Assembly (NCBI GenBank): GCA_022446905.1 | Contig: JAKVBT010000005.1 | Span: 738,451-802,450 of the forward strand | DNA from: Phycisphaerales bacterium | GTDB lineage: Bacteria > Planctomycetota > Phycisphaerae > Phycisphaerales > SM1A02 | DNA length: 64,000 bases | Direction of reading: 5' to 3' | Part shown: one piece after another, positions 1 to 64,000 of the stretch | Position numbering within the stretch: the stretch's first letter is position 1 | How the letters are laid out: every line of letters begins with the position of its first letter | The notes under the pieces: model-generated | Database searches by the model: none | Told to the model about the DNA's origin: nothing | What the model saw: the letters and a program-made list of their open reading frames with translations, nothing else | Program-made: the position numbers and the translations under genes

Positions 1-1
1 T

Positions 2-412
2 GCTGAACCATTTATTCGCAAGCGTGCCATTCGACATCTAGAAAAGGGTCGCGTGATCATTCTAGTAGCGGGCACGGGCAACCCATTCTTCACGACTGAT
101 ACCTGCGCGTCTTTGCGCGCCATCGAACTGAACTGCACTCGACTCCTAAAAGCAACGAAGGTCGATGGAATCTACTCCTCTGACCCATCCAAGGACAAGA
201 ACGCCACTCGATATGAAAGTCTTTCCTTCAGTGAAGCGATCGAGCGGCGACTTGGTGTCATGGACTTGACAGCACTGTCCATGTGCATGGAACACGATCT
301 GCCTGTCGTTGTCTTTGACTTCAAAGAAACTGGCAACATCCGCCGGGTCGTCGGCGGCGATGCCATTGGCACTCTTGTCACCAACTCAGCAACACCAGTT
401 GACACACACTGA
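2..412 (+). CDS. pyrH: UMP kinase, C-terminal part (cut by window edge)
   Basis: Reading frame 2 is open from the first bases and gives about 136 residues ending at 412. It contains the UMP kinase signatures AGTGNPFFTTDT near the start and VDGIYSSDP further on. The enzyme phosphorylates UMP to UDP with ATP in pyrimidine nucleotide synthesis and acts in the cytoplasm as a hexamer. The N-terminal half, with the first nucleotide-binding segment, lies outside the window. It is followed after 46 bases by frr on the same strand, the usual pyrH-frr pairing. Nothing looks damaged; the truncation is only the window boundary. Confidence 0.96.
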   Translation, partial: AEPFIRKRAIRHLEKGRVIILVAGTGNPFFTTDTCASLRAIELNCTRLLKATKVDGIYSSDPSKDKNATRYESLSFSEAIERRLGVMDLTALSMCMEHDLPVVVFDFKETGNIRRVVGGDAIGTLVTNSATPVDTH

Positions 413-458
413 ATCACCATCCGGGCAAACAGCCCGATAGCAAACTCTGGAGCGACCT

Positions 459-1022
459 ATGGCCGGCGACATCATTAAGGAAGCCAAAGCGGACATGAGC
501 CGCTGCATCGAGTATCTCCAGAATGAACTTCGTGGAATTCGAACCGGTCGCGCCAGCACTGCGCTACTGGAGTTCCTGAAGGTCGAGGCCTATGGCAGCC
601 AGTGCGACCTCAGGGATGTCGCCGCCGTGTCGGTCCCCGAAGCCACCCAATTGCTGGTGAAGCCATTTGATCCAACGCTTAAGAACGGCATCGCTAAATC
701 GATAGAAACTGCCGAACTTGGACTCAACCCACAAGTTGAAGGCGAGTCCATTCGCATTAATATTCCGCCGCCCTCGGCAGAGCGACGCAAGCAGTTGTCT
801 GGCCAGGTCAAGAAGATGGCCGAAGAGACCCGCGTGGCCATTCGCAATGTTCGACGCGATGCCATCAAGGCAGTTGATAAACAGGTCAAGGACAAATCTG
901 ACTCGATGTCCGAAGATCAAGGCAAGGATCTTCGCAGTGAAGTCGACGATTTGACCAAAGCGCAAATCGGAAAAGTCGACGAACTGTGCGACTCAAAAAC
1001 GACTGAGATTGAAGCGATCTGA
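459..1022 (+). CDS. frr: Ribosome recycling factor
   Basis: The 187-residue product matches the usual length of about 185. Family features include the LRGIRTGRAST segment near residue 24, IRINIPPPSAERRKQL around residues 99-114, and the C-terminal three-helix-bundle part RNVRRDAIK. With EF-G it splits post-termination ribosomes into subunits. An SD-like TGGAGCG lies just upstream of the ATG. It follows pyrH on the same strand and converges on rpoN, whose stop is only 8 bases away, leaving almost no room for a terminator. Confidence 0.97.
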   Translation: MAGDIIKEAKADMSRCIEYLQNELRGIRTGRASTALLEFLKVEAYGSQCDLRDVAAVSVPEATQLLVKPFDPTLKNGIAKSIETAELGLNPQVEGESIRINIPPPSAERRKQLSGQVKKMAEETRVAIRNVRRDAIKAVDKQVKDKSDSMSEDQGKDLRSEVDDLTKAQIGKVDELCDSKTTEIEAI

Positions 1023-1030
1023 TCGACGTT

Positions 1031-2533
1031 TCAATAGGTGCGGCGTAGGCGTGCCGGGGGAATTCCCAGCCGCTGGCGATACTTGACCACAGTGCGACGC
1101 GCAATGTCAACGCCCTGCTCCCGCAGTGCTTCTGCAATAGCCTCGTCTCCAAGTGGCTTCGCTGGATCTTCGCCTTCGATAATTTCAACCATCACTTGCC
1201 GCACAGCTTCCCATGACATCTGTTGACCGCCTGAAGTCTCCGTGCCTCCGGAGAAGAAGCGCCGCAGTGGAACAATGCCCCGCGGGGTTTGCATCCACTT
1301 ATCCGCCACCGCGCGGCTCACTGTGGCCACATGTACCCCAAGAAGATCTGCCACTTCCGTCATCGGCAATGGCTTGAGTCCTCGCGGACCAACATCAAAC
1401 CAGGCCCGCTGCCGATCAATCACGACCTCGACGACACGCAAAACGGAGGTCCGGCGCTGATTAATGGACTCAATGAGCCAGCGTGCATTATTGACGTTCT
1501 TGGACAAAAATGATCGTGTATCACCATCAAGATCTTTGTCCTTGGACATGTCTGAATAACGAGGCGACACACGCAGCGGAGGTATCAAGCCGTCACACAT
1601 TGCAGCAAAGTACTGATCACGCTCTTGATCGTATTCCACGATGACATCTGGAATAACTGGTGGCACACTCTCATCAACAAGAGTTCGCCCAGGAGACAGC
1701 GTCAGACGATGCATGTATTCCATGGCGGTCTTGATGTCATCCAGACCTAGGCCAGTCTCACGCGCAATGACTGGAAGTCGGTTCTGTACTAGATCATCAA
1801 GATGCGATTCGACCACCATGGCCACACGATCCCAAACCGCTGTGTCCTCCGGCTCACGCTGTTTCCAAGCTTCAATCTGCAGGAGCAGGCTTTGCTTGAT
1901 GGTCTGCGCGCCGATACCGGGCGGATCAACCAAATGAACCAGCAGGCCATGTGCCTGCTGCAAGGTTGCAAGTGGCAGTGCGCCCTGCGACTCCTGACGC
2001 TCTGCGATTTCTTCGAGAGGCAGGTCAAGAATCCCATTCGTGTTCAAATGCTCAATCAGCAAGCGACCCGCCAGAGCCACATCCTCAGACACTTCTGCAA
2101 AGGACCATTGATGAAGCACCTGATCGATGAGGTTGTCACCTCGAGCACTGATATTCGCCATCGCGTCCATCTTGCGATCGCGTTCGCCACGCATACGTGA
2201 GGCAGACCAACTCTGCGATGAGTACTCATTATCCATCGCTTCGCCATAGGTCCGCTCCATGGCTGCGAGACGCTTGAAGTCCTCAGTCCCCTCCCCCTCC
2301 TGCTCAACCGACGCCTCAGGCCTATCTGTCGATTCCTCTACCCCGGCGGGTGATTCGCCAGCAAGATGCTCATCGACCTCCAACGCGATGTTGTTTTCCA
2401 ACTCATGATCAATTCGCTCCTGAAGGGCTTGCACAGGGAGCTGAAGGATCTCCATCGACTGTATGAGCCGTGGACTGAGTTTCTGCTGCTGCGACAGGCC
2501 AAGCTGCTGCCGCATGTCCATCCGCATATCCAT
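1031..2533 (-). CDS. rpoN: RNA polymerase sigma-54 factor
   Basis: This 500-residue protein has the sigma-54 layout: a Gln-rich region I (LGLSQQQKLSPRLIQSMEIL), an acidic region II near residues 50-90, a core-binding domain, a helix-turn-helix around residues 375-400 (ADLLGVHVATVSRAVADKW), and the RpoN box ARRTVVKYR at about residues 478-486, which reads the -24 element. Sigma-54 promoters need AAA+ activators, none of which is in this window. It is the last gene of a leftward cluster dnaX-ybaB-recR-rpoN, 45 bases after recR. Two further in-frame ATGs lie within the first seven codons, so the exact start is uncertain. Confidence 0.95.
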   Translation of the reverse strand: MDMRMDMRQQLGLSQQQKLSPRLIQSMEILQLPVQALQERIDHELENNIALEVDEHLAGESPAGVEESTDRPEASVEQEGEGTEDFKRLAAMERTYGEAMDNEYSSQSWSASRMRGERDRKMDAMANISARGDNLIDQVLHQWSFAEVSEDVALAGRLLIEHLNTNGILDLPLEEIAERQESQGALPLATLQQAHGLLVHLVDPPGIGAQTIKQSLLLQIEAWKQREPEDTAVWDRVAMVVESHLDDLVQNRLPVIARETGLGLDDIKTAMEYMHRLTLSPGRTLVDESVPPVIPDVIVEYDQERDQYFAAMCDGLIPPLRVSPRYSDMSKDKDLDGDTRSFLSKNVNNARWLIESINQRRTSVLRVVEVVIDRQRAWFDVGPRGLKPLPMTEVADLLGVHVATVSRAVADKWMQTPRGIVPLRRFFSGGTETSGGQQMSWEAVRQVMVEIIEGEDPAKPLGDEAIAEALREQGVDIARRTVVKYRQRLGIPPARLRRTY

Positions 2534-2578
2534 GCATGCAGGGTATCGACTTCACCCCTCCAGCTACCCAGAATTCAC

Positions 2579-3208
2579 TCAGGAGTCCATCTTGCGGCGA
2601 CCAAGCAGTGCATCAGCCAACATGGCTGGCGTGGCAAACTCCAGACTCGATCCACTTGGCAGTCCACGAGCCAGACGCGTCACCTGAACCGATCGATCCC
2701 CAAGCAGTTCACCGATGTAATGCGCCGTAGTATCGCCCTCAAGGGTGGGACTGAGACCGATGATGACTTCTTCCACCCGTTCACCACGCGCATTCTGATC
2801 AGGACAATCGATGCGGTCAAGCAGTGACTGGATGGTCAAGTCTTCAGGCCCAACACCACCAAGGGGATCTAATCGGCCAGTGAGCACGTGATAGACACCA
2901 CGATGCAGACCGGTCGACTCGAGTCCAATCAAATCCTGTGGCTGCTCTACGACGAGCACGCATCCGGCCGTGCGCCCAGGGTCAGCACATATCCGGCATG
3001 GTTGCTGCTCGGCGAGATGCCAGCAAATTGGACAGCATCGCACCTCACGCTTGATCTCCATGATTGCACTGGCAAGGTCTTCGGCTTCTTGCAGATCTGT
3101 CTTCAGCAGATGGAAAGCCAGCCGGGTAGCACTACGGCGCCCGATCCCCGGCATGCGCTGCAATGCTTCAATCAACCGCTCAACTGCTTCGGGATAGCCC
3201 TTAGACAT
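2579..3208 (-). CDS. recR: Recombination mediator RecR
   Basis: Beginning at the ATG of MSKGYPEAVERL gives 209 residues, close to the usual 200; a longer upstream extension is not family-like. In order it shows the helix-hairpin-helix LQRMPGIGRRSATRLAFHLL, a four-cysteine zinc finger CCPICWHLAEQQPCRIC, and a Toprim domain starting VLVVEQPQDLIGLE, followed by LSPTLEGDTTAHYIGELL. RecR works with RecF/RecO to load RecA on gapped DNA. Its start lies 4 bases downstream of the ybaB stop, the classic dnaX-ybaB-recR order. Confidence 0.95.
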   Translation of the reverse strand: MSKGYPEAVERLIEALQRMPGIGRRSATRLAFHLLKTDLQEAEDLASAIMEIKREVRCCPICWHLAEQQPCRICADPGRTAGCVLVVEQPQDLIGLESTGLHRGVYHVLTGRLDPLGGVGPEDLTIQSLLDRIDCPDQNARGERVEEVIIGLSPTLEGDTTAHYIGELLGDRSVQVTRLARGLPSGSSLEFATPAMLADALLGRRKMDS

Positions 3209-3212
3209 CGCT

Positions 3213-3557
3213 TCAGAACGGCCCTGGCAATGAACCACCAGGCGGCATCGGCAGGCCGATTTCTTCGGCAACCTCAGCAAGGCGTCGCTGCGCTTCCTGA
3301 CGCGCCATGGCTAAGGCCTCGTTGACCGTCACCTGCACAAGACCGGCCAAACGCTCCAGATCGGCCTCCTCGCTGATCTGAATATCTTCGATGCGCAAAT
3401 CACCCGTAGCCGTCACCGAGACAGTCCCACCAGCTGATGTCGCCTCAACACGCAGAGTCGAGAGACTGGCCTTGACCTCCTCCATGCGTGCCTGCATACG
3501 CGGGAGATCCTTCATCATGGACGCCAGACCTGCCATATTCTTGAACCCACCGAGCAT
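3213..3557 (-). CDS. ybaB: YbaB/EbfC nucleoid-associated protein
   Basis: The small protein (about 114 residues) starts MLGGFKNMAGLASMMKDLP and has the GGTVSVTATGDLRIEDIQIS beta section typical of YbaB. Family members form dimers that bind DNA non-specifically or with weak preference; the cellular role is unclear. A GTG precedes this ATG by one codon, but the AGGAGG inside the end of dnaX sits 8 bases from the ATG, which favours the ATG. It lies between dnaX and recR, as in many bacteria. Confidence 0.93.
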   Translation of the reverse strand: MLGGFKNMAGLASMMKDLPRMQARMEEVKASLSTLRVEATSAGGTVSVTATGDLRIEDIQISEEADLERLAGLVQVTVNEALAMARQEAQRRLAEVAEEIGLPMPPGGSLPGPF

Positions 3558-3560
3558 CAC

Positions 3561-5168
3561 TCAATCCTCCTTGGTGTCTTCAATCCGCCGCACATTCACC
3601 ACTTCAGCATCAAACAATTCAGTCACCAATTTGACATTTGGATCATCAAGTTCCGCACCCTGCTCACTGGACTCAACCGTTGACACTGACGCTGCCCGTT
3701 GATCATGAACACGCAAGGCACGCCCCGACAACTGCCCAAGTCGTTCTGCAAGACGATCCAAGACCATTGATGGCACATGACCGCCGCCAACAGCCTGCAC
3801 AGTCAGAACATCACCATTGAGTTCCAGCGGCTCGATGTCCTCCAAAGCCGCTTGCGCGGATTTTGATGTGGCTGTCTCAAGCAGTCGTTTCCACATTGCA
3901 TCCATTCCATCGATTGATGGCGGAGTCGACTTTGACGCTGGCCGTTGCTTTGCTGGCTTCTTCTTTGGTGTTGGCGGTGGCGACTTTGCCTCAACATCAA
4001 CTGGCGTACGCAGCTTGCGAGTCGCTAACTGAGCAGGAACTTTCTGAGCTCCTACTGAGGCAGGATCAGCTGCTGCAGACGGGTCCGACAAGGCAGCAGA
4101 GAGCGCCAAGCGTGCAACAGTAGCGTCAAGTACCGCTCGAGCCGAAGCCCCCAACTTCGCCTGCCGGGCTGCAGCTTCGCACACTGCAATGGCGTGCACC
4201 ATAGCTGCCACATCGGAGCGATCAGCCCGCAGTTTGATCTCCGCTCGCCCTTCTTCAGTAGCTTCCACCAGATCTGTATTTATTCCACATGTCTGCAGCA
4301 AAAGGACATCACGGAAGGACGCAATCAGCGCCTCAAGTGCCTGATCAATACTGGTGCCACGAGCCATCAGCGCATCGATCGCCTGCAACGCCCCACCAGG
4401 ATCTGAATCAATCACAGCATCAAGAACATCATCAACCAGCGCTGTTTCCGGCAGGCCGAGCATGTCCTCCACCAACTCAAGGGACAAAGTGGTATCACCA
4501 CCAGCAAGAAGGCGATCGAGAATGCTTAGCGCATCGCGCATCGACCCATTACCAAGCATCGCCACCCGATGCACTACAGCGGCATCGGCAGACACACCTT
4601 CTTGCTCAAGCACAGATGCAAGGTGAGATGCAATCATGGCGACTGGAATTGGACGAAAATCAAAGCGTTGACATCGACTCTGAATCGTCGCCAGCACCTT
4701 GTGTGGCTCTGTCGTACACAGAATGAACTTCACATGCGGCGGCGGCTCTTCCATCGTCTTCAGAAGCGTGTTGAACGACTCGGTCGTCAACATGTGAACC
4801 TCATCGATGATGTAGATGCGATAGCGACATCGAGCCGGGGACAGTCCTGCTGAAGCAATCAACTCTCTTGCTTCCTGCACGCCACGATTGGACGCACCAT
4901 CGATCTCGATGACATCCAAATCGTCCCCTCGCATGATGGCCTCAGCAATGGCCTCGGCATCAGCCAATGAATTGTCGACGTTGAGTGCCCTTGCCAGGAT
5001 GCGGGCCATTGTGGTCTTGCCCACGCCACGTGTACCACAGAACAAATAGGCATGAGCCGTACGCTCACTCTCGACCGCACGCTGCAAGGTCTGTGCAATC
5101 GACTCTTGACCAACGACTTCTCCGAAGTCACGGCTGCGATAGCGTCGAGCCAGAACGGTGTAAGACAC
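3561..5168 (-). CDS. dnaX: DNA polymerase III gamma/tau subunit
   Basis: From the GTG of VSYTVLARRYRSRDF the protein has 535 residues; this start matches the family N-terminus (SYxVLARKYRP), while the open frame upstream encodes unrelated sequence. It has a Walker A GTRGVGKTT, Walker B IIDEVHML, sensor 1 LCTTEPHKVL and the SRC arginine-finger motif IQSRCQRF, so it should drive clamp-loader ATPase activity. The usual four-cysteine zinc module after the Walker A helix is absent: ARALNVDNSLADAEAIAEAI has no cysteine. The C-terminal part has a Pro/Lys-rich linker (about residues 395-425). It heads the dnaX-ybaB-recR-rpoN cluster. Confidence 0.94.
   Translation of the reverse strand: MSYTVLARRYRSRDFGEVVGQESIAQTLQRAVESERTAHAYLFCGTRGVGKTTMARILARALNVDNSLADAEAIAEAIMRGDDLDVIEIDGASNRGVQEARELIASAGLSPARCRYRIYIIDEVHMLTTESFNTLLKTMEEPPPHVKFILCTTEPHKVLATIQSRCQRFDFRPIPVAMIASHLASVLEQEGVSADAAVVHRVAMLGNGSMRDALSILDRLLAGGDTTLSLELVEDMLGLPETALVDDVLDAVIDSDPGGALQAIDALMARGTSIDQALEALIASFRDVLLLQTCGINTDLVEATEEGRAEIKLRADRSDVAAMVHAIAVCEAAARQAKLGASARAVLDATVARLALSAALSDPSAAADPASVGAQKVPAQLATRKLRTPVDVEAKSPPPTPKKKPAKQRPASKSTPPSIDGMDAMWKRLLETATSKSAQAALEDIEPLELNGDVLTVQAVGGGHVPSMVLDRLAERLGQLSGRALRVHDQRAASVSTVESSEQGAELDDPNVKLVTELFDAEVVNVRRIEDTKED
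3566..3571 (-). promoter_or_regulatory. Shine-Dalgarno of ybaB inside dnaX
   Basis: The minus strand reads AGGAGG here, in the last codons of dnaX and 8 bases upstream of the ybaB ATG. It suggests coupled translation after dnaX termination and decides the ATG over the adjacent GTG. Confidence 0.6.
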
Positions 5169-5382
5169 AGGCGCCTCAAATCTGGGGAAAGAATGCGCAG
5201 GAAGTTGCAAGAACCCTGTCGAGGAGCTGTGGTGGGCGACCAGGCGATCACCGGCATGGGCGGCGACGCTTATGGCTGCTGCGGTCAAGCCCTGACCAGG
5301 TTCACGAGCTACCCACCAGGCGGACCCGGCCGCCCACCGCAACTCCTCGCGTCGTCCATGGTAGCCACATCACCACCACTGG

Positions 5383-5388
5383 TACACT
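5383..5388 (+). promoter_or_regulatory. Candidate -10 box for a leaderless PIN-TRAM transcript
   Basis: TACACT preceded by TGG (extended -10 form TGnTACACT) lies 7 bases before the ATG at 5396. A start site about 7 bases downstream would fall on the ATG itself. No convincing -35 is seen. Confidence 0.4.
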
Positions 5389-5395
5389 CGCCACC

Positions 5396-6586
5396 ATGGG
5401 AATACCGCCCACACAGATGCGCGATCGAGAACGTCCCTGGACTGCGACCGACGATGAGCAGCCTCGCAGCCCATTTTTGTTGGCAGCGATCCGATTCCTC
5501 TACCTGGGCCTCATGGTGGCGGCGGCCTCGATCCCGATCATTGGCACCGGACCTGGGGGGAGTGAACTCATCGACTTCGTCATCCCAGCCAGCACAACCC
5601 TCATGGTGGCGGTCATTGTCGTGCTTCTGGACATGCGCACCCCGGATAAGCGGATTTCCAACGTCGTTGGCGTCTATCTCGCGATTGTCGCGGGCCTCTT
5701 TGCCGCCCTGGCAGTAGGGGTACTGATCGACTTGATCGCCGAGGCATGGGAACTGACCACCGAGGACTTCGCACTGAAGTACTTGACGCTTCTGAAGCTG
5801 GCCATTGGCCTGACGCTCTGCTACGTCTCTGTCTCGGTGGTTCTTTCAACTCGGGACAGCATTCGCATGCTCATCCCTTATGTTGAATTCAACCGTCAAG
5901 TACGTGGCATTCGGCCGCTGCTACTAGACACTTCGTCGCTCATTGATGGGCGGCTGAATGGGCTGTCAAAAACGGGCTTCTTGGATGCCCCAATTATTAT
6001 TCCACAATTCGTAGTTGACGAAGCCCATCAACTCGCTGACTCCTCCGACAAACTCAAACGAGAGCGTGGCCGCAGAGGCCTTGCCAACCTCCGACTGCTT
6101 CAGGAGGTATCAAGTTCTACCGTGCAAATTGAGCCGCTTGAACTGGTGCCTGGAACAGATGTCGATACATCCCTGATCGAAGTTGCGGCCGAAAAAAACC
6201 TGCGCATCGTCACAACTGATGCAAACTTGGCAAGGGTGGCAGATATTCGCGGCGTATACACACTCAACTTACATGAGCTGAGCAGCGTCACAGCAGCGCC
6301 TGCGGTTCCCGGCAACACGATTCAACTTGAGATCATCCGAGCTGGCGACGGCCCTGGCCAAGGCGTTGGCTTTCTCCCAGATGGAACCATGGTGGTGGTC
6401 GAATCGGGCCAGAACAGTATCGGCCAGACCATCGGTGTAGTGATCACCAACTCGGTGCAGACAAGCGCCGGTCGAATCGTCTTCGCGAAAGATGCACACG
6501 GCGAAGATTCACAGGAAAGCGGGTCACTGCGTCAATCTGCAACCAGCGGCCAACCCCGACACCGCGGCCCCGGCCCCAATGCATAA
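5396..6586 (+). CDS. Membrane-anchored PIN-TRAM domain protein (YacL-like)
   Basis: Starting at ATG 5396 gives 396 residues. Residues 25-160 hold about four hydrophobic segments. A PIN nuclease domain follows from about residue 175, with acidic residues in LLLDTSSLIDGRL, VVDEAHQLAD and IVTTDANLARVA. A C-terminal TRAM-like beta domain (GQGVGFLPDGTMVVVE) and a Pro/His-rich tail close the protein. The architecture matches Bacillus YacL-like proteins, probably a membrane-bound RNase; the substrate is unknown. It is transcribed divergently from dnaX across about 227 bases. Much longer upstream frames cover antisense of dnaX and were rejected. Confidence 0.85.
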   Translation: MGIPPTQMRDRERPWTATDDEQPRSPFLLAAIRFLYLGLMVAAASIPIIGTGPGGSELIDFVIPASTTLMVAVIVVLLDMRTPDKRISNVVGVYLAIVAGLFAALAVGVLIDLIAEAWELTTEDFALKYLTLLKLAIGLTLCYVSVSVVLSTRDSIRMLIPYVEFNRQVRGIRPLLLDTSSLIDGRLNGLSKTGFLDAPIIIPQFVVDEAHQLADSSDKLKRERGRRGLANLRLLQEVSSSTVQIEPLELVPGTDVDTSLIEVAAEKNLRIVTTDANLARVADIRGVYTLNLHELSSVTAAPAVPGNTIQLEIIRAGDGPGQGVGFLPDGTMVVVESGQNSIGQTIGVVITNSVQTSAGRIVFAKDAHGEDSQESGSLRQSATSGQPRHRGPGPNA

Positions 6587-6635
6587 CCACTGAGCACCCC
6601 CAGCATCACCGCTCATCTGCCAACAACACAGTTGG

Positions 6636-8225
6636 CTACTCCCACTCGATGGTGGCTGGCGGCTTGCTTGATATGTCGTAGACAACGCGATTGACGCCTG
6701 CGACCTCATTGATAATGCGATTACTGATGGTGGCAAGGACATCAAATGGAATTCTTGCCCAGTCTGCAGTCATGAAGTCCTGCGTCTCCACCGCCCTGAC
6801 CGCGACAACCGAGTCATAGGTACGACCGTCACCCATGACACCAACACTTTGTACTGGAAGCAGTACCGCAAAGACCTGATCCGTACTTCGGTAGAGATTT
6901 GCAGCAACGATCTCATCGAGAACAATCTCATCGCACTCACGCAGCAGATCTAATTTCTCTGGCTCAATTTCGCCAAGCACGCGCACAGCGAGGCCTGGAC
7001 CGGGAAACGGATGACGCCAGACAATATGAGGGGGAAGCCCAAGCACCTCACCAAGTCGACGCACCTCATCCTTAAAGAGATCACGCAACGGCTCAATCAA
7101 CTCGAACCCAAGTTGTTCAGGCAGACCCCCGACATTGTGATGCAGTTTGATATTGGCCGCTGTCCCCGCATGGCCATGCCCAGATTCGATTACGTCAGGA
7201 TAGAGCGTCCCTTGGGCCAAGAAGTGAACTGGAGGCCCTCCGTCCGAAGCAACCTCCGCTGCCGCTTGCTGAAAGACCTCAATGAAACGATGACCAATGC
7301 GACGCCGCTTCTCTTGCGGATCTGAAATGCCCTTGAGATCACCAAGAAACTCGCTGGTGGCATCCACCACACGAAGATCGATCTCAAAGTGGTCCCGGAA
7401 GGTCGTCTCAACGAGATCCCGTTCCTTCTTTCGTAGCAGTCCATTGTCCACAAAGATGCAGGTCAACTGATCGCCGATTGCCCGCGCGAGCAACGCTGCT
7501 ACTACTGAAGAGTCAACACCACCACTGAGACCGCAAATGACCCGACGATCTCCGACCAATTGTGGAATTGAAGCGCACTGTGACTCCATGAAGTCGGACA
7601 TACGCCATGTCCCCTGGCAACCACATACTTCGTAGAGAAAGTTGCGAAGTAGATCGACGCCATGTGGCGTATGGGTCACTTCGGGGTGGAACTGCAAGCC
7701 GTAGAACTGACCTCCTTTGTGCCTGACTGCAGCTGCCGGGCAGGAGTCAGTAGAAGCGATCACATCAAAGGAACTTGGAAGATCAGTGACCTGATCTCCA
7801 TGGCTCATCCAGACAGTCATGTCTTCAGGCAGGCTGGCAAAGAGTCCGTTGCGCTGCTGAACTTGCAAACGCGCCCGACCAAACTCTCGACGTTCAGCGC
7901 GCTCGATGCCCGCACCGAGCATCGAACAGCCCAGCTGCATGCCATAGCAAATCCCCAGCACAGGAACATCCAGTTCCAAAAGCGCTGGGTCACACCGCGG
8001 CGCCCCTTCCTCATTAATACTTGCTGGACCACCAGAAAAAATGATCCCCCGCGGAGCAAGCGCTTGCACCTCTTGGACTGCGACATCAGGCGCCATTAAA
8101 ACGCTGAAGGCTCCCGCTTCTCGCACCCGCCGCGCAATCAACTGGGCATATTGACTGCCAAAGTCGATGATCGGAATCGTGTCGACACCGGGCGGACGGG
8201 TCGACCCAATGGCGATAGCTGCCAT
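6636..8225 (-). CDS. guaA: GMP synthase (glutamine-hydrolysing)
   Basis: The 529-residue protein has a class I glutamine amidotransferase domain (nucleophile Cys in [10 protein letters not shown], with [10 protein letters not shown] supplying the catalytic His and Glu), then the ATP-pyrophosphatase domain with the P-loop [14 protein letters not shown], and the GMP-synthase dimerisation tail ending KPPATIEWE. It converts XMP, ATP and glutamine to GMP. Length and motifs are standard. The start is preceded by AGGAGA. It is a single-gene unit, divergent from the STAS/MlaE pair. Confidence 0.97.
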
Positions 8226-8366
8226 ACGGGCGGTCTCCTCAGAATCACGGATTCTACTGCCGGAGACACCGACTCGCCTGAGGCCGTAGGCGGCGGTATC
8301 ATCGCGTCACCGTGGTCGAATCAGCCCGGAAGCATATATGTTCGGGACCTGACAAAGGATGTATCC

Positions 8367-8714
8367 ATGGCGCCCAATGACGCCTCCATCAACATTGACA
8401 TTCAACGAACTGACGAATGTCTCCGCATCCACCCACAGGGGGATATCAACCTGCAGAGCTCACCTGCTCTGCGGCAAACGCTCAAATCCGCACTGTCTGA
8501 AGGCCAAGAACCTGTTGACATCGTGCTGGCCGACGTGGAATACATGGACTCATCTGGCGTCGCCACCCTGGTTGAAGCCCTGCAACAGTGCCGACAACAC
8601 GGGCGGACACTGCGGCTGCTGGCCCCCACTCCACGGGTGCACTCCATCTTTCAGATCGCCAAATTGGACTCCATCTTCACCATCGTGACCGATCCCGAGG
8701 GTCACGACACCTGA
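8367..8714 (+). CDS. STAS-domain protein (MlaB / anti-sigma antagonist type)
   Basis: The 115-residue protein from ATG 8367 is a single STAS domain, with CLRIHPQGDINLQSSPALR at the start and the switch segment YMDSSGVATLVEALQ, where DSSGV holds the Ser commonly phosphorylated in SpoIIAA-like proteins. It sits one base upstream of an MlaE-type permease, so the closest functional model is MlaB, the cytoplasmic STAS partner of the Mla phospholipid transporter, rather than a sigma regulator. AAAGGATG upstream may serve as SD. Role in transport is inferred from context. Confidence 0.82.
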   Translation: MAPNDASINIDIQRTDECLRIHPQGDINLQSSPALRQTLKSALSEGQEPVDIVLADVEYMDSSGVATLVEALQQCRQHGRTLRLLAPTPRVHSIFQIAKLDSIFTIVTDPEGHDT

Positions 8715-8715
8715 A

Positions 8716-9552
8716 ATGGCAAATGACCGCCCAACCTCAGCTGGCATGACGACCCGCGTGCTGAGTCGACTGGGTCAGGGCGCTCTTGAATTACTGGCGC
8801 TGGTGGGCGGCACGTTCAAACTGACCTCCACCGTCAGCCGTTGGTACTGGCGCTCAACCACCCAGCCCACGGTCCGACTCGGCCGCCCTGCAGTGGTTGC
8901 ACAGATGGTTCGTGTGGGTGTTCGGTCGATCAGCATTGTGCTCATTGTCAGTGGCTGCATTGGTCTGATTCTCGCCATGGCCATGTACCCGGCTCTTGCC
9001 GAACTTGGCCAGCAGAGCAAAATCGCCAACATTGTGGCCATCGCGGTCTTCCGTGAAATGGGACCAATCATCTCCGCGGTGGTCCTGACCGGATTTGCGG
9101 GCGCATCCATCGCCGCAGAACTCGGCACGATGGTGGTCGGGGAAGAAATCGAAGCGCTAGAGGCTCATGCCCTTGACCCCGTGCGTTTTCTCGTACTTCC
9201 ACGCATGACTGCAACCGCCGTCAGCTTGGTACTCCTGACCATTCTCGCTGACGTCATTGCTGTGACCTGCAGTTGGGCCGTATGCCTGCTGTTCTTTGAT
9301 GTGAGTTCTTCCGTCTACATCGACAACACACTAGCCCAGCTCAATCTCTCAGACTTCCTCACTGGCATGGCCAAAGCAGTCACCTTTGGCCTCATGCTCG
9401 GGGCCATTGCCTGCTTCAATGGACTCCGGGTCAGCGGCGGCGCTGCTGGGGTAGGCAAAGCAACAACTGACACTGTGGTTCAAGGCATTGTCGGCATCAT
9501 CATTGCCGACCTGCTCTTTACCGCCGTATTCCTCCGACTCGGCTGGACTTGA
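8716..9552 (+). CDS. mlaE: MlaE-type ABC transporter permease
   Basis: The 278-residue membrane protein has the MlaE signature region: FREMGPIISAVVLTGFAGASIAAELGTMVVGEEIEAL and LVLPRMTATAVSLVLL. About five to six hydrophobic segments are visible, including the final IIIADLLFTAVFLRLG. MlaE permeases move phospholipids between inner and outer membranes with an ATPase (MlaF) and an MCE protein (MlaD). Neither follows here; the next gene points the other way. It begins 1 base after the STAS gene, so the two are probably one transcript. Confidence 0.88.
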   Translation: MANDRPTSAGMTTRVLSRLGQGALELLALVGGTFKLTSTVSRWYWRSTTQPTVRLGRPAVVAQMVRVGVRSISIVLIVSGCIGLILAMAMYPALAELGQQSKIANIVAIAVFREMGPIISAVVLTGFAGASIAAELGTMVVGEEIEALEAHALDPVRFLVLPRMTATAVSLVLLTILADVIAVTCSWAVCLLFFDVSSSVYIDNTLAQLNLSDFLTGMAKAVTFGLMLGAIACFNGLRVSGGAAGVGKATTDTVVQGIVGIIIADLLFTAVFLRLGWT

Positions 9553-9592
9553 TCCGCGTCAGCGCCGCACCTCACTCCTGGTAAGCAGGGTG

Positions 9593-11326
9593 CTATTGAC
9601 CATCCTGCTGAGCAGACATTACGACACCACGCATCTCAAAGCCTGTGTCTGTTGATACAACCTTCCATGCAGCTGGACCCATTTTTTCTGACAAGCTGGC
9701 AAGACGTTCAAGTTGCTCACTGTTGGTCTCCGACTCCAGTTCGCCCTTAATTTCCTCCCAGAGCTCAGGGTCGACCTGCGCCAGTTTCGATTCAAATTGC
9801 TTCATTTGCTTGGCCTGAATCTCTGCGACCGTGGTCATCATCTCTCGAAGATCCATGCCACCCCAGGCGGTCACTTCTTCAGACCCAATCCATGAGAAGA
9901 CACGTTCTACCCAGGGATTGACACTTGTTTGCTTCGTACCCAAGGACCGAATGGCCTGTTCAACAGCCACATTGTCACCCATAAGCACCGATTGCCCGGC
10001 AATGGCCATCGACATCATTTCTGATTCACCCATTGGGAACGGCATAGGAAGGGCTTCAGAAGGGTCAACTGACCAGATCTGCTGTCCCTGAAACTCGCGC
10101 GGAGCCATCGACGCCCCAGGGGCCGTTTCCGCCATGGCATCACTTAAGGCCTGTGGATTCTTGCAGGAAACAGTTGTTAGTGAGTTCAAACTGTCCGCCG
10201 TGATTGGGTGTGTCACCGATGCGATACTGACCACTTGGTCACCGAGTGGGTTCAGCAACTTTTGCATTTGAGGCTCTGCTTGATCCAGCATCTGCCCCAT
10301 ACCCATAAGCATGGGATTGGATCGTGCCACATCACGCAACCATGGGATCACACCGCTGAAATCCATATAGAAACTCGTCAGACTGACACAGCTTTGCCCC
10401 GCCCACTTGGTAGCGCCGGATACCGCAGCAGGACCACTGAGCAACTTGGTCAATCCGCTTGGGCCATCGGGCATCCAGACGGCCCCACTCATCGTGAGGA
10501 GTTCCTCGCCCTCACCCGCACCCATCTGAGCTGCCATGGCCTCAATCTTTCCAATCGCCACATCAAGTGTCGGGCGGACCATGGACACCATCATGCCGTT
10601 ACGAGAGTTACCAGCGGCCCGAGCGAGTCCTTCTACGAAGAACGCAATGCGCATGCTGCCATCGCCGCCCAACATGTCCCGCATGCTGATCCAAGCCTCC
10701 GACTCGCCAAGACTCTCCTCTGTTGCATTGCCATCGAGCACATCCAACATGCGCTCCATTCCTTCACGCCCACTGGCAAGCATGACCCAGCGATCCTCGC
10801 GCAGATGCCATAGTGAACTGCCGGGCTCGTCAGAAGCCTCAGTCAAAGAGACAACATCGACCAAACGGCCCATGACCTGCTCAGTGCTGACATCTGAGCG
10901 CGAACGCACTTCTTCCCATTGCTGCTCGAACATAGCGCCCATGGCCTCAGCCTGTTCGGCGAGATCTACCCAACCGGCCATGACTACATCTGGAAGCGCC
11001 TCATCTGCCTTTCCCATCCACACAGCACCGCCCATGGACATGGACCCCAGCATTTCAATTGGTGAGCGATCATCCATCATGTTGGACAACCCATCGGCCC
11101 AAGGCTGCGGCAGTTGGTCCATTTGCGCGTCAAGTTCATCCTGCAAAGTGTCCATACCCATCGCATCGAGCATGCCCGAGGATTCCATCCGCTCAAGGAT
11201 GCGATCAAGGTGAGTAATGGACATCACCGCGATTGCCTCTGCGGGGGCGACCCGCTCGACGCTCAAATCATCAGCAATTGCTGCCGTCGAAATCAGAGCC
11301 GATGTAGCCAGACCAAACCAGTTCAT
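9593..11326 (-). CDS. Secreted Met-rich protein of unknown function
   Basis: This 577-residue product starts with a signal peptide-like segment (NWFGLATSALISTAAIADD) and then has no motif I recognise. It is unusually rich in Met, Glu and Ser, with repeated MGSMSMGG/MMSMAIAG-like patches, and resembles in style the large secreted proteins of planctomycetes that assess per-item scores (DUF3352-like), but I cannot confirm a family. Its ATG overlaps the stop of the upstream protease gene by ATGA, so the two are translationally coupled. The protein could be a substrate or partner of that protease; this is inference only. Confidence 0.6.
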   Translation of the reverse strand: MNWFGLATSALISTAAIADDLSVERVAPAEAIAVMSITHLDRILERMESSGMLDAMGMDTLQDELDAQMDQLPQPWADGLSNMMDDRSPIEMLGSMSMGGAVWMGKADEALPDVVMAGWVDLAEQAEAMGAMFEQQWEEVRSRSDVSTEQVMGRLVDVVSLTEASDEPGSSLWHLREDRWVMLASGREGMERMLDVLDGNATEESLGESEAWISMRDMLGGDGSMRIAFFVEGLARAAGNSRNGMMVSMVRPTLDVAIGKIEAMAAQMGAGEGEELLTMSGAVWMPDGPSGLTKLLSGPAAVSGATKWAGQSCVSLTSFYMDFSGVIPWLRDVARSNPMLMGMGQMLDQAEPQMQKLLNPLGDQVVSIASVTHPITADSLNSLTTVSCKNPQALSDAMAETAPGASMAPREFQGQQIWSVDPSEALPMPFPMGESEMMSMAIAGQSVLMGDNVAVEQAIRSLGTKQTSVNPWVERVFSWIGSEEVTAWGGMDLREMMTTVAEIQAKQMKQFESKLAQVDPELWEEIKGELESETNSEQLERLASLSEKMGPAAWKVVSTDTGFEMRGVVMSAQQDGQ

Positions 11327-12273
11327 GGTTGCTTCTCCTCAAGTCCTGGGGATGTCCCCAACTTCCGCCGCTGCGGTGGTATGTGATATTTGTGACCCGT
11401 ATTTGGATTGGAAGCGTCGTATGCGAACGCCTCACGGTTACGCAGAAAGTCTTTTACATATCGCGTGGGGATCGCAAACCCTAGCGCTTCCCCACCGCGA
11501 ATACCCATATTCGTAATCCCAACCACTTCGCCCGCAGTGTTAAACAACGGACCGCCAGAATTACCCGGATTGATCGCCGCATCTGTCTGGATGTAGGACA
11601 GCCCATCAAAACTGCGCTGGGTTGTGGAAATCACACCTTGGCTTGTCGTCTGCTCCAGACCAAGCGGATTACCAATGGCAAAGACCGGCTGTCCAACTTC
11701 AATAGACTCCCAAAGCTCCAAAGGCGCCCAGCCAAATGACCCCTCGTCAGCTCCTGGCAACTTAAGCAGAGCCAAATCAAGGTGGTCATTGACTGCTTCA
11801 ATCTCTACATCTTCCAAAGTTCTTCGCGCGAGGGTGCCATCTTCCCGGGGTTCCCAAATGACAACTCGAAGATCCTTTTCTCCCTGAATCACATGCGCAT
11901 TGGTGACGACATGACCGTTTTCATTCACGATCACACCTGAACCAGTTCCAGAAGGCGTCTTGACCAGCACAACGGCTGACTTCACCCGCGCCGCCTGCTG
12001 ACGAATACTCAATTCCCGCGGCTGCTCAATGGTGTGGAAGATTCCGTCACGAGTAGATCGAGGCACCTCGGCAGCCTCAGAAATACGAATGTCCGCGACT
12101 TCGTTGTTATCGACCTCGATCACATCAGCACCGATATCAACCCAAAGTGATCGCTCATCCTGTTTGATGACACGACCATGCAACTCTCCACCCTTGCGAA
12201 GCGTCACCACATCAGCCGTCAGCGGCGAAGCCATCAACACACATAAGACGCAGAGAACAGCAGATCGATACAT
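11323..12273 (-). CDS. Exported HtrA-like trypsin-family serine protease without PDZ
   Basis: Starting at the ATG of MYRSAVLCVLCVLM gives 316 residues with a signal peptide. Residues about 20-65 form a small beta module (VVTLRKGGELHGRVIKQD). The protease domain has all three catalytic parts: His in VVTNAHVIQG, Asp in DHLDLALLKL and Ser in NPGNSGGPLF. Unlike DegP/HtrA there is no PDZ domain; the protein ends shortly after the protease core. A strong SD lies 10 bases upstream. It overlaps the following secreted-protein gene by four bases (ATGA). Confidence 0.86.
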   Translation of the reverse strand: MYRSAVLCVLCVLMASPLTADVVTLRKGGELHGRVIKQDERSLWVDIGADVIEVDNNEVADIRISEAAEVPRSTRDGIFHTIEQPRELSIRQQAARVKSAVVLVKTPSGTGSGVIVNENGHVVTNAHVIQGEKDLRVVIWEPREDGTLARRTLEDVEIEAVNDHLDLALLKLPGADEGSFGWAPLELWESIEVGQPVFAIGNPLGLEQTTSQGVISTTQRSFDGLSYIQTDAAINPGNSGGPLFNTAGEVVGITNMGIRGGEALGFAIPTRYVKDFLRNREAFAYDASNPNTGHKYHIPPQRRKLGTSPGLEEKQP

Positions 12274-12283
12274 GTCTCGAAAA

Positions 12284-12289
12284 CCTCCT
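12284..12289 (-). promoter_or_regulatory. Shine-Dalgarno of the HtrA-like protease
   Basis: AGGAGG on the minus strand, 10 bases upstream of the ATG at 12273. It fixes the start over the long in-frame extension that would run back through the divergent promoter region. Confidence 0.6.
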
Positions 12290-12331
12290 GATGGGCCAAG
12301 TGTACCCTGCGACACTACCATGCCTCTGTAT

Positions 12332-12345
12332 CCAGATATATCTGG
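12332..12345. promoter_or_regulatory. Perfect 14-bp palindrome between divergent genes
   Basis: CCAGATATATCTGG is a perfect palindrome in the 106-base gap between the HtrA-like gene (minus) and the FG-GAP gene (plus). Its position suits an operator for a dimeric regulator of one or both genes. No regulator is identified. Confidence 0.35.
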
Positions 12346-12379
12346 GTGCCGCACATAGAGGATGCTGGAGGATGCTGAA

Positions 12380-14668
12380 ATGAGAAGAGCCCCAATCATG
12401 CTGGCCTTACTGGCCCCGCTGCACTGCTTCTCCATCGCCTCAGCCGACGCACCGTCGCTGAGTGATTACTTCGGATTTTCTGGACTTGATGTGATCCCGA
12501 TTGGGGATGAGCCCGGGCCCATGCTGGTCGTCGATCTGGATGGTGATGGCTATGACGACATTGTTGTCGCCAACAACCAGCGGAGCCGCATTGAGATCCT
12601 CAGACAAATTCCAGGGGCCACCTCGGATCGGCAAATCACACCTCCACGTGACATCAACGAATTTCCAGAGCACTGGCGATTTGAACGTCAATTTGTACCT
12701 GTTGCCAATGCCGTCTCCGCCATGGCAACAGCCGATTTAGATCAGGACGGCCAATTGGACCTTATTACTGGTGGCCCTCCTGGACGCGTAGTCTTCCTCC
12801 AACAAACTGAAGGCGCCCAATTCAAGAAGGTTCGACAGCGGGATATTCCCAAACTCGGCGCAACAGCATCTGCATGGACCATTGCCGATATGACTGGAGA
12901 CGGCGCGCTGGAGCTCATCTCTATTGTCGCCGGAGAACCAGCCATGTGGCCGCTGGAGGAATTCACCCTCGGCCCAATTCGTCGCTTCCCAGCAGGCGCA
13001 CCAATTTTGGCAGTGATTCCTGCTGACTACGATGGCGATGGGCTGATGGATCTGGCGGGCATTAGCCCGGATGATCCTGCCCCTGTGCGCATTTGGTTCG
13101 GCCGGCGCGGGAGTAGCGGTGTCGAGCCGGGACCGCAGACCATTTTTGAAATGCCGCCCATTGTCGAGTTTGAGGCGCTTGAACCAAGCCATGATGCCCC
13201 GCCACGCATTGCTGTTATTGAACGCAATGCTCGGCGAATCGTCGTCTACGACCTCAAGGATGAGTCCGTCATGACCACCGGTGATCGTGAGGCAGCGTTC
13301 ACGGTCTATGGATTCCCAGATCCCGGGCGCAGGAATCGAGCTTGGGCTGTGGTCGACATCAACGGTGACGGTTTAACCGACGTGGTGTCTGCCGATGCCC
13401 GCGCCAACGCATTGGCCGTTTTCACACAGGATGCCCAGGGCGATCTTCGAGCTGCAGAGTCTTCACCGAGCCTTTCCGAGATCGATGCCATTGCCGTAGC
13501 GCAAGCCGATGATGGCCCCGGCGAGCTCGTGGTCCTATCAACGAAAGAGGGTGTTGTCGGGCGGCTGCCCTTAGGCAACGATGAATTGGCTTTCCCAACA
13601 CCACTGTCACTCAGCAGTGGCTTTGAACCGGTGGCGATGAATGTTGTAGACATTTCCGGCGCTCCGCATGCTGCGGTGGTCGTCAACCAGAAACGCAACT
13701 ACCAACTCGATCTGATCAATCTTGCCTCCGACCAAACGACGACCATTGACCTTGGCGCACTGAGCCGCAAACCAAACCATATTGAATCTGCAGATGTGAA
13801 TCAGGACGGACAAGATGACCTCGTGGTCCTCACACCTGAACGTCCCATGCTCGTGCTCTTGGCTGACTCTGGCTCAGAAAGTGGCTTTGAAAAATTAGAA
13901 AAGGACGACATGGGCCAATATGGCCTAGTCGACGCAGCAACTGCCGGCAATATCACCACCTTTGATGTTGACGATGACGACATCAAGGAACTCCTAATCG
14001 CCAACGACAATTGGATTCGAGCTGTCCGTTTTGACTCCGCGGGAACAGATGGTGCTGCGGGGTGGCGTGTTGTCAAACAATTCAATACGGATGATCCGGA
14101 CAGCGAACTGGTCGCCGTCACACCACTTGACAATGGCCTGGTTGCCTCAGACCGCGCCGCCGATCGCCTCTTGATCTTCCGGCCGGACGAGGACGGGACG
14201 GGATGGTCACAGCGCGAAGCGCTTCGCATTCGCGGGTTCACCCCTGGAGCATTGGCGACCGGCCAATTCCGCAAGGATATCCCGGGAATTATGACCATCG
14301 GTGAAGATGGCTTTGCCTTGATCCCACTGGGCGGCAATCGACGCGCTTTGCACGAGACCCAGTCTTGGCGCAGTGGCATTGAGGGGCACATCCCACATGA
14401 ATTGGCTGTCGGCGATGTCAACAGCGACGGCTTTGGTGACATGGTTGCCCTCGATGCCGGCGAACAGATGATGGAAATCCTCACCTTCAGTCATGATGGA
14501 ACCATGATTCACGCAACTGGCTTTCCAGTCTATGAGTCACGACTCTTCACCGGTGGTGACACACGGGAGTTTCAGCCCCGGCAAATCAGCATTGCCGATG
14601 TCACAGGCGATGGGCACCATGATGTGGTGCTGCTGTGCCATGACCGAATTCTGATTTACCCCCAATAA
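12380..14668 (+). CDS. Secreted FG-GAP/VCBS repeat protein
   Basis: About 762 residues from ATG 12380, which has GGAGG 8 bases upstream; an ATG 18 bases earlier is less likely. A signal peptide (LALLAPLHCFSIASADA) is followed by many FG-GAP calcium-binding repeats: DLDGDGYDDI, DLDQDGQLDL, DYDGDGLMDL, DINGDGLTDV, DVNQDGQDDL, DVNSDGFGDM and DVTGDGHHDV. These build a beta-propeller like integrin alpha heads and are common in planctomycete exported proteins, possibly in adhesion or glycan binding. No catalytic domain is seen. It stops 3 bases before the convergent gltA stop. Confidence 0.85.
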   Translation: MRRAPIMLALLAPLHCFSIASADAPSLSDYFGFSGLDVIPIGDEPGPMLVVDLDGDGYDDIVVANNQRSRIEILRQIPGATSDRQITPPRDINEFPEHWRFERQFVPVANAVSAMATADLDQDGQLDLITGGPPGRVVFLQQTEGAQFKKVRQRDIPKLGATASAWTIADMTGDGALELISIVAGEPAMWPLEEFTLGPIRRFPAGAPILAVIPADYDGDGLMDLAGISPDDPAPVRIWFGRRGSSGVEPGPQTIFEMPPIVEFEALEPSHDAPPRIAVIERNARRIVVYDLKDESVMTTGDREAAFTVYGFPDPGRRNRAWAVVDINGDGLTDVVSADARANALAVFTQDAQGDLRAAESSPSLSEIDAIAVAQADDGPGELVVLSTKEGVVGRLPLGNDELAFPTPLSLSSGFEPVAMNVVDISGAPHAAVVVNQKRNYQLDLINLASDQTTTIDLGALSRKPNHIESADVNQDGQDDLVVLTPERPMLVLLADSGSESGFEKLEKDDMGQYGLVDAATAGNITTFDVDDDDIKELLIANDNWIRAVRFDSAGTDGAAGWRVVKQFNTDDPDSELVAVTPLDNGLVASDRAADRLLIFRPDEDGTGWSQREALRIRGFTPGALATGQFRKDIPGIMTIGEDGFALIPLGGNRRALHETQSWRSGIEGHIPHELAVGDVNSDGFGDMVALDAGEQMMEILTFSHDGTMIHATGFPVYESRLFTGGDTREFQPRQISIADVTGDGHHDVVLLCHDRILIYPQ

Positions 14669-14671
14669 CGC

Positions 14672-15826
14672 TTAGCTGCGATCAGCGATATCCACCCAAC
14701 TTGCTCCGTGAGGTCCGGTGTACTGACATCGGGGCCGAATCAGACGGTTGTCCGCAGCACGCTCCATGGCATGTGCTGCCCAGCCAGCATTGCGGCTCAT
14801 CGCAAATATGGGCGTAAACAAGTCAATCGCTAGCCCGAGTGAGTAGTACGTCGTCGCGGAGTAGAAGTCGACGTTCGGGTGAATTCCCTTGCTGCCAACA
14901 TTTGCTTCCATGATCTGCTCAATCCGCTTACTCATATCAAAGAGTTGCTGATTCCCGGTCTCGGACGCAAGCGACTCAGCAAACGTCTTGAGATAGGTGG
15001 CACGTGGATCAATCGCCTTATAGACCCGATGGCCAAAGCCCGGCACCTTGTCCTTGGCTGCCAATCGCTCAAGCACAAATGATTCAACAACATCAGGGCC
15101 GCTAATCTCCTGAAGCATGTGCATGACACGCTCATTGGCACCACCATGGAGTGGGCCACGAAGCGTTCCCACCGCTGCCGAAAGTGCTGAGTACATATCA
15201 CTCTGCGTGCCAATGACAACCATAGTTGCAAAGGTTGATGCATTAATTCCATGGTCTGCATGCAAGACCAAGCACACGTCTAAGGCTCGAGCACTGGCTT
15301 GGCCCGGAGCTTCACCATTCAACATATGGAGAAATGCCGTGGCAATATTCTCACTTGTATCCGGGCGCATCATGTCCAAACCACGCCGTCGACGATCGAA
15401 GTTGGCAATGATCGTTGGTGTTGCAGCCAAAATACGAATGGCCTTGCGGATCTCAGCCTCCGGAGTAACCAGATCGCAATCATCATCATCAAAGGCCAAG
15501 GCCGCCACCATGGACTGCAACATATGCATCGGCGGGGCCTCAACTGGCACTTGCTCGAGCATATTCCACAAACCTTCGGAGAGGTCATAACACGATCGAA
15601 TGTCAGACTCAAAAGCTTCCAACTCAGATGCTGTGGGCAAACGATCATGCCAGAGCAGATAGCACGTTTCCTCAAATGACGAGTGCCGCGCCAAGGTGTC
15701 AATGTCGATGCCAACGTACTCCAAGACCCCCTTGGCACCGTCAATGAACGACTTGGTCGACTCACCGATGATGGTGTGGTCAAGACCCTTGTCCATGGTC
15801 ATCATTGTGGTTGCGTCAGCCATCAA
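14672..15826 (-). CDS. gltA: Citrate synthase
   Basis: 384 residues, the length of the shorter (Gram-positive/archaeal type) citrate synthases. Key motifs are LHADHGINASTF with an active-site His, GPLHGGANERV, and GFGHRVYKAIDPRATYL with the second catalytic His; NVDFYSATTYYSLGL carries the catalytic Asp. It condenses acetyl-CoA with oxaloacetate in the TCA cycle (a 2-methylcitrate role cannot be excluded by eye). It is a single-gene unit, divergent from the rhomboid gene. Confidence 0.95.
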   Translation of the reverse strand: MMADATTMMTMDKGLDHTIIGESTKSFIDGAKGVLEYVGIDIDTLARHSSFEETCYLLWHDRLPTASELEAFESDIRSCYDLSEGLWNMLEQVPVEAPPMHMLQSMVAALAFDDDDCDLVTPEAEIRKAIRILAATPTIIANFDRRRRGLDMMRPDTSENIATAFLHMLNGEAPGQASARALDVCLVLHADHGINASTFATMVVIGTQSDMYSALSAAVGTLRGPLHGGANERVMHMLQEISGPDVVESFVLERLAAKDKVPGFGHRVYKAIDPRATYLKTFAESLASETGNQQLFDMSKRIEQIMEANVGSKGIHPNVDFYSATTYYSLGLAIDLFTPIFAMSRNAGWAAHAMERAADNRLIRPRCQYTGPHGASWVDIADRS

Positions 15827-15926
15827 GATGATCTCCCGATCAAAATCTAGACATTCACGCCCGTTCCTGGGCGCGAGCCATTCATTCTACACAAAGCCAC
15901 CCACCCCGCTTGGGGCCACAGGGCGC

Positions 15927-15932
15927 TACACT
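15927..15932 (+). promoter_or_regulatory. Candidate -10 box for the rhomboid-trpF unit
   Basis: TACACT, 9 bases before the ATG at 15942, consistent with a leaderless or near-leaderless transcript. No SD is seen before that ATG. No clear -35. Confidence 0.35.
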
Positions 15933-15941
15933 GCGACCAAG

Positions 15942-17105
15942 ATGTTCATCCTGCTTGGAACGGACACGCCGCTGCGAAAGCGACCGCTGGTGACTGAAGC
16001 CATGGTCGTCTTGATGCTTGCCGCCTACTTGGCGATCCTGGCAATTGGCCTTGCAGATAAGACCATGGCGGCCCAATTGCTGGATGCCATGGCCCTGAGC
16101 CGCCGCGATTTCCAATGGTGGCAACCACTGACCTATCTGATCGCCCACGACAACCCCCTGCTGGGTGGCGAAACCCATCCACTGTGGAGGCTGCTCCACC
16201 TCGGCTTCAATCTGATGGGCCTGTGGGTGTTTGGCGCCGCAGTGGAAGATCGAATCGGCCATGCATCCATGATCATCTTCTCGCTGCTCGGGGGCGTCAT
16301 TGCCGGACTTGCTCAAGCGTGGTCATCCCCCGAGTCCATCATCGGCGCCAGCGGCATGGTCGGCGCGCTGGCCGGCGGCTTCATTGTGCTTCGACCACGC
16401 TGCCGCATTCGAGTATTAATCGTCTTCATTCTCATTCGCATCTGGATGGTGCCCGCTCTGTGGATCATTGCTTTCTGGATCTTGATGGACCTCATCGGGT
16501 GGGCCGGAGTGACAGATCAATCTGTCGCGCACGTAGCCCATCTTGCCGGCTATTTGTGGGGAGGATTCACCATGGCCTTGTTGCTGCTTGCAGGCCTTGT
16601 GCCAGGCCATAACGAAGACATCTGGTCGCAATTAAAACTGTGGAATCGGCGGCGGACCTACAAGCAAGTGATCGCAAGCCAAGACCAGCAACATGGAGCA
16701 CCGCCTGCACGTGCAAAACCTAAGCCCAAGGGGCATCCAGAGCTCTCAGCGCTCCGCTCTATGGTCGCTGCTGGTGATATGCAGGCTGCAGCCCAACTCT
16801 GGCAGACCATTGCAACAGAGGACCAGAGCGCGATTCTGGGCAGACAGCCCCAGCTCACGCTTGCCAATCACCTGCAGGCAAGCGGCCAGCGTGATGCCGC
16901 TGCCGAAGCCTACCGCCGCTTTCTTCATACGTATCCAAATGCACCAGAGTCCGCTGAAGTCCGACTGCTGCTGTGTGTTCTCCTAGTCCGCACACTTGGA
17001 AGACCAACTGAGGCAGTCCCGATACTGAATCAGTCCCTTGCTGATTCGCTAGACCAGCGGCGACATCAATTGGCACAAACACTCCTGCGCGAGGCCACTG
17101 CATGA
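15942..17105 (+). CDS. Rhomboid-family intramembrane protease with C-terminal TPR-like region
   Basis: 387 residues from ATG 15942. The membrane part has the rhomboid pattern: HLGFNLMGLWVFGAAVE, then catalytic Ser in GASGMVGALAGG, then catalytic His in HVAHLAGYLWGG. About six membrane segments fit residues 15-225. Residues about 285-380 are soluble and TPR-like (LANHLQASGQRDAAAEAYRRF, VPILNQSLADSLDQRR), probably a partner-binding tail. Its stop overlaps the trpF start by ATGA. Substrate unknown. Confidence 0.85.
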   Translation: MFILLGTDTPLRKRPLVTEAMVVLMLAAYLAILAIGLADKTMAAQLLDAMALSRRDFQWWQPLTYLIAHDNPLLGGETHPLWRLLHLGFNLMGLWVFGAAVEDRIGHASMIIFSLLGGVIAGLAQAWSSPESIIGASGMVGALAGGFIVLRPRCRIRVLIVFILIRIWMVPALWIIAFWILMDLIGWAGVTDQSVAHVAHLAGYLWGGFTMALLLLAGLVPGHNEDIWSQLKLWNRRRTYKQVIASQDQQHGAPPARAKPKPKGHPELSALRSMVAAGDMQAAAQLWQTIATEDQSAILGRQPQLTLANHLQASGQRDAAAEAYRRFLHTYPNAPESAEVRLLLCVLLVRTLGRPTEAVPILNQSLADSLDQRRHQLAQTLLREATA

Positions 17106-17749
17106 CCGCGCTTGACGCCTGGAACGATCCCACCCCTGGACCAACCCGCATCAAGATTTGCGGGGTGACTGAATCCGCCCACGTCGAAGCGGCGATTGCT
17201 GGAGGGGCCAATGCAATTGGGCTGGTACGAGTGCCAGAATCACCTCGATTTGTTGATGACAACACCGCTGATGAACTTGCAGCATTGGCCGAGGATCGAA
17301 TCGCTGTGGTGACCTTGCTTGCCGACCCCACCCATGACGCGCCACACTGGGGCACTTGGTTGCAGTTGCACGGAAATGAAACCCAAGACACTGTGCGCCT
17401 GTTTCAGGAACGCAGCCTCACGATCAAGGCGGTGCCATGGAGCGACCCCGAAGCAGTCCTTGAATGGGACGCCTCCAGATGCGCTGACAGGCTACTTGTC
17501 GATGGGCCTCGTGGCGGCAGTGGCACATCATTTGACCACGAAGCACTCGCACGCATCCGTGACCAATTACAGACCCCGCTGCTCATTGCTGGCGGCCTTG
17601 ATTCATCATCCGTTACCAAGGTCATGCAGCAACTCGGCCCATGGGGCGTCGATGTCAGTAGTGGCGTTGAATCGTCGCGCGGCGTGAAGGATGCAGATCA
17701 GATCCTTGCGTTTTGCCATGCCGTGCGTCAGTTCGACCAAGCCTCTTGA
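17102..17749 (+). CDS. trpF: Phosphoribosylanthranilate isomerase
   Basis: The 215-residue TIM barrel has the family signatures RIKICGVTESAHVEAA (catalytic Cys), WLQLHGNE, VDGPRGGSGTSFDH (catalytic Asp) and LLIAGGLDSSSV for phosphate binding. It performs the Amadori rearrangement in tryptophan synthesis. The gene starts within the end of the rhomboid gene (ATGA), away from other trp genes; trpG/pabA is 3 kb away on the other strand. Its 3' end overlaps that of moaC by 22 bases. Confidence 0.95.
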   Translation: MTALDAWNDPTPGPTRIKICGVTESAHVEAAIAGGANAIGLVRVPESPRFVDDNTADELAALAEDRIAVVTLLADPTHDAPHWGTWLQLHGNETQDTVRLFQERSLTIKAVPWSDPEAVLEWDASRCADRLLVDGPRGGSGTSFDHEALARIRDQLQTPLLIAGGLDSSSVTKVMQQLGPWGVDVSSGVESSRGVKDADQILAFCHAVRQFDQAS

Positions 17750-18207
17750 TCACTGGCCCTCTTCTCTTTGGAGACAAGTCGGATGCCCTCGATCCGCAGC
17801 GAGTCATCAATCGCTTTGGTCATATCCCACAAAGTCAGGGCAGCAACACTGACCGCAGTCAGTGCCTCCATCTCAATACCCGTCCGCGCTGTCACCACCG
17901 CGGAGGCTTGGATGCGCAGGCGTTCATTGCCCGCACGCTCAATCTCAACAGTGGCATGCTCAAGTGGAAGACTGTGACACAAGGGAATGAGCTGATCAGT
18001 GCACTTCGCCGCCTGTACACCTGCGAGCCTCGCTACGGCAATGGCCTCGCCCTTGGGAAGTGCTCCCTCCACCAACCGATCAAGCGTCTCAGGCTGAGCA
18101 ACAAAGAATCCTTCAGCTACAGCGCGTCGATGCACCACAGGCTTGGATGAAACATCCACCATTGCTGCCTGACCGTGCTGATTGATATGAGTTAACTCGT
18201 TTGTCAT
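17728..18207 (-). CDS. moaC: Cyclic pyranopterin monophosphate synthase
   Basis: 159 residues from the ATG of MTNELTHINQHG, the usual MoaC length. Motifs include VDVSSKPVVHRRAVAEG, the CTDQLIPLCHSLPL segment, EMEALTAVSVAALTLWDM and the C-terminal KAIDDSLRIEGIRLVSKEK with the catalytic Lys. With MoaA it makes cPMP from GTP for molybdenum cofactor. The start overlaps the stop of the upstream amidohydrolase gene by ATGA. No other moa gene is in the window. Confidence 0.94.
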   Translation of the reverse strand: MTNELTHINQHGQAAMVDVSSKPVVHRRAVAEGFFVAQPETLDRLVEGALPKGEAIAVARLAGVQAAKCTDQLIPLCHSLPLEHATVEIERAGNERLRIQASAVVTARTGIEMEALTAVSVAALTLWDMTKAIDDSLRIEGIRLVSKEKRASDQEAWSN

Positions 18208-19772
18208 GAATTGGAAGCTCCCAGAGAATGGCCGTTCAGCAGATCTTCGCCTGAGACACAGCGGGCGTCTACCCAAGTGGAATGAACGCAGGCCTGATCA
18301 AGATCGAGCAAAGGATCCCCATTCCAAATCACAAAGTCCCCAGGGCCACCAACCTGCATGGCAACTGGAAGCCCCGCCGCCTCAGAGGCATCGCAGGTTG
18401 CCGCCCTCCAGGCCTCTTGCACGCTGATCTGCTGCCCGTCATGAAATGGAACCCCATTGACATCATGCCCGGTGATGGCCGCCCGCAGGGTTGCCATCGG
18501 ATCTGCTGGCACCACGGGCCAGTCCGTGCCAAATGACAATCGTGCTCCAGATGATTGCAATGAGGCCAGCGGCAGCACCCAACTGCTTCTCGCCTCCCCC
18601 AGTCGAGCGTTTGCCATTCCAGCATCAACGGCGCGATGGGTCGGCTGCACGCTCAGTCGCAGTCCACCAAGTTGCTGGAGATCAGCAGGCGAAACCACCT
18701 CAGCATGTTCCAATGTGCCCCGCAAGTCCTCTGGCACATCCGCCAAGAGCGATGCCGCGCGACCTACGGCCTCGTCACCAATGGCGTGGATCACCGGTGA
18801 TAGGCCATTGTCGAGCACCTGCCTACACCACTGCACCTCTTGATCATGAAGCGCATGCTCCAACCATGAGCCACGCCAGCCATCCTGATCCTGATAGTCC
18901 TGCCTCAATCGCGCTGTGCGAGATCCCAGCGTGCCATCAAAGAAGGACTTACAGCCAGTAAGGCGGAATCGATCATGACTGGGCAATTGCTCATGCCAGG
19001 TGAGATCAAGGGGAAGATCTCGATCAAGTTGCACCAAGGAAAGCCGAAGTGGGCAGTCTTCTGCCAGCGGCACGAACGTCTCAAGGATGTCCGATCGATA
19101 CTCCATGGTCCGCACGGCGGTAATGCCAAGTGCCAACAGGTGCTCGATAGCCGCATTTGCAGCGGCACGCTGCTGTGCACCATCTGGCCGTGGGATCACC
19201 GGTTGCAGCCATCGCCATGCAGCAGCTTCTGCGAGATATCCATCCCGCGAACCCTCCGCATCACGACCCACCTGCCCTCCAGCAGCAAGCACCACGGCAT
19301 CATCAGGAAGATCCATTAGCCCAAGCACCGCATCATTGACCACAGCAGCATGCCAATCACATCTCCAGCAGACCACCGGACGGGTCGATGCCGGGGCCAA
19401 CCATGTTCGGTCAGGCCGCTGCTGATCAGCCCACTGACATTCTGACCAGCCACTGGCTAACAACCACTGCGAAGGCTCCATGGCTGCGTGGGCGGCTTCA
19501 ATCTCAGCCTCAAACGCAGCCCGGCTGCGGACACCACTCAGATCAAGATGCTGCAGGGTCTGGCCGCCCAGCAGCAAGTGCATGTGGGCGTCAACGAGTC
19601 CTGGCGTGACCACCCGTCCCCCAGCATCGATCACCACCGACCCAGCACGCGCTGGCGTGTGGGCTGGACGAAGCTCCTGAAGCCGACCATGATCAAAGCA
19701 CGCCACGCACAGCTCAGGAGATGGCCCATGGCCACACCAGACTTGGGCGTTGATGAGATCCACACGGCGCAT
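18204..19772 (-). CDS. Amidohydrolase family 3 protein (YtcJ-like)
   Basis: 522 residues with the metallo-hydrolase pattern: VVTPGLVDAHMHLLLGG near residues 55-70 (the metal-binding His pair), a central VIHAIGDEAVGRAASLL with a metal His, HAEVVSPADL, and SFGTDWPVVPADPMATLRAAI with the metal Asp. This is the YtcJ/AepA-like branch, usually predicted hydrolases of amides or imides; the substrate cannot be read from sequence. SD-like TAGGAG precedes the ATG. It overlaps moaC and probably shares its transcript. Confidence 0.86.
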   Translation of the reverse strand: MRRVDLINAQVWCGHGPSPELCVACFDHGRLQELRPAHTPARAGSVVIDAGGRVVTPGLVDAHMHLLLGGQTLQHLDLSGVRSRAAFEAEIEAAHAAMEPSQWLLASGWSECQWADQQRPDRTWLAPASTRPVVCWRCDWHAAVVNDAVLGLMDLPDDAVVLAAGGQVGRDAEGSRDGYLAEAAAWRWLQPVIPRPDGAQQRAAANAAIEHLLALGITAVRTMEYRSDILETFVPLAEDCPLRLSLVQLDRDLPLDLTWHEQLPSHDRFRLTGCKSFFDGTLGSRTARLRQDYQDQDGWRGSWLEHALHDQEVQWCRQVLDNGLSPVIHAIGDEAVGRAASLLADVPEDLRGTLEHAEVVSPADLQQLGGLRLSVQPTHRAVDAGMANARLGEARSSWVLPLASLQSSGARLSFGTDWPVVPADPMATLRAAITGHDVNGVPFHDGQQISVQEAWRAATCDASEAAGLPVAMQVGGPGDFVIWNGDPLLDLDQACVHSTWVDARCVSGEDLLNGHSLGASNS

Positions 19773-19833
19773 TCTGTGATCTCCTAGCCACTCTCAAGAA
19801 GATTCAAGGCAGGCAGGATGGTATCGTGATGTC

Positions 19834-20523
19834 ATGAAGTGCAAGAGTATGGTTGAACGTGCCACGCTGGCAATTTTCCTCTTCCTGCTGACGGCCTCGT
19901 GCAGTGACAGTCCAGCACCACCCCCGCCAGCCCCAGGTGCATCCAGTACGCCCACGGCGCAAACACCTTCGCCCCAGGGCGGCTTCTCCAATATTGGCAA
20001 ACGCACTGATACAAGCGCACGCACAAGCCAAGCACATTCACGTAAAACCCCTCCACCCGATCCACGGGTTGCAACCTTTGTTGGCCTCACAGCGCCAACC
20101 AATCCAACTTGGCGCTGGGAACCACCAAAGAACAACATGCGGGTGATCAACTGGACGGTTCCAGCCGCGGAAGGAGCGGAGCCTGCAGAATTGGTGATCT
20201 CGAATTTCCCCGAAGCGGCTGGCAATACGCGCGAGGCAAATATCAATCGGTGGACCAGCCAGTTCTATTCCGGCGACATGCCCACAGAAGCAAATGTCAC
20301 CGAAATGACCGTGGCCACCATGCCAGTAGCGCTGGTTGAAATTAACGGCGAATATCAAGGCATGGGCGGCGGCTGGCACAAAGAGAACTACACCATGCTC
20401 GTGGCCATGGTCGACGCGCCTGTCGGATCAGTATTTATCCGCTTACTCGGTCCTCGCGAGACTGTTGATCAGCATCGAGCGGCCTATATGGAATTAGTTG
20501 ATGGTCTTCGACCAGCGCCTTGA
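19834..20523 (+). CDS. Lipoprotein of unknown function
   Basis: 229 residues. The N-terminus is a lipoprotein signal with lipobox LTASC (Cys about residue 23), then a Pro/Ser/Thr-rich linker to about residue 60. The remainder (WRWEPPKNNMRVINW, ELVISNFPEAAGNTREANINRW, VALVEINGEYQGMGGGWHKENY) forms a compact soluble domain, a type I see as planctomycete-specific hypothetical protein. A TATCGT box 6 bases upstream of the ATG may be its -10. It converges on the next gene with one base between the stops. Confidence 0.7.
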   Translation: MKCKSMVERATLAIFLFLLTASCSDSPAPPPPAPGASSTPTAQTPSPQGGFSNIGKRTDTSARTSQAHSRKTPPPDPRVATFVGLTAPTNPTWRWEPPKNNMRVINWTVPAAEGAEPAELVISNFPEAAGNTREANINRWTSQFYSGDMPTEANVTEMTVATMPVALVEINGEYQGMGGGWHKENYTMLVAMVDAPVGSVFIRLLGPRETVDQHRAAYMELVDGLRPAP

Positions 20524-20524
20524 T

Positions 20525-20956
20525 TCAGGCGTTGCTGGTCGCATCTGACCAACTGGCACCTGAGCGCACATGGAAGTTGACCAAGTCACCAACTGCAATG
20601 GACGCGGCGCTGGCAGGATCTTCGAAGCGGACATGAACTGGGACAACACTTCGAACAACGGCACCGGCCCCATCCGCATCCATCGCGACGACATGACCGG
20701 CCACAATGCGTGGCTCACCATGAGCCGGCTGAATGAACCGTCCGCCACCAGACGCAACATGCACCTTCATCGCCGTTGCCTCAATACAGCCCTCACATCG
20801 ATCGCCTACTGTGCCGGTCCCCTGTAAGCGAATGGAATATGCAGTCCCCGGCACGGCCACATCAATCGTTCCTTCTTCCGCCCCACATACTTTGACAGTT
20901 CCAGTGACAGTCGGCTGATTGTGCATTGCCAGCAGTGTACTGCTTGCTGTTGTCAT
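20525..20956 (-). CDS. Small protein of unknown function downstream of trpG/pabA
   Basis: 143 residues from the ATG that overlaps the trpG/pabA stop (ATGA). I recognise no family. Visible features are Cys residues in KVCGAEEG and DRCEGCIEA, a Gly/Val-rich beta character throughout, and VHVRFEDPASAASIAVGDLVNFHVR near the end, which could be an OB-like beta barrel. Tight coupling suggests co-expression with the amidotransferase and DUF1444 genes. A longer frame running back into trpG is antisense-style sequence and was not used. Confidence 0.6.
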   Translation of the reverse strand: MTTASSTLLAMHNQPTVTGTVKVCGAEEGTIDVAVPGTAYSIRLQGTGTVGDRCEGCIEATAMKVHVASGGGRFIQPAHGEPRIVAGHVVAMDADGAGAVVRSVVPVHVRFEDPASAASIAVGDLVNFHVRSGASWSDATSNA

Positions 20957-21546
20957 CAGGTCTGAAGAAAACGATCCACCATGGCCGGCCCCGCTGGACT
21001 CATGAAGCTCTCCGGATGAAACTGCAGGCCAATCATGGCCCGAGTATCCCCACCAGGCCAGCCTCCCTTCCATCGCAGCGCCATGACTTCTCCTGCATCC
21101 GTCCAAGCAGAAACTTCAAAGTCATCACCTACTGATTCGCGGTCGACAATAAGCGAGTGGTAGCGCATCACTTCCACAGGGCTGGATAGACCTTCGAAGA
21201 GGCCGCGCCCATCGTGCTGGACAATCGATGTCTTCCCGTGCATGGGACGATCATGACGGACCACAGACATGCCATGGACCTCGGCAATGACCTGGTGGCC
21301 CAAGCACACCCCGAGCACAGCAACCTCACCGGCGATGGCACGTACCAAGTCGCGACAAATCCCAGTCTCTGAAGGCGTACAGGGACCGGGCGAAATCACC
21401 AGATGGCTCGGCTGCATCGCCAGCACCTCATCCACAGTGCATTCATCATTACGGATGACGCGAACATCGAGCGACGGCCGCAGCACGCCAATGCAGTGCA
21501 CTAGATTCCAAGTGAATGAGTCGTAGTTGTCAATCAGTACCAACAC
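20956..21546 (-). CDS. trpG: Anthranilate/aminodeoxychorismate synthase glutamine amidotransferase
   Basis: 196 residues from the GTG of VLVLIDNYDSFTWNLV, which is where family members start. It is a class I amidotransferase: ISPGPCTPSETGICRDLV, nucleophile Cys in LGVCLGHQVIAEV, and the His-Glu pair in IGLQFHPESFMSP. The subunit passes ammonia from glutamine to TrpE or PabB; which partner is used here cannot be told, as neither is in the window. It lies between DUF1444 and a small unknown gene on the minus strand, with overlapping ends. Confidence 0.9.
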   Translation of the reverse strand: MLVLIDNYDSFTWNLVHCIGVLRPSLDVRVIRNDECTVDEVLAMQPSHLVISPGPCTPSETGICRDLVRAIAGEVAVLGVCLGHQVIAEVHGMSVVRHDRPMHGKTSIVQHDGRGLFEGLSSPVEVMRYHSLIVDRESVGDDFEVSAWTDAGEVMALRWKGGWPGGDTRAMIGLQFHPESFMSPAGPAMVDRFLQT

Positions 21547-21574
21547 GCCGCGCAGGGTAGCGTCCGGGTTCGGA

Positions 21575-22369
21575 TCAAGCCGCCTTGCTTGTCCCAGCAA
21601 TCCCGTCCTGCGTTACAACGAATAGAGCAGGGGTGATGGGATATGGGAGTCGCTCAAAGTCACGATCCACCCGGCTCTTCACACGCTCAAGAAAATCATC
21701 CGGCCCGGCAGAAACCGCTAGGAAGATGTCACGAGCAGGCGCTGCCACGTAAAAGTCCCCCTTTAACTTCGGCGCTAAGCGGGCATGCAGCGTACTCATC
21801 AGCAACCGTGCAGCGTCATATCCATCTTGGGCGGACAACTGAGCGACACGTCCGCCTTCAGCAGACTCAATGATCTTGACTTCCAATGATGGCGCATATC
21901 GGGCGAGGTTTCGCCGAGCGCATGCCTCAATTTGCTCGATGTCCAAGCCCCACTTGATGATCTGCTCAAGGGTGATGCTCACAGTCACGCGCGGCATGTC
22001 GATCACATACACAATGGATGTATCGTTGACCCACGGGGTGTGCGCCACCTGCTCTTTGTCTAGTTGTTCAAAGAGCGAATTAGGCTGGATGCGGGGCATG
22101 ATGCGGGACTGCACCAACGAGAGCGGCATGGCGCTGCCCATCATGGCCTCGCCTTCCGTAATGCGACTGAGAAACTCACGGACGATCTCATCGCCACGGG
22201 AGGGCTCACAAAGAACCATCCGGAACAAGTTGTTGAGGTCAAGGTGGCGTCCGGATACCAATACATCCATGGGACCAGCCAATTCGACTTCTTCGGCAGG
22301 CAGTTCCTGCTGAATCAACTGCAGAACGTGCTCAGCAAAAGCCTCCGGCTCACGTGGCATGTTGGACAT
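21575..22369 (-). CDS. DUF1444 family protein (YtpQ-like)
   Basis: 264 residues resembling the Bacillus YtpQ/DUF1444 family, recognised by the pattern of N-terminal FAEHVLQLIQ, a central FEQLDKEQVAHTPWVNDTSIVYVIDM, an IKWGLDIEQIEACARRNL helix region, and DIFLAVSAGPDDFLERVKSRVDRDF near the end. No enzymatic residues are known for the family. It sits upstream of trpG/pabA on the same strand, with a 28-base gap to the preferred trpG start, and is divergent from kdsA. Confidence 0.8.
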   Translation of the reverse strand: MSNMPREPEAFAEHVLQLIQQELPAEEVELAGPMDVLVSGRHLDLNNLFRMVLCEPSRGDEIVREFLSRITEGEAMMGSAMPLSLVQSRIMPRIQPNSLFEQLDKEQVAHTPWVNDTSIVYVIDMPRVTVSITLEQIIKWGLDIEQIEACARRNLARYAPSLEVKIIESAEGGRVAQLSAQDGYDAARLLMSTLHARLAPKLKGDFYVAAPARDIFLAVSAGPDDFLERVKSRVDRDFERLPYPITPALFVVTQDGIAGTSKAA

Positions 22370-22544
22370 ACTGATCTAGCCTCCAAGAACAGGGCGGGAA
22401 GTTCCCAAGAAGAGTCTTCGACGCTTCTCCTACTCGACTTCAGTTCCAACCCGCTTGCCATGGGATTCTGTTGATTTCCTGACAATCCAATCCCATCAGA
22501 AGCGTCCTGAACCGCGTTTTCGGACTCCCGCCCCCCTTCAAGCC

Positions 22545-22550
22545 GATAAT
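22545..22550 (+). promoter_or_regulatory. Candidate -10 box of the kdsA-mcsA-mcsB unit
   Basis: GATAAT (5 of 6 consensus) ends 9 bases before the kdsA ATG, so the 5' leader would be at most a few bases. No SD precedes the ATG. The -35 is weak (CGGACT at 18-base spacing). Confidence 0.45.
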
Positions 22551-22559
22551 CTGTAAGAC

Positions 22560-23405
22560 ATGTCACACACTTGCCCCGTCGGGCCAATCACCATCGGCCC
22601 TGAATACGAGCTCACCATCATCGCTGGTCCCTGCGTGCTTGAGGAAGATGCCATACAGCACGCCATCTGCGAGCGGATGCAACGCGTCTGTGCAGACCTT
22701 GGAGTGCCCTGGATCTTCAAGGGAAGCTTTGACAAGGCCAACCGCACCAGCCTGACCAGCCCACGCGGCCCAGGACTCAACCAAGGCCTTCAACGACTGG
22801 CAAGCATCCGCGATCAGTACGAGGTCCCAGTCACTACGGACGTCCATGAACCTGATCAGGCAGCCGCTGTTGCCGAGGTCGTCGACCTGCTCCAGGTCCC
22901 CGCCTTTCTTTGCCGACAGACAGACTTGCTCGCTGCCTGTGGCAAGACCGGCAAACCAATGAATATCAAGAAGGGACAGTTTCTCTCCCCTTCTGAAATG
23001 TCCTACGCCGCTGACAAAGCGATGCAAGCTGGCGCCGGCGGACTGATGCTTACAGAACGCGGCACCTTCTTCGGCTATCACCGCCTTGTCAATGATTTCA
23101 TCGGCCTTGGTGATCTTGCTGATCTTGGATGGCCGGTCTGCTTTGATGTCACCCACTCCACCCAACTTCCAGGTGGCGGTTCTGGACGAAGTGGCGGACG
23201 ACCGGATCGAGCCGGATTGCTGGCACGAGCCGCAGCGGCGGCAGGGGTTGATGCGCTTTTTCTTGAAATTCACCCCAATCCGGAGGCCGCAGCATCCGAT
23301 GCATCCACTGTGCAGTCACTGGATGCCGCAGAAGCTCTTATTCGCGAAGCTGTCACGATTCGCCGCGCCTGGCGCTCGTGTTGCGACGGGGCGATGACCT
23401 CATGA
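22560..23405 (+). CDS. kdsA: 3-deoxy-8-phosphooctulonate synthase (Kdo-8-P synthase)
   Basis: 281 residues, the standard length. It begins with the IIAGPCVLE motif, then FKGSFDKANRTS, VPVTTDVHEP, VDLLQVPAFLCRQTDLL, NIKKGQFLSP, LTERGTFFGYH and VCFDVTHSTQLPG, which line the PEP and arabinose-5-P site. It makes the Kdo precursor for LPS. KdsD, which supplies arabinose-5-P, is encoded at 34.6 kb. The stop overlaps the mcsA start, making a three-gene unit with the arginine kinase pair. Confidence 0.96.
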   Translation: MSHTCPVGPITIGPEYELTIIAGPCVLEEDAIQHAICERMQRVCADLGVPWIFKGSFDKANRTSLTSPRGPGLNQGLQRLASIRDQYEVPVTTDVHEPDQAAAVAEVVDLLQVPAFLCRQTDLLAACGKTGKPMNIKKGQFLSPSEMSYAADKAMQAGAGGLMLTERGTFFGYHRLVNDFIGLGDLADLGWPVCFDVTHSTQLPGGGSGRSGGRPDRAGLLARAAAAAGVDALFLEIHPNPEAAASDASTVQSLDAAEALIREAVTIRRAWRSCCDGAMTS

Positions 23406-23923
23406 AGTGCGATCGCTGCAACCGCCCTGCCATTGTCCATCAGATCATTATCTCTGGCGGCCAACATAAGGAAGTGCATCTCTGCGAAAAGCATGCACAA
23501 GAGGCCGGCATTCCAAATCCCGGCAAACAGCCGATCAACAAGATGCTTGAGAAAATCGGAACGATCGCTGTGCCACTGAAGGCGACTTCCGTCTCGTGTC
23601 CACAGTGCGGCTCAACATTGGCACAAATTCGACAATCTGGTCTTCTTGGATGCGATCAGTGCTATGACGTATTTGATCAACTTGCACACTCCATGGTGGA
23701 GCGTGCGCAACACGGCGCCACACAGCACAGTGGCCGCCAACCAGGACAAGGCCCTGCCGATCGTGCCCGTCAACATGAACGTTCCAGACTTCTGCGGGCG
23801 CTGGACGATGCTGTGCGATCAGAGCAGTATGAACGAGCTGCCAAACTCAAGCACCAACTCGCTGACCTGAACCACAGCAAAGACGTTCCAGATGACAACG
23901 ATGGCGCCGGAGAATCTGCATGA
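23402..23923 (+). CDS. mcsA: McsA-like zinc-finger activator with UvrB/UvrC motif
   Basis: 173 residues. It has an N-terminal zinc-ribbon pair, CDRCNRPAIVHQ with LCEKHAQEAG and then VSCPQCGSTLAQ with LGCDQCYDVFDQL, and a C-terminal UvrB/UvrC motif (LDDAVRSEQYERAAKLKHQL). This is the McsA plan of Firmicutes, where McsA activates the arginine kinase McsB. The start overlaps the kdsA stop (ATGA), and the end overlaps the mcsB start by four bases, so all three are probably co-translated. Confidence 0.88.
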   Translation: MKCDRCNRPAIVHQIIISGGQHKEVHLCEKHAQEAGIPNPGKQPINKMLEKIGTIAVPLKATSVSCPQCGSTLAQIRQSGLLGCDQCYDVFDQLAHSMVERAQHGATQHSGRQPGQGPADRARQHERSRLLRALDDAVRSEQYERAAKLKHQLADLNHSKDVPDDNDGAGESA

Positions 23924-24957
23924 GCGCCGATGTCCCCAGCCCAGATGACCAGATCTTCGAACTTGAGGCAGACGTTGTCCTGACCAGCCGCGCACGAATC
24001 GCACGCAACCTCTCAGGAAGCCCCTTTGTCCACCGATCTGATCCAGAGCAATGTCAAACTGTGGCTGAAGAAATCCGCACTGCAGCAGAGTGTGTTGATC
24101 TTCCCGGCTCCCCAGTCTGGATTGACCTTGCCGAAATCAGCAACCGCCATCGACGGGTGTTGTACGAACGGCACATCATCAGCAGACAGCATGCTGAAGG
24201 CCACCACCCACGTGGCGTCATTGTTGACGAAGATGAGACAACAAGCATCATGGTCAACGAGGAAGATCACGTCCGCATGCACACCATTGCGCAGGGGCTA
24301 CAAACAGACCACTGTTTCGATCAGGTCAGAGACATCGACCGCTCTCTGGAAACAAAACTTCCGTGGGCGTTTCACCAGCGGCTTGGATACCTCGCAGCAT
24401 GCCCGAGCAATGTTGGCACTGGCGTTCGATTTTCCGCCATGCTCCACCTACCAGCACTGAGCCTCACTGGAGACCTGAAGAAAGTTCAGAATGCCGCCAA
24501 TGATTTGAAGTTGGCAGTGCGCGGCTACTACGGGGAAGGATCAGAATCCTCCGGCAACTTCTTTCAGGTCAGCAATCAGGTCACTCTTGGGTGCAGCGAA
24601 GAGGAACTACTGGAACAATTCCAACAGGTCATTCTCCCCGGGATCATCCAATATGAACGATCTGCAAGAAGAGCACTGCTGCGACAAGATCGTGTTGGCA
24701 TTGAAGACCGTGTTCGCCGTGATATTGCCGTCCTTCGCTCCGCCCGACTTATCAAGGTCGACGAGTGCATGAGACGCCTCAGCACCGTGCGCCTCGGCGT
24801 ATGCCTTGGCATCCTTGACGATGTCGATCTTCGACACATCAACTCACTCTTTGTACTGATTCAACCTGGCCATCTCCACGAGCGTGTCGGCGACGCACTG
24901 TCTCCGCGCGAAGCGCTGGTCACCAGGGCGGATACAGTCAGAGAGATGCTGGCGTGA
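23920..24957 (+). CDS. mcsB: Protein arginine kinase McsB
   Basis: 345 residues of the ATP:guanido phosphotransferase family. Family motifs include VVLTSRARIARNLSGSPF near residue 20, the NEEDHVRMHTIAQG loop, the catalytic ACPSNVGTGVRFSAMLHLP and KAVRGYYGEGSESS-like segment (LKLAVRGYYGEGSESSG). McsB phosphorylates arginines on proteins, marking them for ClpCP in Firmicutes. I do not find a clear RDxxRA phospho-arginine motif at the C-terminus (RADTVREM is the nearest). No ctsR or clpC is adjacent, so its targets here are unknown. Confidence 0.9.
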   Translation: MSADVPSPDDQIFELEADVVLTSRARIARNLSGSPFVHRSDPEQCQTVAEEIRTAAECVDLPGSPVWIDLAEISNRHRRVLYERHIISRQHAEGHHPRGVIVDEDETTSIMVNEEDHVRMHTIAQGLQTDHCFDQVRDIDRSLETKLPWAFHQRLGYLAACPSNVGTGVRFSAMLHLPALSLTGDLKKVQNAANDLKLAVRGYYGEGSESSGNFFQVSNQVTLGCSEEELLEQFQQVILPGIIQYERSARRALLRQDRVGIEDRVRRDIAVLRSARLIKVDECMRRLSTVRLGVCLGILDDVDLRHINSLFVLIQPGHLHERVGDALSPREALVTRADTVREMLA

Positions 24958-25045
24958 TCACTCCTGCCCATTCGAGCGTCGGTGCCCAAAACTGCAAAAC
25001 AATCAGAGCCGCAGCAGCCGCATATGACATGAATCGGTTCTGCTC

Positions 25046-25993
25046 GTGACTGAACGCTGCACACGCCTAGCGCCATCGCCAACCGGGGCGCTACATCTGG
25101 GCAACGTGCGAACATTCCTAGTCAATTGGGCGCTTGCCCGCCAAAACGGCTGGTCCATTCTGATGCGGATCGAGGACCTTGATCACCCTAGAGTCAAACC
25201 CGAGACCATTGAGTCAACGCGTGAGGAGTTGCAATGGCTTGGCCTTGACTGGGAACACGAGATGCCACTGCAATCTACGGACCTGCAGCCCTGCCACGCC
25301 GCCCTTGAGCAGTTGGGAGCAACTGGTCGCATCTACCGCTGCGATCTCAGTCGCAGCGAGATTGAGCGATCAGCCCCCCATGACGATGAGCAGCAAGCCA
25401 CCTTCCCGGCCAAACTCCGCCCCGCTGATGCCGGCAAACGCATTGAGTGTCCTAGCCTGACATGCAACTGGCGCCTGATGGTCGATGATTGCACAGAGGT
25501 CATCGACGACCAATTCGCCGGCACACATCAGTTTGCACTGTCGAAATCATGTGGCGACTTCCCAGTCTGGACCGCAGCCCGTAAGCCAGGAGCGGACGGC
25601 GGTCCCACCTATCAACTTGCCGTGGTTGTTGATGACGCCAGGCAAGCGGTCACTGATGTTGTACGCGGCGATGATCTTCTGGAAAGCGCTGCTCGCCAGC
25701 AGATGCTGTATCGCTTACTTGATCGACCTTGCCCAAACTGGTGGCATGTTCCGCTGGTCCGTGGCCCGGACGGGAAGCGCTTGGCCAAAAGGCATGGAGA
25801 CACCCGGCTGGCCAGTTTTCGCACCAGAGGCTGCACAGCAGAACAAATCATTGGACTGATGGCATACTGGTGTGGCATGACAGCGACCCGAACCACCATG
25901 CCGGCCACTGACTTCCTCAGTGCCTTTGACCTCGCCAAGTTGCCCAGTGAGGATGTGACACTTGGCCCGGAGGATCTTCAATGGCTTTGCTAA
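25046..25993 (+). CDS. gluQ: Glutamyl-Q tRNA(Asp) synthetase
   Basis: 315 residues from a GTG, much shorter than a full glutamyl-tRNA synthetase because the anticodon-binding domain is missing. The HIGH-type signature is SPTGALHLGNVRTFL and the KMSKS-type signature is LAKRHGDT near residue 247. Such enzymes charge queuosine in the tRNA(Asp) anticodon with glutamate, consistent with queE elsewhere in the window. The usual Cys-rich zinc segment is reduced here to YRCDLSRSE with CPSLTCNW later. The end overlaps the DUF192 gene by 13 bases. Confidence 0.85.
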   Translation: MTERCTRLAPSPTGALHLGNVRTFLVNWALARQNGWSILMRIEDLDHPRVKPETIESTREELQWLGLDWEHEMPLQSTDLQPCHAALEQLGATGRIYRCDLSRSEIERSAPHDDEQQATFPAKLRPADAGKRIECPSLTCNWRLMVDDCTEVIDDQFAGTHQFALSKSCGDFPVWTAARKPGADGGPTYQLAVVVDDARQAVTDVVRGDDLLESAARQQMLYRLLDRPCPNWWHVPLVRGPDGKRLAKRHGDTRLASFRTRGCTAEQIIGLMAYWCGMTATRTTMPATDFLSAFDLAKLPSEDVTLGPEDLQWLC

Positions 25994-26499
25994 GGCACAT
26001 GAAGACAATGACCTTGCTTGCGGCCGTGCTACTGCTGTCAGCCTGTACGGCAGCGGGCTGCAAACAGGGCGATCCAGAGACGGAAAGGGTGCATATTGGC
26101 GGGCAAGCATGGGACCTTGAAGTCGCCGCAGACGATGTGTCGATTCAGCAAGGCCTGATGCATCGACCAACCATCCCGGACGGCACGGGCATGCTCTTTA
26201 TATTTGACCGACCTGAAATTCATGCATTTTGGATGGGACATTGCCTGACTGATATCGATCTCATCTTCGTGGACGTCACTGGACGCATCATCAGCCTGCA
26301 CGAGATGAAGGTGGAGTCGCCCCAGACTCCCAGTGAAACTGATTGGGCCTATCGGCAGCGGATGGCTTCCTACCCCAGCATGTTGCCGGCCCAACTGGCC
26401 ATCGAACTACCCCCAGGCTCAATCGACCGCCTTGGGCTCAAAGCCGGGCAATCTCTAGAACTCGATATCCACCGGCTCCGCGCACGAACGCGGCGATGA
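25981..26499 (+). CDS. DUF192 lipoprotein
   Basis: 172 residues. A lipobox-like LLLSACTAAGC follows the signal segment, so it is probably lipid-anchored. The DUF192 domain is seen in VSIQQGLMHRPTIPDGTGMLF, the conserved FWMGHCLTDIDLIFVD and the C-terminal LPPGSIDRLGLKAGQSLEL. The function of the family is unknown. The start has GGAGG 7 bases upstream, and lies inside the end of gluQ. Confidence 0.85.
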   Translation: MALLRHMKTMTLLAAVLLLSACTAAGCKQGDPETERVHIGGQAWDLEVAADDVSIQQGLMHRPTIPDGTGMLFIFDRPEIHAFWMGHCLTDIDLIFVDVTGRIISLHEMKVESPQTPSETDWAYRQRMASYPSMLPAQLAIELPPGSIDRLGLKAGQSLELDIHRLRARTRR

Positions 26500-26511
26500 G
26501 CTTGACCACAA

Positions 26512-27117
26512 TCATGCGCGGATATCTCTTATCGACAACTGACGATCCACAAGTTTGGCGATGAGATCAAACTCAAGATTGACCTGATCTTGTGCCTCCC
26601 GATTGGACAAGATCGTTCGCTCAAGCGTTTCTGGAATCAGCGCCACTTCGAGCCAAGAATCTTCACAGGCAGCGATAGTCAGTGATACACCATCGATGGT
26701 GATCGATCCTTGAGAAACCACCAATGCGTTCTTGGCTTCGGGATAGGACACCCGCAATCGCCATCCCAAACCTGGCTGATCACCATTGCTCAGCACGGCC
26801 CCGACCGCATCCACATGACCCTGCACCATGTGCCCACCAAGAAGCGTTTCGGGGGTCGCTGCATGTTCCAGGTTGACTCGATCCCCAGCCCTCAATCCGC
26901 CCAGGGTGGTCAGTGCACAGGTTTGCTGGACGACATCAAAGTGAGCATGCCCCTGCTTGATCTTGACGACCGTCAAACAGCATCCGTTGACCGCCACCGA
27001 GGCTCCTGCCTCAGGCTGGTAAGCCCAATCCTGCAAATCTACTTGCAGCCTCAAGCCCGAAGGAAGGGCTTCAAGGCCGGACACCAATCCAATAGATGAA
27101 ATCAAGCCCGTGAACAT
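26512..27117 (-). CDS. ribE: Riboflavin synthase, alpha chain
   Basis: 201 residues from the ATG of MFTGLISSIGLV, the standard RibE start. It holds the two-fold repeated lumazine-binding barrels, each with a FTG/GxxVAVNGCCLTV type segment (ASVAVNGCCLTVVK and SITIDGVSLTIAA) and the GGHMVQGHVDAVG motif. It dismutates 6,7-dimethyl-8-ribityllumazine to riboflavin. No FMN riboswitch is visible upstream. It is divergent from the PQQ-propeller gene and converges on DUF192. Confidence 0.95.
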   Translation of the reverse strand: MFTGLISSIGLVSGLEALPSGLRLQVDLQDWAYQPEAGASVAVNGCCLTVVKIKQGHAHFDVVQQTCALTTLGGLRAGDRVNLEHAATPETLLGGHMVQGHVDAVGAVLSNGDQPGLGWRLRVSYPEAKNALVVSQGSITIDGVSLTIAACEDSWLEVALIPETLERTILSNREAQDQVNLEFDLIAKLVDRQLSIRDIRA

Positions 27118-27162
27118 GTCTGAAGGATACGATCTCAGGGGCAATGCAATCCTGTGCGATTC

Positions 27163-27192
27163 TTGACGCCACCCCCCTCGCGAGGGGATACT
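27163..27192 (+). promoter_or_regulatory. Promoter with a 14-bp palindrome as spacer
   Basis: TTGACG (27163-27168) and GATACT (27187-27192) lie 18 bases apart and 58 bases before the ATG at 27251. The perfect palindrome CCCCTCGCGAGGGG (27174-27187) fills the spacer and touches the -10. Binding of a dimeric regulator there would block polymerase. It would drive the PQQ-propeller gene and purH. Confidence 0.45.
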
Positions 27193-27250
27193 GCTCGATT
27201 CCAACCCCTCTTGAGGCCCCGATCTGAGGCCCTAGCCGGAGCTGACCCAC

Positions 27251-28441
27251 ATGCCGCGCATTGCTGCCAGAGCCAACCATGCTTTCTTCGCCGCGTCTGT
27301 GCTTGCACTGACCGCCATGGGAGCTGGCATGGCCGCCAATGACCAGATCATGAATGAGGCCAAAGCCGATCACCAGCGGCAGATGGAAGAGCTCGAGAAT
27401 CGGATGCCACTCGGGCCGTTGCGTGCAAAGTCCCTTGGTCTGACCCCACGCTGGCAATTGGACGCCCCCGATCCCATTGTGCAGTTCTTCCCCCATAACG
27501 CGGGCGTGTTCACCATCAATCAACACAATGAACTGAGCAAAATCAGTGGTGACAAAGGCACCCTTCTATGGCACACCCATGGCGGGAACAGTGCCGACCA
27601 AATTATTGATGTCATCGCCATTGATGATATTGATCGCATTCTGATTGTTCGAACGACCTCTGTCCTGACCATTTCCAACTCCACAGGCAACCCAAGCTTT
27701 ATTGGAGAGGCACGGAGTAGTTTGCAACAACTCCAGTGGCTTGCCGACACAACAGGTGTCGTCGATGGCCCCTATTTGATTTATGGCGGGCTGAGCGGAG
27801 AAATTGTCTGGCAGGGCTACACCCATGGGTTCACCGAGGGCGCACATCGAATCGGTCGCCGAGTTGCAACCCCACCGGTCATTTCCGACACACTGGTGAT
27901 TGCAGGTTCTGCATCAGGCACCATCTTTGGCCTTGACGTGAAGAGACGCAGCAAACGATGGACCGTGTCGCTACTGGCCGCTCCAACTGCCCCACTCACC
28001 GTTCACGGCCAATTGCTCTTTGTCGCTAGCAAGGACCAACACCTTCGAGCAATCAACACCGATACAGGTGTGGTTGAGTGGGCTCGACTCCTAGAGTCGC
28101 CACTTCAACACGGACCGTATGCCGCTGCAGACTCGGTCTACCAGCAAGTTCCGGATCGTGGCTTGGTCTGCCTCGAGGCTCGACCCAAACACGCCCCTGA
28201 AGGCATGGAACGCTGGACCGCACCTACAGTGACCGGCAATGTGATCGCCGACAAGGACGGCATGCTCATCACTTGGGATGCAGACAAGCGGGTAATGCAA
28301 AGTGTCTCGGCCTCCACTGGGGTGGTAGAAGCCACCGCAGCGATCCCGGAAGCACTCAACGTCACCGCCGACGGCGACTTGATTTACATTCTGGGTCATT
28401 CCACACGCCTTCAACTGCTGCGACTTGGCTCAGGGGACTGA
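27251..28441 (+). CDS. Secreted PQQ-like beta-propeller protein
   Basis: 396 residues with an N-terminal signal/anchor segment (FFAASVLALTAMGAGMAANDQ) and a coiled stretch (KADHQRQMEELENRM). Then come repeated propeller blades of the PQQ type with Trp-containing strands: KGTLLWHTHGG, SGEIVWQGYTHG, FGLDVKRRSKRWTVS, AINTDTGVVEWARLL and VSASTGVVEATA. Many such proteins are BamB-like or bind unknown ligands; no quinone-binding residue set is seen. It reads straight into purH with a 5-base gap. Confidence 0.78.
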   Translation: MPRIAARANHAFFAASVLALTAMGAGMAANDQIMNEAKADHQRQMEELENRMPLGPLRAKSLGLTPRWQLDAPDPIVQFFPHNAGVFTINQHNELSKISGDKGTLLWHTHGGNSADQIIDVIAIDDIDRILIVRTTSVLTISNSTGNPSFIGEARSSLQQLQWLADTTGVVDGPYLIYGGLSGEIVWQGYTHGFTEGAHRIGRRVATPPVISDTLVIAGSASGTIFGLDVKRRSKRWTVSLLAAPTAPLTVHGQLLFVASKDQHLRAINTDTGVVEWARLLESPLQHGPYAAADSVYQQVPDRGLVCLEARPKHAPEGMERWTAPTVTGNVIADKDGMLITWDADKRVMQSVSASTGVVEATAAIPEALNVTADGDLIYILGHSTRLQLLRLGSGD

Positions 28442-28446
28442 GCGCC

Positions 28447-30030
28447 ATGTCGCTCCCAATACCTGTCAAACGTGCACTCCTGTCGGTCAGTGACAAGTCC
28501 GATCTCATTGCCTTTGCCCGTGCATTGCAATCCATGGGAGTTGAGTTGCTATCCACCGGCGGCACTGCCAAAGCCCTCGAGGCCGCTGGAATTCACACCA
28601 CCCCAGTTGAAGATGTCACTGGCTTTCCGGAGATGATGGATGGCCGCATCAAGACACTGCACCCTCGCGTCCACGGTGGACTGCTTGCACGCCGAGATCT
28701 CCAAACACATGTGGAGGCCATGAACGAACATGGCATCCTCCCCATTGATCTGATCTGCATCAACCTCTATCCATTTGAACAAACCATCGCCAACCCTAAT
28801 GTTGCCGACGATGAAGCCATTGAACAGATCGACATCGGCGGCCCTGCGATGCTCCGCAGCGCTGCCAAGAACCATCGCTTTGTTGCTTCCGTGACCTCCC
28901 CACAACAATACGACGATGTCATTGCAGATTTGCGTTCCAACGACGGCTGCACAACCCTAGAACTGCGGCGAGCACTTGCCTCTGCGACCTTCGCACGCAC
29001 AGCGGGCTATGACGCCGCCATCTCCAACTGGCTGGCGAAGTCAGCTGGAGACCCGCTACCACCCCACCTGTCCATCACAGCAACCCGGTCACGCATCTTG
29101 CGCTACGGAGAAAATCCGCACCAACGCGCAGCCCTCTACACATTGCCAGGCGAGCGTGTTGCCGGCTTGGCGCATGCACGAACCATCGACGGGAAACCCC
29201 TGAGTTACAACAATCTCAACGATGCTGCAGGTGCACTGCGATGCTGCCGTGATCTCACCCGATATCAGCCAGATACCGCCGCTGCGGTCATTGTCAAGCA
29301 CGCTACCCCATGTGGCGCAGCAACCAATACAAGTCTTTTGCAAGCCTTTGAGGCAGCATGGGCAGGTGACCCACGAGCGGCCTTTGGTGGCATTGTCGCG
29401 CTTTCCCAGCCGCTGGACACCGATCTGGCAACAACCATCTGCCAAGGGGATCGGTTCATTGAAGTGATCGTCGCCCCATCTGTGAACGAAAAGGCCATTG
29501 GCATCTTGACCAATCGCTGGAAAAACATTCGGATCGTTGAAGTCACTGACTTTCATGAACCGACTTCGGCAGTCACCGAGGTACGAACCATCCCGGGAGG
29601 ATTGCTTGCGCAACTGACTGATGACAAGCACGCGATCCCAAATCAGTGGACCCACGCTGCCGGGCCACCGCCGACACCCGAGATGCTGGCCACTGGTGGC
29701 ATTGCATGGACCTGTGTCAAACACGCTGGCTCCAATGCAGTGACCATTGCCCACGGCCAACAACTGACCGGTGTTGGCGCGGGCCAAGTCGATCGGCTGA
29801 CGGCCTCTCAACTGGCCATTGAGAAGTCTGGCAAATCCATTGACCAGCAATCTGTCGCAGCATCAGATGCATTCTTCCCCTTCCCAGACGGGCCTGAACT
29901 CCTGATCAATGCTGGAGTCGGCTGCATTGTCCATCCGGGTGGGTCAAAGCGTGACGATGAGACTTTCGCGCTGTGCAACGATCGCGGGGTCACCTGCATG
30001 ACCACTGGTATTCGGCACTTCCGTCATTAG
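28447..30030 (+). CDS. purH: Bifunctional AICAR transformylase/IMP cyclohydrolase
   Basis: 527 residues, the typical length. The N-terminal cyclohydrolase has KRALLSVSDKSDLIAFARAL, LLSTGGTAKALEAAGI and DGRIKTLHPRVHGGLLAR. The transformylase part has LRYGENPHQRAALYT, PLSYNNLNDAAGALRCC, IVKHATPCGAAT and AFGGIVALSQPLD, and the late segment SDAFFPFPDGPELLINAGV. It makes the last two steps to IMP. The ATG lies 5 bases after the propeller gene's stop. Confidence 0.97.
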   Translation: MSLPIPVKRALLSVSDKSDLIAFARALQSMGVELLSTGGTAKALEAAGIHTTPVEDVTGFPEMMDGRIKTLHPRVHGGLLARRDLQTHVEAMNEHGILPIDLICINLYPFEQTIANPNVADDEAIEQIDIGGPAMLRSAAKNHRFVASVTSPQQYDDVIADLRSNDGCTTLELRRALASATFARTAGYDAAISNWLAKSAGDPLPPHLSITATRSRILRYGENPHQRAALYTLPGERVAGLAHARTIDGKPLSYNNLNDAAGALRCCRDLTRYQPDTAAAVIVKHATPCGAATNTSLLQAFEAAWAGDPRAAFGGIVALSQPLDTDLATTICQGDRFIEVIVAPSVNEKAIGILTNRWKNIRIVEVTDFHEPTSAVTEVRTIPGGLLAQLTDDKHAIPNQWTHAAGPPPTPEMLATGGIAWTCVKHAGSNAVTIAHGQQLTGVGAGQVDRLTASQLAIEKSGKSIDQQSVAASDAFFPFPDGPELLINAGVGCIVHPGGSKRDDETFALCNDRGVTCMTTGIRHFRH

Positions 30031-30036
30031 CAGCGC

Positions 30037-30606
30037 TCAGGTTGCCCCGATACTCACATCAACTGGCTGCTCGCTGGGCTGCCAGGTAGGCTCCAGATCT
30101 AACTTGAGCGGCACTCGCTTGCCATCGCCGTCATAGGGAATCTGATCTTCATCGATGATCCGCTGAATAGCCATGATGCCTTCGATGAGCATCTCCGGCC
30201 GCGGCGGACATCCAGGCACGTACACATCTACCGGCACGTACTGGTCCACGCCCTGCACAACCGCATAGGTGTCAAAGACCCCACCGGTCGATGCGCAGGC
30301 ACCCATGGAGATGACCCATTTGGGCTCACACATCTGAACGTAGATGCGCTGCAGAACGGGAAGAATCTTGACTGGAACACGGCCCGCAACAATCAACAGA
30401 TCAGCCTGACGCGGACTGAATCGAAAGACTTCGGCGCCGAAACGCGCCAGGTCAAATCGACTGGAGGCTGTCGCCATCAATTCGATCCCGCAGCATGCCG
30501 TGGCAAAGGGCATGGGCCACAGCGCACTTCGTCGAGCCCAGTTGACCACCCGACTCAGGCTTGTTGCCAGAAATCCGTCAACTGGAATGGACTGTTCAAG
30601 ACCCAT
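30037..30606 (-). CDS. nuoB: NADH-quinone oxidoreductase subunit B
   Basis: 189 residues from the ATG of [17 protein letters not shown]. All ligands of the N2 [4Fe-4S] cluster are present: the Cys pair in [18 protein letters not shown], Cys in [13 protein letters not shown] and Cys in [13 protein letters not shown]. NuoB passes electrons toward quinone in complex I. It is alone here, between purH and an unrelated protease gene; nuoC lies 9 kb away on the other strand. In most bacteria nuoA-N are contiguous. Confidence 0.95.
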
Positions 30607-30699
30607 GGTGTCGTCTCTGCATGCTCCAGAGCCGGCCTCAAGACCGCTTCTGTACATCAGGATAGCACCCTGATACTGGACGCGACAGTCAAACTGACC

Positions 30700-30705
30700 G
30701 ATACT
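30700..30705 (+). promoter_or_regulatory. Candidate -10 of the DUF1570-type protease gene
   Basis: GATACT ends 7 bases before the ATG at 30713, with TGGACG 17 bases upstream as a moderate -35. This spacing predicts transcription starting at or next to the ATG. Confidence 0.45.
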
Positions 30706-30712
30706 CGCACAG

Positions 30713-31744
30713 ATGTTGCTCCAGACCCTGATGATCACCACAGCCCTGGCAGCAGCGCCACACGATGGACTCACGACTGATGCGACCACAGCCGACCGCG
30801 TGGCCTACGTGCAGTCGCTCATGCCCGATCTCAACCGGCACGCGAGCAGCCGCTACATCATCCTCTCTGATTCAGATCGTGAGCTCATTACAGAGGCCCA
30901 GAACACCCTTGAAGAAACACGACGCCAATACGATCGATGGTGCCGCGCCGTCGATGTCAAGGCGCCGCGTCCGGACCAGCGCCTCATCAGCATCGTGTTC
31001 CACGACCGCGACTCCTTTCTCGAGTTTGCCAAACAGACCGAAGTCGACAATGCTCCCACTCATCACATCGAGGGATATTTCAGTCCCAGACACGAGTGGC
31101 TCGTTCTTTTTAATCCCGCCGATGCAGACGACCTATCCCGTGCTGATGAACGCCTCGCAGAGGCATGGGCGGAAGTTGATCGCGCTGCCGAGCAGGGCGC
31201 GGATCCCCAAGCCGTTGCAAAGGCACGACAACAACTCGCTGATGCCGGGGCAGAACTTCAAGAGGCTGAACGGGCCCGCCGCGCTGCCGTGATCATCCAC
31301 GAAGCTGTCCATCAACTCGTCCATGTCAGTACTGCATTCCCCGGACGCCATCGCTGGCCGGTGTGGCTTCACGAAGCCATCGCAGTGTCCTTCGAAACCG
31401 ACAATCGCCGCCGCCCCTTTGGCCCCGATCGAACTGATGCCCGACGCCGCGCCGCCTTTGAGACTTATCTCGAGGCCGAAGAACTGCTCCCGCTGACGGA
31501 GTTAGTTGCAACAGAAACCCTGCAGTACGACGAAGGCAAACGCACCAATATCATCTATTGCCAATCAGCGGCACTCTTGTCGTGGATGCACCTAAAGCGA
31601 CGTGCTGAACTCTCAAACCTATTGCAGACAGTCGGAACTACAGAACAAGATGGCCAACTGATCTCTGCACCAAAACGCATGGCTGAGTTGCTTGGCCCGC
31701 TAGATCAATTCGAACGACGCTGGCTTAATGATGAGCGTCGGTAG
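30713..31744 (+). CDS. Putative exported zinc protease, DUF1570-like
   Basis: 343 residues with an N-terminal signal-like segment ([15 protein letters not shown]). The protein has an HExxH zinc-protease motif in [14 protein letters not shown] (about residue 195), a downstream [12 protein letters not shown] that may give the third metal ligand (Glu), and a preceding Ala/Glu-rich helical insert (about residues 140-190). This matches DUF1570-type planctomycete proteins, presumed peptidases of unknown substrate. The 3' end overlaps the convergent BrkB-like gene by 20 bases. Confidence 0.72.
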
Positions 31745-32714
31745 CCGCATCACGCCCCAGACTGCGAACTGAACGCCAACGCCAGCGCGCCCGATCAAGC
31801 ATCGCAGCCAACTCTGCGCCATAGAGCACGCAGATCCACATCACATAGACCCAGATCATCAGCAGCGGCACCATGCCCAAACTGCCTCCAATGGGACTGG
31901 CACTGGTCGCACTGAAAAAGAAGCGGCGAAGCAGCCACTGACCAATTAACAAGGAAATCGCAGCCACCAGCGCCCCGATCGATGACGCTCCCCAGCCCTT
32001 GCGCCCTGCTGGAACAAAGCGATAGGCCAGAAGGACAATAAGCCAAATCAAGATCAGCGAGATCAGCGCATTGCCAACCATTGCAACCCAGCGATAGCCA
32101 GTAGCTTCAATCTCGGACACCAGATCACCCAAGACAGCGATACCCCAAACCGACAATGCTGGGGCCAAGACAAGAATGAGCAGAGATACCAGCACGCGAG
32201 CGATGGCACTCCGGCGCTTGTTACCAGCGACGATCACACTCAAACTGGCTTCCACTTCATCAAATAATCGGTAGGCCGCCCAGATGAGCACGATCGCACC
32301 AATCCAGGTCATCCCAGTGACATCGATCTCGGCTGCTTGCGCAGCCAGGCTTTCCAGCCAATGACCAAGATCTACACTTGAACCCGCATGCGCCCCCGTG
32401 GGAATGTCCACTCGTTCGAGGCCGAGCCTGGTCACCAAATTACTAACGGTGTCAAGAAACTCCTGCTTAGTGACTGACAGTCGAGCAATTGAGGCTGCCA
32501 GTGCCAGCAAGGGCAAGAGAGAAAAAAGCACACGATAGGACAAGGCCGCTGCCATCATGCCCGCGCGATGACGTCGCAGCCGAAGCGCCGCCAAACGACC
32601 AATGTCCAGCACAAACCGGACCATCCGCTCGCCGGAGGACAATTCCTCCCAGGTGACGCGACGCAGCCGGGCACGCAGATCCTTCCAAGACTGACGCCAC
32701 TGCTTGAATCCCAT
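31725..32714 (-). CDS. YihY/BrkB-family membrane protein
   Basis: 329 residues from the ATG; a GTG three codons earlier is an alternative. Residues about 50-300 contain six hydrophobic segments with the family pattern (MMAAALSYRVLFSLLPLLALAASIA near the first, FVPAGRKGWGASSIGALVAA, and GSLGMVPLLMIWVYVMWICVLYGAELAAM near the end). Once annotated as RNase BN, the family is now regarded as membrane proteins of unclear function, perhaps transporters. The 60-base gap to the divergent pseudouridine synthase holds TAGCCT just before its start. Confidence 0.85.
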   Translation of the reverse strand: MGFKQWRQSWKDLRARLRRVTWEELSSGERMVRFVLDIGRLAALRLRRHRAGMMAAALSYRVLFSLLPLLALAASIARLSVTKQEFLDTVSNLVTRLGLERVDIPTGAHAGSSVDLGHWLESLAAQAAEIDVTGMTWIGAIVLIWAAYRLFDEVEASLSVIVAGNKRRSAIARVLVSLLILVLAPALSVWGIAVLGDLVSEIEATGYRWVAMVGNALISLILIWLIVLLAYRFVPAGRKGWGASSIGALVAAISLLIGQWLLRRFFFSATSASPIGGSLGMVPLLMIWVYVMWICVLYGAELAAMLDRARWRWRSVRSLGRDAATDAHH

Positions 32715-32773
32715 CGCGAGCACAGGCTACCCGTCCTCGACCGCTGATGTGCGGTAGCCTGCGCCGTCCAACA

Positions 32774-33697
32774 ATGAAGCCATCCGGAGAACAACCCGAC
32801 ATCCCACCAGGCTGGTCCAAGCCGGAGCAAACTGGCGATGCCACGCCTGCTCAATCTCAAAAGGCCGGCCAAGATGACCCGCTGCGCGATGCCAGTCGTG
32901 GCGAGCGCATTCAAAAAGTCCTCGCTGCTGCGGGGGTTGCCTCACGCCGCGCCTGTGAGGGCTTGATTGAAGAACGAGCTATTCGCGTCAATGGACGTTT
33001 GATTGAATCGCTCCCGGTCTGGGTAGATCCCATCAACGATCGCATCACCGTACATGGGAAGGCCGTCAAGACAAATGCCCCGAAGGTGCATGTCCTTTTG
33101 TTCAAACCACGTGGCGTGGTCTGCACCGCTGAAGATCCGCAACAACGCCGCCGCGCAATCGATCTGGTGGATCACCCATCCAAGGTGCGTCTCTTTTCCG
33201 TGGGCCGACTCGATATGGATTCCTCGGGGCTGCTCCTGCTGACCAACGATGGCGAACTCAGCCATTTGCTGACGCACCCTTCGCACCACGTCAAACGCGT
33301 ATACGACGTCACAGTTGATGGGGAAGTCCCGGATCGGGTCATTGATCGTCTGGCCCGGGGAATTAATCTGCCCGATGATCGAACCGGCCGGCCGCGCCCG
33401 GCAAGCTTTGACTCCATTCGCATCTTGGAAGCTCATCGAGATCGCACCCGCTTTGAAGTTGTGTTGCATGAAGGACGCAATCGACAAGTACGACGGATGT
33501 TCAAAGCAATGGAACATCCAGTCAGAAGACTACGACGAACCGCTTTGGGACCGCTCAGTCTGTCTGGCCTTCGGCCAGGGCAATGGCGAGAACTGACTGA
33601 AGCTGAAGTGCAGCGATTGCGTGATTCGGCCACCACCCGCCCTCGCAAGAAACGCGGGGGCAAAAAACGCCCGAGCCGCCCAAGCAAAGACAAGTAG
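32774..33697 (+). CDS. 16S/23S rRNA pseudouridine synthase (RsuA/RluB family)
   Basis: 307 residues from ATG 32774; an ATG at 32747 is also possible. An S4 RNA-binding domain (ERIQKVLAAAGVASRRACEGLIEERAIRVNG) precedes the catalytic domain, where VGRLDMDSSGLLLLTNDGELSHLL carries the catalytic Asp. EGRNRQVRRMFKAMEHPVRRLRRTALGP is the RluB/RsuA C-terminal motif. The tail is Lys/Arg-rich, probably for rRNA contact. The exact target uridine cannot be told. It converges on scpA. Confidence 0.9.
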   Translation: MKPSGEQPDIPPGWSKPEQTGDATPAQSQKAGQDDPLRDASRGERIQKVLAAAGVASRRACEGLIEERAIRVNGRLIESLPVWVDPINDRITVHGKAVKTNAPKVHVLLFKPRGVVCTAEDPQQRRRAIDLVDHPSKVRLFSVGRLDMDSSGLLLLTNDGELSHLLTHPSHHVKRVYDVTVDGEVPDRVIDRLARGINLPDDRTGRPRPASFDSIRILEAHRDRTRFEVVLHEGRNRQVRRMFKAMEHPVRRLRRTALGPLSLSGLRPGQWRELTEAEVQRLRDSATTRPRKKRGGKKRPSRPSKDK

Positions 33698-33702
33698 ACA
33701 CC

Positions 33703-34518
33703 TCAGCTGGCTTGATCGCCTGCATCCTCCGGCGACTCCTCGCCGTCACGCAGCATCAGTGTGATCGGACCATCCTCTGCCTGGTCAAAACGCACTTCAA
33801 AGCGACGCACCAGTTCCAACACCGCCAGGAACATGCCCACCCGCTGCACTGGCTTTTGTCCAGCAAATGCTTCCTGCAAGGTCAGTGACTCCCCACTACG
33901 ACGCATCAGCCGATCGACGAGATCTTTCTCATAGAGCGCAATAGGCGTGTCATCCAACTCAACGATGTGATCTCCAAGACGCCGAAAGTCAATGGCCGAT
34001 GCGATGCGCTCGTAGGCCTCAGAGAGGTCCATGGCATGCACGTCTTCCAGTTCAAGTCCCTCTTCGAGCTTAGGCAGTGCGCCCTGCTGATGCCCCGCCT
34101 GACAGATCAACCGCTGCTCAAAGGCTGAGCGCTGCTGTTCAAGTTGCATTCCTGCATCGCGAATTCGCTGATATGCAAGCAGTTGACGAATCAGTTCGTT
34201 GCGTGGATCAAGCCCATCCTCAGCTTCCAATTCCACATCATCTTCACTGGCTGCAACCGGAGTGATGCTTCTGGATTTGATCTCCACCAGCGTCGCCGCC
34301 ATAACGAGAAACTCACCAGCCTGATCAACGTCAACCCGAGCAGTCTGCCGCAGCACGCCCAGGTACTGATCCGTGATCTGTGCGATCGGAATGTCATGCA
34401 AATCGACTTCGGCCCGTCGCACCAAAAAGAGCAGGAGATCCAGAGGACCCTCAAATGCATCCAGAGAGACGCGATAGTCCTGCTGCATATCCATCGGTTG
34501 CGGGGGTTGCGGCATCAT
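33703..34518 (-). CDS. scpA: Segregation and condensation protein A
   Basis: 271 residues starting MMPQPPQPMDM. The kleisin N-terminal motif is clear: YRVSLDAFEGPLDLLLFLVRRAEVDLHDIPI, followed by FLVMAATLVEIKSRS. The C-terminal winged-helix part (MFLAVLELVRRFEVRFDQAEDGPITLM) contacts the Smc head. ScpA with ScpB and Smc organises the chromosome; scpB is not next to it. Five bases separate its end from that of the pseudouridine synthase. The long upstream open frame is antisense to kdsD. Confidence 0.93.
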   Translation of the reverse strand: MMPQPPQPMDMQQDYRVSLDAFEGPLDLLLFLVRRAEVDLHDIPIAQITDQYLGVLRQTARVDVDQAGEFLVMAATLVEIKSRSITPVAASEDDVELEAEDGLDPRNELIRQLLAYQRIRDAGMQLEQQRSAFEQRLICQAGHQQGALPKLEEGLELEDVHAMDLSEAYERIASAIDFRRLGDHIVELDDTPIALYEKDLVDRLMRRSGESLTLQEAFAGQKPVQRVGMFLAVLELVRRFEVRFDQAEDGPITLMLRDGEESPEDAGDQAS

Positions 34519-34543
34519 GCGGGATAGGCTCCACCTCGGACGA

Positions 34544-34549
34544 TACACT
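34544..34549 (+). promoter_or_regulatory. Candidate -10 of the kdsD unit
   Basis: TACACT ends 5 bases before ATG 34555. This supports the upstream ATG, in a leaderless transcript, over the ATG at 34600; neither has an SD. Confidence 0.35.
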
Positions 34550-34554
34550 GCCGC

Positions 34555-35673
34555 ATGTCCGGCGACCTCCGCCGGCCAGGGAAAGGCATCGTACACGGCA
34601 TGACCGCCCCGACTCCACCGACAGCAAACTCCCCGGCATCCGAACCAGATGGTTTGGACGCTGCTGCCGCCACACGCCAATCACTCCACGAAGTACTGCA
34701 CCACGAAGCGGTCGCCTTGGGCGAACTCGCAGCCAGGCTTGAGCAAGATCCGACCGAGGCCGCCCACTGGACCCAGGCTGTGGCCCTCATCGCTGACTGC
34801 CAAGGCCATGTGGTGGTCTCGGGAATGGGCAAGTCCGGACTGGTTGGCGCCAAGATTTCAGCCACCATGTCTTCTCTGGGGATCCCCTCCCACACCGTAC
34901 ATCCTGCCGATGCCATGCACGGTGACCTCGGTGCGATTCGCCGGGACGACGTTGTTGTGCTGCTGAGTTTCTCGGGCGCGACCAGAGAGATCATCGAGCT
35001 TGCAACGGTACTGGGCACCGATGGGGTGAAACGACTGGGAATCTCCCGTTCTCATGATTCACCACTTGGCCGCCTCTGCGATGCCCATCTGGCTCTGGGC
35101 GATCTTGATGAAGCTGGATCGCTCAGCCTCGCCCCAACGACATCGACAACCGTCACGATGGCGTGCGGCGATGCGCTGGCACTGACCGTGGCGCATCAAC
35201 GCAACTTCACGGCCACCGATTTCCAACAACGACATCCTGGGGGCTCGCTTGGCGCGATGCTTCGACCAGTTGAAGCATTGCTCCGTTTCCGGGTCGGCGA
35301 CAACCTCAGCACAGTGCCCCCAAACACTCCGCTGCGAGAAGCGCTCGCCCAAAGCGCACTTGCCTCAGACAGTCCAATTCGTCATGCCGGAGCCGTCCTT
35401 GTAGTCGATGCAGATGGCTGCCTCATTGGCCTGTTTACCGATGGTGATTTGAGACGATTGGTGCTGGAGAACCCTGATAGCCTCGATCAACCCGTCTCAG
35501 AAGTCATGACCGCCAACCCACTGACCGTGTCAGCTGACACCACAGTGGCGGCAGCACGTCAGACAGTGTCGACCCATCGCATTGACGAGTTGCCAGTGGT
35601 CGACGCGAACCACCGACCAGTGGGCCTGATCGACATTCAGGATCTCCTTGCCCCCCGCGTGGCCATGGACTAA
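34555..35673 (+). CDS. kdsD: Arabinose-5-phosphate isomerase (SIS plus two CBS domains)
   Basis: 372 residues (357 if the ATG at 34600 is used). The SIS domain (about residues 75-220) carries VVVSGMGKSGLVGAKISATM, HPADAMHGDLGAI and LLSFSGATREII. The paired CBS domains (about 250-370) include FTDGDLRRLVLE, VMTANPLTVSADT and IDELPVVDANHRPVGLIDIQDLL. It converts ribulose-5-P to arabinose-5-P for Kdo, feeding kdsA. The KdsD/KpsF/GutQ assignment rests on domain order. The next two genes, a proteasome-like hydrolase and an LptC-like protein, follow tightly. Confidence 0.92.
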   Translation: MSGDLRRPGKGIVHGMTAPTPPTANSPASEPDGLDAAAATRQSLHEVLHHEAVALGELAARLEQDPTEAAHWTQAVALIADCQGHVVVSGMGKSGLVGAKISATMSSLGIPSHTVHPADAMHGDLGAIRRDDVVVLLSFSGATREIIELATVLGTDGVKRLGISRSHDSPLGRLCDAHLALGDLDEAGSLSLAPTTSTTVTMACGDALALTVAHQRNFTATDFQQRHPGGSLGAMLRPVEALLRFRVGDNLSTVPPNTPLREALAQSALASDSPIRHAGAVLVVDADGCLIGLFTDGDLRRLVLENPDSLDQPVSEVMTANPLTVSADTTVAAARQTVSTHRIDELPVVDANHRPVGLIDIQDLLAPRVAMD

Positions 35674-35679
35674 TCCACC

Positions 35680-36255
35680 ATGTCGATCGTGACTGCCGTT
35701 CGAAGTTCTCAGGCGATCACCATTGCCGCTGACACACTGGCCGTCTTCGGCGAGGGCATGGTCGTCCCGACGGAGAATGCTCGCACGAGCAAGTTGATGC
35801 GCATTGGCGATGCCGTCATCGGTGGAACCGGGTGGGCCGTGTATGACGACATCATTGATCACCACCTGACTGACCGGCCTGCCCCATCATTAACGACAAG
35901 ACGCCACATCTACGCGTTCTTCCTTGAACTCTGGGGCGTGCTGCGGGACAGATACACCCTTGTCAACGAACAAGCAGCCAGCAAAGACACCCCCTTCGGT
36001 GATCTTGATGCATCCTTCCTCGTCGCTTCGCCTGGCGGACTCTTTAAGGTTTCAAGTGATCTTGGTGTCACTGAGTTTGCACGCTGGTATGCCATCGGGT
36101 CTGGGGCCGAATATGCCATGGGTGCTATGCATGCCACAGTCAAGCACAGACTTGACGATGAGTCCATTGCCCGAGCAGGCTGCCAAGCAGCCATGGAACT
36201 CGATGCACATTGTGGCGGCGAGATCGATCTCCTTCGCGTTGAGTTACAGGCATGA
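35680..36255 (+). CDS. Proteasome/HslV-like Ntn hydrolase (BPH-like)
   Basis: 191 residues resembling self-compartmentalising proteasome-family subunits outside the HslV and 20S groups. If the initiator Met is removed, the chain begins SIVTAVR..., with Ser1 where HslV has Thr1, Asp17 in TIAADTLA, and a Lys37 in TSKLMRIGDAVIGGTGW at the place of HslV Lys33. The C-terminal region IGSGAEYAMGAMHATV resembles HslV GAGGNYAL. No HslU-type unfoldase is adjacent. It lies 6 bases after kdsD and overlaps the LptC-like gene by ATGA, so all three are likely one operon. Activity is inferred, not proven. Confidence 0.75.
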   Translation: MSIVTAVRSSQAITIAADTLAVFGEGMVVPTENARTSKLMRIGDAVIGGTGWAVYDDIIDHHLTDRPAPSLTTRRHIYAFFLELWGVLRDRYTLVNEQAASKDTPFGDLDASFLVASPGGLFKVSSDLGVTEFARWYAIGSGAEYAMGAMHATVKHRLDDESIARAGCQAAMELDAHCGGEIDLLRVELQA

Positions 36256-39200
36256 ACCAGTCACCAGCGATTCGTTGGGGTCTGATCGGCGCAGTCATTT
36301 CTGTCGTCGTGTTGGGCATTCTGCTCTTGTTCGAAGCGCCATCAGCACCACCGCAAACCAAAGAGAAACCCGTCATTGATTTGATTGGCCCAGCCCCACT
36401 GCAGGACGCATCAGAAGTTGGACAGGGCATGACGGATCCAGACATGGCCGTGTCGCTCCCAGAAGGTGGATGGCTGCAAGTGGCAGGTGATGATGGACAA
36501 CTCTCGCAGCAGTACCGCTTCTCGCATCTGGACCCAGACCCTCCCGCGATGCCAGACAATTGGATTGCCATGCAGGACCTCGTCGTGGAGATGTTCATGC
36601 ATGGTGGGCGGCTGATCACTCTAGAGGGCGATCGCGCTGTGGCCTATGCCCCGCGACGAGCGCTGGAAGAGGGGCGGCTAATCGGCAATGTCGTGATTCG
36701 CATGTTCGAGTCCGTTGGTGGAACCTGGCCGGATCCAGCCAAGAGCACCCCATCGATGACCGTCAACACCACTGCGGCTGCATTTGACAATCTCAGTGGC
36801 CGCATCACCTGTGAGAGTGATGTCAAAATCGTGACATCGACTGAGGAGATGAAAGGCGAAGATCTCCAAATCCTGCTCAACGATCGCGATGATCGCATTG
36901 AGTACCTACGTTTTGAAAAGGTGGACTATCTCTTGATCCGCGAGCTACAGGGAAGCGATCAGCCTGTGGTCTCGCATCGCCATGTCCATCCAGCCATCGC
37001 CAAAAGCTCAGGCACACGAATCATCCCTGTCAAGCAATCGGCACCGCCGCCCAAAGATGTCCCCTTCTATGTGCTGACCATGGAACAGGACGTACGGATC
37101 GTGCAATCGCCGCCAGCAGATGCAGCTGACCCACGCCTTGGCCGAGTCGCTACAGCCGATCTTTTAACCGTCTTTTTCTCTTTGGAAGCAGATGCCTTTG
37201 ATACACAAGAACCACCACCGCCAGCGACCTCAATGGGCGGGACAGGTCTTCTCGTGGCCATGGCGATGGGCGCAGCGCCTCCAATTCCAGCGCCTGAAGA
37301 GATCTTGGTGACATGTAGTGGCCCCATGGAAATGGTCCCCTTAGAGGATGATTCCCTCCGCCCGCCCACACCCCAGGATGTGCGGCTTGAACTATCAGGG
37401 GCGCCAGTGGAGGTCCGAGACCTCAGTCAGAACCTCTCAGTGACCTGTGGGCTACTGACATGGCGCACGCAGATGGAACGCGTCGATCTCACGCGTGCTG
37501 ATATGCGCCACGTGATCATCACCACAGATGATTTGCGCCTCGAAAGTGACGCCGTCTGGGCACGGCCAGACCATGGAGAAGCGGGGATCGACGCAGAGGG
37601 AATGGCTGTCCTCTCACCAACCGATGGTGGGAGCGAAGAAACCACGATCACCTGGCAACAGAAGGTCAAGATTGCATTTGATCCCGCCACGGAACAGCAG
37701 GACCAAGGCATGCGCTCTATCCGCTTTATGAAAGACGTCGAGGTTAAGGACGAAAGCGGCAACATTTCCACAGATGATCTAACGATGCGCTTTAAGAGAG
37801 ATCCCCAAGGAGCATCTCGACCAAGTCGCCTGATCGCCCGCCGCGGTGTTCGCGCCGCTAATGCCCAGCAAGTTCTCTGGTCCGACCAACTCGAAGCCAG
37901 CATTGAGCCCGCAGCTGATGCAGATTCCACAGAAGACACTCAAAAACTGGATGTCCGCAGCTTTGCAGCTGAAGGTGGTGTGCAAGTACGCATGGCTGAT
38001 GGTGGCCGGGTGTGGGCCGAACGCATGGAAGGCGATGCCCAACAAGAGATCATCGACCTGACCGGTTCAGATGTCACGATTGCACGCCGTGATGTCATCA
38101 TTGGACACGGAAAACATCTGCGAGTCGAACGACTTGCCGGAACAGCAGACTGGGATGGAAGTGGACGAGCCATGCTTCTGGGCACGCCAATTGATGTCAC
38201 TGCCGATCAGCCGATAGATCGCCCCGCTCTGCCTTCAACCCCAGGGCCTGACGACACCCAGATTGACTGGAACAATGGAGTCCACATCACCTTCGATCCA
38301 GATGATCAAGGTCAGGATGTCCTCCTCAAATCCATCAACTTCCATGAAGACGTTGTGGTGCAATCCCCCGACGGGTCAATATCAGCAGGCGAGCTGTCGA
38401 TGACATTTGTTCCAGATGACAGCGGTGAAGCCCGACCAGACCAACTGGTCTGCCGCACGCGGGTACATGCGCGCAATGACCAACAATCACTCTGGGCAGA
38501 CCAACTGGTCGCCGGACTCGATACTGCAGATGAGAAGCCCGCCGAAGATTCGCCCCAGCAAGGCGGACTTCATTCCGACAACATCATCGTTCGTGACTTC
38601 GATGCCACTGGCAACGTGCAGGTACTCACAGCAGACGGCGCACGTGCTTTTGCTCAACGGCTGCAGGGCGACGCGCAACAGGAGGTCGCTCGTCTAACCG
38701 GTGACGACGTGCTCATTGCACGCAGTGATGTCGTCATCGATCGAGGAAACGACCTGCGACTTGACCGCCATGCCGGGACCGCGGATTGGATCGGCCCTGG
38801 CAGATCCAGAATGCTTGCCACCCCTATTGACATCAGCGCCAACAACAGAATCCCACCACCAAGAATTGTCGGCCAAGATGGTGGGCCAACTGTGACCATG
38901 CGCACAACCTGGACCGAGTCCATGCACTATGACAGCACGTTTGCAAACGGGGCTGGCGCGCTGGACATTACCGGCAATGTGGAATCTGTGGTCGACCGAT
39001 CCGACACCGAACGCAGCAGTCTCAAGGGTGACACACTGCGATTGGAGTTTGCTCGAGTCGTTGGAGGGTCAACTGAAACTCAGACGCCGACCAATGACAG
39101 CGACGCCATTGACCCATTTGGATCCGGAGATCGTGTCCTTGAACTGTTGATTGCCCGTGGCCAAGCCCGCCTAGAGTCGCGCACCTGGCCAACCGCGGAA

Positions 39201-39833
39201 CGAACGGCACTGCCGCGCGTGTTCTACGTCGGCGCCATGCACCTCACTTGGAATGATCTCAGATCAGAAGCAAAAATCGTCGGCGATGGCGACCTGATCA
39301 TTCGCGAACCGAACTGGGAACAAAAACAACGCACCGGCGATGGGCCATTCTCGGGACCAGGCACCAGCCGTTTTACCTGGTCACAGAATCTGGACTTAAC
39401 CCGTGAGCAAGATGATCGTTTTCGAATCACCATGACCGGAGACGTGCAGGGACGCTGGAAGAGCGCCATTGATCGCCGCGATATCGCCACCATCACCGCA
39501 CAGTACGTAGAAGTACTTACACGACGAGGCGAGGAGTCTTTGACCCTGGAAGCAGATGCCCCACTGGACATGGGCTCTGATATGGAAGTCGATCAACTTC
39601 GCGCTCGCGAGCGCGTCTATCTCGCGACTCCCACTCGGCGGGTTGACTGCCATCAGGTCGATTACAACTCGCGCACACGAATTGCCGAATTGTCCAGCAG
39701 GCCGGGTCGCACCGTATCCCTGATCACAGAGGGATCACCCATGCCCGTCCAAGCCACCCAAATGGTCTGGAATATGGACCCAGATGTGGACACGATCACA
39801 CTGGAACGACCGCGAGGATCAGGCATTCCCTGA
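36252..39833 (+). CDS. Giant LptC/OstA-like periplasmic protein with internal duplication
   Basis: 1193 residues. The N-terminal single membrane anchor (WGLIGAVISVVVLGILLLF) and the beta-rich LptC/OstA-like body (DLVVEMFMHGGRLITLEGDRAVAYAP) suggest a role in LPS export in the periplasm. Two homologous segments of about 190-195 residues lie at residues 462-653 and 667-863: each has a DWNNGVHITFDP-like strand, ARNDQQSLWADQL, QGDAQQEVARLTG and HAGTADW followed by ATPIDISAN-like. The extra domains would lengthen a beta-jellyroll bridge. It overlaps the hydrolase gene by ATGA. Substrate is inferred from the kdsD context. Confidence 0.72.
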   Translation: MNQSPAIRWGLIGAVISVVVLGILLLFEAPSAPPQTKEKPVIDLIGPAPLQDASEVGQGMTDPDMAVSLPEGGWLQVAGDDGQLSQQYRFSHLDPDPPAMPDNWIAMQDLVVEMFMHGGRLITLEGDRAVAYAPRRALEEGRLIGNVVIRMFESVGGTWPDPAKSTPSMTVNTTAAAFDNLSGRITCESDVKIVTSTEEMKGEDLQILLNDRDDRIEYLRFEKVDYLLIRELQGSDQPVVSHRHVHPAIAKSSGTRIIPVKQSAPPPKDVPFYVLTMEQDVRIVQSPPADAADPRLGRVATADLLTVFFSLEADAFDTQEPPPPATSMGGTGLLVAMAMGAAPPIPAPEEILVTCSGPMEMVPLEDDSLRPPTPQDVRLELSGAPVEVRDLSQNLSVTCGLLTWRTQMERVDLTRADMRHVIITTDDLRLESDAVWARPDHGEAGIDAEGMAVLSPTDGGSEETTITWQQKVKIAFDPATEQQDQGMRSIRFMKDVEVKDESGNISTDDLTMRFKRDPQGASRPSRLIARRGVRAANAQQVLWSDQLEASIEPAADADSTEDTQKLDVRSFAAEGGVQVRMADGGRVWAERMEGDAQQEIIDLTGSDVTIARRDVIIGHGKHLRVERLAGTADWDGSGRAMLLGTPIDVTADQPIDRPALPSTPGPDDTQIDWNNGVHITFDPDDQGQDVLLKSINFHEDVVVQSPDGSISAGELSMTFVPDDSGEARPDQLVCRTRVHARNDQQSLWADQLVAGLDTADEKPAEDSPQQGGLHSDNIIVRDFDATGNVQVLTADGARAFAQRLQGDAQQEVARLTGDDVLIARSDVVIDRGNDLRLDRHAGTADWIGPGRSRMLATPIDISANNRIPPPRIVGQDGGPTVTMRTTWTESMHYDSTFANGAGALDITGNVESVVDRSDTERSSLKGDTLRLEFARVVGGSTETQTPTNDSDAIDPFGSGDRVLELLIARGQARLESRTWPTAERTALPRVFYVGAMHLTWNDLRSEAKIVGDGDLIIREPNWEQKQRTGDGPFSGPGTSRFTWSQNLDLTREQDDRFRITMTGDVQGRWKSAIDRRDIATITAQYVEVLTRRGEESLTLEADAPLDMGSDMEVDQLRARERVYLATPTRRVDCHQVDYNSRTRIAELSSRPGRTVSLITEGSPMPVQATQMVWNMDPDVDTITLERPRGSGIP
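37635..38842 (+). repeat. Tandem ~195-codon duplication inside the LptC-like gene
   Basis: The protein segments at residues 462-653 (37635-38210) and 667-863 (38250-38842) align along their length. They share strands around ADQLEAS/ADQLVAG, GDAQQEI/GDAQQEV, DVTIARRDVII/DVLIARSDVVI and GTADW, with the final GTPIDV/ATPIDI. Divergence of the copies suggests an old duplication rather than an assembly artefact. Confidence 0.65.
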
Positions 39834-39867
39834 TTTTGACAGAACACCTTAAGGCCGCTGATCACGC

Positions 39868-39873
39868 TACGAT
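39868..39873 (+). promoter_or_regulatory. Candidate -10 of the nuoC unit
   Basis: TACGAT ends 8 bases before the nuoC ATG. A perfect TTGACA lies at 39836-39841, but 26 bases upstream, too far for a normal spacer. Confidence 0.3.
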
Positions 39874-39881
39874 GTAGTCCA

Positions 39882-40436
39882 ATGAGTGAATCGGCCACCA
39901 TGCATCCAGACCTCAGCCGCGTCCGTGAGGCCTTCCCTGACCGCACGCTCAACGCCATGGAGTTCCGTGGCTGCACGACGCTCGTGGTTCAACGTGAAGA
40001 TCTGCACTCGATCATGCGCTTTCTCCGCGAAGATCCTGCCTGTGATTACAACATCCTGTCGCATGTCACAGCCGCCGACTATCTCGACTATCCCGCACCG
40101 CAGAAAGCGCGGTTTGGCGTCACATGGATACTCCGCAGCCATGCCAATGACCGCATGCTGCTCGTGCGTGTCTGGCTTGACCCAACACTCGACACCACAG
40201 GTATCGAAGAAGATCCAGGGCTGGAGGTCGATAGTGTCACCGACATCTGGTCCGGGGCTGAATGGCCTGAGCGTGAAGTCTTTGATATGTATGGCATTCG
40301 ATTCCGTGGCCATCCCGACCTGCGTCGCATCCTCTTGTGGAAGGACTATCCGGGACATCCGCTGCGCAAGGACTACCCCCTTCGTGGCCGCGGCGAGCGT
40401 GAAAACCATCAGCCAATCGATCGCACCTCTGCCTGA
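39882..40436 (+). CDS. nuoC: NADH-quinone oxidoreductase subunit C
   Basis: 184 residues with the complex I 30-kDa signature: an N-terminal [25 protein letters not shown] and the conserved ERETWDMFGI-type motif, here [42 protein letters not shown]. NuoC is part of the peripheral arm that faces quinone with NuoB and NuoD. It stands without other nuo genes; queE follows 11 bases later. Confidence 0.95.
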
Positions 40437-40447
40437 CACCGTCACGC

Positions 40448-41131
40448 ATGGCTGAATCTCTGCTCATCAACGAAATCTTTCATTCCGTCCAAGGCGAATC
40501 AAGCTACGTCGGTCGGCCCTGTGTCTTTGTTCGACTGCGTGGATGTCATCTGCGATGTGTCTACTGTGATACCGAATACGCCTTTGCAGAAGGTCATCGC
40601 ATGACCATCGACGAAACTTTTGCAAAGGTGACCTCGTGGCCCACACCGCTGGTTGAAATTACAGGCGGAGAACCATTGCTACAAAAGCCCGTACACACAC
40701 TCATGACTCGCCTGTGCGATGCCAGCCGCACGGTGCTCATCGAAACCTCAGGGGCTTGTGACATCTCGAGCTGTGATCCACGGGTTATTCGAATTGTCGA
40801 CTTCAAGACCCCCGGCAGCGGCGAATGTGAGCGCAACGAATTAGCCAATATCAATCACCTCACAAAACAAGATGAAGCCAAATTTGTCATTTGTGACCGC
40901 GCTGACTACCAGTGGGCAAGGGCCTTCATCAGTGAACATGATTTGACCACGCGCACCGCAGCCGTCTTGTTGTCACCGGTCCACCAGCAAATCGCCGGCA
41001 AAGAAATTCCGGGACATGATGGGCTCGCTCCAGCAGACTTGGTCGCTTGGATGCTCGAAGATGGACTTGATGCCCGCATCCAATTGCAGATACACAAATT
41101 CATCTGGACACCGGACACACGCGGCGTATGA
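40448..41131 (+). CDS. queE: 7-carboxy-7-deazaguanine synthase
   Basis: 227 residues of the radical SAM superfamily. The N-terminus (INEIFHSVQGESSYVGRPCVFVRL) and the cluster motif RGCHLRCVYCDTEYAF (CxxxCxxC) are characteristic of QueE, followed by the GGEP motif ITGGEPLLQ. It contracts the ring of carboxytetrahydropterin in queuosine/preQ0 synthesis, matching GluQ (25.0 kb) in the same window. Its stop overlaps the next gene start by ATGA. Confidence 0.95.
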   Translation: MAESLLINEIFHSVQGESSYVGRPCVFVRLRGCHLRCVYCDTEYAFAEGHRMTIDETFAKVTSWPTPLVEITGGEPLLQKPVHTLMTRLCDASRTVLIETSGACDISSCDPRVIRIVDFKTPGSGECERNELANINHLTKQDEAKFVICDRADYQWARAFISEHDLTTRTAAVLLSPVHQQIAGKEIPGHDGLAPADLVAWMLEDGLDARIQLQIHKFIWTPDTRGV

Positions 41132-41730
41132 CCAGCACACTCCTGGCGACATCATCCGTACAAGAGAACGGATGGATTCGTGGACCAGTCGGCCCATGGA
41201 CCGCAACCGATCAACACCTCATCCACGATGGGCTTCCTGACATCGATACCCCATCTATTGTCTGGTCTGGTGGTTTGGGCAAAGATCCATTTGGGGCAAA
41301 TCCTGCGACATGGCTGACCCATGGCTGGAACCAACTGCAAGCCGCTGTGCCCAGCGAACCCCATCCACACCTTCTTATTCGCCCGCATTGGGCGCATGTG
41401 CTCAGCGATGCGCCGTCTTGCCGTCATGCCTGCGAAACATGGGGCCTTGGACTTGCACTTGCTCCAGCATCCATGCTGACCAGTGGCATGATGCAGGATG
41501 CTCCTGAGCACCTCGAGTGCATCTTTCGCATGTGTGGACCACTGACCCGCGTGCTGCTGCTTGAAGATCTCGTCATGCAAGATGACCTGCTCCAACCCTG
41601 CCCCGCCGGCTCTGGACTGCTTTCTGGCAAGGAACTTGGGCAACTCGCCCGAGAACATCTCGACGATCAGGTCCTGCAAGTAGTGCTTGCCGACGACCCC
41701 GAGGCAGCAGCAGCATGGCTGCAGCACTGA
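41128..41730 (+). CDS. Unknown protein coupled to queE
   Basis: 200 residues, not recognised. It is rich in Pro, His and Trp, with HPHLLIRPHWAHVLSDAPSCRHACETWGLGLALAPASML in the middle, reminiscent of a TIM-barrel half (xylose isomerase-like) but without firm motifs. No signal or membrane segment is visible, so it is probably cytoplasmic. It begins inside the queE stop (ATGA), so it is made with QueE; a role in deazaguanine metabolism is only guilt by association. Confidence 0.55.
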   Translation: MTSTLLATSSVQENGWIRGPVGPWTATDQHLIHDGLPDIDTPSIVWSGGLGKDPFGANPATWLTHGWNQLQAAVPSEPHPHLLIRPHWAHVLSDAPSCRHACETWGLGLALAPASMLTSGMMQDAPEHLECIFRMCGPLTRVLLLEDLVMQDDLLQPCPAGSGLLSGKELGQLAREHLDDQVLQVVLADDPEAAAAWLQH

Positions 41731-41752
41731 CCACAACAGCGACTCTGCCTGC

Positions 41753-41758
41753 TATCCT
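41753..41758 (+). promoter_or_regulatory. Candidate -10 of tRNA-Leu
   Basis: TATCCT lies 20 bases upstream of the tRNA 5' end. No clear -35. It follows directly after the preceding protein gene. Confidence 0.3.
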
Positions 41759-41778
41759 GCCCCGTCCGATCCCTTGAA

Positions 41779-41864
41779 GCGCGAGTGGCGGAATTGGCAG
41801 ACGCGCCAGCTTGAGGTGCTGGTGGGAGTAAAATCCCGTGGAGGTTCGAGTCCTCTTTCGCGCA
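41779..41864 (+). tRNA. tRNA-Leu, anticodon GAG
   Basis: 86 bases forming a class II tRNA: acceptor GCGCGAG pairs with TTCGCGC, anticodon stem CCAGC/GCTGG holds loop TTGAGGT with anticodon GAG, a variable arm stem GGTGGGAGTAAAATCCCG follows, and the T arm is GGAGGTTCGAGTCCTCT. The discriminator is A, and CCA is not encoded. GAG reads CUC and CUU. Confidence 0.95.
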
Positions 41865-42041
41865 TGAGCACCGGCCCCTGATCTCCTGATGCTTGATCCG
41901 GAGAATGACTCGGGGGCCAACCCCGGAAACCCCCGGGGGCCCGGACCGCCTGAAAACCCCGCCCTCCGAAACCCCCAGACCACTCCGGGGCACCCATCGA
42001 ATCTCTGGGCAGTACAGTCCGGACCGGAACACCTCCCTCAG
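41865..42041. other. GC-rich intergenic stretch between tRNA-Leu and smpB
   Basis: No gene is seen. It contains C and G runs with several imperfect inverted repeats, for example CTCGGGGGCC, CCCCGG, CCCCCGGGGGCCCGG and CTCCGGGGC, that could form a terminator for the tRNA. A TACAGT 25 bases before the smpB ATG may be its -10. Confidence 0.4.
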
Positions 42042-42515
42042 ATGGCCAAGTCCAAAAAGAACGCGGCTCACGACCACGAACCACAAGTTCGCAATCGTCG
42101 GGCGCGCTATGACTTTGAAATCACTGACACCCTGGAGTGTGGCATCAAACTCACTGGCACTGAGATCAAGTCAGTCCGGCTCGGACAGATCAGCCTGCAA
42201 GAGGGATATATCAGAGCGGAACTTGAACCGCCCACCTTAACCCTGCACGGCGTGCACATCTCTGAATATGCCAACGCCTCGTCCGCAGCCCAACATGAAC
42301 CGGCACGGCCACGAAGGCTGCTGGCGCACAAACGCGAAATTCGCAAACTCGCCCGAGAAGCTTCCGCCAAGGGCATGGCCATTGTGCCATTGGAAGTGAC
42401 ATGGAGAAATGGACATGCCAAGTTGGTCATCGGCCTGGGCAAAGGCAAACGCCGCTTTGACAAGCGGCAGTCCATGCGGGCCAAAGATGATCGCAAGCAG
42501 ATCCGTGAGCAGTAG
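42042..42515 (+). CDS. smpB: SsrA-binding protein
   Basis: 157 residues, typical SmpB length. Start MAKSKKNAAHDHEPQVRNRRARYDF; conserved segments are ARYDFEITDTLECGIKLTGTEIKSVR, the loop LQEGYIRAE and the C-terminal basic helix GKGKRRFDKRQSMRAKDDRKQIRE that inserts in the ribosome A site. It binds tmRNA for trans-translation. ssrA itself was not found here. The smpB gene converges on the GGDEF gene. Confidence 0.95.
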   Translation: MAKSKKNAAHDHEPQVRNRRARYDFEITDTLECGIKLTGTEIKSVRLGQISLQEGYIRAELEPPTLTLHGVHISEYANASSAAQHEPARPRRLLAHKREIRKLAREASAKGMAIVPLEVTWRNGHAKLVIGLGKGKRRFDKRQSMRAKDDRKQIREQ

Positions 42516-42519
42516 CCGC

Positions 42520-43587
42520 TTACGCCACTTGCAAATGTGACACTTTGGATCCTGTGTGCAGCATCAGACCAACCCCTTGGCGTTTCGCCGCATACATCGC
42601 CTCATCGGCCTGTCGCACCAATTCCTCAGGATCGGATACCCCACATAGTGATCGATGCGAAGCGCCCACTGAAATGCCCAACTTGGTATCGCCAAGATCC
42701 CATGTCTCAACTTCCTCATAGAAGCGCGAAACAAGGCGACGCCCCACCTGCAAGGTCGCATCCAGATCAGCATGCGGAAGCAGAATGCAGAATTCATCAC
42801 CTCCGTAGCGGGCAGCAACATCAATGTCGCGACAGATATCCTGCATCATCAAGCCAACCTGCTTGAGCACCTCATCACCGCGGTGATGGCCAAGCGAGTC
42901 ATTGAGCCCCTTGAATCCATCCAGATCGATCAAGAGGAAACCAAGACCAATCTGATGGCGTTCTGACTCGGACCATCGGCCCTCCAGCATCAGGCTGAGC
43001 CATCGACGATTGGTCAGCCCAGTGAGGTCATCAGTGCGTGCTAAATCCTCAAGCTGCGCGACGGTCTGCTCAAGCCGACGATTGACTTCTGCCTGTTCAG
43101 CCATGGATCGAGTCAGTGACTGCTGTAATCGATCATGATCAAGTTTGAGTTGACGGTGAACCACTGCCTTGCGCACTGCCAGTGGAATCGTGGCTGCCTC
43201 ATGGCCAGTCAACAGAACAAACTCACTTGCTCCGGCTCGAATAGCCTCTGGCGCCATTGGGGCATCCGCAACATCACCAATCATGACCACCGGGAGGTGC
43301 GGTGCAAGACCACGCAGATACGCCATCGCATCCAATCCACAGCCTTCATGCATCACCGATGCCACCAAGGCCGCTCCAAACTGCTGAAGATCGACGCGAT
43401 GCAGCAAGGCAAGCGATTGAACCACTTGGCAGCCTGCCACATCCTGTGCACTGGGCGATTCTGCAGGGCCCCCTTGGCTGGGCAGGCCCCCGCGGGCACT
43501 CGCCAAAGCACAGACAAGTTGCCGAGCAATCTCCGGATCACTCTCGACAATCAGCACCCTGGGCAATCCTCCCTCAGGCACGTCCAT
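42520..43587 (-). CDS. Diguanylate cyclase with degenerate receiver domain
   Basis: 355 residues from the ATG of MDVPEGGLPRVLIVESD. A receiver-like domain (about residues 8-135) lacks the phosphoryl-accepting Asp: the strand that should end in Asp reads FGAALVASVMHEGCGLD. A helical linker is followed by a GGDEF domain with active motif RYGGDEF and an RxxD I-site (RDID) 8-9 residues before it, so it should make cyclic di-GMP with product inhibition. Its output probably is not controlled by a histidine kinase. It converges on smpB; the gene upstream, rseP, is separated by 183 bases. Confidence 0.85.
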   Translation of the reverse strand: MDVPEGGLPRVLIVESDPEIARQLVCALASARGGLPSQGGPAESPSAQDVAGCQVVQSLALLHRVDLQQFGAALVASVMHEGCGLDAMAYLRGLAPHLPVVMIGDVADAPMAPEAIRAGASEFVLLTGHEAATIPLAVRKAVVHRQLKLDHDRLQQSLTRSMAEQAEVNRRLEQTVAQLEDLARTDDLTGLTNRRWLSLMLEGRWSESERHQIGLGFLLIDLDGFKGLNDSLGHHRGDEVLKQVGLMMQDICRDIDVAARYGGDEFCILLPHADLDATLQVGRRLVSRFYEEVETWDLGDTKLGISVGASHRSLCGVSDPEELVRQADEAMYAAKRQGVGLMLHTGSKVSHLQVA

Positions 43588-43770
43588 AGTCGCGGTCACG
43601 TTCAAGCAGGCCTCCACAATCGAATCGCGGCGAAACAAAGACTCTGCAGCCTTGAATCCCCACCGAGGTGTCTATCGTTCAACTTGACGCTGAAATCAGG
43701 GACGATCCATGGTTCAACCACCATGAATGCCCCGAGAAGCCATCTTCAGGCCCTACAGACGGAACAGGCC

Positions 43771-45876
43771 CTACCCCACCAACCGGGCCACGTCGTTGTA
43801 GAAGGTCACAACGAAGAGGGTTCCGATGAGCAAAAGACCAAGCATCATGGCCCCAGTCTGGAAGGCCAACGAGGGAAGCCGGCCGGTCACCTTCTCATAG
43901 ATCAGATAGAGGAACTGTCCCCCATCCACGATGGGAAGAGGAAGGAAGTTGAGCACTGCGAGATTCACGCTGATGATCGCGAGGAAGAAAAGGAGATAGG
44001 TAAAACCACGATCCACCACACGAGTACCCAAATGCACAATCCCAACTGGCCCTCGCAACTGATCCACGCCCAGTGTGCCACGGAACAACCGATCAATGGT
44101 CAAGTAGGTCAGAATCACAAAATTGCTTGTCTCTGCCGCCCCCATGGCCAGCGCACGAATCGGATTGCCTCCGCTTGAACGCGTGACGTAAACAGGATCA
44201 AACAATAACTCTGGTATCGGCGACTGCCAATGCAAGGCTGCCAATTCCTTCACCGTTGACTCGCGAAGCGTAAGCGAGACTGTCCGCGACGCAGAGGCCG
44301 CAATCGGCAGTTCCACCGTCATCTCGATTGTCGTATTTCCAGCAAGTGTTGCCGCATGCAACTCCATCCAAATATCACGCCAGGAGTCAATGGCACGCGA
44401 ACCCAAGCGCGTCACCCGACTGGTAGGAACCAACCCGTCAGGCACCTGGCCTGCTGCAGTGACCATCGTGCCTCCATCGGCCAGCTCAACCTCACGCATC
44501 GGCGAAGCAAGCAGTGGTGTGTCAAATGCATATCCAGGAAGCACCTGCAGTTTTGGCTTTGGATCAAGCACACCCTCCATAGCGACCCTCGCCGTCACTT
44601 CGACGCGCTGATCACCTCGCAGTACGACCATGGGCAGCGATCCACTTGCCGCTGCAATGGCATCTCGGAATGCTCGCATTCGAGGTCCAACGACATCACC
44701 AACAGCGAGCACCACATCCCCAGATTGCAGGATGCCATCGTTGATACTCCCTGGCATGACTTCGACCAGACGAACCAAGGGGACCAGTCCAACAACTCCC
44801 TGTTCCCAGCCCACAAGATCCGCACTGCTTGCATCGGGATAACGAAGCTGTTGCCACTGTGGGTCGGCTGTCAGTACCGCATCCACCACCTTGCCATCAG
44901 GCACACGCCATGTTGACGCTACAGGCTGACCACCAGAAGCTTGCATTGCAAGATCAATGGCATGAAAGCTCGATACTGAGGTATCCCCAAGCGACTCCAA
45001 GGCAGCCCCAGGCACAACGCCTGCTTTGTCAAGCCCTGTGCGCTCCAGAAGGTTCTCAACATAGCGGCCAAGTTGACCTTCACTTCCCAGTGTTGTTGAT
45101 GACGCTGGGTAAATCCCAAGCGAACGTGTTTGTGTCACCGGATCGTGCCTGGGCGTCAACTCATAGGAGAGCAATCCGTCGACACCGCGGCGCTCAATGC
45201 GCATGGACATCGGACCATCGCCGACCGACATCGCCGTAATCACCTGCAGATCCGCAAAGGTAGGCGTCTGGTCACCATCAAGTTGGACAATTCGATCACC
45301 ACTTTGCAGCCCAACTCCATGTGCTGGATCTGCTGGCACCGCCTCCGCTGCCGGAGAATCCACAACGACTTCCCCAACGACTGGCGCTTCAAAACGCACA
45401 CCCATCGAAAAAGCGATGATGAAGCACAGCACCGCAAGCAGGACGTTCATCACCACGCCTGCAGAAATCACGACCATGCGGCGACCGATGGTTGCACTGT
45501 TGAAACTTCGAGGGTCACCTGATTGACTGCCTGGGTCAAGATCATCCTGCCCGAGCATGCGGACAAATCCACCAAGGGGCAGCCAGCGAAGCGAGTACTC
45601 AGTTTCGCCAATCTGCGCTTCCTGCAATTCATGATCACGCATTTGCATGGCAGAACGGCCAGCACGGCGGCGGATCACTGGATCAGTCGATCCCCAGATC
45701 AAGCCAATCCCGCCTCTCCAACTGATCACGGGCGGTCCGAATCCGATCGCAAACGATTCGACTCGAATACCAGCCCACTTTGCTGCTAGGAAGTGTCCCA
45801 ATTCATGCACGAAGATCAGCAGCCCGAAACCGAGCACCATGATCAGCACATTGAATGCAGATTCGATCATTCCCAT
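43771..45876 (-). CDS. rseP: RseP-like site-2 protease with extended periplasmic region
   Basis: 701 residues, against about 450 in E. coli RseP. The first membrane segment has the zinc motif in FVHELGHFLAAKWAG (His 24 and 28), and the C-terminal LNFLPLPIVDGGQFLYLIYE carries the metal Asp. Between them are about 500 residues with two PDZ-like parts (LQSGDRIVQLDGD and LQSGDVVLAVGD) and other beta-rich sequence. The protease cleaves membrane proteins, classically anti-sigma factors. It lies downstream of dxr (9-base gap) in a ptsI-rng-dxr-rseP unit. Confidence 0.9.
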   Translation of the reverse strand: MGMIESAFNVLIMVLGFGLLIFVHELGHFLAAKWAGIRVESFAIGFGPPVISWRGGIGLIWGSTDPVIRRRAGRSAMQMRDHELQEAQIGETEYSLRWLPLGGFVRMLGQDDLDPGSQSGDPRSFNSATIGRRMVVISAGVVMNVLLAVLCFIIAFSMGVRFEAPVVGEVVVDSPAAEAVPADPAHGVGLQSGDRIVQLDGDQTPTFADLQVITAMSVGDGPMSMRIERRGVDGLLSYELTPRHDPVTQTRSLGIYPASSTTLGSEGQLGRYVENLLERTGLDKAGVVPGAALESLGDTSVSSFHAIDLAMQASGGQPVASTWRVPDGKVVDAVLTADPQWQQLRYPDASSADLVGWEQGVVGLVPLVRLVEVMPGSINDGILQSGDVVLAVGDVVGPRMRAFRDAIAAASGSLPMVVLRGDQRVEVTARVAMEGVLDPKPKLQVLPGYAFDTPLLASPMREVELADGGTMVTAAGQVPDGLVPTSRVTRLGSRAIDSWRDIWMELHAATLAGNTTIEMTVELPIAASASRTVSLTLRESTVKELAALHWQSPIPELLFDPVYVTRSSGGNPIRALAMGAAETSNFVILTYLTIDRLFRGTLGVDQLRGPVGIVHLGTRVVDRGFTYLLFFLAIISVNLAVLNFLPLPIVDGGQFLYLIYEKVTGRLPSLAFQTGAMMLGLLLIGTLFVVTFYNDVARLVG

Positions 45877-45885
45877 GGCTCGACC

Positions 45886-47064
45886 TCAAGCTCCAGCGGT
45901 TGCCGCGATGCGGGACTGTACCCACTGGCGTGCAGCTTCGTCCGCCGAACGCACATCTTCGAGGCCCTGCACGGTCGTTGCTGGCAGAGACGCACATGCC
46001 TCGAGCACAATGTCAGATAACTCGCCAAAGCGAATGGAACCACTCAGAAACGCCTCGACCGCAGCTTCGTTGGCTGCATTAAAAATGGCGCCCGCTGTGC
46101 CTCCCTCTCGAATGACCTTCCATCCTTGAGTGATGATGGGAAAGGCCTCGCAATCAATTTGGTCGAAGGAAAGTTCCCTTAATTCAGTCCAGTCCAACCT
46201 CTTTGAGCATCCCTCAACACGCTCCGGATAGGTCAGTGCATATTGAATTGGCGTACGCATATCGGGCGGGCCAGCCTGTGCCAAGACCGAGCCATCGGTA
46301 AATTCAACAAAGCCATGCATGATTGACTGTGGATGCACAATGGCATCAATGCGATCAGCATCGAGCCCAAAGAGCCAGTGCGCCTCGATGACTTCCAATG
46401 CCTTATTGGCAAGTGTGGCCGAATCTACGGTGATCTTGCGGCCCATGGACCATGTTGGATGGGCCAAAGCCTCATCGACCGTTGCATCGGCAATTTCTTC
46501 GCGGCGACGACCACGGAAAGCGCCCCCCGATGCGGTCAACACGATGCGCTTGATTTGGTCACGATCTCGACCAGCGCCTTGCAGGCATTGGAAAATCGCA
46601 CTGTGTTCACTGTCCACAGGGAGAAGTGAAACGCCGGCACGCTGGACCGCAGGCATCACCAGTTCACCAGCTGCAACGAGGGTTTCCTTGTTCGCTAGCG
46701 CAATATCACAACCACGCTCAATCCCCGTAAGAACCGCCTCTAAACCCGCCGCGCCCACGATAGCCGCCACAATGAGGTCACCTGGACGAGCCACCTGATC
46801 AACCAGTGCCGCAGAAGCATCTGGACCAACCAGCGCCGGCACCCCGGAATCCCAATCTGCGGCTGCGGATTCATCTGCAATGGCAACCAACTCGGGCTTG
46901 TATTGCATGACTTGTTCAGCAAGTCGCCCAACATTGGCGCCCGCAGCCAAGCCAACAATTTGATGTGCGTGACCGAGCGCACCTAGGTGCGTCACAACCT
47001 CAAGCGTGTTGACGCCAATAGACCCCGTAGATCCAAGCACAATGATGCGCCTATCACAAGGCAT
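45886..47064 (-). CDS. dxr: 1-deoxy-D-xylulose 5-phosphate reductoisomerase
   Basis: 392 residues from ATG 47064, which overlaps the rng stop (TGATG). Motifs: NADPH-binding IVLGSTGSIGVNTLEVV, NKETLVAAGELVMPA, the substrate site VDSEHSAIFQCL and SASGGAFRG, and the HPTWSMGRKITVDSATLANKALEVIEAHWLFG segment. It commits DXP to MEP in isoprenoid synthesis. The dxr-rseP order is common in Gram-negatives. Confidence 0.97.
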   Translation of the reverse strand: MPCDRRIIVLGSTGSIGVNTLEVVTHLGALGHAHQIVGLAAGANVGRLAEQVMQYKPELVAIADESAAADWDSGVPALVGPDASAALVDQVARPGDLIVAAIVGAAGLEAVLTGIERGCDIALANKETLVAAGELVMPAVQRAGVSLLPVDSEHSAIFQCLQGAGRDRDQIKRIVLTASGGAFRGRRREEIADATVDEALAHPTWSMGRKITVDSATLANKALEVIEAHWLFGLDADRIDAIVHPQSIMHGFVEFTDGSVLAQAGPPDMRTPIQYALTYPERVEGCSKRLDWTELRELSFDQIDCEAFPIITQGWKVIREGGTAGAIFNAANEAAVEAFLSGSIRFGELSDIVLEACASLPATTVQGLEDVRSADEAARQWVQSRIAATAGA

Positions 47065-49565
47065 CAATCAACACCCTCCGAGGCAAGTACATCCGCAGCC
47101 TCACCTGGGTTGAGTTTGCGCCGCGACCCATACAACGTCCGCCGTCGGGGCGCTGGCTTCTCCTCGACCGTATCAGTCTTTGGTTCAACCCCCGCCTTGG
47201 AGCGGCGTGTCTGTTTCGGGCTGGCCTGTTCTTCTGAAGCAGACTCAGTCTCAGCCTTGGATTTGGCCGGACGTCGACGTCTACTGCGCTTCTTCTTCGG
47301 AGGGGTCGAGTCTCCAGAGGCATCTTCGCTGTCACCTGTGGCTGCAGCTTCGCTGGATTCTGACGTGCTCTGGGCATCCGCTTGATTCGCTGCGGCGCGA
47401 CCACGGCCCTTACCCCGGCCACGACCACCTCGCCGCCGACGACGCCGCTTGACCTCCCCTTCACTTGCTTCTGCCCCTTCGGCCTCAACTCCTTCAGTGG
47501 TGGCCGCATCGGCTTCTTCATCAGCCGTATCTGTGATGCCAGCAAACCAACCTTGGATCACCGAAGCCTGCTCAGGCGTGACACTGGACATGTGGTTGTT
47601 CAGCACAAAGTCGAGGTTCTTTTCACCACCACTGGCCTGCCATCGTTCGACAATGTCCTTGGACTTGACATCCATGGCCTTGGCCAAGACGTAGAGGCGT
47701 GAGGTCTCACTAATCAGAGGCGCGGGCTTCTTGCGACGGCGTCGACGCTTCTTCTTTTTCGACTTGACTGCTTCTTCTTTAGCGGCTTCTGCTTCTTCTG
47801 CATCTGCCTGAGCCTCAAGTTGCGCCAACTCCTCCTGGAACTCACCAGATAACGCGATTGCTGCGGCATCCGCTGGCGGCGTACTGCGGCGCCTTCGACC
47901 CCGTCGTCTTGTCTTGCCTTCCGCAGAAGAGTCTGATGCATCCCCAGTGGGCTCTTGCGCTTCCGCTATGAGGTCTTCAATGGTTGGCCTCGACGCGGAG
48001 GTCAAAACGTTGAGATCCAGGTCCGCCCCGCGATTGTCGTAGGCGTAATAGGCAACTCGATCTACCGCAATACTCTCACTGACTCGAACATCGATGGGCT
48101 TACCTGATTCATCTTCCATGTCATCGAGGACCCGCCTGCGTGTAGACAGCAGCGACGAGGCCACTGGCGGCGAAACCACCACTTCAACCTTGGCCGTCTC
48201 CTTGCAGTGCATCAACCATCCAATTTCTCGAATCGCATCTGCCGCAACTAAATCAGGCGACTTAATTTCGCCCTGACCAGCGCAGGTTGGACAGTCCACA
48301 TAGTTCGCCATCCGAATGCTCGGCCGCATCCGCTGCCGGGTCATCTCCAAAATGCCGAAGTCACTGATTGGCAAAATCGTTGTGCGTGACCGATCTTCTT
48401 TGAGCAGTTCCCCAAACCTGCGATAGACCTCCCTGCGTTTGGCAGGCATTCGCATATCAATGAGGTCATTGATCACCAGCCCGCCAAGATCTCGCAGGCG
48501 GAGTTGTCGAGCAATTTCCTCAACTGCTTCCATGTTCGTGTTGTAAGCATTTGTTTCACTATCACGTGACGACCGGCTTCGACCAGAGTTCACATCAATG
48601 GCAACCAGCGCTTCGGTTTGATCAATGACAAGCCGACCACCACTTGGAAGATCTACTTCACGTGCATGGATGGTCTCAATTTGACGCTCCACATCAAAGG
48701 CATGGAATAGTGGAATCGCTCGTCGGTACAACACGACTTTGGGGGCCGATCGCGGCGCGATCACGCGCAAGAAACCCTGAAGCCGCTCATATGCCTGCTC
48801 CGAGTCAACCACAATCGACTCAATCTGGCTATTGAGAACATCACGCACCGTCCGCAAGACCAGATCCGATTCGGTATAGAGCTCTGCTGGCACACCAATC
48901 TTCTCGATGCGACGCTCCATGACCTTCCACATGCGGGTCAGATAGGCGACATCGCGCGTCAGATCGCGCTTGCTCGCACCCATACCCGCGGTGCGAAGAA
49001 TAAAGCCGAAGTCTGGCGGCAGATCAAGTGAGTCCAATACCTTGCGCATGGCCTTGCGTTCGTCTGGATTCTCCACCCGACGCGTCACGCCCACCCGATC
49101 CATGTAAGGCATCATCACCATCAAGCGGCCAGGAATCGACAGGTAACTGGTTAACGTCGGACCCTTGGTGCCGATGCCCTCCTTGATGACCTGAACGAGA
49201 ATCTCATCGCCCTTCTTCAGTGCTTTCTGAATCAGCGGGCGTTGCCGGTGTGATGTCTTGCGACCCACCTTCTCTGTTTGCTCACCACCTGGGAAGTGCC
49301 TCGGGTGCAGATCAGATATGTGCAGGAAACCACGCTGCGTCTTGCCAAACTCGACAAAGGCAGCCTGAATGGCGGACTCCACATTGGTGACCCGCCCCTT
49401 GTAGATGTTGCCAACGCTGGTCGCGGTGGCGACCCGCTCAGTGAACAGATCCTCCACACGGCCATTGCGGAGAATGGCGATCCGGCACTCTTGGCCGGGC
49501 ACGTCGTTGACGAGCATGATCTGGCCCGACGTCGCTTCGTCGCCGGTTGTTTTCTTTCGTGCCAC
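47064..49565 (-). CDS. rng: Ribonuclease E/G with IF2-N-like tail domain
   Basis: 833 residues from a GTG with AAAGGA upstream. The catalytic part holds the S1 domain (GNIYKGRVTNVESAIQAAFVEFG), VAIDVNSGRSRSS and DLGGLVINDLIDM with catalytic Asp residues, and the zinc-link CPTCAGQG. The region after about residue 550 is charged and low-complexity, with RRRGRRRRS and KKKKRRRRRKK blocks, and embeds a 50-residue domain at about 618-672 (LYVLAKAMDVKSKDIVERW ... LNNHMSSVTPEQA) that looks like the IF2 N-terminal domain. It cuts RNA for turnover and rRNA maturation. Confidence 0.92.
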   Translation of the reverse strand: MARKKTTGDEATSGQIMLVNDVPGQECRIAILRNGRVEDLFTERVATATSVGNIYKGRVTNVESAIQAAFVEFGKTQRGFLHISDLHPRHFPGGEQTEKVGRKTSHRQRPLIQKALKKGDEILVQVIKEGIGTKGPTLTSYLSIPGRLMVMMPYMDRVGVTRRVENPDERKAMRKVLDSLDLPPDFGFILRTAGMGASKRDLTRDVAYLTRMWKVMERRIEKIGVPAELYTESDLVLRTVRDVLNSQIESIVVDSEQAYERLQGFLRVIAPRSAPKVVLYRRAIPLFHAFDVERQIETIHAREVDLPSGGRLVIDQTEALVAIDVNSGRSRSSRDSETNAYNTNMEAVEEIARQLRLRDLGGLVINDLIDMRMPAKRREVYRRFGELLKEDRSRTTILPISDFGILEMTRQRMRPSIRMANYVDCPTCAGQGEIKSPDLVAADAIREIGWLMHCKETAKVEVVVSPPVASSLLSTRRRVLDDMEDESGKPIDVRVSESIAVDRVAYYAYDNRGADLDLNVLTSASRPTIEDLIAEAQEPTGDASDSSAEGKTRRRGRRRRSTPPADAAAIALSGEFQEELAQLEAQADAEEAEAAKEEAVKSKKKKRRRRRKKPAPLISETSRLYVLAKAMDVKSKDIVERWQASGGEKNLDFVLNNHMSSVTPEQASVIQGWFAGITDTADEEADAATTEGVEAEGAEASEGEVKRRRRRRGGRGRGKGRGRAAANQADAQSTSESSEAAATGDSEDASGDSTPPKKKRSRRRRPAKSKAETESASEEQASPKQTRRSKAGVEPKTDTVEEKPAPRRRTLYGSRRKLNPGEAADVLASEGVD

Positions 49566-49774
49566 AGGGCATCCTTTCGCGGATGACCGTCAAGCACGAG
49601 CGATCCCATGTGGCCACCTGATCGATCCCAGTGGGAGCGACAGGCCAAAGGTTCACATGCATCGAATGGCTGACTGGCGTCATCCTTTTGGCGGTTCCCC
49701 GCGGTCCCATCAACGCTCGGCTTGAAGCTGAGCAGTGGATTGACCGCGTTGAGAATCCTGATGTCTTGTCCGTA
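49566..49774 (-). other. Leader region upstream of rng
   Basis: 209 bases between ptsI and rng contain no gene. An imperfect 19-base hairpin (GCTCGGCTTGAAGCTGAGC on the plus strand, 49715-49733) and a repeated TGGGATCG element lie here. RNase E genes are autoregulated through their 5' leaders in E. coli; the same is possible here but unproven. Confidence 0.3.
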
Positions 49775-51532
49775 CTACCCGATGTCGTCAACGTCTTCGT
49801 CATCGATCTCGGGCAGCACCCGTAGAAGTTCGTTGCGAAGCAACAGGCCGATCCTGCGCTCCGAGTCCATGGAGCCAACTCGTCGAGCCAGCCGCTCACA
49901 GTCCTCCAGACTGACCCGTCGAATGACCTCTCGGACACGCGGAATCAGTGCTGGGACAAGCGACAGGCTTCTCAAGCCCAACCCCAACAAGAGCATAGTG
50001 TAGTTGATGTCGCCGGCACATTCACCACAAAGACTGACAGGTACTTTTCGACGCTGAGCCGCCCGAACAACCGTTTTCACCAGCCTCAGGACGGCTGGGC
50101 TGGAGGCGGTGTAAAGCGAGGCAACCCGCTCATTTCCCCGGTCAACAGCAACGGTGTACTGAATGAGGTCGTTGGTGCCGATCGAGAAGAAATCTGCAGC
50201 CCGGGCAAAGGTAGCTGCCATGATGGCCGCGCTGGGCACCTCCACCATCATTCCAATTGGAATATCACGAGCGACCTCATGGCCCTCATCACGAAGTTCC
50301 TCCGCGACATCGAGCAACATCATCTTGGCCTGACGGAATTCGCCTACCGTTGTCACCAGTGGGAACATCACCCGCAGTGATCCGTGTGGAGAGGCGCGCA
50401 AAATTGCCCGCAACTGCCGCCGGAACATGCCCAGATTCTGAAGACTGTGCCTAATGCTGCGCAAGCCGAGAAATGGATTGCGCTCTGGCTCAATCTTCAT
50501 CGCCTGCGTGTATTTATCTGCGCCAAGATCAAGCGTCCGCAGTGTCAGCGGCTTGCCATCAAGCGCCTTGAGTGCCGATGAATACATCTCATAGAGGGCA
50601 TCTTCATCTGGCTCAGTGTCGCTTGTGAGGTAAGAAAACTCTGTTCGATAGAGCCCCACACCATCGCCACCAACCTCTTTGAGCGTGTCAACTTCACGCA
50701 CAAACTCAATATTGCCCAGCAGCTGAATGTCCACACCGCAGGCCGTTCGCGTTCTACCAATACGCGGAACACTGGCACGAAATCGTTCTTGCTCTTCAAG
50801 CCGACGGCGATACTTCGCCATCACTTCATCGTCGGCCCGGATCACGACCCTGCCTCGAGTGCCGTCTACGATGACCGGATCACCATCCTGCAAGTCGCCG
50901 ACGAGATCACCACAGCCAACCACCACTGGGACGCCCAGTGCTGCAGCCACAATTGAGGCGTGATCTGTACGACCACCAGCCTCAGTCACAACCGCTCGCA
51001 CAAGATCGACGGTCAAAGACGCGGCATCTGCTGGGGTGAGTTCATGCGCGAGCAGAACCACCGGCTCACTCACCTGCGCCAAGCGTGCCCGGGTGCGTCC
51101 AAGTAATTCATCAAGAACCCGCCGCTCCAGATCCAGAATGTCTCGGGCCTTGTCACGGAAGACCGCGCTGCCCATGGAGCGGAACTGTTCCGCCAACCGG
51201 TGAAAGGCGTCAGACACTGCCCATGCAGCAGTCACACCATCGCTGAGAATGCGATCACGCACGGGCTGCAGCAGCGCATCATCGCGCAGCAAACCAAGAT
51301 GAACATCAAAGATCTGAGCCGCCTCTGGGCTCAAATCCTGCTCGACCCGATGGCGGTCGGCCTGCACAGATTCGACGGCAGCCGCGATGGCCCGATTGAG
51401 GGCTTCGACCTCTTCCTGACATGCCTCCGGGGCGACGCGATCCCGAGCAATACGCTCCCGGGTCTGGTCCAAAACAAATGCGGGGGCGATGGCGATACCA
51501 GGCGCAACCGGGATTCCGTGGGTGATGTTCAT
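49775..51532 (-). CDS. ptsI: PTS enzyme I (PEP-protein phosphotransferase)
   Basis: 585 residues, standard length. The N-terminal domain has the active-site His in AGGRTDHASIVAAALGVP; the C-terminal PEP-binding barrel has GVGLYRTEFSYL, RTLDLGADK, NPFLGLRSIR, IGMMVEVPSAA and FFSIGTNDLIQYT, and catalytic Cys in SLCGECAGD. Enzyme I moves phosphate from PEP to HPr. No ptsH or EII gene is adjacent, so it may serve a regulatory PTS. TACAAT on the minus strand about 30 bases upstream of the ATG may be the -10. Confidence 0.96.
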   Translation of the reverse strand: MNITHGIPVAPGIAIAPAFVLDQTRERIARDRVAPEACQEEVEALNRAIAAAVESVQADRHRVEQDLSPEAAQIFDVHLGLLRDDALLQPVRDRILSDGVTAAWAVSDAFHRLAEQFRSMGSAVFRDKARDILDLERRVLDELLGRTRARLAQVSEPVVLLAHELTPADAASLTVDLVRAVVTEAGGRTDHASIVAAALGVPVVVGCGDLVGDLQDGDPVIVDGTRGRVVIRADDEVMAKYRRRLEEQERFRASVPRIGRTRTACGVDIQLLGNIEFVREVDTLKEVGGDGVGLYRTEFSYLTSDTEPDEDALYEMYSSALKALDGKPLTLRTLDLGADKYTQAMKIEPERNPFLGLRSIRHSLQNLGMFRRQLRAILRASPHGSLRVMFPLVTTVGEFRQAKMMLLDVAEELRDEGHEVARDIPIGMMVEVPSAAIMAATFARAADFFSIGTNDLIQYTVAVDRGNERVASLYTASSPAVLRLVKTVVRAAQRRKVPVSLCGECAGDINYTMLLLGLGLRSLSLVPALIPRVREVIRRVSLEDCERLARRVGSMDSERRIGLLLRNELLRVLPEIDDEDVDDIG

Positions 51533-51614
51533 GAGTCGCTACCCCCGAGCGACGGGGCAGGCATTGTACAGGCGCCGTCCTATTGGGCTTGGCATTGCTA
51601 CCCTCTGCCCACCC

Positions 51615-51941
51615 ATGACCGATTCTGCCCCTGAAAAACCCCAACTCAACGAGCAGCAAGTGCGTCATGTCGCTCGACTTGCGCGCCTATCGCTTTCTGA
51701 AGATGAACTTACTGCCATTGCCGCAGACCTCGACGCTGTAGTCCGCTTTGTGGACCGCCTGGCGAAGGTGGATGTCCAGGGCCTTGAGCCGATGGCCTCG
51801 CCCCATGGACATTCCAGCCGCCTGCATCCTGATGAACCCATCGCCCCGCTCAGTCAGGAGACGGTCATCGGGGCAGCGCCAGAGCACCAGGGCGATTATG
51901 TCGCTGTGCCCAAGGTGCTTGATCAGGGAGCAGACGCATGA
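51615..51941 (+). CDS. gatC: Asp-tRNA(Asn)/Glu-tRNA(Gln) amidotransferase subunit C
   Basis: 108 residues with the GatC pattern VRHVARLARLSLSEDELTAIAADLDAVVRFVDRLAKVDVQGLEPMASP and LRPDEP-like LHPDEPIAPLSQETVI. It stabilises GatA-GatB in the indirect charging of tRNA-Gln/Asn. TACCCT ends 10 bases before the ATG. The stop overlaps the gatA start by ATGA. Confidence 0.94.
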   Translation: MTDSAPEKPQLNEQQVRHVARLARLSLSEDELTAIAADLDAVVRFVDRLAKVDVQGLEPMASPHGHSSRLHPDEPIAPLSQETVIGAAPEHQGDYVAVPKVLDQGADA

Positions 51942-53425
51942 CGCACCCTGAAACAGCCCGTGACATCGCTGCTGCTGTTCAGGCAGGCCAGACCACGGCC
52001 ATCGAGGTCTTGGAAACTCGTTTGGCCCGCATTGAGCAGATCGATCAGCAACTTGGCTGTTTCCAACAAGTCCGGGCTGAGACCGCTCGAGCTGATGCCC
52101 ACCGTGTTGATGAGGCCATCGCCCGGGGTGAGGCCGCTGGGCCGCTGGCTGGTGTTCCCATTGCCATCAAGGACAACATCATGGTTCAGGGCGAACCCGC
52201 GACGTGTGGGTCACGCATCCTCGAACACTATGTCGCGCCCTATGAAGCCACCGCTATTGAGCGTCTGCGGGCCGCTGGGGCTGTGATGCTTGGTCGCACA
52301 CGCTGCGATGAGTTTGCCATGGGCTCTTCTACCGAACATTGTGCCTTTGGCCCAGTACACAACCCCTGGTGCCATACACGTGTCCCCGGGGGGTCCTCTG
52401 GGGGCAGCGCTGCGGCCGTTGCTGCAGGCCTGGTCCCATGCGCACTGGGAAGTGATACCGGTGGTTCCATCCGCCAGCCCGCATCGCTGTGCGGTGTGAC
52501 CGGACTCAAACCATCGGGCGGTCGCATCAGTCGCTGGGGCTTGGTTTCCTTTGCCCCGAGCATGGACCAGATTGGTCCGTTTACACGCGATGCCGCAGAT
52601 GCCGCCCTCCTACTCCAAGTCATGGCTGGCCAGGATCATCGCGATGACACCAGCGCCGAGGCCATACCTCCATCTGGCCTTCAGGGATTAGATGCCCCAC
52701 TGCAAGGCCTGCGCATTGGTGTCCCCGCCGAACACTGCTCTGCTGACAATCACCCCGAGGTCAACGCCGCTGTAGAGCGCGCTGTGGACACATTCAAAAG
52801 CTTGGGCGCCACGGTGTGCGATGTGCAGCTCAAGACCACCGAACTCGGTGTGGCCTGCTACTACGTTGTTGGCCCCGCGGAAGCCTCAAGCAACCTCGCA
52901 CGCTTTGACGGCATCCGCTACGGCCGCCGCGCTGACGCCCCGGGCGTTGAACTTGAAGAACTCTACGCCCGCAGTCGCAGTGAAGGACTTGGTGCTGAAG
53001 CAAGACGACGCATCATGCTAGGCACATGGGTGCTCAGCGCGGGGTACTACGACGCCTACTACCGCCGAGCTTTGCAGGTCAGACGACTGATTCATGATGA
53101 GTACGCAGCATTGTTCAAGCAGGTCGACTTACTACTTGGACCCACAGTGCCAGCACCCGCATTTAAACTTGGGGAAATGGCTGATCCCATTGACATGTAT
53201 TTGTGCGACACCTACACGGTCACTGCGAACATTGCAGGTATTTGTGGCATGTCAATTCCAGGTGGGCTCGCCGATGTCGACGGCGACACACTGCCAGTGG
53301 GACTGCATCTCCAAGGCCCAGTGCTCGGCGAGGATCGCATTCTCCAGGCCGCGCACCAATTCCAACAGGCAACGGATTATCACTTGTCACAGCCGCCTGG
53401 CGCGGCGACGTCTACTTGTTCGTAG
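51938..53425 (+). CDS. gatA: Asp-tRNA(Asn)/Glu-tRNA(Gln) amidotransferase subunit A
   Basis: 495 residues of the amidase signature family. The Ser-cisSer-Lys triad is intact: Lys in GVPIAIKDNIMV, cis-Ser in GGSSGGSAAAVAAG and nucleophile Ser in GSDTGGSIRQPASLCG. It releases ammonia from glutamine for the transamidase. gatB is not in the window. The 3' end overlaps the convergent lipoprotein gene by 14 bases. Confidence 0.96.
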   Translation: MTHPETARDIAAAVQAGQTTAIEVLETRLARIEQIDQQLGCFQQVRAETARADAHRVDEAIARGEAAGPLAGVPIAIKDNIMVQGEPATCGSRILEHYVAPYEATAIERLRAAGAVMLGRTRCDEFAMGSSTEHCAFGPVHNPWCHTRVPGGSSGGSAAAVAAGLVPCALGSDTGGSIRQPASLCGVTGLKPSGGRISRWGLVSFAPSMDQIGPFTRDAADAALLLQVMAGQDHRDDTSAEAIPPSGLQGLDAPLQGLRIGVPAEHCSADNHPEVNAAVERAVDTFKSLGATVCDVQLKTTELGVACYYVVGPAEASSNLARFDGIRYGRRADAPGVELEELYARSRSEGLGAEARRRIMLGTWVLSAGYYDAYYRRALQVRRLIHDEYAALFKQVDLLLGPTVPAPAFKLGEMADPIDMYLCDTYTVTANIAGICGMSIPGGLADVDGDTLPVGLHLQGPVLGEDRILQAAHQFQQATDYHLSQPPGAATSTCS

Positions 53426-53978
53426 CGCTCTGAGCGCGATCTTGAACATCTGCAGCAGTCACGACGTTGTCTGCATCCTGCGCAGGCAATTCAGGTCGTC
53501 GACCCCAGCGCTGCAATGACGCCAACACTTCCGCTTCGATGCGCTTTGCCTGCGCCTTGGCACCTGGATGTGATGGATCTGGACCCATGATCACCTGACA
53601 TGTGATCACCCCATCAGCGTGTGTGGCCTTGATCCATCCCGGCCAACCATCAAGCGTGCGGATACGGAAGCTCGCAGTCTCCACATCGACTGTAGAGGAC
53701 ACCACCGCAAACCCTGCTGATGGCCGCTTGCCTGCAGAGGACACGGCACGGGGCACATCGACCCAACGCTGACCAGTAGCTGGAAGCAGGGCTAAGGGCT
53801 GGCCAGTTGGTGGTTGCACAGCCTCCTGCATGCTCGAGAGCACCGCGCTTGCCTGAACTGGGCTCAGGATCACTTTGGCTGGCGAGGCCGGTGGCCCGGT
53901 GGGCCCACTGGGTGCCGATTGGCACCCCAGCCCAAGTACGGGAATGACGCTCATGACCTGAAAAAGACGCTTTAACAC
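53412..53978 (-). CDS. Lipoprotein of unknown function
   Basis: 188 residues from a GTG with AGGTGAG 6 bases upstream. The N-terminus is a lipoprotein signal with lipobox VLGLGC (Cys about residue 19), then a Pro-rich linker. The rest (LALLPATGQRWVDVPRAVSSAG, ASFRIRTLDGWPGWIKA, VITCQVIMGPDP) has no recognised domain, though the alternating hydrophobic pattern suggests a beta fold. It is divergent from the HD phosphodiesterase gene. Confidence 0.65.
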   Translation of the reverse strand: MLKRLFQVMSVIPVLGLGCQSAPSGPTGPPASPAKVILSPVQASAVLSSMQEAVQPPTGQPLALLPATGQRWVDVPRAVSSAGKRPSAGFAVVSSTVDVETASFRIRTLDGWPGWIKATHADGVITCQVIMGPDPSHPGAKAQAKRIEAEVLASLQRWGRRPELPAQDADNVVTAADVQDRAQSATNK

Positions 53979-54107
53979 GTGGAACTCACCTCTCAATGCT
54001 CACCGAGCCGATGGAGCCTACCACGCAGGCACCGAGATGATCGCTTCAGGAGCGGTAGACTGCCTTGCAGCGGTTCATCGACAGCGCTCCTGGCCCGAGT
54101 CCGACCC

Positions 54108-56432
54108 ATGAATGCCCCCCAACGCCCACGTAGCGACCAACGTCGAGAGACGCTCCGACAGCGAATCCCTCGACCCCCAGCGACGCTTCGCCAAGCGATC
54201 AAACGCCCGGAGTTCCTGCGAACCTCGGCGATCATTCTGGTCTTTCTCATCGTGGCCAGCCTGCTGGTGGCATGGGGACGCGAGCAGACACTGGTCGTCC
54301 CTGGTCGCATCGTCAAGGACTCCCGCCTGACTCGTCAGGACTACGAACACGAGAATATTGCCGCCACCGAGTCACGCCGTAGCGAAGCTGCTGCTGCTTC
54401 ACCATTCATCTATGCACCAAATGAAGCCGTGCTGGATCGGCTGGAGTCTTCACTGATGGGCTTGCCCACCGCAGTGGCGGCCACCGATTCGCTCACCGCA
54501 GTCGCTGATGAACTCAAAGCCGACTTTGGTCTTACTGAAGTAACACTCCAAGCAGTGCGACCATTTGCAGGCCCTGGCGGCCCCACCGATGCGTGGACAA
54601 GTTGGTCCGATGCCTTGGTACACAGCGCGCTGATTCATGGGCCGATCCTCGACCCAGAAACATTCCAACTCTTCTCCACCCAAGCAGCGACCAACCGCGC
54701 TTTGGAACTCCCTGGCGGCGGACTGGAACAACCATTCCGAGGGGAAGCGCTCAATGTGACCTCCCTGGAAGATGATGCAGTCCCTCCACGACTACTTGAA
54801 ATTGTTCGCCGCGCCGGCTTTCCCGAGTCGCTGGTCAAAACGGTGGCGTACCGCGTGTCCAAAGAAGCACGGCCAACGCTCAAACTTGATCGTGACAAGA
54901 CTCAAGCCCTGCGTGAGGCCGCAGCCGATGCCGTTGAGCCGACGATGGTCAAACACACGGCAGGCACTCCGCTTTATCGTCGTGGCGATCGGCTGACCCA
55001 GCAACAACTCGACGAAGTGCTGCGTGAGTCTGCGGTCTATGCCACTGAGGCATCGTGGGCAGCGCGGTGGATCCCACGGATCGGCATGGGACTTCTTGTC
55101 GCGGCAATGTCGTGTTTCCTTGGGGCATTCACGATGATGACCTACCGCCGCATCGCGCGCAATCCGATGCGACTGATTGCGGTGTGTCTTCTGGTCATGC
55201 TCATGCTTGGGATTACCGTCTTGGTTTCGGTGGATTCTCCAAGCATCATGGTCGCTGCTGCGTTTGGTCCACTGCTGCTCTCAACTGCCGTGCTGCGCCT
55301 GGCCTATGACCGGCGACTGGCCACGGCGGTCGCGGGCATGCAAGCAGCCATTTTGGTCATTGCTCTGCAAGAGAACATCGGATGGTTTGTGTTGCTCATT
55401 GGCGTGGCAATGACCCTGATTGCCCAACTGGCTGAAGTCCGCAGTCGAATCGATTTGATTCGCGCTTCAAGTATTGCTGCCACGGCCGCCGCCATTGGCA
55501 CCGTTGTGCTGGGCATGATCGAGTACCCCGTCTTTGGCAATGCCATTGGTCAACTTCTTGCCGACGGTGCACAGGCGGGTCTGGCAACTATCGGCGTGGG
55601 CTTCCTCATCCTCGGCATCCTGCCCAGTATTGAACGGCTCTTCCACATTACGACCGGCATGACTCTGGCAGAACTGCGAGATCCACGCCGACCGCTGCTT
55701 CGCGAGTTACAGCAGCGAGCCCCAGGCACCTGGGATCACAGTCTGCAGGTAGCCAGCATTGCCGAAGCCGCTGCCGAATCGATCGGTGCTGACGGGCTTA
55801 TGTGCTATGTCGGCGGGCTGTACCACGACATTGGCAAGATGCACAAACCGCAGTACTTCATTGAGAACCAGCATGGCGGAGAGAATCCCCATGACAGCCT
55901 CAGTCCGGCAATGAGTTTGCTGGTGATCATTGGCCATGTCAAGGACGGCATTGAGCTGGCACGCGAGTATCGCGTTCCGCGCGAGATTACTCACTTCATC
56001 GAATCCCATCACGGCACGACACTGGTTGAGTACTTCTATCACGCTGCCAAACAGCGCGCCGAAGAAGGCGGCGATAAGGAGTCGCCCCAAGAAGTGGAGT
56101 TCAGGTATCCCGGGCCCAAACCATCAACGCGCGAAACAGCAGTACTCATGTTGTCAGATTGTGTTGAAAGCGCAACCCGGGCCATGAATGACCCGACACC
56201 AGCACAGATTGAAGGCTTGGTACATGACCTTGCGCAGAAACGTTTGCTCGATGGTCAGTTTGATGAGTGCCCCATGACGCTGGCTGAACTCAACAAGGTC
56301 AAGGAGTCCATCTTGACCAGAGTCTGCGCCATTCACCACGGCCGCATCGCCTATCCAGAAGAAGAAGACGAGCAGACTGAAAGGCTCGATCTTGATGACG
56401 GACCGGCGGCCCAGACGCCCGCTGCATCTTGA
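54108..56432 (+). CDS. Membrane HD-domain phosphodiesterase (PgpH/7TMR-HD type)
   Basis: 774 residues. A cytoplasmic start (with Arg-rich QRRETLRQRI) leads into a membrane segment (about residues 36-54), an extracellular 7TMR-HDED-like domain (to about 320), then about seven hydrophobic segments (about 325-505) and a C-terminal HD domain with WDHSLQVASIAEAAAE and LYHDIGKMHKPQYF around residue 571, then ITHFIESHHGT. This is the layout of PgpH, which degrades cyclic di-AMP in Listeria. The cyclic-dinucleotide substrate here is inferred. A TAGACT lies about 45 bases before the ATG. Confidence 0.88.
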   Translation: MNAPQRPRSDQRRETLRQRIPRPPATLRQAIKRPEFLRTSAIILVFLIVASLLVAWGREQTLVVPGRIVKDSRLTRQDYEHENIAATESRRSEAAAASPFIYAPNEAVLDRLESSLMGLPTAVAATDSLTAVADELKADFGLTEVTLQAVRPFAGPGGPTDAWTSWSDALVHSALIHGPILDPETFQLFSTQAATNRALELPGGGLEQPFRGEALNVTSLEDDAVPPRLLEIVRRAGFPESLVKTVAYRVSKEARPTLKLDRDKTQALREAAADAVEPTMVKHTAGTPLYRRGDRLTQQQLDEVLRESAVYATEASWAARWIPRIGMGLLVAAMSCFLGAFTMMTYRRIARNPMRLIAVCLLVMLMLGITVLVSVDSPSIMVAAAFGPLLLSTAVLRLAYDRRLATAVAGMQAAILVIALQENIGWFVLLIGVAMTLIAQLAEVRSRIDLIRASSIAATAAAIGTVVLGMIEYPVFGNAIGQLLADGAQAGLATIGVGFLILGILPSIERLFHITTGMTLAELRDPRRPLLRELQQRAPGTWDHSLQVASIAEAAAESIGADGLMCYVGGLYHDIGKMHKPQYFIENQHGGENPHDSLSPAMSLLVIIGHVKDGIELAREYRVPREITHFIESHHGTTLVEYFYHAAKQRAEEGGDKESPQEVEFRYPGPKPSTRETAVLMLSDCVESATRAMNDPTPAQIEGLVHDLAQKRLLDGQFDECPMTLAELNKVKESILTRVCAIHHGRIAYPEEEDEQTERLDLDDGPAAQTPAAS

Positions 56433-56468
56433 ACTGCAGCCAAGTGTGACCTGCAAAATCGAATAGAA

Positions 56469-56487
56469 CTCACCGACCGTCGGTGAG
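56469..56487. repeat. Inverted repeat with CACCGA-N3-TCGGTG arms (copy 1)
   Basis: CTCACCGACCGTCGGTGAG, a nearly perfect 19-base palindrome 37 bases after the HD gene. Its central 15 bases share the arms CACCGA and TCGGTG with the palindrome at 59050-59068. No U-run follows, so a protein-binding site is as likely as a terminator. The rest of the 245-base gap to mutY shows nothing else. Confidence 0.45.
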
Positions 56488-56677
56488 TCCCATCCGTGTG
56501 CAAGGGAGCAAGTTGTTGTGGGAGTGGCTCAGGTCCTGGGCGACTCCCGGTTCACAAGGTTTCCGCGGCAGAGCGCTGAATCTGTCACCACCTACTCATT
56601 TTTTTTCAAAATCACCCTTCAGAAGCCATCAGCGGCATTTCAAAGCCCCCTTGGCCCAGTGGTCCAGCCACGCTCAA

Positions 56678-57736
56678 TTACTTCATTTCGGCGGCCAAAC
56701 CAAGCACCTCTCGGGCGGCATTGCTCAAAGGAGCCGCCTCAAGATCAAGCGCAGCCATCCACCGCTGATCAGCGCCCTGTGGGCAGCGAACCCGTGGCCG
56801 GAGCACCCCTCGGTGAACGTGCAGGTGCACCCGGCGATGGGTCAGCAGACGCGTTGTTGAGGTGAGGTATTCCACATCAGCAAGCGGCAATTCGCTCGCC
56901 TCCAGCAGTGAGGTGGTTGTGAGCCTACGCCCGGTTTCAATTGCTGGCGCTTGCCAGAGGCCGGCCCAAAGTCCGCCTTTGGCCCTTCGATGCATGAGGG
57001 TCTTGCCACCCCGACGGATCACGATGGCATGATGGTGCATCGTGACCTTCTTTGTCTGGCGTTTCGCAACTGGGATCTCCCGCTGCCGACCTGCAGCCTT
57101 TGCAGCACACTGATCCTGCAGCGGGCAAATATTGCATTGCGGCGTTGCGGGCGTGCATACCAAAGCCCCAAACTCCATCAATCCTTCATTGAGCGTGGCG
57201 GGATCAAGACAAGCATCAACGAGTTGTTCGGCGCGAGCCCATGCATCTGAAACCACTTCCGGATCATCAGGCGGACGGTCGTCCTCGTAGAGCCGCGCCA
57301 GCACACGCGAGACATTGCCATCCACGATGGGTGTTCGCGCTTTACCGACAATCGACGCGATACTCCCAGCGGTGTACCTACCCACACCGGGCAGCGACAT
57401 GAGAGATGGCACCTCAAGCGGCACTTCCCCTGCAAACCGCTCCACAATGTCGATTGCTGCGCGTTGCAGCATGCGTGCTCGGCGGTAGTAGCCCAACCCC
57501 TGCCAGAGCGCCAGCACCGTTTCTTCTTCAGCCTGAGCCAGTGCTGCTGGCGTCGGGAAGCGGGTCATAAAGGGCTCAAACCGTTCAATCACGCGAGTGA
57601 CCTGCGTCTGTTGCAACATGAATTCGCTCACCAGGGAACGCCAGGGCGTGCGGTTGGATCGCCATGGCATGTCACGCTGGTGGGACACAAACCACTTCGA
57701 TACATGCTCGGCAATTTTCGCTTGGCCAATGCTCAC
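56678..57736 (-). CDS. mutY: A/G-specific adenine glycosylase
   Basis: 352 residues from a GTG. It has the helix-hairpin-helix and catalytic Asp region LPGVGRYTAGSIASIVGKARTPIVDGNVSRVLARL, the Glu in SEFMLQQTQV, and the [4Fe-4S] motif CTPATPQCNICPLQDQC. The C-terminal NUDIX-like domain (KGGLWAGLWQAPAIE) recognises 8-oxo-G. It removes adenine mispaired with 8-oxoguanine. TAGACT lies 8 bases upstream of the GTG, fitting a leaderless message. Confidence 0.95.
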   Translation of the reverse strand: MSIGQAKIAEHVSKWFVSHQRDMPWRSNRTPWRSLVSEFMLQQTQVTRVIERFEPFMTRFPTPAALAQAEEETVLALWQGLGYYRRARMLQRAAIDIVERFAGEVPLEVPSLMSLPGVGRYTAGSIASIVGKARTPIVDGNVSRVLARLYEDDRPPDDPEVVSDAWARAEQLVDACLDPATLNEGLMEFGALVCTPATPQCNICPLQDQCAAKAAGRQREIPVAKRQTKKVTMHHHAIVIRRGGKTLMHRRAKGGLWAGLWQAPAIETGRRLTTTSLLEASELPLADVEYLTSTTRLLTHRRVHLHVHRGVLRPRVRCPQGADQRWMAALDLEAAPLSNAAREVLGLAAEMK

Positions 57737-57744
57737 GGCCGCTC

Positions 57745-57750
57745 AGTCTA
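57745..57750 (-). promoter_or_regulatory. Candidate -10 of mutY
   Basis: Minus-strand TAGACT, ending 8 bases before the GTG start at 57736. No SD precedes the GTG. Confidence 0.35.
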
Positions 57751-57848
57751 GTTCTTCGCCTTGGATACTTGCCCAGCCCTAGGACAGTCCTCACAAAGGC
57801 GACGCTCCTGAGCCCCGATTCCCTGATTCGGCCTGTACTGGGACCGGG

Positions 57849-57854
57849 TAGAAT
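57849..57854 (+). promoter_or_regulatory. Candidate -10 of tRNA-Ile
   Basis: TAGAAT (5 of 6 consensus) lies 12 bases upstream of the tRNA 5' end, giving a start near 57861. The -35 region is weak (TTCGGC). Confidence 0.4.
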
Positions 57855-57866
57855 CGATCCCTTCGA

Positions 57867-57939
57867 GGGCTGATAGCTCAGCGGTCAGAGCAAGCGACTC
57901 ATAATCGCCAGGTCGCAGGTTCGAATCCTGCTCAGCCCA
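57867..57939 (+). tRNA. tRNA-Ile with CAT anticodon (lysidine type)
   Basis: 73 bases: acceptor GGGCTGA pairs with TCAGCCC, D arm TAGCTCAGCGGTCAGAGCA, anticodon loop CTCATAA with anticodon CAT, T arm GCAGGTTCGAATCCTGC, discriminator A, no encoded CCA. It lacks initiator hallmarks (the first pair is G-C). The segment GCGACTCATAATCGC followed by GGTCGC matches E. coli tRNA-Ile2, so it probably reads AUA after lysidine modification. Elongator Met is the alternative. Confidence 0.85.
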
Positions 57940-57981
57940 TCAGCGTCCGTGGCAGATTTCAAGTGCCCCAAAAAGACGGTC

Positions 57982-58025
57982 GGGGCTCGGGCGTCTCCCG
58001 GCGTTTGCCAGGCGGCCCGAGCCCC
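57982..58025. terminator. Strong inverted repeat between tRNA-Ile and convergent gene
   Basis: GGGGCTCGGGC at 57982-57992 is exactly complementary to GCCCGAGCCCC at 58015-58025, an 11-bp GC stem with a 22-base loop that holds a second small hairpin. It sits between two convergent transcripts and could end both. There is no T-run, so it is not a textbook intrinsic terminator. Confidence 0.5.
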
Positions 58026-58060
58026 CACCGCAGGTTGTGAAGTGCCTCCATCAGACCCGA

Positions 58061-59005
58061 TCAGGGACAGGCACCCCACGCGCTGAAGAGGATCATCATG
58101 TCGGCCATGTTGACAACACCGTCACCGTTGAGGTCACCCTCACAAGGTTCGCGGCCCCAACTGACGTAGAGCGCCCATGGGCCATCGCCCGATGTGCCTG
58201 CTTCCAAGTAGTGGTGACCAGCGGACACGCTGACGACATCCTCAATTAATTCTGAAGGCATCGAAAGCGAACTGCAGGATGTGTCGCCGATGTACGAAAC
58301 GCTGATATCGCTGCTGCCGCCTGACTGATGCAGATCAGTCCACAGCGTGCTCGCGGCGTTGTTGCCAAGGAAGCGATACTGCAAGCGCCCGTCCACCATC
58401 TTCCACTCGACATGAGCGAATTCCGCTTCAATCACGTCCCACAAAGGACTTGAGGATGAAGGCGATCCAGAGCTCGAACTGGAACTGGAACTGGAACTCG
58501 ATCCTGAACCAGAACCCGAACCAGAACTTGAAGCGCCTGGGCCAGGCATATCGATATGCAGTTCAGATCCGCCTGCAGACGTGTCGTTGTAGATGATGTG
58601 GTAGCCATCACCGAGCGTCAGAGTTCCGGTACTGACAGCCGCCGAACCTGAGCCCGCGGTATACACGTAGATGGCAGTTGCGCTGTGGACATCAAAGTCC
58701 CACGAGCCTTCAACCTCAACGGCAATCTGAAATGGCGCCGCGGGATTGGTTGTCATGCTGTCAATTTCAAAGGTATCACCAGCAATGGAATCATTTCTGT
58801 ACCAGTGAAACAGGTCAACACCGACGGAAGACACATAGTTCAATGCCATCGTGTCGGGAGATGCCGAGCCAAACGGGCCAGGTGCGACCTCGCCAGGTTC
58901 GAAGATTTCGGGATTGACCACGAGGTCTTCAACGGCGGTTGCAAACGCTGCCGACGAAGTCACTACCGTGCAGATAGCCATGGCGCGGACAGTGGTGGTA
59001 AACAT
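58061..59005 (-). CDS. Secreted protein with Ser/Gly linker and dockerin-like tail
   Basis: 314 residues from the ATG of MFTTTVRAMAICTVV (AGGAG 9 bases upstream). After the signal peptide comes a beta-rich N-terminal domain, a Ser/Gly low-complexity linker (about residues 160-190), a second domain, and a C-terminal EF-hand-like dockerin-type repeat CEGDLNGDGVVNMADMMILFSAWGACP. The tail resembles calcium-binding motifs widespread in planctomycete exported proteins. No cohesin gene is nearby. Function unknown. Confidence 0.78.
   Translation of the reverse strand: MFTTTVRAMAICTVVTSSAAFATAVEDLVVNPEIFEPGEVAPGPFGSASPDTMALNYVSSVGVDLFHWYRNDSIAGDTFEIDSMTTNPAAPFQIAVEVEGSWDFDVHSATAIYVYTAGSGSAAVSTGTLTLGDGYHIIYNDTSAGGSELHIDMPGPGASSSGSGSGSGSSSSSSSSSSSGSPSSSSPLWDVIEAEFAHVEWKMVDGRLQYRFLGNNAASTLWTDLHQSGGSSDISVSYIGDTSCSSLSMPSELIEDVVSVSAGHHYLEAGTSGDGPWALYVSWGREPCEGDLNGDGVVNMADMMILFSAWGACP
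58476..58499 (+). repeat. Hexanucleotide tandem repeat coding for the Ser linker
   Basis: GAACTG occurs three times in a row, followed by GAACTC; on the minus strand it encodes alternating Ser codons of the linker. Further degenerate GAACCA/GAACCC copies follow. Copy changes would be in frame, so the linker length could vary between strains. Confidence 0.6.
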
Positions 59006-59335
59006 AGGAAAGTGCTCCTGAAGTGCGGCGCCCGGCAACCGCGATCAAACGACACCGATGTTCGGTGTCACTCCCTCGCACATGAGGTCCGGGACAATTT
59101 CACCTATGGCGCTGACTCATCGCTGTGTGACGCGCGAGGGTGTATTTCTGCATGACAACCGGCCTTTAGGCCTTTAAACGGCCATTTAAGCCCCCCCAAA
59201 CCAACCAGCACATTCATGCGCTCACCAAGTGGATGCCTTGGCATATGCGTCAGCAAAGGTGATCTGGGAAGATGGCGCAGAGCCTCAAAGGGCACCAATG
59301 CAAACACAACACCAAGTACAGGACGGTGACCAACT
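59006..59335. other. 330-base gap between divergent secreted-protein genes
   Basis: No gene is seen. It holds the SD of the leftward gene, the palindrome at 59050-59068, and at 59161-59192 two direct GGCCTTTA copies followed by AAACGGCCATTTAAGCC, which together can fold as an imperfect hairpin. These lie where promoters of both genes are expected. Confidence 0.4.
59050..59068. repeat. Inverted repeat with CACCGA-N3-TCGGTG arms (copy 2)
   Basis: GACACCGATGTTCGGTGTC is a perfect palindrome apart from a 3-base centre. It lies 45 bases upstream of the start of the leftward secreted-protein gene, in its likely leader or promoter. The inner arms are identical to those of the palindrome at 56469-56487. 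Confidence 0.5.
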
Positions 59336-60742
59336 GTGATTCTCAGCCTCTTCCTACTGAGCATGTGCGTTTCGACAGCGGCCGCATCCCCGCATCGCAT
59401 TCATTCCGTGTCGGATATCTCCCAAGAGTTCACCTTCTATATGGACGGACGCTTTGCTCGTCAATATCTTCGCCAAAGCGACCGAGATGTCCGCAACTGG
59501 GGCAGTCTTGGCAATCTCGATCTCTCCAATGCCAACCTCCTGATCCTCACTGGAGGCAATCCTCGCGTGCCCTATACCAAGGCAGCAGGCGAACGCATCG
59601 TTAACTTCCTCAACGATGGCGGCGGCGTTTTGATCATGGCTGATGGCAGCGACCCAATGCCTCCGGCCACCTCGATCTTGACGAACTTTGGTGCGACATT
59701 GAAAACAACGCGTGCATCTAAACCTCTCAAAGGCCTCAATGCCATTGGCGAACATGACATCACCTATCGCCGCGGCACGACATTGCAACTCAGTCCTGAT
59801 TGGACGCCACTGATTGTTGATGCTGCTGCTCAGCCAGTGCTGGCGCAGCGATCCGTTGGCAAAGGCACACTTCTGCTAGGCAGCCGCGGTCTCTTTGGGC
59901 AAAAGCCTGATGCATCAGACCCAATCAATGCCGACTGGATTCAGCCCCTGCTGAACCAAGCTTGTGCTGCAAAAACAATCGATCCTTCCAAACCTCATCG
60001 CAGGACCTGGGCAGAGCATGCCCAGCAAAGCGGCCCGCTGATTGTGGAGTACCACGATGGCACCCAGCCGATGGCTGCTGCCATTGTGGATGTCTATGAA
60101 GATGTACGACCACACTTACGCGAGATCACCGGCGTTGAACCTGCACCTGGCATGCTCAAACGACTGCTTGTGCTCCCAACCGGTGGTGGCGGATTTTCCA
60201 GCGGAGCTCGAATTGCGATTGGCGCTTGGTGGGGAGGATTTCCAGAAAACCGCTACCCCATGGTTGAACTCATCGCGCATGAGGCCACGCATTCGTGGGT
60301 GCTTCCTCATCCCGAACCAGTGTGGAACGAACCAATCGCCACCTACCTGGGCATGTTGACTGGGCGGCGCATGCAGATGCCCGAAGCATCACAACGCATG
60401 CAGGCTCAAATTGACAAAGCCCGAGCGCTGGACCCAGATCTCACTGCCATCGACCCCATGGCTGCAGATGCGCCACGACATCTCATCTGGGGCAAGACCT
60501 ACTTCATCTTCGAGCAACTGGAAGCCAAACATGGCCCCGGTGTCATGGCCAAGTATTTCCAAACCAAACGAGCCCACGTGCCAGCAGCGCGACCGAACTA
60601 CACGATGCATGACTGTGTCGCCATTTGGAGCCGCGCTACCGGCGAAGATCTCTTTCCATGGTTCCAGTCTTATGGATTTGCAGTCGATGCTGAACAAACA
60701 GACCTGTATCCAACAAGCACTGCTGGCAACACCAACAAGTAA
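59336..60742 (+). CDS. Exported gluzincin-like protein with N-terminal amidotransferase-fold region
   Basis: 468 residues from a GTG. A signal peptide (ILSLFLLSMCVSTAAAS) precedes a region (about residues 30-190) with ILTGGNPRVPYTKAAGERIVNFLNDGGGVLIMADG, resembling GATase1/ThuA-like folds. The C-terminal half has the zinc-protease motif LIAHEATHSWVL, with a downstream Glu in EPVWNEPIATYLG that fits a gluzincin. This looks like M60-like or peptidase-like exported proteins of planctomycetes, possibly acting on glycoproteins; the substrate is unknown. Confidence 0.7.
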   Translation: MILSLFLLSMCVSTAAASPHRIHSVSDISQEFTFYMDGRFARQYLRQSDRDVRNWGSLGNLDLSNANLLILTGGNPRVPYTKAAGERIVNFLNDGGGVLIMADGSDPMPPATSILTNFGATLKTTRASKPLKGLNAIGEHDITYRRGTTLQLSPDWTPLIVDAAAQPVLAQRSVGKGTLLLGSRGLFGQKPDASDPINADWIQPLLNQACAAKTIDPSKPHRRTWAEHAQQSGPLIVEYHDGTQPMAAAIVDVYEDVRPHLREITGVEPAPGMLKRLLVLPTGGGGFSSGARIAIGAWWGGFPENRYPMVELIAHEATHSWVLPHPEPVWNEPIATYLGMLTGRRMQMPEASQRMQAQIDKARALDPDLTAIDPMAADAPRHLIWGKTYFIFEQLEAKHGPGVMAKYFQTKRAHVPAARPNYTMHDCVAIWSRATGEDLFPWFQSYGFAVDAEQTDLYPTSTAGNTNK

Positions 60743-60925
60743 CGACAAATGGCTAAAGCCATTTCGCCATTTTCATATCAGACCGCTCCTGACCCGGCCT
60801 GATCGCTCATCACTGAGACATGCTGGCCGCAGTGGCATTGATTGACTGATCGCACCTTGGAAAGTGCTATTTGGGCACTACGATGTGTATCTAAACAGAC
60901 TGAGAATCACACGAGAACATCGCCC

Positions 60926-61831
60926 ATGCTTTCCATGCTTCCACTGATACAAGCCGCCGCGATTGGCGCCACGATTCATGTGCCAGGCGATCAGTCCACC
61001 ATTGCCCAAGCGGTACAAGCTGCGGCTCCTGGCGACACCATCATGATTGCTGCAGGCACCTATCAAGAAGGCAACATTTTCCCATCCGTGTCTCCTCTGA
61101 GCATCATTGGCGAGGTCGATGCCGATGGCCTCCCAGCAGTCACCCTTGACGGGGAGAACACAACGGGCATCCTGATTGGCATCGGCGTGGTTGGCTCCGA
61201 GGATGTCACGCTGGAGAATCTCCGATTCACAGGCTCGCAGGGCAATGCGCTGTGGATCTATCACATGAGCCCCCTCGTGCAAAACTGCGTCTTCTCTGAC
61301 ATAACCACCAACAACATCAGCGGCACAGCCATCTGGGCATCTGATTCCCGCGCCCGTTTTGAATCCTGCCAATTCTTCAACATCGACGCAGGCTTAAGCG
61401 GCAGCATCGTTAATCTCAAGGGTGTCACCGGACTTAACGGCAATAATCAGGACGTCCCAAGCTTTGCCAGTTGCATCTTCGAAAACAACTCGTGTTACTC
61501 CGTAGTCAGCACCCAGTTCTGGGATGTGCTTCTAGACACATGCACACTGCGCGATAACACCGCCAACTCGGTGCTGGCAAGCCATCAAGGCATCATTACA
61601 TTGGCTAACAATCTCCTATGCAATAACACCGGCACGCCCATCAGTGGCGACTGGGTTGATGCAGGGGGCAACACCATCACTGATCAATGCCCTATTTCAT
61701 GCAGTGGCGACTATGACCTCAGCGGCGAGGTCGACGTAACTGATTTGCTGCTTGTAATTGCCGAGTTTGGCAACCCGTACAGCGTGACTGACGTACTGAT
61801 CGTGATTGCCAACTGGGGCCCTTGCCCATAA
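60926..61831 (+). CDS. Secreted right-handed beta-helix protein with dockerin-like tail
   Basis: 301 residues from the ATG of MLSMLPLIQAAAIG. Parallel beta-helix coils are suggested by repeated N-x-x-F/L patterns (TLENLRFTGSQGNALWI, PLVQNCVFSDIT, PSFASCIFENNS, VLLDTCTLRDN). It ends in a dockerin-like repeat: CSGDYDLSGEVDVTDLLLVIAEFG followed by VTDVLIVIANWGPCP. The tail is like that of the protein at 58.1 kb, with the same WGxCP ending. Polysaccharide binding or cleavage is possible but no catalytic residues are evident. Confidence 0.72.
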   Translation: MLSMLPLIQAAAIGATIHVPGDQSTIAQAVQAAAPGDTIMIAAGTYQEGNIFPSVSPLSIIGEVDADGLPAVTLDGENTTGILIGIGVVGSEDVTLENLRFTGSQGNALWIYHMSPLVQNCVFSDITTNNISGTAIWASDSRARFESCQFFNIDAGLSGSIVNLKGVTGLNGNNQDVPSFASCIFENNSCYSVVSTQFWDVLLDTCTLRDNTANSVLASHQGIITLANNLLCNNTGTPISGDWVDAGGNTITDQCPISCSGDYDLSGEVDVTDLLLVIAEFGNPYSVTDVLIVIANWGPCP

Positions 61832-61850
61832 CTGGCGTTGGATCAGCGCC

Positions 61851-63356
61851 CTACTTGGACAGACCTTGATGAGCCACTTGATCAAGTGGAATCGAGGCCG
61901 TGTATTCAAGACCTTCACTTTGCATTTCCAAAGACACTGTGCCCATGAGTTCGTGAGGAACAACCGCCCGAAGTACCTGCAAGCCAAATCCACCTGCAAG
62001 GCTCTCTGGCTTGTCCCCCTCATGTGATTCACGCCAGTGCAGGTCAAACAATGGCGCATCATCGACCTCAACAGTCCAGGTGACCTGCAATGTGCCCTCA
62101 TGAGCCAATGCCCCATGCTTGCTTGCATTGGTTGCCAACTCGTTTAACACCATCGCCAGGGTCATTGCTGCCTTGGGCGACACCCTGCACAAAGGACCGT
62201 CAATGGTCACTACCTCTGTGTCAAGAAGGGCGTAGGGTGATAAGCACACACGCACTAATTCATTGAAATCAATGCCCGTTGCTCGCTCGCGACTAAGCAG
62301 TTCATGAACTGCCGAGAAACTCATCACCCGCGCAGAGAGCGAGGCCACTACTTCCTGGTCGACCGTGGCATTTCCTTCTGCCTGGCGGCAAAGCACGACA
62401 ATTTGAGCCAGCATGTTTTTGACACGGTGATCGAGTTCACGATTGAGAAGTTTTTCTTGTTTGGCTGCTTCATCGATGGCTGCACGCTGCGCATGCTCAT
62501 TGGTCAAATCACGCAGAGTGGCTGTGAAATACTTTTGATCGGCGTATTCAAATGGAATCACCGCCAATGCCACTGGAAACTCCGAGCCATCCGATCGCAT
62601 TCCTTGAATTTCAAGCCGCTGGCGCAGGATGGGGCCTTCACCGGTCTTGCGAAAGTGTTCCATGCCAGCTAAGTGCTGCGCCCGCAGCGATGGTGGAATG
62701 ATGAGTTCTGACAACTCCCGCCCAATGGCATACTCACGCTCGTACCCAAACATCACAGCGGCCACATCATTAAATTCGACAACCTTGCCCGCAAGATCAA
62801 TGGTGATCATCGCATCAAGGGCACTATCAAGAATCGATTTCAATCGACCCTTGGATTCCTGTTGACGGTGACTGCTGTCCTCAGCTTCCTGAATCGCCAC
62901 ATCGCGCGCCTGCAATGCAAAGAGCAGATCTGGCAGTGGATCGTGCAGCGAGAAGTCCTGAATCGCCAACCCAGCCTTGCCCAATTCTGCCTGTGAGCGA
63001 ATCAGCGGGGTCGCTTCAAAGATGCACCGCTGCTGATCCTTGGATTCCATGATGGTGCCACGCAGGGGCACAGCCAATCCTTCCACCTCAACGACTAGCA
63101 GCCGGCTAGCAATGGCAACAAGATCCTCATAAGAGGTGATCTGCTGGGCAGGTCGCAGCATCTTGAAATGATCAGCAAAGCAACTCCCGGCCTTGATCTC
63201 GGGCAGATGCCGGGCAAAGCTGTGCCCAAGATGTTCGATTCTGAGATCCTGGCCGACCACGACACACCACGGCAACAAATCGCCGAGATCACTCAGTGAT
63301 AAGGCCTGACCTTCAGGATCAGCTGACATGGAATTTCGACGAGTCTGCCCCGTCAT
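61851..63356 (-). CDS. Sensor histidine kinase: HNOBA-PAS-HWE/HisKA_2
   Basis: Up to 501 residues (ATG 63329 gives 492). Residues about 25-155 fit the HNOBA domain that accompanies H-NOX proteins (SCFADHFKMLRPAQQITSYEDL, VPLRGTIM, LHDPLPDLLFALQARD). A short coiled coil follows, then a PAS domain (about 172-285), then the kinase: phospho-accepting His310 in RELDHRVKNMLAQI, N-box NELATNASKHGAL around 405-417 and the W-x-E motif (HWRE) at 440-443. This is an HWE/HisKA_2-type kinase of the cytoplasm with no membrane segment. It overlaps the upstream small H-NOX-like gene and is divergent from a response regulator. Confidence 0.85.
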   Translation of the reverse strand: MTGQTRRNSMSADPEGQALSLSDLGDLLPWCVVVGQDLRIEHLGHSFARHLPEIKAGSCFADHFKMLRPAQQITSYEDLVAIASRLLVVEVEGLAVPLRGTIMESKDQQRCIFEATPLIRSQAELGKAGLAIQDFSLHDPLPDLLFALQARDVAIQEAEDSSHRQQESKGRLKSILDSALDAMITIDLAGKVVEFNDVAAVMFGYEREYAIGRELSELIIPPSLRAQHLAGMEHFRKTGEGPILRQRLEIQGMRSDGSEFPVALAVIPFEYADQKYFTATLRDLTNEHAQRAAIDEAAKQEKLLNRELDHRVKNMLAQIVVLCRQAEGNATVDQEVVASLSARVMSFSAVHELLSRERATGIDFNELVRVCLSPYALLDTEVVTIDGPLCRVSPKAAMTLAMVLNELATNASKHGALAHEGTLQVTWTVEVDDAPLFDLHWRESHEGDKPESLAGGFGLQVLRAVVPHELMGTVSLEMQSEGLEYTASIPLDQVAHQGLSK

Positions 63357-63648
63357 CCTTGGATGTCAACTGCTTCACATCGACTGCAACTTTGAAACGC
63401 TTTCCAAGACCACGAAGCAAACCGATGAGGAGATCATCCAAACCTGGTCGATCGGAGCGGTAGTGCAACACCAGATTCTGATCTTTGATGTCTTCGCATG
63501 AGAACTCCGGGGGATTGAGATCTGGATACATCATGCGAAGAAGGTGCTCATCACCAACCTGAGCCTTGGCAAGGATGGATTCCCACTGCTGCTGGCCGAA
63601 TTGGTTGGTGACAAGATCGCGAATCGCGATATTGATCAATCCATACAT
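63319..63648 (-). CDS. Miniature H-NOX-like protein lacking the haem-pocket core
   Basis: 109 residues from the ATG of MYGLINIAIRDLV, the usual H-NOX start (two upstream ATGs at 63657-63660 are possible). Residues 1-31 match the H-NOX N-terminus (QQQWESILAKA), then the sequence jumps to the C-terminal half: MMYPDLNPPEFSCEDIKD, the haem-propionate motif YxSxR (Tyr63, Ser65, Arg67), and LLIGLLRGLGKRFKVAVDVKQL. Full H-NOX proteins have about 180-190 residues with the proximal His near 102-105. About 70 residues are missing in frame; a lone His35 lies in GDEHLLRMM but one residue off the expected place. Stop overlaps the kinase start. Confidence 0.8.
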   Translation of the reverse strand: MYGLINIAIRDLVTNQFGQQQWESILAKAQVGDEHLLRMMYPDLNPPEFSCEDIKDQNLVLHYRSDRPGLDDLLIGLLRGLGKRFKVAVDVKQLTSKDDGADSSKFHVS

Positions 63649-63730
63649 TGCCGCCATCATAGTCCATGGCCCACTGCCTCCCGGCATCGGCTACCCTGAA
63701 GAGGTCAATTCTGAAGGCGACGCGCTCATT

Positions 63731-64000
63731 ATGGCCAGTACAACCCCAGCCATCCTCACGGTCGAAGATGCATTTCTAGTTGGTCTTCAACTAAAGCGTG
63801 ATCTCGAAGCACTTGGCTTTGAAGTAGTTGGCCCAGCAGCCACCGTAGCTGAGGCCATGGAACTGCTTGATCATCCCGGGCTTGCTCTGGGCGTGCTTGA
63901 CATCAACTTGGGCGCCGAGGATTCCATTCCAATTGCGCAAGCCCTCCGCGATCGGAACATTCCGCTGCTATTTATCAGCGGCTACGACTCCGTCGCACGC
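63731..64000 (+). CDS. Response regulator receiver (cut by window edge)
   Basis: The first 90 residues of a receiver domain: acidic pair in ILTVEDAFLVGLQLK, the phospho-accepting Asp in LGVLDINLGAEDS and a Ser/Thr in LLFISGYDS. The end lies beyond the window, so output domain, if any, is unknown; single-domain receivers are common partners of HWE kinases. It starts 83 bases from the H-NOX-like start and runs divergently, forming a probable signalling module with it and the kinase. Confidence 0.88.
   Translation, partial: MASTTPAILTVEDAFLVGLQLKRDLEALGFEVVGPAATVAEAMELLDHPGLALGVLDINLGAEDSIPIAQALRDRNIPLLFISGYDSVAR

Follow-up and report, generated by a model that had tools for sequence, protein, structure and literature searches.

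The closest described systems to the gene studied here are the two bacterial proteasome homologues (BPH) of known structure, Td-BPH from Thiobacillus denitrificans (5OVS/5OVT) and Cm-BPH from Cupriavidus metallidurans (5OVU). In the paper describing them (PMC5777263), BPH is reported to lack both a propeptide and an unfoldase partner, to assemble as a tetradecameric double ring and, from the two betaproteobacterial structures, to carry a long, acidic pore loop. Thr1, Asp17 and Lys37 are given for Td-BPH, epoxomicin was bound at residue 1 of both proteins, and removal of the initiator methionine of Cm-BPH was seen by mass spectrometry. Both proteins were inert on casein and on all standard peptides, so that it is not proven that members of the family are active peptidases. 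Pull-downs with Cm-BPH gave no ATPase, the residues of the HslU interface are said not to be conserved, the operon contexts given are those of argG, pyruvate dehydrogenase and Hsp33, and residue 1 is stated to be serine in all BPHs known outside the Betaproteobacteria. A 2021 survey of proteasome homologues (PMC8665760) lists BPH in the PVC group and gives neither a genomic context nor a co-occurrence that would suggest a function for its new homologues; it also reports a proteasome-like connectase that is a ligase. BPH has no known substrate, partner or pathway, and a position within an operon is a testable hint of its role.

Here we describe a BPH gene lying within a Kdo/LPS-transport operon of one planctomycete group. 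It was found in a stretch of 64,000 nucleotides from a Phycisphaerales bacterium, called the window below. Searches of open-licence PMC papers gave none that connects BPH with kdsD or lptC. As serine at residue 1, the missing unfoldase and occurrence in the PVC group are already published, the kind of protein and its nucleophile are not new; its place in this operon is.

A BPH family member with serine at residue 1

The gene and the positions within it that are discussed below are as follows, numbered from the first letter of the window.

35671..35673, + strand: TAA stop codon that ends kdsD, three codons before the BPH ATG and in frame with it
35680..36255, + strand: BPH-family proteasome-like peptidase of 191 amino acids without a propeptide, predicted from ORF translation, alignment and fold model
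35683..35685, + strand: Ser1 codon, predicted nucleophile after methionine removal (alignment)
35731..35733, + strand: Asp17 codon, D18 when numbered from the methionine (alignment)
35791..35793, + strand: Lys37 codon, Met-numbered K38, counterpart of proteasome Lys33 (alignment; PMC5777263)
35830..35832, + strand: Gly50 codon, Met-numbered G51, the oxyanion-hole glycine of BPH (alignment; PMC5777263)
35953..36015, + strand: pore-loop region YTLVNEQAASKDTPFGDLDAS (alignment and fold model)
36100..36102, + strand: serine at the place of Td-BPH Ser139, which hydrogen-bonds the nucleophile (alignment; PMC5777263)

A first-pass annotation, made from the letters of the window, had read the product as a BPH-like member of the proteasome (Ntn hydrolase) family. 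Automatic libraries give it no name, since it scored below the cut-offs of both the Pfam Proteasome family (17.9 bits, cut-off 22.4) and the NCBIfam HslV family TIGR03692 (25.2 bits, far below 157.75). A sequence search of the PDB had Td-BPH (5ovs) as its top match (E 5.4e-24), with Cm-BPH (5ovu) matched at E 1.3e-21, both over nearly the whole length, and HslV at an E of only 0.056. An AlphaFold2 monomer model, built from 61 window and locus sequences, had a pLDDT of 89.8 and a pTM of 0.88; ranks 1-6 of a Foldseek search with it were all BPH chains, and VIA-align placed it on Td-BPH with a Z of 27.6 and an rmsd of 1.4 Å over 180 residues (model residue 2 on chain residue 1); the Z for Cm-BPH was 22.6 and that for E. 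coli HslV 19.4. In a tree, a branch of support 100 separated 77 BPH rows from 5 of HslV. Profiles and fold thus place the protein inside the proteasome-like Ntn hydrolases, as that annotation had proposed, and the window protein is a full-length member of the BPH family. Membership of HslV, with which it shares the proteasome-beta-like fold, was rejected on the TIGR03692 score and because the genus of the window organism is without HslU; membership of Anbu was rejected because the model ends in a strand (182-188) plus three residues, without the long C-terminal helix H5 joining two layers that was used as the criterion for that family.

The sequence leading into the ORF reads TAA TCC ACC ATG in frame, which leaves this ATG as the earliest usable start (the second in-frame methionine being Met27), and the protein has no propeptide. 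As the ORF begins Met-Ser, removal of the methionine would expose serine as residue 1, as the first-pass annotation had expected. Methionine aminopeptidase is expected to strip a methionine that precedes serine.

Residues S2, D18, K38 and G51 (Ser1, Asp17, Lys37 and Gly50) were invariant in a 61-sequence alignment, in agreement with the earlier placing of Ser1, Asp17 and the lysine at 37 on the catalytic residues. Across 71 Ser-type rows S2, K38 and G51 were again invariant and D18 was found in 70, the remaining row (L118) having glutamate. The HslV column for Lys33 was mixed in this second alignment through a misalignment, and no use was made of it. Two features picked out in that annotation are genuine but not peculiar to this protein: Lys37 is present, yet the four-residue shift that it was taken to mark is a trait of the BPH family, the Td-BPH lysine being itself Lys37, and Ser1 is confirmed although it was already published for BPH (both PMC5777263). 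The counterpart of Ser139 is less constant and is replaced by tryptophan or cysteine in 4 of the 41 sequences of the group with kds/lpt neighbours described below.

The window protein thus shares with Td-BPH and Cm-BPH its full-length similarity and predicted fold, the lack of a propeptide and of a HslU partner, Asp17, Lys37, Gly50, the Ser139-like serine and a long pore loop, and differs in having Ser1 rather than Thr1, in its gene context and in having no acidic run in that loop. The loop is longer than that of HslV (21 residues in the aligned region, compared to 10 in five HslV sequences) and net negative, with 4 acidic residues and 1 basic among the 21 and no run of acidic residues, where Td-BPH has 7 acidic and 2 basic and Cm-BPH 6 and 1, each of 19. 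By alignment, then, the acidic run that marks both solved BPHs appears to be missing. The mean number of acidic residues at positions 97-106 was 1.8 in the set with kds/lpt neighbours (41 rows), compared to 3.4 in other Ser-type (30 rows) and 4.0 in Thr-type sequences (6 rows). The loop has the lowest pLDDT of the model, segment 102-105 being below 50.

A segment of the pore loop, PFGDLD (around window residues 105-110), is common to Ser-type BPHs and missing from Thr-type ones. It could not be counted from the scan for homologous loci, because PF[GT]DLD was one of the two seeds of that scan, and PFG.(L/I)D was found in seven of the eight Ser-type sequences recovered by profile without a motif seed (L110-L116 and L118). 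It is possible that this is a substrate-contact or gating motif. Ser1 BPHs from Gammaproteobacteria, Myxococcota, KSB1 and Verrucomicrobiota have the same Ser1, Asp17, Lys37 and PFGDLD as the window protein, and differ from the kds/lpt set in having more acidic residues before PFGDLD and other gene neighbours.

A BPH gene within a putative Kdo/LPS-transport operon

The genes flanking BPH in the window are:

34555..35673, + strand: kdsD, KpsF/GutQ-type arabinose-5-phosphate isomerase with a SIS and 2 CBS domains
36252..39833, + strand: LptC-like/LptA-like periplasmic transport protein of 1193 amino acids with an N-terminal hydrophobic segment

The kdsD product scored 226.9 bits against the NCBIfam KpsF/GutQ sugar-phosphate isomerases (cut-off 203.7), and its true start may lie further in, as homologues align from about residue 8-46. 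Near its N-terminus the 1193-residue protein weakly matches LptC (NCBIfam, 16.1 bits against a cut-off of 38), and at 732-840 it matches LptA/LptD_N just over the cut-off (Pfam, 22.2 bits against 20.4); its unusual length possibly means that LptC and LptA functions are combined in one bridge protein. BPH starts 6 bp after the end of kdsD and the LptC-like ORF starts inside the BPH stop codon, with an ATGA overlap at 36252-36255, so that the coupled arrangement described in the first-pass annotation stands. Between 34400 and 36500 nothing resembling a promoter was found, nor anything resembling a terminator on the + strand.

A genome-contig scan gave 66 homologous BPH loci. On the same strand, kdsD lay within 500 bp upstream in 36 of the 66 and kdsC or lptC within 200 bp downstream also in 36; one or both were present in 41, all planctomycete. 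One further locus (L065) has kdsC 759 bp downstream. The other 24 have neither and their neighbours are unrelated, and a general association of BPH with kds/lpt genes was therefore rejected. Three of these 24 are cut close to or inside BPH, the contig ending 116 bp downstream in L084, 2 bp downstream in L107 and 0 bp upstream in L108; contigs also end 37 bp upstream in L065 and under 10 bp downstream in L052 and L081.

The neighbours of BPH elsewhere were varied. Ser1 BPHs of other Phycisphaerae (L102, L104, L105 and L106) are divergent from the solute-binding, permease and TOBE-ATPase domains of a molybdate-type ABC transporter (L106 read by eye), those of Myxococcota adjoin a patatin-like phospholipase (L084 and L095 by Pfam, L090 by eye) or peptide deformylase (L090 and L092), and the gammaproteobacterial L093 and L099 lie after mnmE.

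In most relatives of the window locus kdsC, recognised by its Pfam HAD domain, lies between BPH and lptC, suggesting an ancestral order kdsD-BPH-kdsC-lptC. The E. coli operon yrbG-kdsD-kdsC-lptC-lptA-lptB has the same kdsD-kdsC-lptC order without BPH, and by this comparison the BPH position reads as an insertion into an E. coli-like order. KdsC over the curated cut-off was found in none of the nine genomes of the window's genus (G000-G008), where by gene order kdsC seems to have dropped out from between BPH and lptC. This genus still matches KdsD, and KdsA in the 5 genomes tested.

When 30 kdsD loci of the window's family were compared, 11 had BPH and 19 did not, the latter comprising 6 with kdsD-kdsC-lptC, 3 with kdsD-lptC and 10 without kdsC or lptC in the stretch covered. 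Sister genera keep kdsD-kdsC-lptC without BPH, and a search at E 0.001 found no BPH in 41 of the family's 61 genomes; BPH must therefore be dispensable for the pathway. In a BPH tree without HslV the kds/lpt rows formed one clade of 41 (support 82, not starred), in keeping with a single insertion; with the tree rooted on HslV the placement was not resolved (long branch). On a KdsD tree of 56 rows BPH presence changes at least 5 times, suggesting that it was lost (or moved) repeatedly. One genome of the family (G044) has an intact BPH beside kdsC-lptC (L033/L064) and a second BPH start on another contig (L022:1501-1655, contig C205), broken after about 50 codons and some 0.9 kb downstream of kdsD; the operon there seems to have been split by insertion or duplication.

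Our preferred reading, in which we have about even confidence and which takes in weak forms of the link, is that BPH in this group would be a self-compartmentalizing Ser1 peptidase that does not depend on HslU and is expressed together with LPS genes. Nearly as likely is that the gene is a passenger, a general unfoldase-independent housekeeping or stress peptidase inserted once in an ancestor and kept in place by a conserved block, with no specific LPS substrate. The block is indeed conserved as a whole (purH-nuoB-yihY-rsuA-scpA-kdsD-BPH-lptC, and on to smpB), which makes the neighbourhood weak evidence for function. BPH gain and loss leaves kdsD-kdsC-lptC intact, other Ser1 BPHs adjoin mnmE, molybdate-type transporter, patatin or deformylase genes, and the contexts in PMC5777263 (argG, pyruvate dehydrogenase and Hsp33) are different again. 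Across 31 loci the distances of BPH correlated with those of kdsD (r 0.807) no better than with those of three control genes (0.785-0.804, scpA giving 0.804), so that co-evolution of BPH and kdsD beyond shared ancestry was rejected; partial correlations of 0.34-0.51 were not counted as evidence. With the conserved block, these equal correlations mean that the neighbourhood supports co-expression more than shared function. Against a mere passenger, a few broken-up operons lean slightly towards a closer link: where kdsD and BPH are apart, BPH is still beside kdsC-lptC (L064, L068, L072, L076 and L083), and where kdsC/lptC are elsewhere it is still beside kdsD (L071, with only 794 bp of contig downstream, L073 and L077).

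Occurrence of BPH, HslU, HslV and LPS genes in related genomes

BPH was found in 20 of 101 related genomes, namely all nine in the genus of the window organism and 11 from elsewhere in its family. At the same search sensitivity (E 0.001) no match was found in the other 41 of the 61 genomes of that family (G000-G060), or in the remaining 40 genomes, which are from other families of the order. When 392 genomes of the phylum were searched by profile, 48 gave matches; the strong ones (E below 1e-20) came to 15, counting the window's own, and the weak matches, among those inspected, were HslV-type sequences. The nearest of the 66 loci were from MAGs named as Phycisphaerales or Planctomycetota. For 10 of 13 close BPH pairs dN/dS was 0.02-0.15 (dS was saturated in the other three), showing that BPH is under purifying selection, and this, together with the 66 homologous loci in public genomes, makes the ORF more than a chance reading frame. 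A phage origin was rejected, as a viral-contig scan with the alignment A1 gave 185 pattern matches and no relative, the pattern seeds biasing that scan.

Thr1 BPHs were also seen in planctomycetes (L117, L119, L120, L121 and the broken L122, from genomes G188, G272, G225, G366 and G262), four of them, one broken, from a single family (f36). They have acidic loops and group with Td-BPH and Cm-BPH, and are an exception to the 2017 statement (PMC5777263) that BPHs outside the Betaproteobacteria all have Ser1.

The earlier remark that BPH has no unfoldase neighbour holds, as no unfoldase gene was adjacent to BPH. HslU was over its cut-off in 47 of the 101 genomes, 9 of the 20 bearing BPH and (by subtraction) 38 of the 81 lacking it, so that there is no association of BPH with HslU, and in none of the nine genomes of the window's genus. 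HslU acting as a partner in trans was therefore rejected for this genus, where BPH cannot depend on it unless nine incomplete assemblies lack it by chance. HslV was likewise over its cut-off in none of the nine, while 10 of the 20 BPH-bearing genomes have it. The proteasome model PF00227 found nothing else in the window's genome; the same model misses BPH itself at E 0.001, and may therefore also have passed over a divergent homologue.

It is very unlikely that BPH is a protease relying on ClpX or another general AAA+ protein instead of HslU. HslU-related AAA+ fragments, read as other Clp ATPases, occur in 99 of the 101 genomes and could supply one, but no unfoldase gene lies beside BPH, and PMC5777263 reports Cm-BPH pull-downs without an ATPase and HslU-interface residues said not to be conserved.

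KdsA scored over its cut-off in the genome of the window and in 3 further genomes of 7, and LpxC in 6 of 7 including the window's, suggesting that Kdo-lipid A synthesis is likely in this organism. The matched part of kdsA lies about 12 kb upstream of BPH:

22611..23369, + strand: kdsA, Kdo-8-phosphate synthase, matched part (= G000:C45:761061-761819)

Possible function of BPH in this planctomycete group

In the preferred reading of a HslU-independent peptidase co-expressed with LPS genes, kdsD, BPH and the lptC-like gene would be translated from one mRNA, BPH being made without a propeptide and presumably losing its initiator methionine to free Ser1. It would then assemble into a closed double ring with its active sites facing inward, which may accept unfolded or peptide-like substrates with no help from HslU, the long pore loop of BPH itself acting as the gate. 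The substrates, or the circumstances that call for the peptidase, would belong to Kdo/LPS synthesis and export. The earlier suggestion that the substrate may be an envelope-biogenesis protein is best kept conditional, since the context is conserved in one planctomycete group only and unrelated neighbouring genes are conserved too.

A stronger form, which we consider unlikely, is that BPH of this group has become a protease dedicated to LPS biogenesis. This Ser1 double ring would need no ATPase, would be produced in concert with KdsD and the Lpt bridge protein, and would trim or remove a Kdo/lipid A enzyme or an unassembled Lpt component, its self-gating doing by analogy the job that FtsH and LapB do on LpxC in enterobacteria. 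FtsH acting with LapB on LpxC is a precedent for the regulated proteolysis of LPS enzymes.

It is highly improbable that BPH is no protease at all and uses Ser1 as an amidohydrolase, transferase or ligase on one particular peptide or envelope metabolite. In favour of this are the precedent of connectase (PMC8665760), the inertness of characterised BPHs on standard protease substrates, serine instead of threonine and a loop unlike the acidic type. Against it, the predicted fold is without the two-helix insertion of connectase (secondary structure) and inhibitor binding in Td-BPH is proteasome-like (PMC5777263).

A conserved operon place in a genus without HslU or HslV narrows the expression unit, the envelope phenotype and the candidate substrates to be considered, and the missing HslU rules it out as a possible BPH partner in that genus. 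What the window protein usefully adds to a known kind is its operon context, a loop without the acidic run and the missing HslUV. If the link to the operon is only inherited synteny, the value of the finding is one more well-placed BPH subfamily; if BPH were here a dedicated LPS-biogenesis protease, a physiological pathway would for the first time be assigned to the family.

Follow-up and report, generated by a model that had tools for sequence, protein, structure and literature searches.

A core-deleted H-NOX gene, probably eroding, beside a retained HNOBA histidine kinase in a marine planctomycete

The 109-residue protein encoded on the minus strand at 63319-63648 of the window (the whole 64,000-nucleotide stretch of DNA that was analysed, from a Phycisphaerales bacterium) is an H-NOX without its haem-binding core (MYGLIN...FHVS*), found in a marine planctomycete. 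It is probably a non-haem, eroding H-NOX beside a kinase that has been retained but no longer perceives NO, and the comparisons below suggest that a sensor of known type, shortened by deletion, is decaying, and not that a novel type of sensor has arisen. The first-pass annotation had described the open reading frame, its coordinates and length, the H-NOX identity, the YxSxR motif and the missing core correctly, as translation, Pfam matching and alignment confirm, and it rightly recognized an H-NOX derivative without a haem core beside an HNOBA kinase. The nearest homologue, L022, lies on contig JAKVBU010000016.1, the contig of L068, in a genome from another genus (G100). The features of the window are as follows.

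61834-64000, no strand: window portion of an approximately 5.1-kb block shared with L022, continuing to about 66915 (DNA identity 87-89%)
61851-63329, minus strand: HNOBA-PAS-HWE histidine kinase, from its likely start (Pfam; overlap kept in relatives; dN/dS 0.17)
62193-62438, minus strand: HWE_HK phospho-acceptor domain of the kinase (PF07536, E 7.6e-19)
63084-63302, minus strand: best HNOBA stretch of the kinase (PF07701, E 2.2e-18)
63319-63648, minus strand: core-deleted H-NOX of 109 aa (open reading frame, translation, PF07700)
63322-63531, minus strand: C-terminal part kept, residues 40-109, comprising the beta-sheet and last helix (PF07700 positions 106-162; AlphaFold2 pLDDT)
63448-63462, minus strand: YxSxR motif, Y63-R-S65-D-R67 (translation and alignment)
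63531-63536, minus strand: deletion junction M39/M40 within GCATGA (alignment; sequence compared with L022)
63532-63648, minus strand: N-terminal helices kept, residues 1-39 (alignment; model helices 2-17, 19-29 and 33-40; dN/dS 0.22 against L022)
63731-64000, plus strand: divergent single-domain response regulator, extending beyond the end of the window (PF00072; dN/dS 0.07 against L022)

Membership of the H-NOX family is supported by a PF07700 match with an E-value of 9.4e-22 and a score of 78.1 bits against a cut-off of 25.5, in which residues 36-92 of the protein align to profile positions 106-162. Alignment with full-length relatives shows that 39 N-terminal residues (not the approximately 31 first annotated) and 70 C-terminal residues are kept, and that alignment columns 40-109 are missing. 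Relative to full-length congeners, this is an in-frame loss of 69-70 codons that takes in the proximal-His helix; in the congener L008, 207 nucleotides (69 codons, one shared Met counted) separate the two matched pieces. The proximal His of helix F is absent from the alignment, and the YxSxR haem-propionate motif is intact. At its 3' end, the gene is two codons shorter than that of L022 owing to a change of TGG to TGA, and this early stop removes a C-terminal Trp that is kept in nine of nine full-length relatives compared.

The breakpoint follows Met39, between 63531 and 63532, inside a GCATGA microhomology; alignment with full-length congeners thus moves the junction from the vicinity of 63555-63565, where it had been placed. 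L022 possesses GCATGA as a six-base direct repeat at both sites matching the ends of the deletion, whereas the window junction has a single copy, which is the pattern expected of deletion by slippage or recombination. The sequence DEHLLRM had been taken for the proximal-His position, with the His replaced by Glu or shifted by one. Because L022 reads DDEHFLRMKAGDD at the corresponding place, DEHLLRM is ordinary N-terminal sequence, aligning with DDEHFLRM in L022 and DESAFIRM in the congeners, all within the N-terminal part. The His of DEHLL as a shifted ligand and the Glu replacement are both ruled out by this alignment; the proximal His is gone outright, and the idea of an altered ligand was built on a misalignment. 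An altered-ligand or redox H-NOX, binding haem through H35 or using a zinc-Cys site as in the haem-free H-NOX of Vibrio cholerae, is very improbable. A His is present at residue 35 and haem-free, redox-active H-NOX proteins are known (PMC7108781; PMC12329717), but H35 is N-terminal rather than proximal and the helices of the haem pocket are gone. The zinc-redox mode requires three Cys plus His/Gln (PMC7108781), and is ruled out for this protein by its single Cys.

It is unlikely that the true gene is full length and that the deletion reflects an error of assembly or sequencing, or belongs to a minor variant. The genome resembles a fragmented draft of 79 contigs, and the H-NOX copies of congeners are full length, but the gene sits inside an 808-kb contig, and a 6-bp junction repeat would probably be too short by itself to mislead an assembler. 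A search of the rest of the assembly for the deleted core segment found nothing, though no positive control from this genome accompanied it, and the sister cassette of L022, which was assembled independently, likewise has an internal H-NOX deletion.

Complete H-NOX proteins of 181 residues with the proximal-His segment (LHTRV) intact are present in five of the eight congeners searched (G002, G004, G006, G007 and G008). In another congener, G001, the H-NOX continues past the deletion point and ends with its contig after residue 51; G003 and G005 gave no match. H-NOX matches were found in 97 of 181 genomes of the family, nearly all of them full length, and in 42 of 392 genomes of a phylum-wide sample, where this loss of the core occurs only in the window genome. 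That the protein represents a miniature class under selection, or senses some other signal, is not supported; the first-pass annotation had itself named as evidence against its reading a unique deletion among full-length close relatives, which is largely what the congeners display. No second core-less H-NOX of approximately 110 residues was seen in the 181 family genomes or the 392 of the phylum-wide sample, viral contigs yielded no relatives, and literature searches on planctomycete or pseudogene H-NOX proteins brought up nothing on a core-deleted form of this sort. The closest homologue argues further against such a class, as its own in-frame deletion is a different one and its C-terminal part is decaying. 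In these samples the core-less form is a single instance rather than one conserved across several species under purifying selection, and the sole close comparison gives a C-terminal dN/dS of 0.88.

Erosion of H-NOX genes recurs in the family, since broken copies are found in four other genomes. That of G069 (L072 6319-6756) lacks about 47 residues around YxSxR but keeps the proximal-His segment, and no HNOBA kinase was seen adjoining it. Two H-NOX relatives in G145 (L069 6492-7039 and L070 6021-6495) are each readable in two frames, owing to frameshift or sequencing error, and G070 and G142 possess truncated copies.

The H-NOX of L022 (6001-6462) has 153 residues and lacks 28 in frame, through an independent deletion whose position differs from that in the window. 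It keeps the proximal-His segment (LHTRVG), but its YxSxR motif is degraded with loss of the Tyr (PHCRSSR for LHYRSDR), and four of 21 invariant C-terminal residues are lost. The block shared by the two genomes (L084 5285-10366) has sharp ends and contains the H-NOX, HNOBA kinase, response regulator, Ser/Thr protein kinase and isochorismatase-like genes. Its DNA identity of 87-89% is far above the 75.8% of rpoC in the same two genomes, and the rpoC of the window genome groups with its own genus. Because of this excess identity and the sharp ends, the simplest explanation is that the cassette was probably transferred horizontally between genera.

Between the two cassettes, the C-terminal part of the H-NOX evolves almost neutrally, whereas the kinase and regulator are constrained. 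The dN/dS values are 0.07 for the response regulator, 0.13 for the Ser/Thr kinase, 0.17 for the isochorismatase-like gene and 0.17 for the histidine kinase; in the H-NOX they are 0.22 for the N-terminal 39 residues and 0.88 for the C-terminal 70. Differences at the three codon positions number 14, 16 and 16 in the C-terminal 70 codons, compared with 85, 53 and 304 in the other compared genes of the block (Fisher p 1.2e-5), and the same region in pairs of full-length H-NOX genes has an ordinary third-position excess. When the side of change was assigned by residue conservation and by relative-rate counts against full-length outgroups, the relative-rate counts put most of the excess change on the L022 side. 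The window protein keeps 20 of 20 aligned invariant C-terminal residues, its codon pattern differs weakly from that of the kinase (8:6 versus 18:37, p 0.12), and over the C-terminal part the identity between it and full-length relatives averages 0.55, compared with 0.43 for L022 and 0.60 among the full-length relatives themselves. By these sequence comparisons, decay of the L022 gene is clear and decay of the window gene is only suggested; the window deletion may be recent, or the remnant may still be weakly constrained.

The invariant residues, together with the exactness of the in-frame deletion and the low dN/dS of the N-terminal 39 residues, would also suit a functional miniature pseudo-H-NOX, in which the beta-subdomain with YxSxR still docks the HNOBA kinase as a constitutive haem-free partner. 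This is possible but not probable. AlphaFold2 models the C-terminal beta-subdomain confidently (with pLDDT about 85-91 beginning at residue 51), and soluble guanylate cyclase (sGC) alpha offers a haem-free precedent (PMC8196705), but confidence in the whole model is low, with a pTM of 0.55 against 0.83 for a full-length congener control with the same sequences in the alignment. The window model has no equivalent of four helices that the full-length model shows at 44-58, 62-89, 93-98 and 100-110, the proximal-His helix among them, so that no complete pocket is present; its top Foldseek matches are the Nostoc H-NOX structures 4iae and 2o09. The loss of the C-terminal Trp, the relaxation that the C-terminal part shows when the two nearest cassettes are compared, and the lack of a second instance in the genomes sampled also count against this explanation. 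It is unlikely, though possible, that N-terminal helices and beta-subdomain together bind the kinase and set its activity independently of haem and NO.

The kinase directly downstream of the H-NOX matches PF07701, PF00989 and PF07536, and thus has both an HNOBA domain and a transmitter; the response regulator matches PF00072 with an E-value of 8.8e-7, slightly below the gathering score. The kinase ATG overlaps the 3' end of the H-NOX gene by 11 nucleotides, lying 8 nucleotides ahead of the H-NOX stop in the window and 14 in full-length copies, and the overlap is also present in the relatives examined. In L025 (6238-7251) and L026 (6238-7239), the same place after a full-length H-NOX gene is occupied by an HNOBA-type kinase that is more distantly related, at about 28-34% identity.

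The eroding, non-haem H-NOX probably arose from an ordinary H-NOX as follows. Four helices of the full-length model, among them the proximal-His helix and with them the haem pocket, were lost in frame, probably through slippage or recombination between GCATGA repeats, leaving a product that is predicted to hold no haem in the manner of an H-NOX and so no longer to report NO. Since the remnant has neither pocket nor zinc site, the kinase would not be controlled by NO, and it and the divergent response regulator, both under purifying selection, probably function without that control. The overlap of the genes suggests that translation of the kinase is perhaps coupled to that of the H-NOX. With the kinase start in the last H-NOX codons, a break in the frame would disturb kinase translation; this is probably why the H-NOX frame has stayed open, and it would explain why the deletions of the window and L022 are both in frame.

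If the remnant still regulates the kinase, the kinase-contact surface of H-NOX would map to a small beta-subdomain, and if it does so as a pseudo-H-NOX, a signalling surface can work apart from its sensor. If it does not, the window offers a natural case of a two-component cassette in which the gas sensor was lost but selection on the kinase and regulator continued, which raises the question of what else the kinase, with its extra PAS domain, responds to.

In most systems studied, NO-bound H-NOX inhibits autophosphorylation of the kinase, as does the oxidised zinc-site H-NOX of Vibrio cholerae and Caulobacter (PMC12329717; PMC7108781). The window gene shares with the full-length bacterial H-NOX genes paired with HNOBA kinases in its congeners (structural relative: Nostoc Alr2278, 2O09/4IAE) the MYGLIN start, the N-terminal helices, YxSxR, the C-terminal beta-sheet and the overlap with the HNOBA kinase; it differs in lacking about 70 central residues, the proximal His among them. 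The pseudo-H-NOX of sGC alpha is likewise related to H-NOX and makes no use of haem, but it keeps an H-NOX-like domain within a dimer, whereas the window protein has no central helices. The haem-free zinc-redox H-NOX proteins of V. cholerae and Caulobacter resemble it in having a histidine kinase partner and in possible signalling without NO and haem, but their fold is complete and their zinc site has Cys ligands, whereas the window protein has a single Cys. The H-NOX of L022 belongs to the same cassette and also has an internal in-frame deletion, but a shorter one that spares the proximal-His segment, and it is the L022 copy that has lost the Tyr of YxSxR.
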